Of a stretch of DNA of 14,764 nucleotides, positions 1 to 14,764 are shown one piece after another; the first letter of the stretch is position 1, and each line of letters begins with the position of its first letter. The notes below the pieces were generated by a model. It saw only the letters and a list, made by a program, of their open reading frames with translations. It made no database searches and was not told the DNA's origin. The position numbers and the translations under genes are program-made. This DNA is from a candidate division TA06 bacterium DG_78 (GTDB lineage Bacteria; Hydrothermota; Tepidihabitantia; SM23-42): contig LJNI01000041.1 of the NCBI GenBank assembly GCA_001303225.1, positions 1-14,764 of the forward strand. The letters are read 5' to 3'.

Positions 1-420
1 AAGGGTGTGAAATCAAAAAATGATAAAGAGGTTTTGATTCTCGATCGGAGTCAACAGGCATTCATCATTATGAATCGCTACCCATACAACAATGGTCATC
101 TTATGATTGCTCCTGTTCGTCATGTTGGTCTTTTCGAAAATTTGGACGATGAGGAGATTCTCGACATTCACCGCATGCTGACGCGGGCACTCAAGGCGCT
201 CAACTATTCGATGCAACCACAGGGATATAACATCGGTATAAATCAGGGTCGCGTTGCTGGTGCTGGTGTGGTTGATCATGTACACATTCACTGTGTGCCT
301 CGGTGGCGGGGTGACACAAATTTCATGCCTGTACTCTCAGAAACAAAGGTTGTATCTGAAGCACTGCTCGAGACCTACGAGAAGATAAAACAAGGACTTG
401 AACGATTGGATAATCCATAA
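1..420 (+). CDS. HIT-family nucleotide hydrolase/transferase (5' end outside window)
   Basis: Histidine-triad protein, a group that acts on AMP- or ADP-linked substrates such as diadenosine polyphosphates. Counting from the GTG at 7, the triad is H91-V-H93-I-H95 followed by CVPRW. Upstream are the family blocks NRYPYNNGHLMIAP (23-36) and GYNIGINQGRVAGAG (73-87), and downstream the block GDTNFMPVL. This pattern is typical of the AP4A-phosphorylase-like/HIT branch of bacteria. The frame stays open to base 1. Related proteins are usually about 160 residues and have a CxxC-containing N-terminus that is absent here. The GTG at 7 is therefore probably internal, and some 20-30 residues lie upstream of the window. 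It ends 99 nt before purF on the same strand, so co-transcription is possible. The substrate cannot be told from the sequence. Confidence 0.93.
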   Translation, partial: KGVKSKNDKEVLILDRSQQAFIIMNRYPYNNGHLMIAPVRHVGLFENLDDEEILDIHRMLTRALKALNYSMQPQGYNIGINQGRVAGAGVVDHVHIHCVPRWRGDTNFMPVLSETKVVSEALLETYEKIKQGLERLDNP

Positions 421-519
421 AAACGCTTCATGCTTAACGCCACACGCTTTACGCTTCTCCACAAAAATAAAATTATGGTTAGCGTCGTGCGTTACGTGTA
501 ATGCGTAGCGCGTAGTACT
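421..519. repeat. Inverted array of 7-nt repeats (5+5 units) between HIT gene and purF
   Basis: The left arm has five abutting heptads starting at 423, 430, 437, 444 and 451 (consensus ACGCTTN; variants ATGCTTA, ACGCCAC). The right arm has GCGT cores at exactly 482, 489, 496, 503 and 510 (496 reads GTGT), which is the reverse-complement orientation. An A/T-rich spacer of about 24 nt (458-481) separates the arms. The phase is exactly 7 nt in both arms, so the transcript could fold into a long imperfect hairpin. The right arm ends one to three bases before the purF ATG and leaves no room for a Shine-Dalgarno site. Function unknown. Related arrays occur at 9617-9669 and 13662-13771. Confidence 0.8.
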
Positions 520-1968
520 ATGTGCGGCATCATAGGTTACATTGGCAAGAGGGAAGCGATAGAGAACATCTATCCTGCACTCCTCGCACTGCAACACCGT
601 GGTCAAGATGCTGCTGGTGCTGCGACATTCGAGAATGGGTTTCATTTGAAAAAAGGGGATGGCCTCGTAGTAACTGTATTTAATCCGAAAAACCTTGAAC
701 GTCTCAAGGGTACTGTGGGTATCGGCCATGTTCGCTATCCGACAGTAGGCGCGGGTGGTGCTGAAGATGCCCAACCATTCATCATCACGACCCCATATGG
801 AATCGCGCTCTGTCATAATGGTAATCTCGTTAACTATTTTGACCTCAGGAAAGAGGTGATTGAAAATAATCTCCGCTACCTCAATTCAAACTGTGATGCT
901 GAAGTGATACTAAATTTCTTGTCAATAGAGATGACAAAAATGAAGGTAACATACCTTGTGCCTGAAAAACTCTTTAGGGCACTGACAAAGGTCTATAAAA
1001 AATTAATCGGGAGCTATGCAGTCGTGTCAGTTATTGCGAACAAGGGTCTATTGGCGTTTCGTGATCCACAGGGAATCAAACCGCTTGTCTTGGGAAGGAA
1101 TAAACAGAGTTACTGCTTTGCCTCAGAGAGTGTTGCCCTCGACCTCCTCGGTTATGAGAGAATCGAAGATGTAAAACCTGGTGAGGCGATTTTTATTGAT
1201 CATAAATTTAAGTGTTATCGAAAACAGATTGAGATAAACCGTGTCAATCGTAAGGCTACGTGTATATTTGAATATGTTTATTTTGCCCGTCCTGATTCTA
1301 TTATTGATGGTATTGGAGTCTATGAAGCACGACTCCGTCTCGGTGAAGAACTCGGTAAGGAGTGCTTAAAGTATAACATCAACCCCGATGTTGTTGTTCC
1401 TGTCCCTGACACAGGGAGAGGCGCTGCGCAAATGGTTGCAGAAATCATTGGTGCGAAACACCGTGAGGGCTTGATCAAAAACCGTTACATCTACAGGACT
1501 TTTATCATGCCGACCCAGTCCGAGCGAATCGAAGCGGTCCGTCTCAAACTCAATCCGATAAAACCAGAGGTAAGAGGTAAAAAAGTACTCCTCGTTGATG
1601 ATTCAATCGTGCGGGGGAATACCTCAAAGCAAATTATCGCACTCATGAGGAGCGTTGGTGCCCGAGAAGTGTACTATGGTCTCTACTCACCACCCTTGCG
1701 ATTCCCGTGTGTCTATGGTATTGATATGCAGACGCGAGGTGAGTTTATTGCGCGCAAAAAATCAATCGAGCAGATCAGAAAATCGATCAACGCCGATGTT
1801 CTGATTTATCAAACAGTGCCAGGATTGATTAGGGGAGTCGGTCTTGATGAAAGGGGTTTTTGCACTGCCTGTTTTACTGGCTCGTATCCAACTAAAATTC
1901 CTCAGGTCTTGCTCAAACGTATTGAGAAAGATAGGGTAAGGAGTAGAGATTCGAAATTTTACAATTAA
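520..1968 (+). CDS. purF: Amidophosphoribosyltransferase (glutamine PRPP amidotransferase)
   Basis: First committed enzyme of de novo purine synthesis: it converts PRPP plus glutamine to 5-phosphoribosylamine in the cytoplasm. At 482 residues it is full length for the family. The N-terminal Ntn glutaminase domain begins MCGIIGY, so Cys2 becomes the nucleophile after Met removal; HRGQD (26-30), R72, N101-G102 and D127 belong to this half. The phosphoribosyltransferase half carries the PRPP loop VLLVDDSIVRGNT (356-368). Four cysteines, C248 (CIFEYVYFARPDS), C397, C448 and C451 (CTAC), match the 4Fe-4S ligands of the Bacillus-type enzyme, so an iron-sulfur form is predicted. Unlike the Bacillus enzyme there is no propeptide before the Cys. 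The start is fixed by the catalytic Cys2. No Shine-Dalgarno site precedes it, because a heptad repeat array runs up to the ATG. No other pur genes are in view. Confidence 0.97.
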   Translation: MCGIIGYIGKREAIENIYPALLALQHRGQDAAGAATFENGFHLKKGDGLVVTVFNPKNLERLKGTVGIGHVRYPTVGAGGAEDAQPFIITTPYGIALCHNGNLVNYFDLRKEVIENNLRYLNSNCDAEVILNFLSIEMTKMKVTYLVPEKLFRALTKVYKKLIGSYAVVSVIANKGLLAFRDPQGIKPLVLGRNKQSYCFASESVALDLLGYERIEDVKPGEAIFIDHKFKCYRKQIEINRVNRKATCIFEYVYFARPDSIIDGIGVYEARLRLGEELGKECLKYNINPDVVVPVPDTGRGAAQMVAEIIGAKHREGLIKNRYIYRTFIMPTQSERIEAVRLKLNPIKPEVRGKKVLLVDDSIVRGNTSKQIIALMRSVGAREVYYGLYSPPLRFPCVYGIDMQTRGEFIARKKSIEQIRKSINADVLIYQTVPGLIRGVGLDERGFCTACFTGSYPTKIPQVLLKRIEKDRVRSRDSKFYN

Positions 1969-2348
1969 GATGTTCACTATATTGTCGGATTTATCAAAAT
2001 CTGTAAATTCACCATGTTTGTAAATCGGAGTAAAAAAGCTACGTAAATTACAAATCGTAAGCACCAAATCTCAAACAATATCCAAGTTTCAATATCAAAA
2101 ATTTAATAGTTGTGTTTGATTATTTGGTTATTAGAGATTGCCTGCCCCGTTAGATAAGGCACTCTTAAGGGTGATACGCACCAAATCATCCTCACTACAT
2201 TATAAATGGTTGAAAGGAAAGATTAAGTTCATATCTAACAGGGTGAAGAATTTGTGATTTATCTATATGTTGGAATGTTTCGAACGACGTGAAGTTTATC
2301 TTGCTGAGAATTTGAAAACGGTTACTGGGTTCTGGTGACTTAAAAACT
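1969..2348. other. Convergent intergenic spacer without a convincing gene
   Basis: A/T-rich stretch between the ends of purF (plus strand) and the envelope operon (minus strand). I see no ORF with coding character. Its notable content is the inverted repeat at 2145-2243. A weak imperfect stem (around 1991-2026, GATTTA...TAAATC) lies just after purF, but it has no clear T-run, so I do not call a terminator. Transcripts from both sides must end here, and the inverted repeat is the most likely structure to serve them. Confidence 0.6.
2145..2243. repeat. Dispersed inverted repeat, copy 1 (CCCCGTTAGAT...ATCTAACAGGG)
   Basis: CCCCGTTAGAT at 2145-2155 pairs with ATCTAACAGGG at 2233-2243, 10 of 11 positions, with a 77-nt interior. 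A second copy with the same arms, differing only at one A/G (T/C) position that changes in both arms and keeps pairing, lies at 13592-13654. The interiors are unrelated in sequence and length. Covariation of the arms and the conserved mismatch suggest one repeat family, perhaps MITE-like or an RNA hairpin element. Confidence 0.65.
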
Positions 2349-3206
2349 TTACTGTATTACTATTTCAATCTTTGAGTATTTTGGTTTCAGTCCCGCGATG
2401 AATCGGGGTGACGTTTTTATCGCTTCCTTAGGTAAGACAGTCTCTTCGATTATTTTATCCATTATTGTCTCACCCCGTGATTTTGCTAAAGTTTCAGATT
2501 CTGAATAAGAATAAACGACGACTTCTCGCTTAAAATGTTCTTTTATTAAATTTGTAACTTCATCAAGATACTGAACCGCCTCATCGGTTAATTTAAACGA
2601 ATCTTTTTTGAAGAGAACGTCTGCCGCGATCGCAATAATCTTCGTGTTCTGTTCATCATATATTATCCCATTAAACGTATATGGATGACCTACGATTCTC
2701 GTTGGATTTCCAACTGCATCAAATGCGGTAAATGTATAGTTATAAACTTCGCCCATATTACACATATTGTCTTTATCAGTACGACCATCCCACGAGATAG
2801 AGGTAGGTGGTAAACCACGCTCTGCATATTTTCTGACATCATCACCATTAGTATCAGTAATGACGAGTTCCCATGATGAAACCGTGGTCTTGAAGCTCGG
2901 CACAAATAAGACGATAGTGCCATACATCAACCTTCCAATTACTGGAGTACGAAGGTATTCACTGTGAAGATATAATATCGGTGTATTTAATGCATCGATC
3001 GTCATATAAAGTTTTTCATCGAAAAGATATTCTTCTTGCAGGAGGATCGAATCGAGTGGAGCAAATACATTGAAGCTAGGTGAAAGATAGATTTTCTGTT
3101 CTTCAACCTTCATCGTTGCTTCGCCTTTAATTACCTCTTCACCGATATCGTGTTCACTCGTTTTTGTTTCCTGAGAAAAAAGTAGAAGCGCAATCAAAAA
3201 TTCCAT
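2349..3206 (-). CDS. Periplasmic protein with FlgD/Ig-like module and degenerate OmpA-like C-terminus
   Basis: Last gene of the envelope operon, 285 residues, in the place where pal sits in tol-pal operons. The N-terminus MEFLIALLLFSQ is a short signal-like segment with no lipobox Cys. Residues 111-170 form a FlgD-type Ig-like module (SWELVITDTNGDDVRKYAERG, then WDG at 139-141), close to the one in the PorV-like protein. Residues 189-285 look like an OmpA/Pal domain: DVLFKKDSFKLTDEAVQYLDEV matches its first strand and helix, and LAKSRGETI its Arg-bearing helix. The usual GHTD-type loop reads SYSESET, and the terminal NRRVEI reads YSKIEI, so peptidoglycan binding is doubtful. The start is supported by GAGGGGAG just upstream of the ATG. 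It lies 16 nt after the TonB-like gene. The OmpA assignment is inference from pattern and position. Confidence 0.8.
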   Translation of the reverse strand: MEFLIALLLFSQETKTSEHDIGEEVIKGEATMKVEEQKIYLSPSFNVFAPLDSILLQEEYLFDEKLYMTIDALNTPILYLHSEYLRTPVIGRLMYGTIVLFVPSFKTTVSSWELVITDTNGDDVRKYAERGLPPTSISWDGRTDKDNMCNMGEVYNYTFTAFDAVGNPTRIVGHPYTFNGIIYDEQNTKIIAIAADVLFKKDSFKLTDEAVQYLDEVTNLIKEHFKREVVVYSYSESETLAKSRGETIMDKIIEETVLPKEAIKTSPRFIAGLKPKYSKIEIVIQ

Positions 3207-3222
3207 AAACTCCCCTCGTGCT

Positions 3223-4125
3223 TCATCCGCAGATAAATCTAAAGGTTATGATTCCCCACTGTGTTTCCTGAACAACGCTTTTGGGGAGTGGTACAAATCG
3301 CCACTTCTTTAGTGCATCTACTACTGCCTGGTCAAGATCAGGATAACCAGAAGAGATTTCGACAAGGGTACCTTCACGTAGGTTACCTGACGCCTCGACC
3401 CAAATTCTAACTTTTACAACACCGGAGATACCCTTTTGCAAACACCAGGATGGGTATTTTGGCAAAACCTTATTTAAAATTTGACGGCCGGCAATTGGCC
3501 CGGCGAGCGATATCTGTGTTCCTGCTTTTTCAGATTTTAGTTTTTCCTCAATTTGCGTCTCAACTTGTTTGGTTATTTTGGTTGTTTTTGGTGGTGGTGG
3601 TTTCTTATCAATCTTAATTGTCGGAGCCTGAGCCTTATAGCCGATACCGCCCTTGCCAATGCCGACACCTCCTTCGGTCCCGGCTCCCCTGGGTAGATTC
3701 TTGACAAGTGATATCGGTTTTTCCGCAAGAATCTCCTCGGTGCTTTTTACTGTACCATCTGCTTTGCTCCCAATCTTCACAACATCCCCGTCCATATCAT
3801 TGGTGGTGAGATATCGGTCCAGATTAATTTCTGCTTGGCTTCTGTCTAATTCAACACTAAGGTCTATCGCAGGTGTGACAATATCACTTCCATATCCTGA
3901 AGATGCAGCCTCTGAATATGTTTCTTGGACGTCACTCCAGACCGAACCTTTAGATACAACCTTTGCAACCTCGGGCCTATATGATTGATCGATGAATGTT
4001 ATCTCATGAATATTTTCATAGTCAATTACACCAGCACCTTTAGACCCTGATAAGAGGAAGAATAGACCTATGTGAATAATAATCGAGGATATGATACCGA
4101 TATCAAGGCGTTTGTCTTTAAGCAT
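3223..4125 (-). CDS. TonB/TolA-type energy-transducing protein
   Basis: 300-residue protein expected to carry motion from the ExbB/ExbD motor to the outer membrane. The start is set at the ATG of 4125, giving MLKDKRLDIGIISS. It is preceded by AGGGG, and its A overlaps the stop of the ExbD-like gene upstream (TAATG). A longer frame reaching 4176 would add 17 unlikely residues. One N-terminal membrane segment (about 9-26) holds S14-x3-H18, the SxxxH motif through which TonB and TolA couple to their motors. A long linker follows, with a Gly-rich stretch (147-162) and KKPPPPK (174-180). Residues 218-296 form a TonB C-terminal domain: LPKYPSW, GVVKVRIWVEASGNLREG, ISSGYPDLDQAVVDALKKWRFVPL. No TonB-dependent receptor is nearby, so the partner is probably encoded within this operon or elsewhere. 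Confidence 0.92.
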   Translation of the reverse strand: MLKDKRLDIGIISSIIIHIGLFFLLSGSKGAGVIDYENIHEITFIDQSYRPEVAKVVSKGSVWSDVQETYSEAASSGYGSDIVTPAIDLSVELDRSQAEINLDRYLTTNDMDGDVVKIGSKADGTVKSTEEILAEKPISLVKNLPRGAGTEGGVGIGKGGIGYKAQAPTIKIDKKPPPPKTTKITKQVETQIEEKLKSEKAGTQISLAGPIAGRQILNKVLPKYPSWCLQKGISGVVKVRIWVEASGNLREGTLVEISSGYPDLDQAVVDALKKWRFVPLPKSVVQETQWGIITFRFICG

Positions 4126-4517
4126 TATTCCCCTTTTATTTTTTTTGTGGCGCAGGCAATACGCTTTGCCCCACAACTTTTCACCTTAGCCAGAATTTCC
4201 ATGACATCAACATGTAGGACATCTTTATCTGCCCTAATCACGACGAGTTGAAATGAATCTTTTTCAAGTTCATATAAGATTGTTTCGGTAAGTTGTTCGA
4301 GAGCTATCTCCTTGTCGTTGACAAAGAGGGAACCACCTGCATTGAATGTGATGGTTAGGTTTTCCTCAGTCTTTGTCTCGGCAGTATGGGCGCGAGGTAC
4401 CTCGACTGGTGTCTGGGTATGGGTCATGACCATTGGTGCGATTACCATCATCGCTAATACTAATATTAAACCGACACACGCCATTGGCAGAATATCAATG
4501 TTCGACATTCGCCTCAT
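4125..4517 (-). CDS. Second ExbD/TolR-like protein, membrane Asp replaced by Cys
   Basis: 130 residues: one N-terminal membrane helix (about 10-33) and a periplasmic ExbD-type domain (LTITFNAGGSLFVNDKEIALEQLTETI, then VVIRADKDV). In ExbD and TolR the helix begins P-x-x-D, and that Asp is the essential proton-carrying residue. Here the segment is P11-M-A-C14 followed by VGLILVLAMMVIAP. The 14-residue distance from this position to the conserved AP matches E. coli ExbD exactly, so C14 stands in place of the Asp. It starts inside the stop of the preceding ExbD gene (ATGA overlap of 4 nt), with GAGGGAG as ribosome site. It probably pairs with that Asp-bearing ExbD as an asymmetric dimer (inference). 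Confidence 0.9.
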   Translation of the reverse strand: MRRMSNIDILPMACVGLILVLAMMVIAPMVMTHTQTPVEVPRAHTAETKTEENLTITFNAGGSLFVNDKEIALEQLTETILYELEKDSFQLVVIRADKDVLHVDVMEILAKVKSCGAKRIACATKKIKGE

Positions 4518-4924
4518 CGTTTCTCCCTCAGTAGAGCGAGTTCACCGGCTCCATGTTGTTTTGCCAAATCTAGAATCTGAATAACCCTCTCATATCGTAC
4601 TTCCGCGTCGGTTGAGACGATCACTTTTCTGCCGAGACTGCGGGCAAGGAGTTCGGGTAAGAGTTCTGTCAGTTGTTCATAGGTGACAGTTTCTTCGTTG
4701 AGGAGTATTGTACCATCATCGCGCAGATGGATATTTACTTTTATTTCACTCACCTCACTCGCTTCTGCTTTTGCAACACCAGGTGCGTTAACAAATATTC
4801 CTGATTCGAAAAAAAGTGGGATTGCAACAATGAAACCGATAACTAAGGCTAATGCTATATCAACAAGCGAATTGAGTATCAGTCCTTCAGGTTGTATGCT
4901 AAATTTAATACGCCGTCTTTTCAT
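4514..4924 (-). CDS. ExbD/TolR-like proton-channel subunit
   Basis: 136 residues from the ATG at 4924 (MKRRRIKFSIQPEG), one base after the stop of the ExbB gene. The open frame continues to 5014, but those extra residues are the ExbB C-terminus read in another frame. After a basic N-terminus, the single membrane helix begins SLVD22IALALVIGFIVAIP, with D22 in the position of the essential Asp of E. coli ExbD (D25). The periplasmic part is IKVNIHLRDDGTILLNEETVTYEQL, then KVIVSTDAEVRYERVIQILDLAKQHGAGELAL, the standard ExbD/TolR fold. With the ExbB above it, this is the proton-conducting unit of the motor. No strong ribosome site is seen, so translation is probably coupled to ExbB. Confidence 0.93.
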   Translation of the reverse strand: MKRRRIKFSIQPEGLILNSLVDIALALVIGFIVAIPLFFESGIFVNAPGVAKAEASEVSEIKVNIHLRDDGTILLNEETVTYEQLTELLPELLARSLGRKVIVSTDAEVRYERVIQILDLAKQHGAGELALLREKR

Positions 4925-4925
4925 C

Positions 4926-5627
4926 TTAGAATTTCCAGGTTGTGTCCTCGGGCGGTGTGTACTTTGGTTTAGGAGCCGGATCAGTAACTGGCGATTGTTC
5001 TGATTTTTTATCAAGATTATTGAGAAATACGATAAGGCGGTCGCTTACGCCATCGAGTCCCATTGCGAGTTCATTACTTTTTTTGGTAAAGTAGTTGTAA
5101 AAGAAGAGGGTCGGGATGCCAATAAATAAACCGAATGCCGTGGTTAAGAGTGCCTCGGCAATACCGCTTGAGATAACAGCTGGTCCACCTGATCCAGTAA
5201 TTGCAATATTGTGAAATGCCCTAATTAAACCCATTACAGTTCCTAATAGACCAAGAAGTGTTGCGGCATTAGCAAGAGTTCCCATGCCGCCCAGATACCG
5301 GTCAAACTTCACTTTCTCTTCTATAATGTAACTCGATAGAATTTCAAACAGATGATCAGTATCGAGATGACGATTCTGTAATGCAATCATAAACACACCA
5401 TTGAGAGGGTTCTTTTTTTGATGTGTGTAGGCGAGTGCGGCATTTGGGCCTTCTGTTCTGAGAACATGACTGAATTTCAAGTAACCGGCACGAGTGTCGA
5501 AACCGTGTCTAGTAAAGTACATAAACCGCTCTATGATTAACGCCAGGGCAACTATTGAGCAGACCAGAAGTATGGCCATCACCAAACTTCCTTTAAAAAT
5601 TTCAATGATAGGTTGTCCTAATATCAT
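4926..5627 (-). CDS. ExbB/TolQ/MotA-family motor protein
   Basis: 233-residue inner-membrane protein that forms the proton-driven ring around ExbD. Membrane segments lie at about 12-34, 115-140 and 150-176. The family signature GLLGTVMGLIRAF (126-138) and SSGIAEALLTTAFGLFIGIP (153-172) carry T130, E158 and T163. These correspond at a constant offset of 18 to T148, E176 and T181 of E. coli ExbB, so the proton pathway looks intact. The C-terminus ends in a Pro/Lys-rich tail (about 207-233) of unknown role. A near-perfect ribosome site, AAGGAGGATAA, sits before the ATG. The gene follows a 218-nt spacer and begins a tightly packed block, ExbB-ExbD-ExbD'-TonB, with overlaps or gaps of 1-4 nt. TolQ and ExbB cannot be told apart here. 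Confidence 0.95.
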   Translation of the reverse strand: MILGQPIIEIFKGSLVMAILLVCSIVALALIIERFMYFTRHGFDTRAGYLKFSHVLRTEGPNAALAYTHQKKNPLNGVFMIALQNRHLDTDHLFEILSSYIIEEKVKFDRYLGGMGTLANAATLLGLLGTVMGLIRAFHNIAITGSGGPAVISSGIAEALLTTAFGLFIGIPTLFFYNYFTKKSNELAMGLDGVSDRLIVFLNNLDKKSEQSPVTDPAPKPKYTPPEDTTWKF

Positions 5628-5845
5628 TTATCCTCCTTTCAACGAATGCAGCTAACGGTCATCGGTTACCCCCTCGGTGTCGAGCCTCGGGACGAGACGG
5701 AAGCCCGTATCGTCAATCGTCAAAGGGCAACGTTTGATTAATCCCATAACTGTAACCGAGCTACGAAACAGGCATCGTAACCATTGCCGTAACCAGTTTC
5801 ATCAATACTGGCCGCGATGCCCAAAAAGTACTAACAAAGTATTGA
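5628..5845. other. Intergenic leader between the TPR and ExbB genes
   Basis: 218 nt separating otherwise closely packed genes. It contains two abutting heptads, ATCGTCA at 5709-5715 and 5716-5722, and scattered CGTAACC/GGTTAC motifs near 5655 and 5777-5795, so it may be a decayed member of the 7-nt array family. I found no consensus promoter and no strong terminator on the minus strand. It may adjust expression of the motor block relative to the upstream genes. Confidence 0.4.
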
Positions 5846-8293
5846 TCATTCTTCTCCTCGAATGTCGGTTCCACTTGTACTCGGTGCAACTCCTGTTTCA
5901 CCAAATAATTTTTCGCAAACTTCAATATTATGGCTGGCATTTTCATAGTAAGGTGAATTTGGGAATGAATCAACAACTACCTTAAAATTGCTCAGTGCAG
6001 AACCATAATCTTTCAGATTGAAATAGGATGTTCCGAGATTAAAGTATACACCATCTCGTTCCTTTCCCTCAGGGAAATAGGAGAGATACCGCTCGTACAA
6101 CTCTGCTGCCCGTTGCCAGGATTCTAGGTTAACAGCAGATTCAGCGGCTAAGAGTAAGGCATCAGTCGCAAACGAGGAACTTGGAAAGTTAACAACTACC
6201 TTAAGGAATTCATCGATTGCCGAATGGTAATTCCCTTCATCAAAATATTTGTGCGCGATTTGATATTGACCATCAGCCCCGAGTTCACTGTTTGGGAATT
6301 TTTCGACGAAGAGGCGCATAGCATCAGTTGATTCAAGGCCTTTCCTGTAGTAACACATTTCCATTCCTCTTCGCGCATTTGCCGCCTCGGCTGAAGCGGG
6401 GAACAAGTCAAGGAATTTTTGGAATTCTCTAATTGCCTCATCGAAATTTTGTTCGTTATAGTAACTCTGAGCTGTAGCCAGCTGCGAAGAACGTGCATAT
6501 TCATTTGATGGATGGTTTTCAACGGTCCATCTGAATAATGCACGTGCTCTATCGTATTCTAGAGCCTTGAAATACGTATCCCCGGCGCGGAAACCGGCTT
6601 CTGCAGCGATGGTTAATAATGGGTAAAGGGCAATAAGGTCTTCCCATGATTTAATCGCCTGGGCAAAGTATTGGAGGTTAAAGTAGCACATACCAGCATA
6701 AAATAAAGCAGGGACTGCAGCCCGTTCATCGTTTGGGTAAGTATTATAGAGTGCTTCAAAGGCGTCTAGGGCGTTGATGTGTTCATCTTGGTTATAAAGA
6801 GTATAGCCCAGTCCAAGGTACGTGGCAATGATAAGCGAGGAATCATCAAAGGCAGTTTGACTCATGCTATTGAAGATTTCATATGCTTCTGTCTGACGGT
6901 CTTGATTATACTTTGAATACGCAAGTCCTAACTTTGCATAGGGCATGACCTCAATACCTGAAAAGTCTTTGGTTATCTTGAGATATGCCTTTTCTGCCTC
7001 GACGTAGTTCCCCTTATAGTAGTATGCCTCTGCTAAGAAATAGAGCGTACGTGCGCGCCAGTGGTTTTTTTCCTCGGGAAAATCTTTGAGATACTTACTT
7101 CCAAATGTTACGGATCGGTCAAAGTTTTTCATATTATTTAAAGAATACAAAAGCATGGCAGCAGCAGGCTCACGTAATATTGAGTTTGTATATTTCTGAA
7201 GGAGCAAGTCAAAATATTCTGCAGCGTTCGCAAAATTCCCCATTTCAAAGTACAGTTTGCCAGTCAGATACTCACCGACACTCGAAAGCTCACCCGATAC
7301 AAACATCGTTGATAACTGGGATGCTGAAGTCAGCGCCTGTAATGTGTCGCCAGATGCCAATAATGCATCTGTAAGCTGGAAATTGGCATGAGAGGCAATT
7401 TTTGTGTTTGGATAGTTAGCTCTCACCCGTTGGAATGCACTCACTGCTCCTAAGCCATCACCTAAGTTCGATCTGCATACACCGAGAAAATAATTGCTGT
7501 GGGCAGCGAGTAGATTATCGGAATGGCGAGTCAAGGGGAGGAGAAGTTCTGATGCAGCAGCATAATCACCAGCATGGATTAGTGAAGCAGCCAGGAAATA
7601 GTGTGCGAAATCTGTGAGCGATGACTCTACATATTTCAGTATAAAATCTTTAAATTTAATCCTTGCACCATCAAAATCCCGATTAAAGAAAAGCGCCTCA
7701 GCCCTTGAAAATTCTGCGAGCACTGCAATCGGTGTATTGGGGGCTTCATCGAGGATCTCTTTGAATGACGCCAGGGATTGAAGTGGTTGACCGAGTCGGG
7801 CAAGTGTTTTTCCATAATAGAACTTCGCCTCCAAGAGATCTATTCCTTCTAATTTTTCTCGTGCCTCTTCATAGTTACCTCGGAAATAATAGAGTACCCC
7901 GAGGGCAAAGTTTGCCCTCTCCTCCTGCTGGTACGCCGGATTCTTTAAAAGATTTTGCAGAATACCTTCGGCTTCCTTAAAATTATTCTGTAATATGTTA
8001 ATCAAACCAATCGCATAGAGGCATTCAGGCTCTAGATAAGATAATCTTTTTTTGTTTAATATTTTTTCAAAGTTCTCTTTTGCCTTTCTGTAATCATTGA
8101 GGTTGAAATAACATTCGGCGAGGCGAAATCTAAGTTCGTCTTCGAATTCACTTCCCGAATATTCCCTCAGTAAAGCCTTAAAATAATTTGCGGATTCTTG
8201 ATAATTTTCTTGAAGAAACAGTTGGTGACCGATCTCATAATCGACTACAAGTTGCTGGTAATTAATATTTAAAAGAAATAAAATGAGAAACAT
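5846..8293 (-). CDS. Large periplasmic TPR-repeat protein
   Basis: 815 residues. The start is set at the ATG of 8293, which has AGAAGG at a 6-nt spacing; a TTG six bases earlier has no room for a ribosome site. A short hydrophobic N-terminus (MFLILFLLNINYQQ) suggests export, but it has no lipobox Cys and little positive charge. The rest is almost wholly helical TPR/Sel1-like repeats of about 35-40 residues, with recurring motifs such as A-x2-Y-F-x-L-L-x2-Y and G-x-C-Y-F-N-L-x-Y, for example FEDELRFRLAECYFNLNDYRKA and FAAALYYK-like variants. I estimate 15-20 repeats. Closest analogies are YbgF/CpoB and BamD, and in the type IX system PorW/SprE; none is close enough for a name. It probably acts as a periplasmic scaffold linking the motor downstream with the outer-membrane proteins upstream. 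Confidence 0.88.
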   Translation of the reverse strand: MFLILFLLNINYQQLVVDYEIGHQLFLQENYQESANYFKALLREYSGSEFEDELRFRLAECYFNLNDYRKAKENFEKILNKKRLSYLEPECLYAIGLINILQNNFKEAEGILQNLLKNPAYQQEERANFALGVLYYFRGNYEEAREKLEGIDLLEAKFYYGKTLARLGQPLQSLASFKEILDEAPNTPIAVLAEFSRAEALFFNRDFDGARIKFKDFILKYVESSLTDFAHYFLAASLIHAGDYAAASELLLPLTRHSDNLLAAHSNYFLGVCRSNLGDGLGAVSAFQRVRANYPNTKIASHANFQLTDALLASGDTLQALTSASQLSTMFVSGELSSVGEYLTGKLYFEMGNFANAAEYFDLLLQKYTNSILREPAAAMLLYSLNNMKNFDRSVTFGSKYLKDFPEEKNHWRARTLYFLAEAYYYKGNYVEAEKAYLKITKDFSGIEVMPYAKLGLAYSKYNQDRQTEAYEIFNSMSQTAFDDSSLIIATYLGLGYTLYNQDEHINALDAFEALYNTYPNDERAAVPALFYAGMCYFNLQYFAQAIKSWEDLIALYPLLTIAAEAGFRAGDTYFKALEYDRARALFRWTVENHPSNEYARSSQLATAQSYYNEQNFDEAIREFQKFLDLFPASAEAANARRGMEMCYYRKGLESTDAMRLFVEKFPNSELGADGQYQIAHKYFDEGNYHSAIDEFLKVVVNFPSSSFATDALLLAAESAVNLESWQRAAELYERYLSYFPEGKERDGVYFNLGTSYFNLKDYGSALSNFKVVVDSFPNSPYYENASHNIEVCEKLFGETGVAPSTSGTDIRGEE

Positions 8294-8347
8294 AATCAAC
8301 CTTCTGTGCTTATTTGAGACATAGTATAATCTGTGTCATCCGTGCTT

Positions 8348-9679
8348 TTAATCTTGCGGCAAAAATTCAATTTTTCCTTCAGGTCCTAAAGTTGTGACAC
8401 GTGTTAATAAGTCGCTATAACTAATCGTTTCACCATAGACATCGATTATTATTATTTCGTAATAATAGTTCCCATCGGTAACGACCCTACCTACATCATC
8501 AAGGCCATCCCAGGCTAATCTTAATGGAGGTGCTTCCCAGCCTGCGTATGTCCTCACGATTTCACCATATTGATTCTTTATGAGAAGTTGCCAGCGGTCA
8601 ACATCCCTCTTTGTGTTATAATGTAAATCGAGCCAGGCGACATTTTCCTTACGGCCGGGTGTGGGTGAGAACTGTTTTGGCGTTGCGACAACCCAGGTCC
8701 TAAATCCCCCGAAATGAACGAACACGCCGATTTTATGCCGAGGTGGAAGCAGGTAACTCGACCCATGGTGCAATTCTATTGAATAATCGAAACCAAAGGA
8801 TGATGTGTTGAGATCTTTCTTCATTCCCACACCCATGTTTATAAAATTTCTATCAAAGCCGCCACGCAGCACGAGATATGGGTATAATAGTATGAATTCA
8901 ATACCGAGGTGCGGTTCGATTGGTGTATATTCGAGAATGTTTTTAACAATATCAACTGCAATTATCAATTTTCCTTGATACAATTTCACGGCACCACCGC
9001 CCCTAAATGTTATAGGAAATGTTTCGGTTTCTTCATAATGGGTTAACCTCGGTCCACCAATGTTCTGACAAGCTAAACCAAAAGTCAAGTCACCACAAGG
9101 AAACATGAATAAACCTAAATCACTACCCATGCCCACAGCACCATACTGGGCAATTTTGCTTGTTACAAGTTTAAAATTTGCCCCAAGACTGAATAGTCGA
9201 AACGGCTGGTAAGCATAAGTGAAGATAAAGCAATTCTGGGTAACCCCAAAGCTGGGGTACTCAAATGACAACGTGTCACGGGAATCGATATTACCAGAGC
9301 CATAATTGATAATACCGAGACTCAGTGCCCCCCATTTTTTAGTGGGCAGCGCATAACCTAGATAATTAATGTCTGCGCCATAGAGCATGAGCCGTGATGC
9401 CTTAATATTGTGCGTTAAGAGTTGAGTAATGCCTGCAGGATTGTAGTATACTGCCTCCTGGTCATCAGCGAGTCCAGTAAAGGTCTTACCCATTGCAATC
9501 GTGCGTGGAGTTACACCATAGTTCAAGAATGCACCAGGTATACCGCCATCCTGGGCAAATGAGAAGGAGAGAAACAAGAAGAGAAAAGTAAGAGGCAAGA
9601 AAATTAAATGTTGTATTCGTGATTCGTTTTTCGTATTGCGATTTACGAATAATGAGTTACGAGTAACGAATTCTACCAT
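8348..9679 (-). CDS. PorV/PorQ-like outer-membrane beta-barrel with C-terminal FlgD/Ig-like module
   Basis: 443 residues. After a signal peptide (hydrophobic core 25-41, probable cleavage near SFA-QDG at 42/43), the sequence GGIPGAFLNYGVTPRTIAMGKTFTG...EAVYYNPAGI is the PorV/PorQ start, followed by barrel-like alternating strands to about 325. Residues 345-425 are a FlgD-type Ig-like module (DRWQLLIKNQYGEIVRTYAG, WDG at 390-392) that is nearly the same as in the OmpA-like protein of this operon. In type IX systems PorV is the shuttle for C-terminal-domain cargo; that role is only suggested here. The ATG at 9679 overlaps the stop of the preceding gene by 7 nt and has AGGTG upstream. Its first 24 residues are encoded by a heptad repeat array. 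A TTG at codon 28 would remove them but has no ribosome site. Confidence 0.82.
   Translation of the reverse strand: MVEFVTRNSLFVNRNTKNESRIQHLIFLPLTFLFLFLSFSFAQDGGIPGAFLNYGVTPRTIAMGKTFTGLADDQEAVYYNPAGITQLLTHNIKASRLMLYGADINYLGYALPTKKWGALSLGIINYGSGNIDSRDTLSFEYPSFGVTQNCFIFTYAYQPFRLFSLGANFKLVTSKIAQYGAVGMGSDLGLFMFPCGDLTFGLACQNIGGPRLTHYEETETFPITFRGGGAVKLYQGKLIIAVDIVKNILEYTPIEPHLGIEFILLYPYLVLRGGFDRNFINMGVGMKKDLNTSSFGFDYSIELHHGSSYLLPPRHKIGVFVHFGGFRTWVVATPKQFSPTPGRKENVAWLDLHYNTKRDVDRWQLLIKNQYGEIVRTYAGWEAPPLRLAWDGLDDVGRVVTDGNYYYEIIIIDVYGETISYSDLLTRVTTLGPEGKIEFLPQD
9617..9669. repeat. Inverted array of 7-nt repeats inside the start of the PorV-like gene
   Basis: TCGT cores begin at 9617, 9624 and 9631, and ACGA cores at 9645, 9652 (ATGA), 9659 and 9666. 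All are on one 7-nt grid, with a degenerate unit at 9638. The two halves are inverted relative to each other, as in the array at 421-519, but the unit differs (ATTCGTN instead of ACGCTTN). On the minus strand it is read through by the PorV-like gene, whose N-region becomes TRNSLFVNRNTKNESR. Confidence 0.75.
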
Positions 9680-11022
9680 ACTACACCTACCCTCATCTTC
9701 TTCTCGATAATTGTCTGCGTATGAGTGTAGCCTTTGATGACAGCATAATAGACACCGGTCGCTACTTTCTTATTTTTATCGTTACGGCCGTTCCACGTTA
9801 AGACATTTATACCCGTACGCGACCCCTCAGCGCCGGGCGCGATATTTTGCTTGTGTACCAAATTACCAAATGGATCATAGATGGTAAAAACTAGGTCGCA
9901 CGGCACAGAGAGTGTGTAAATAAACTTCATGCTTTGGCTTGTGTGAACTAAAGGGTTGGGATAGACAATAAAACTATCTGGAGGGATTGATGTATCAGGT
10001 ACAGCCAAGATATTCAGGTAATTTCGGTATGAGGTTATGTTGTTATCTTCTGCCCAAAGATTCTGGTTGTCACCAGGTTGAGTGAAGTGGATAGTAAATT
10101 GTGTTTGCCCATTGGTTAGATTTTGAGGAGGGGGGTTGGAGAATAGAAAATCTGAATAAAGCGTAACTTGATTATCTGATATGGAGGCCGTATTCCACAT
10201 CGAGTCAGTGGCATAAACCAGAACCATGAAGTCATCTAGGGCGCATTGATCATCTGGTTCTCCAGATTTACCGGGCGTGCTGAAATCAACACCTGTTGAG
10301 TCACCCGGCAGATGTATTTCACCAGGTAATAAAACCAGCAACCTTGAATACTCGCCAGGATAGATGTTAATCCGTGAAGAGGTGTCAGTTTTAATTGAAG
10401 CATTGGTTACATCGTGTGCATAAAAATAATGATAGGTCGCGGTTCGGAACGCAAAAGGGAATGCTGCAGTGCCATTATTCAATTGTAAATACTGAGTTGA
10501 GGTAAATTCATCGGTTGTAGAGACCTCAAACGAATCATTTACTGAATTAACTAAATTACTCCAATAGTCAGTGAGGTAGACCGAGATATTGAAATATGTA
10601 CCTGCTTGTTGCGGCATCGCACTACCTATTTTCCCAGTGTCAATGCCAGGATAATAGATTTGGTAAGGAAGAATGGTCAGTAATTTATAAGGAGTACTGG
10701 GATTAAACACTATTTGATTGCTTTCTCCAGTATGCGGTGGTGATGAGAAATCTAGGCAACGGATGCTGTATGTATCGGCAAGAGTTGCGGCAAAGTTGCC
10801 TTGCCATACACCGCTATTAAAAGTGACTGTTTGATTGCCGAATTCTGGTCCTGGTGAGCTAAATACAATGACTGGGCCATTATATGGGTAAATGTTATTA
10901 TTTTCATCGTAAGCATAGATTGTAACAGTGAAGGGATTTCCTACAGTCTGGGGCGAGGAGATTGGCATGAATGCAAAATGGTCGAGTTGTCCTAAAAGAA
11001 AGATTGTAATTAAACTAAGCAA
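9673..11022 (-). CDS. Secreted Ig-like repeat protein with C-terminal FlgD/sorting-type module
   Basis: First gene of the envelope operon. I place the start at TTG 11022 because a perfect AGGAGG (11027-11032) lies 4 nt before it and gives the signal peptide MLSLITIFLLGQ; the frame also extends to a GTG at 11049 with no ribosome site. The 449-residue product contains about three Ig-like repeats. Two align clearly (LLTILPYQIYYPGIDTGK... and LLVLLPGEIHLPGDSTGV...), and a shorter first one begins LDHFAFMPISSPQTVGNPF. The last 101 residues (349-449) form a module of the FlgD Ig-like/type IX sorting kind: DSFIVYPNPL, FTIYDPFGNLVHK, WNG at 410-412, then GVYYAVIKG. This end resembles cargo tails in type IX secretion. 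It is probably an exported surface protein or a structural partner of the machine encoded downstream. Confidence 0.8.
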   Translation of the reverse strand: MLSLITIFLLGQLDHFAFMPISSPQTVGNPFTVTIYAYDENNNIYPYNGPVIVFSSPGPEFGNQTVTFNSGVWQGNFAATLADTYSIRCLDFSSPPHTGESNQIVFNPSTPYKLLTILPYQIYYPGIDTGKIGSAMPQQAGTYFNISVYLTDYWSNLVNSVNDSFEVSTTDEFTSTQYLQLNNGTAAFPFAFRTATYHYFYAHDVTNASIKTDTSSRINIYPGEYSRLLVLLPGEIHLPGDSTGVDFSTPGKSGEPDDQCALDDFMVLVYATDSMWNTASISDNQVTLYSDFLFSNPPPQNLTNGQTQFTIHFTQPGDNQNLWAEDNNITSYRNYLNILAVPDTSIPPDSFIVYPNPLVHTSQSMKFIYTLSVPCDLVFTIYDPFGNLVHKQNIAPGAEGSRTGINVLTWNGRNDKNKKVATGVYYAVIKGYTHTQTIIEKKMRVGVVW

Positions 11023-11061
11023 AAGTCCTCCTATGTTTATTTCTAACACCTAAAAAGGGTT

Positions 11062-11083
11062 AGAGAAGGCTTAAGTCTTCTCT
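11062..11083. promoter_or_regulatory. 22-nt palindrome in the operon leader
   Basis: AGAGAAGGCTT (11062-11072) and AAGTCTTCTCT (11073-11083) pair over 11 positions with a single G-T, with no loop and a CTTAAG centre. It lies between the operon promoter and the TTG start, about 40 nt downstream of the predicted transcription start. A perfect-centre palindrome in DNA fits a dimeric repressor operator; in RNA it would fold poorly without a loop. No T-run follows, so it is not a terminator. Confidence 0.55.
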
Positions 11084-11086
11084 ATG

Positions 11087-11113
11087 TCTGATAAATATAA
11101 TATCTCTGATAAA
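11087..11113 (-). promoter_or_regulatory. Direct repeats TTTATCAGA in the operon leader
   Basis: TTTATCAGA on the minus strand occurs at 11105-11113 and again at 11087-11095, 18 nt apart. A third, partial copy (TTTATCA, 11136-11142) falls within the promoter spacer. The regular placement just downstream of the promoter suggests a protein-binding site, but the tract is A/T-rich and chance is possible. Confidence 0.35.
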
Positions 11114-11128
11114 AATTAAACTGTTTAT

Positions 11129-11156
11129 ATTATAATGATAAATTTAAAATTGTCAA
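11129..11156 (-). promoter_or_regulatory. Consensus sigma-70-type promoter of the envelope operon
   Basis: On the minus strand TTGACA (11156-11151), a 16-nt spacer, then TATAAT (11134-11129): both boxes are perfect. Transcription would begin near 11122, leaving a leader of about 100 nt before the TTG start at 11022. This is the only full-consensus promoter seen in the window, and it sits exactly between two minus-strand operons. Confidence 0.8.
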
Positions 11157-11281
11157 TAGCTGACCTGAAATCGGTTTCAAATCATAGAACAAAAATGGCT
11201 TTTAATCTCAGTGCTAAATTAGATTAATAAGGTGGTCTTGTACCATACCTCGCATCGGCAAATATTAAAGAATTGCAAAAC

Positions 11282-12385
11282 TTAAGAGATGGTATATTTT
11301 GCGATAATTTCTTTTATCTGCACTGGTGTGCTACACAATACATTAATGACCTGGGCATCACGGAAATATCGTTCGACCGGGTAATCCTTCATATAACCAT
11401 AGCCACCATAGATTTGAATCGCCGATGTTGTAATTTCAACTGCTGCAGTGCCACTAAAGTATTTTGCCATTGCTGCAGCAGTACGGAAGTCTTTTTTCGC
11501 GTCTCTCTTCATCGCTGCATCATATAGTAAGAGACGTCCTGCCTCAATTTTTGTTGACATATCGGCGATCTTTTCCCTTACCATTCCAAATTCTATAATC
11601 GGGGTATTAAATTGTATACGTTCTTTTGCATATTTTAGTGCGGCATCAGTAGCACCCTGGGAAATACCGAGTGCGATTGCAGCGAGACAGAGTTGTGCTA
11701 AGCCGAGGATTTCCTGTAAAATTGTAGCACCCTCATTCACTGTGCCGATTATATTGGTAGGTGAAAGTGTACAATTTTCAAATGCGATTTCTGCGATGCC
11801 TGATGCCTTCATACCGATAGTATTGTTTTTTTGAACTCGTTTAATGCCGGTGGTATTCTTCTCGACTAACAAGGCAGTCAAATTTTGTTTCTCTCCAGAG
11901 AATGATAAAAGGATGATAAGGGGACCGTTTGCACTGGAATTCAGGACCAGTAAATTTCTGCCGTTTAAGATATAGTCTTCACCTTCTTTTTTTATTTCTA
12001 TTTCATTTGTTGTGACGTCGGCATAGCCACCAATAATTTCTCCGGTTGCAGCTTGGGGCAAATATTTTTTCTTTATTTCATCGCTTCCAAACTTCAGGAT
12101 TGGATAGGCAAAGAGTGCATTGTGTGTAGCAGTGATGAGGGCAGTGGACGCACAGACCTTACTGATTTCCTCGAGGGTAATGACCAATCCAATAGTATCG
12201 AGGGCTGCTCCGCCCATGTCTTCAGGGATTACCGCACCCAAAAGACCCATCTCAGAGAGTTTTTTAATGTTGTCTCGAGCGAAACTGCATGTTTTATCAA
12301 GTTCGTCCACCTTATCGAGAATAACCTGTTGGGCAAATTTCTTTAATTCATTTTGCAGTAATGTGCATTCTTGATTAAGTTCCAT
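11282..12385 (-). CDS. Acyl-CoA dehydrogenase-like subunit lacking catalytic Glu (predicted non-catalytic partner)
   Basis: 367 residues with the full acyl-CoA dehydrogenase fold but missing key parts. The TExxAGSD flavin/substrate loop is deleted (about 8 residues shorter at 120-125). The catalytic Glu position in the C-terminal helix is C351 (VLCSTPVQI aligned with IYEGTNEIQ). The DxxR motif of the acyl-CoA-binding helix is also lost. It retains ERIQF (255-259) and QIYGGYGYMKDYPVERYFRDA (324-344), which in this family contact the ADP part of FAD in the neighbouring subunit. It follows the active paralogue with a one-base TAATG overlap and has its own AAAGGAG site. The paired arrangement suggests a heteromeric enzyme like the alpha2beta2 FadE complexes of Mycobacterium tuberculosis. 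The loss is not random decay, because the frame and other motifs are intact. Confidence 0.9.
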   Translation of the reverse strand: MELNQECTLLQNELKKFAQQVILDKVDELDKTCSFARDNIKKLSEMGLLGAVIPEDMGGAALDTIGLVITLEEISKVCASTALITATHNALFAYPILKFGSDEIKKKYLPQAATGEIIGGYADVTTNEIEIKKEGEDYILNGRNLLVLNSSANGPLIILLSFSGEKQNLTALLVEKNTTGIKRVQKNNTIGMKASGIAEIAFENCTLSPTNIIGTVNEGATILQEILGLAQLCLAAIALGISQGATDAALKYAKERIQFNTPIIEFGMVREKIADMSTKIEAGRLLLYDAAMKRDAKKDFRTAAAMAKYFSGTAAVEITTSAIQIYGGYGYMKDYPVERYFRDAQVINVLCSTPVQIKEIIAKYTIS

Positions 12386-13545
12386 TATTGCTCCTTTCCT
12401 TGTCTCGATTTCATTCCCATTTCCCTGATGAGTTCAAGGGCAATCACCGCGCGTTGGATCTCATTAGTACCTTCGTATATTTGAGTGATCTTGGCATCAC
12501 GTAACATCTTCTCGACATTATATTCTTTGAGAATGCCATAGGGACCCAAAAGTTCAATAGCATATGTGGTGACCCTCATTGCTACGTCAGATGGAAACAC
12601 TTTTGCAAATGATGATTCCTTTGAAAAGTTTTTTGCACCCGAATCTATCATTCGTGCTACAGCATATATTAAGGCACGTGCTGCCTCTATCTCGATTGCA
12701 AGATCAGCGATCTTTTTCTGGATACATTGATTTTCCAAAAGTTTATTTTTGTACGCAAAATCCAGTGCTGCTTCATAAGCTCCCTGGGCAATACCAAGGG
12801 CAATGGCACCCACGCCCGGTCTTGAGTGATCGAAGTTCCGCATAGTATAGAGAAACCCTCTTCCCTCTTTACCCATAAGATTTTCTTTTGGAACCCTGCA
12901 ATCCTCAAAGACAAGTTCTGTAGTGGTTGATGCCCTGATGCCTAATTTGTTTTCTTCTTTACCAAAACTGAAGCCCGGCATTCCCTTTTCTACTATAAAC
13001 GCTGAAATACCTCGGGCACCTCTTGATTTATCAGTGGATGCCAGTACTACATATACGTCAGCGATACTTCCACTGGAAATGAACTGTTTCACACCATTTA
13101 AGATATGGGAGTCGCCTTCTTTTCGTGCTGTCGTTTGGATATTCGCAACATCACTTCCTGCTTGTGCCTCAGTAAGGCCAAAGGCACAGAATAATTCACC
13201 AGTAGCGATCCTCGGTAAATATTTTTTCTTTTGGTCTTCGTCGGCAAAATAGATGATAGGTCCTGACCCCAGGGCGTTTGCTGCATAGGCGGTTGCAACG
13301 CCAGCGCAGATGCGTGCAACCTCTTCGCAAGCAATACACATATCCATCACCTTTGCACCACTACCGCCATATTCTCTTGGGACGAAGATTTTCAATAAAC
13401 CCTGTCTTCCCATCTCTTTTACTATTTCTGTTGGGAATTCTGCCTTTTCATCGAGTTTGTCCCGCACTGGCAGAACTAATTTTTCTGTAATCTGGCGCGC
13501 CTTTTCTTTCAAAGTTTTTTCTTCGTCTGTCAAAAAATAGTCCAT
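12385..13545 (-). CDS. Acyl-CoA dehydrogenase, catalytic subunit (short/butyryl-CoA dehydrogenase-like)
   Basis: 386 residues. It should introduce the alpha,beta double bond into an acyl-CoA using FAD and pass electrons to an electron-transfer flavoprotein, not encoded here. Motifs seen: FGLTEAQAGSD (122-132, flavin contact), KQFISSGSIADV (153-164), NKLGIRASTTTELVFEDCRVP (199-219), D239-x-x-R242, and the catalytic E358 in QIYEGTNEIQR. The ERxQFGxPI segment is missing: the region reads YKNKLLENQCIQKKIADL, about 5 residues short, with no Arg or Phe. QxxGGxG reads ELLGPYG. Both lost parts bind the FAD ADP moiety across the dimer in ordinary family members, and both are present in the next gene's product. 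The start has a strong AAGGGGG site. Chain-length preference cannot be read from the sequence. Confidence 0.94.
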   Translation of the reverse strand: MDYFLTDEEKTLKEKARQITEKLVLPVRDKLDEKAEFPTEIVKEMGRQGLLKIFVPREYGGSGAKVMDMCIACEEVARICAGVATAYAANALGSGPIIYFADEDQKKKYLPRIATGELFCAFGLTEAQAGSDVANIQTTARKEGDSHILNGVKQFISSGSIADVYVVLASTDKSRGARGISAFIVEKGMPGFSFGKEENKLGIRASTTTELVFEDCRVPKENLMGKEGRGFLYTMRNFDHSRPGVGAIALGIAQGAYEAALDFAYKNKLLENQCIQKKIADLAIEIEAARALIYAVARMIDSGAKNFSKESSFAKVFPSDVAMRVTTYAIELLGPYGILKEYNVEKMLRDAKITQIYEGTNEIQRAVIALELIREMGMKSRQGKEQ

Positions 13546-13591
13546 TCGACCCCCTTACACATGGTTAATCGTTAGAGGGCATGGAAGCCCG

Positions 13592-13654
13592 CCCCGTTAA
13601 ATACAAGATGTTTATTTCTTTGATAAACAACCTCTCTGTCATTATTTAACAGGG
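13592..13654. repeat. Dispersed inverted repeat, copy 2 (CCCCGTTAAAT...ATTTAACAGGG)
   Basis: CCCCGTTAAAT (13592-13602) pairs with ATTTAACAGGG (13644-13654) at 10 of 11 positions. Nested inside is a perfect 7-bp stem, TGTTTAT (13609-13615) with ATAAACA (13623-13629). It shares arms, including the single mismatch, with the copy at 2145-2243. Confidence 0.65.
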
Positions 13655-13661
13655 GCCCGTT

Positions 13662-13771
13662 TCGTTATACGGCATCGTTATTCGTTTAAGAAAAATAAGC
13701 CTCACTTCGTTCGGGTATAGGATTTTCAATCCTATACCCGAAAATATTGAAACCGAACAACGATTAACGAT
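13662..13771. repeat. Heptad inverted array around a perfect hairpin
   Basis: TCGT cores at 13662, 13675 and 13682 on the left, and CCGA/ACGA cores at 13753, 13760 and 13767 on the right (exact 7-nt spacing on the right, 13 and 7 on the left). The halves are inverted and flank the 15-bp hairpin at 13710-13742. This gives the same architecture as the arrays at 421-519 and 9617-9669, but with a strong central stem. Confidence 0.55.
13710..13742. repeat. Perfect 15-bp hairpin with 3-nt loop
   Basis: TTCGGGTATAGGATT (13710-13724), loop TTC, then AATCCTATACCCGAA (13728-13742), with no mismatch. It is not followed by a T-run on either strand and stands between divergent genes, so ordinary termination is unlikely. 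On the minus strand it lies about 30 nt inside the predicted dehydrogenase leader. Confidence 0.85.
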
Positions 13772-13779
13772 TTTTTCAT

Positions 13780-13807
13780 AGTGTACCCAATTCTTCTATC
13801 AAGTCAA
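13780..13807 (-). promoter_or_regulatory. Predicted promoter of the acyl-CoA dehydrogenase operon
   Basis: Minus strand: TTGACT (13807-13802), a 16-nt spacer, then TACACT (13785-13780). It matches the consensus at 5/6 and 4/6 positions, and the spacer equals that of the other two promoters called here. The start would fall near 13773, giving a structured leader of about 230 nt before the ATG at 13545. Confidence 0.5.
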
Positions 13808-13850
13808 GATTTTGTCCTCTCGTTTTCGATGAATTGTCTATGTCTGGAGC

Positions 13851-13873
13851 CGTTCTGCTGGCTCAGCAGAATG
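13851..13873. promoter_or_regulatory. Inverted repeat upstream of the 13917 gene promoter
   Basis: CGTTCTGCTG (13851-13860), loop GCT, CAGCAGAATG (13864-13873): ten pairs with one G-T. It ends 9 nt before the -35 box of the rightward promoter, which suits an upstream regulator-binding site. A terminator is less likely because no T-run follows. Confidence 0.5.
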
Positions 13874-13882
13874 AGATTACAC

Positions 13883-13910
13883 TTGACAGTACGATAATTA
13901 TGGTTATCAT
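13883..13910 (+). promoter_or_regulatory. Near-consensus promoter giving a leaderless mRNA for the 13917 gene
   Basis: TTGACA (13883-13888), 16-nt spacer, TATCAT (13905-13910), which is 11 of 12 consensus bases. The expected start is 6-8 nt after the -10 box, which falls on the A of the ATG at 13917. No Shine-Dalgarno site precedes that ATG, which agrees with leaderless translation. Confidence 0.65.
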
Positions 13911-13916
13911 TATTTC

Positions 13917-14764
13917 ATGTTTTTGCCCCTTTTTTTATTGATTGCACAGCTTGAAGTTGCTGCTTTTGATACCCCAAATGATGATGGATCAAGTATTACT
14001 GTTACATGGGAGAGCGACACTAATTTTCAATCAGTTATCATTATGAGGAGTGCGCGTCCGCAAGAGGGATTCGAGACACTCTGCGAAGTTGAGATGAGTC
14101 GTTCACCATTTTTTGATACGAGCATTACCTCGGATGGTAATTACTACTATAAAATAGTGGCACAGAGTGGAGATACTGAAATAATTTCCGAAGTAGTTGG
14201 GCCGGTGAAGGTACACGCTCAGTTTTTTAATACGGGCCGTATCAACATTGCAATATGTATTGTTATTCTCTTCGCAGCAATTATTTACTATATCAGACGG
14301 GCACGTCGCGGTAAAATATTATATATAAGGAAGATACCTGCAATTACGGCAATGGAGGAGGCGATTGGTCGTGCTACTGAAATGGGCAAACCGGTGCTCT
14401 TTGTTCCAGGTATAATGGATATTGATGAGCCAGAGACAATCGCTGCGATGAGTATCTTGGGCAGGATTGCGGAGAAGACCGCGGAGTACGGTACGCCACT
14501 CTATGTTCCGACATGCCATGCAATGACCATGAGTATGGCGCAACAGATTGTAAAAGAATCGGCAACACGGGTTGGTAGACCTGATTGGTTTAATGCTGAC
14601 AACATACGATACTTAACCGAAGATCAATTTGGTTACGTGTCCGCAGTTGATGGAATTATGGTGAGGGAGAAGCCAGCAACCAATTTCTATTTGGGGAAAT
14701 TTTATGCAGAATCAGTCATTCTGGCAGAAACAGGATACTCGACAGGAGCAGTGCAAATTGCTGG
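13917..14764 (+). CDS. Membrane protein: signal, fibronectin-III-like domain, TM helix, cytoplasmic domain (3' end outside window)
   Basis: Open frame of 282 complete codons running off the right edge. It begins MFLPLFLLIAQLEVAAF, a signal-like hydrophobic start lacking basic residues. An in-frame stop at 13884-13886 leaves no other start. Residues 14-100 look like a fibronectin type III domain (SITVTWESDTNFQSVIIMRS..., FFDTSITSDGNYYYKIVA). A membrane helix spans about 108-126, followed by the basic IRRARRGK stop-transfer. The rest (about 135 on) is cytoplasmic: AITAMEEAIGRATEMGKPVLFVPGI, ETIAAMSILGRIAEKTAEYGTPLYVPTCHAM, and further conserved-looking blocks rich in small residues. I recall a similar Fn3-TM-DUF6754 arrangement in candidate-phylum genomes, but cannot confirm it here. 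No enzymatic motif is recognised. It is transcribed away from the dehydrogenase operon. Confidence 0.85.
   Translation, partial: MFLPLFLLIAQLEVAAFDTPNDDGSSITVTWESDTNFQSVIIMRSARPQEGFETLCEVEMSRSPFFDTSITSDGNYYYKIVAQSGDTEIISEVVGPVKVHAQFFNTGRINIAICIVILFAAIIYYIRRARRGKILYIRKIPAITAMEEAIGRATEMGKPVLFVPGIMDIDEPETIAAMSILGRIAEKTAEYGTPLYVPTCHAMTMSMAQQIVKESATRVGRPDWFNADNIRYLTEDQFGYVSAVDGIMVREKPATNFYLGKFYAESVILAETGYSTGAVQIA

Follow-up and report, generated by a model that had tools for sequence, protein, structure and literature searches.

The closest described counterparts of the locus analysed here are acyl-CoA dehydrogenases (ACADs) in which one FAD site is split between two unlike chains. In the parts of the literature available to us, the described examples belong to steroid catabolism, with one enzyme of dicarboxylic acids as a suspected case, and the steroid architecture was called unprecedented. 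According to the excerpts consulted, ChsE1-ChsE2 (FadE28-FadE29) and ChsE4-ChsE5 (FadE26-FadE27) of Mycobacterium tuberculosis and Scd1AB of Pseudomonas stutzeri combine a chain that carries the catalytic Glu and the flavin-ring side with a chain that contacts the ADP-ribose, with two FAD per alpha2beta2; the Scd1A and Scd1B genes are adjacent. IpdE1-IpdE2, whose heterotetramer is announced in a paper title, and PimC-PimD, of which a PimCD-like pair is compared with ChsE12 in a partly accessible source, are further paired ACADs. In CasC of Rhodococcus jostii, as its accessible text has it, the catalytic Glu lies in one ACAD domain and the other domain is needed for FAD binding; these domains are fused in one chain, whereas the present case involves two chains. 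ThnO/ThnT was also considered as a heteromeric pair and was ruled out, as ThnO is reported to be homotetrameric in the excerpt seen.

The window, by which we mean the whole 14,764-nucleotide stretch analysed, is contig 124 of a 2.09 Mb genome in 173 contigs, and the named assemblies closest to it are those of candidate division WOR-3 / Candidatus Stahlbacteria. The accessible part of one WOR-3 paper mentions acyl-CoA dehydrogenase only as a beta-oxidation step, a second WOR-3 paper does not contain the term acyl-CoA, and the titles and abstract openings that we searched, a coverage outside which most subscription journals lie, describe no heteromeric ACAD in WOR-3. Here, we report two adjacent genes in the window that very likely encode the catalytic (alpha) and ADP-binding (beta) subunits of an obligately heteromeric acyl-CoA dehydrogenase.

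Two ACAD genes with reciprocal halves of the FAD site

The two genes overlap by one base (TAATG). Both products belong to the acyl-CoA dehydrogenase superfamily, with its N-terminal, middle and C-terminal domains: PF02771, PF02770 and PF00441 all exceed the Pfam cut-off in alpha, and PF02771 and PF00441 do so in beta, where PF02770 scores 32.2 against a cut-off of 33.3. In order to locate the elements of the FAD site, we placed the ACAD reading frames of the fetched loci on a common profile and examined six motif blocks. In ACADs these blocks are of two sorts: those directed at the flavin ring of their own subunit, and those (ERxQF, QxxGG) directed at the ADP of the neighbouring subunit. The steroid heteromers, as far as the consulted excerpts describe them, agree with this assignment, with the isoalloxazine and the Glu in alpha and the ADP-ribose contact in beta. 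The features of the two genes are as follows.

12385-13545, minus strand: alpha subunit gene, 386-residue open reading frame; ACAD with the catalytic Glu and the flavin-ring/substrate side kept and the ADP-binding side lost
13150-13173, minus strand: alpha TEAQAGSD, own-side flavin motif, residues 125-132 (profile alignment)
12820-12831, minus strand: alpha DHSR (DxxR), residues 239-242 (profile alignment)
12727-12747, minus strand: alpha NKLLENQ, residues 267-273, at the five-residue deletion that removes ERxQF (profile alignment)
12535-12555, minus strand: alpha ELLGPYG in place of QxxGGxG, residues 331-337 (profile alignment)
12460-12477, minus strand: alpha YEGTNE with the catalytic Glu358 (alignment)
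11282-12385, minus strand: beta subunit gene, 367-residue open reading frame; ACAD with the ADP-binding side kept and the flavin-ring and catalytic side lost
12014-12031, minus strand: beta GGYADV, the remnant at the deleted TExxAGSD, an eight-column gap (profile alignment)
11597-11623, minus strand: beta ERIQFNTPI, ADP-side motif, residues 255-263 (profile alignment)
11396-11416, minus strand: beta QIYGGYG, ADP-side motif, residues 324-330 (profile alignment)
11324-11338, minus strand: beta LCSTP with Cys351 (codon 11333-11335) at the catalytic Glu position (alignment)

Read in order, the six blocks are LTEAQAGSD, KQFISSG, DHSR, YKNK-----L, ELLGPYG and YEGTNE in alpha, and a gap, NLLVLNS, GLAQ (at the DxxR position), KERIQFNTPI, QIYGGYG and LCSTPV in beta. 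The first-pass annotation had reported a reciprocal loss of motifs from the two reading frames, and the alignment reproduces every motif, the deletion, Glu358 and Cys351. The two features that mark heteromeric ACADs are both present: the catalytic Glu is kept in the product of only one of the two genes, and, at the level of sequence, the flavin-ring side of alpha and the ADP side of beta are reciprocal. Single-chain structure prediction gave a confident fold for beta. The alpha model, made from an alignment of only 13 rows, has pLDDT values below 50 at residues 125-135, 201-206, 357-372 and 374-386, and we built nothing on it because it is weak at the FAD loops.

Relation to described ACADs

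Among the matches listed, the best structure-database sequence match of both proteins is 5ol2_C, the butyryl-CoA dehydrogenase of Clostridioides difficile (351 bits for alpha, 250 for beta), in which both halves lie in one chain, whereas the WOR-3 halves lie in two. The best NCBIfam model for both is acryloyl-CoA reductase (NF042972), although the scores of 401 bits for alpha and 281 for beta stay below its cut-off of 640. The scores against the models of the paired ACADs are far lower: 25 bits for alpha and 68 for beta against IpdE2 (cut-off 450), and 116/74 bits for alpha and 32/80 for beta against PimC/PimD (cut-offs 624/653). Homomeric ACADs head the listed fold matches. The listed fold matches contain no ChsE chain, which is not evidence of absence, and entry 4x28, which we take to be the ChsE structure, is not among the 60 structure matches listed for alpha and beta.

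The WOR-3 proteins resemble ChsE and Scd1AB in having two ACAD chains that would divide the flavin-ring side from the ADP side. They differ in that the steroid enzymes have steroid substrates and gene clusters, whereas the WOR-3 proteins resemble butyryl-CoA dehydrogenase; the few neighbours of the WOR-3 loci that were typed included no recognised steroid gene. The proposal that the lineage is unrelated to the steroid pairs looks right, given the far higher scores against the butyryl-CoA dehydrogenase and acryloyl-CoA reductase families and the position of alpha among complete WOR-3 ACADs; in trees from which ChsE sequences are absent, the WOR-3 pair appears to be of independent origin. The way of working that we propose is already known, and by these scores the WOR-3 instance is outside the characterised IpdE2, PimC and PimD families.

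Conservation of the reciprocal loss

Next, we counted the motif residues in the best 120 of 8,000 alpha matches and the best 120 of 1,584 beta matches, the latter including the window's own beta, and the counts therefore describe the near family rather than all matches. The alpha homologues have the own-side motif (5/5), the catalytic Glu and the DxxR Arg intact in 120/120, together with the five-residue deletion in 120/120, and keep one or two of the six partner-facing residues. In the beta homologues, all six partner-facing residues are present in 120/120, with own-side scores of 0-2 out of 5. At the position of the catalytic Glu, the betas have Cys in 97, Gly in seven, Glu in three and other residues in 13; the Cys is thus retained in most, even though flavin cannot be bound there in the usual manner. 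The loss of DxxR from beta, as claimed in the first-pass annotation, holds for the window's beta and not for the family, in which the Arg column is R in 49 of the 120. The further claim, that the reciprocal loss speaks against simple decay, is well supported: neither chance nor decay accounts for it, because 120/120 alpha and 120/120 beta homologues keep their own half without the other.

We also asked how far the complementarity extends, using 75 columns whose conservation across 101 complete ACADs reaches 90% or more (a set without the two transitional rows L168 and L171; the alpha rows L147 and L150 are in neither alpha set). Alpha I, the window's alpha, lost 12 of these columns, and beta I, the window's beta, lost 29; alpha II and beta II, a second pair described below, lost 11 and 34. 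Six columns were lost by both alphas (1.76 expected, p 0.0014), and all six are kept in all 44 beta rows. The strongest alpha losses are the elements contacting the ADP side. Columns lost by both partners number three for alpha I/beta I (4.6 expected, p 0.23) and two for alpha II/beta II (5.0 expected, p 0.049), which is at most modestly below chance and not clearly fewer. The complementarity is therefore specific to the FAD site and not general over the protein.

Linkage of alpha I and beta I

The survey of adjacent gene pairs in relatives, proposed in the first-pass annotation, bore out the pairing. The window's order contains 23 full-length beta I genes in 21 genomes, and 22 of them have an intact alpha next to them, upstream and on the same strand. 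The 23rd, a second copy in G005, adjoins a truncated alpha, and this genome has another intact pair elsewhere. Alpha I and beta I occur in the same 21 of the 27 genomes; the other six (G007, G012, G013, G015, G017 and G022, five of them less than 90% complete) have neither in full, and a further match, in G015, is a 127-residue fragment with 76% identity. This joint presence and absence is partly due to adjacency in fragmented assemblies. The junction distance ranges from -11 to 506 bases in the 22 loci measured, with beta start codons picked automatically as ATG only, and is at most 2 in 12 of them; the 506-base gap, in G006, is real by the match coordinates. In G004, an extra alpha I copy (L132) has no beta beside it.

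A second system with ETF genes

The source genome contains a second reciprocal pair on contig 72 (L001), where beta II and alpha II are followed by an ACAD cut by the contig end. The order beta II-alpha II-gamma, gamma being a complete ACAD, is found in 21/21 fetched loci, with gamma cut in L001 and a short beta II frame in L124; these loci were chosen for neighbouring matches, and G002 and G017, with only alpha and gamma matches near contig ends, were left out. EtfB and EtfA homologues follow the trio in 15 of the 16 loci scanned for neighbours, the exception being L001 with its contig end (the pair was typed by Pfam in one locus and by BLAST clustering in the remaining ones). Other frequent genes at this operon encode an Fe-S/CCG protein and a larger flavin/Fe-S protein, which we interpret as HdrA-like. 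In some loci, genes for a phosphate acetyl/butyryltransferase and a beta-eliminating lyase (L043:1379-2293 and L112:242-1741) lie near the trio and hint at amino-acid fermentation. The trio loci L043 and L044 are in contigs labelled Armatimonadetes and Cloacimonadota and are nested in WOR-3 clades, reflecting either transfer or misbinning.

Loci and genomes that depart from the pairing

At 11 class-level loci that we read (L160-L167, L212, L216 and L325; families f6, f7 and f9), a half-lost alpha II lies beside a complete gamma-type ACAD with no adjoining beta, so proteins other than a beta may also lend the ADP side. In seven of the eight loci L160-L167, this alpha II-gamma pair adjoins two CoA-transferase-type genes. 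L312 and L313 have a half-lost alpha II beside a contig-cut ACAD, again with no adjoining beta.

We then compared the state of alpha I with the presence of beta in 94 genomes, namely those of the 129 with an alpha match whose rows were fetched and passed the gap filter, including 17 of the order's 21 alpha I genomes. Beta-bearing genomes were compiled by hand from the locus readings, and the absence of beta in 34 genomes was judged from scores alone, without reading the motifs. Alpha I is lost or partial with a beta in 23 genomes, full without a beta in 64, full with a beta in five, and lost or partial without a beta in two. The five (G072-G075 and G139) have a beta that adjoins an alpha II. 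The two are G134 (alpha I lost) and G135 (partly lost), in whose assemblies, 84% and 89% complete, a clear beta was not found; absences are soft because some assemblies are incomplete. Locus L311 of G134 holds a frame-broken ACAD that reads as lacking both halves. Alpha I does not adjoin beta in G027 or in families f32-f34: the two genes are on different contigs in G027, G131, G133 and G136, and about 20 kb apart in G137 and G138. With only two independent alpha I losses in the 94 genomes, the association of alpha and beta lies beyond a statistical test.

Repeated alpha losses and a single beta lineage

A quick tree was made from 142 rows and a tree without the motif columns from 99 of them, with near-identical rows thinned; rows with more than 60 gapped columns (quick tree and conserved-column set) or more than 80 (alpha I orthologue tree) were dropped. 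Without the motif columns, the beta rows form one clade (98/93), while the alpha rows require three changes (bootstrap range 3-3), in agreement with the larger quick tree. Alpha falls within the complete WOR-3 ACADs. The AU test rejected alpha I and alpha II as one clade, and hence one shared origin for them; it also rejected the in-place duplication of each alpha into its own beta (alpha I with beta I, alpha II with beta II). Among 94 alpha I orthologues, in a tree with two other ACADs as the root, the full state changes twice: once on the branch that unites the window's order and G027, and once in families f32-f34, in which the loss is only partial in G135 and G136. Together with the alpha II loss, this makes at least three alpha losses in the phylum.

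A wider tree, with 81 rows, has a 100/100 branch that sets 26 beta-like rows apart; the next to diverge, likewise at 100/100 and ahead of gamma, is the beta-like row of G072. Within the beta part, support is low at some branches (76/95, 81/91), and the branch leading to the G027 beta is very long (1.94). Because this tree is unrooted, we read the direction of change on the assumption that the complete form is the common state. The own-side scores of the betas are graded: 5/5 in G072, 3-4 in G131, G132, G133 and G136, and 0-2 in f16, beta I, beta II, G027, G073-G075, G138 and G139, the last four entries being at 0-1. Part-lost alphas are the alpha II of G072 and the alpha I of G135 and G136.

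From these trees, we propose that a single line of betas, whose closest kin are the complete gamma-type ACADs of a sister operon, turned into a supplier of the ADP side, and that separate alpha lineages able to borrow this side then lost their own; in the window's WOR-3 order, each alpha would have its own beta. That a single beta lineage acted as a shared trans donor of the ADP half-site, driving unrelated complete ACADs to drop theirs at least three times within one phylum, is a tentative idea to which we give slightly less than an even chance. The single detected beta in G027 and in G131 may serve two unrelated half-lost alphas. The graded betas and part-lost alphas would represent surviving stages of a ratchet that leads from a homomer to an obligate heteromer.

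Proposed mechanism and alternatives

In sequence, alpha retains the parts in contact with the flavin ring, the substrate and the proton and has given up those that extend into the FAD of its neighbour, and beta shows the opposite. In the proposed enzyme, alpha and beta would stand where an ordinary ACAD dimer has two like subunits, with one FAD across each alpha-beta interface. Two such dimers would form the tetramer, which would have two active sites instead of four; the assembly is probably alpha2beta2, in which each alpha-beta pair would hold one FAD. A short or branched acyl-CoA is the probable substrate, because the relatives are butyryl-CoA-dehydrogenase-like, and we infer that the electron acceptor is probably ETF. 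An obligate heteromer had already been put forward in the first-pass annotation, and the reciprocal loss fixed in the near family, the near-constant adjacency and the second reciprocal pair in the genome all argue for it.

Could alpha function without beta? FMN has no ADP part, and an alpha that binds no FAD in the way of its family, but FMN for instance, might form a homo-oligomer, with beta as a non-catalytic paralogue in another role. The concentration of the alpha losses in the ADP-side elements is in keeping with such an enzyme. We nevertheless consider it highly improbable, as it leaves unexplained the intact ADP side of the near-family betas, the lasting adjacency of the genes, and the fact that 64 of the 66 genomes in which no beta was detected have a complete alpha I. 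Alternatively, the physiological partner of alpha might be a complete ACAD such as gamma, which would lend its ADP side, and beta would be a decaying leftover. The 11 loci with alpha II beside gamma, whose genomes, as far as searched, show by their scores no beta-like match elsewhere, speak for this arrangement, as does the gamma in the ETF operon of the window's own order, and gamma is probably the partner in the class-level pairs. For the window's alpha, this partner is unlikely, since beta I is clearly constrained in all six partner-facing residues and adjoins alpha I, whereas gamma sits at another locus with alpha II; as a general account of alpha, we rate it as improbable.

Simple decay, with both genes as pseudogenes or inactive paralogues of a redundant family, would account for the truncated alpha in the extra copy of G005 and the frame-broken ACAD of G134. 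However, the frames are open, the alphas of the order are 73-79% identical to the window's alpha, the complementary pattern is fixed across two taxonomic families, and the predicted beta fold is confident; we find decay scarcely credible. If the obligate heteromer is correct, the division of labour in WOR-3, with its repeated losses and intermediates, would make this architecture a recurring evolutionary outcome and not a steroid adaptation, and the WOR-3 series would be natural material on whether obligate heteromers arise by a neutral ratchet. Counts of ACAD genes would then overstate the beta-oxidation capacity of such genomes, in which some annotated ACADs are probably half-enzymes. The second system, the repeated alpha losses, the intermediates, and the beta relatives that do not adjoin alpha I in other families go beyond the motif observation of the first-pass annotation.

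Neighbourhood of the pair in the window

No ETF genes adjoin the alpha I-beta I locus of the window. A DUF6754 gene (13917-14762 in the window; also L153:8150-9226) is a conserved neighbour, lying close to alpha I-beta I in 11 of the 15 loci scanned, and two further conserved genes of unrecognised kind are found nearby in 10 of these 15. Upstream of alpha, at 13712-13740, there is a near-perfect long inverted repeat, whose surrounding 201 bases fold with a z of -5.6. A copy with three mismatches is present on contig 79, and the repeat may represent a small repeat family or a terminator. Elsewhere in the window, positions 3226-5627 hold a Tol/Ton-like cluster, composed of MotA/ExbB, two ExbD and a TonB C-terminal protein.
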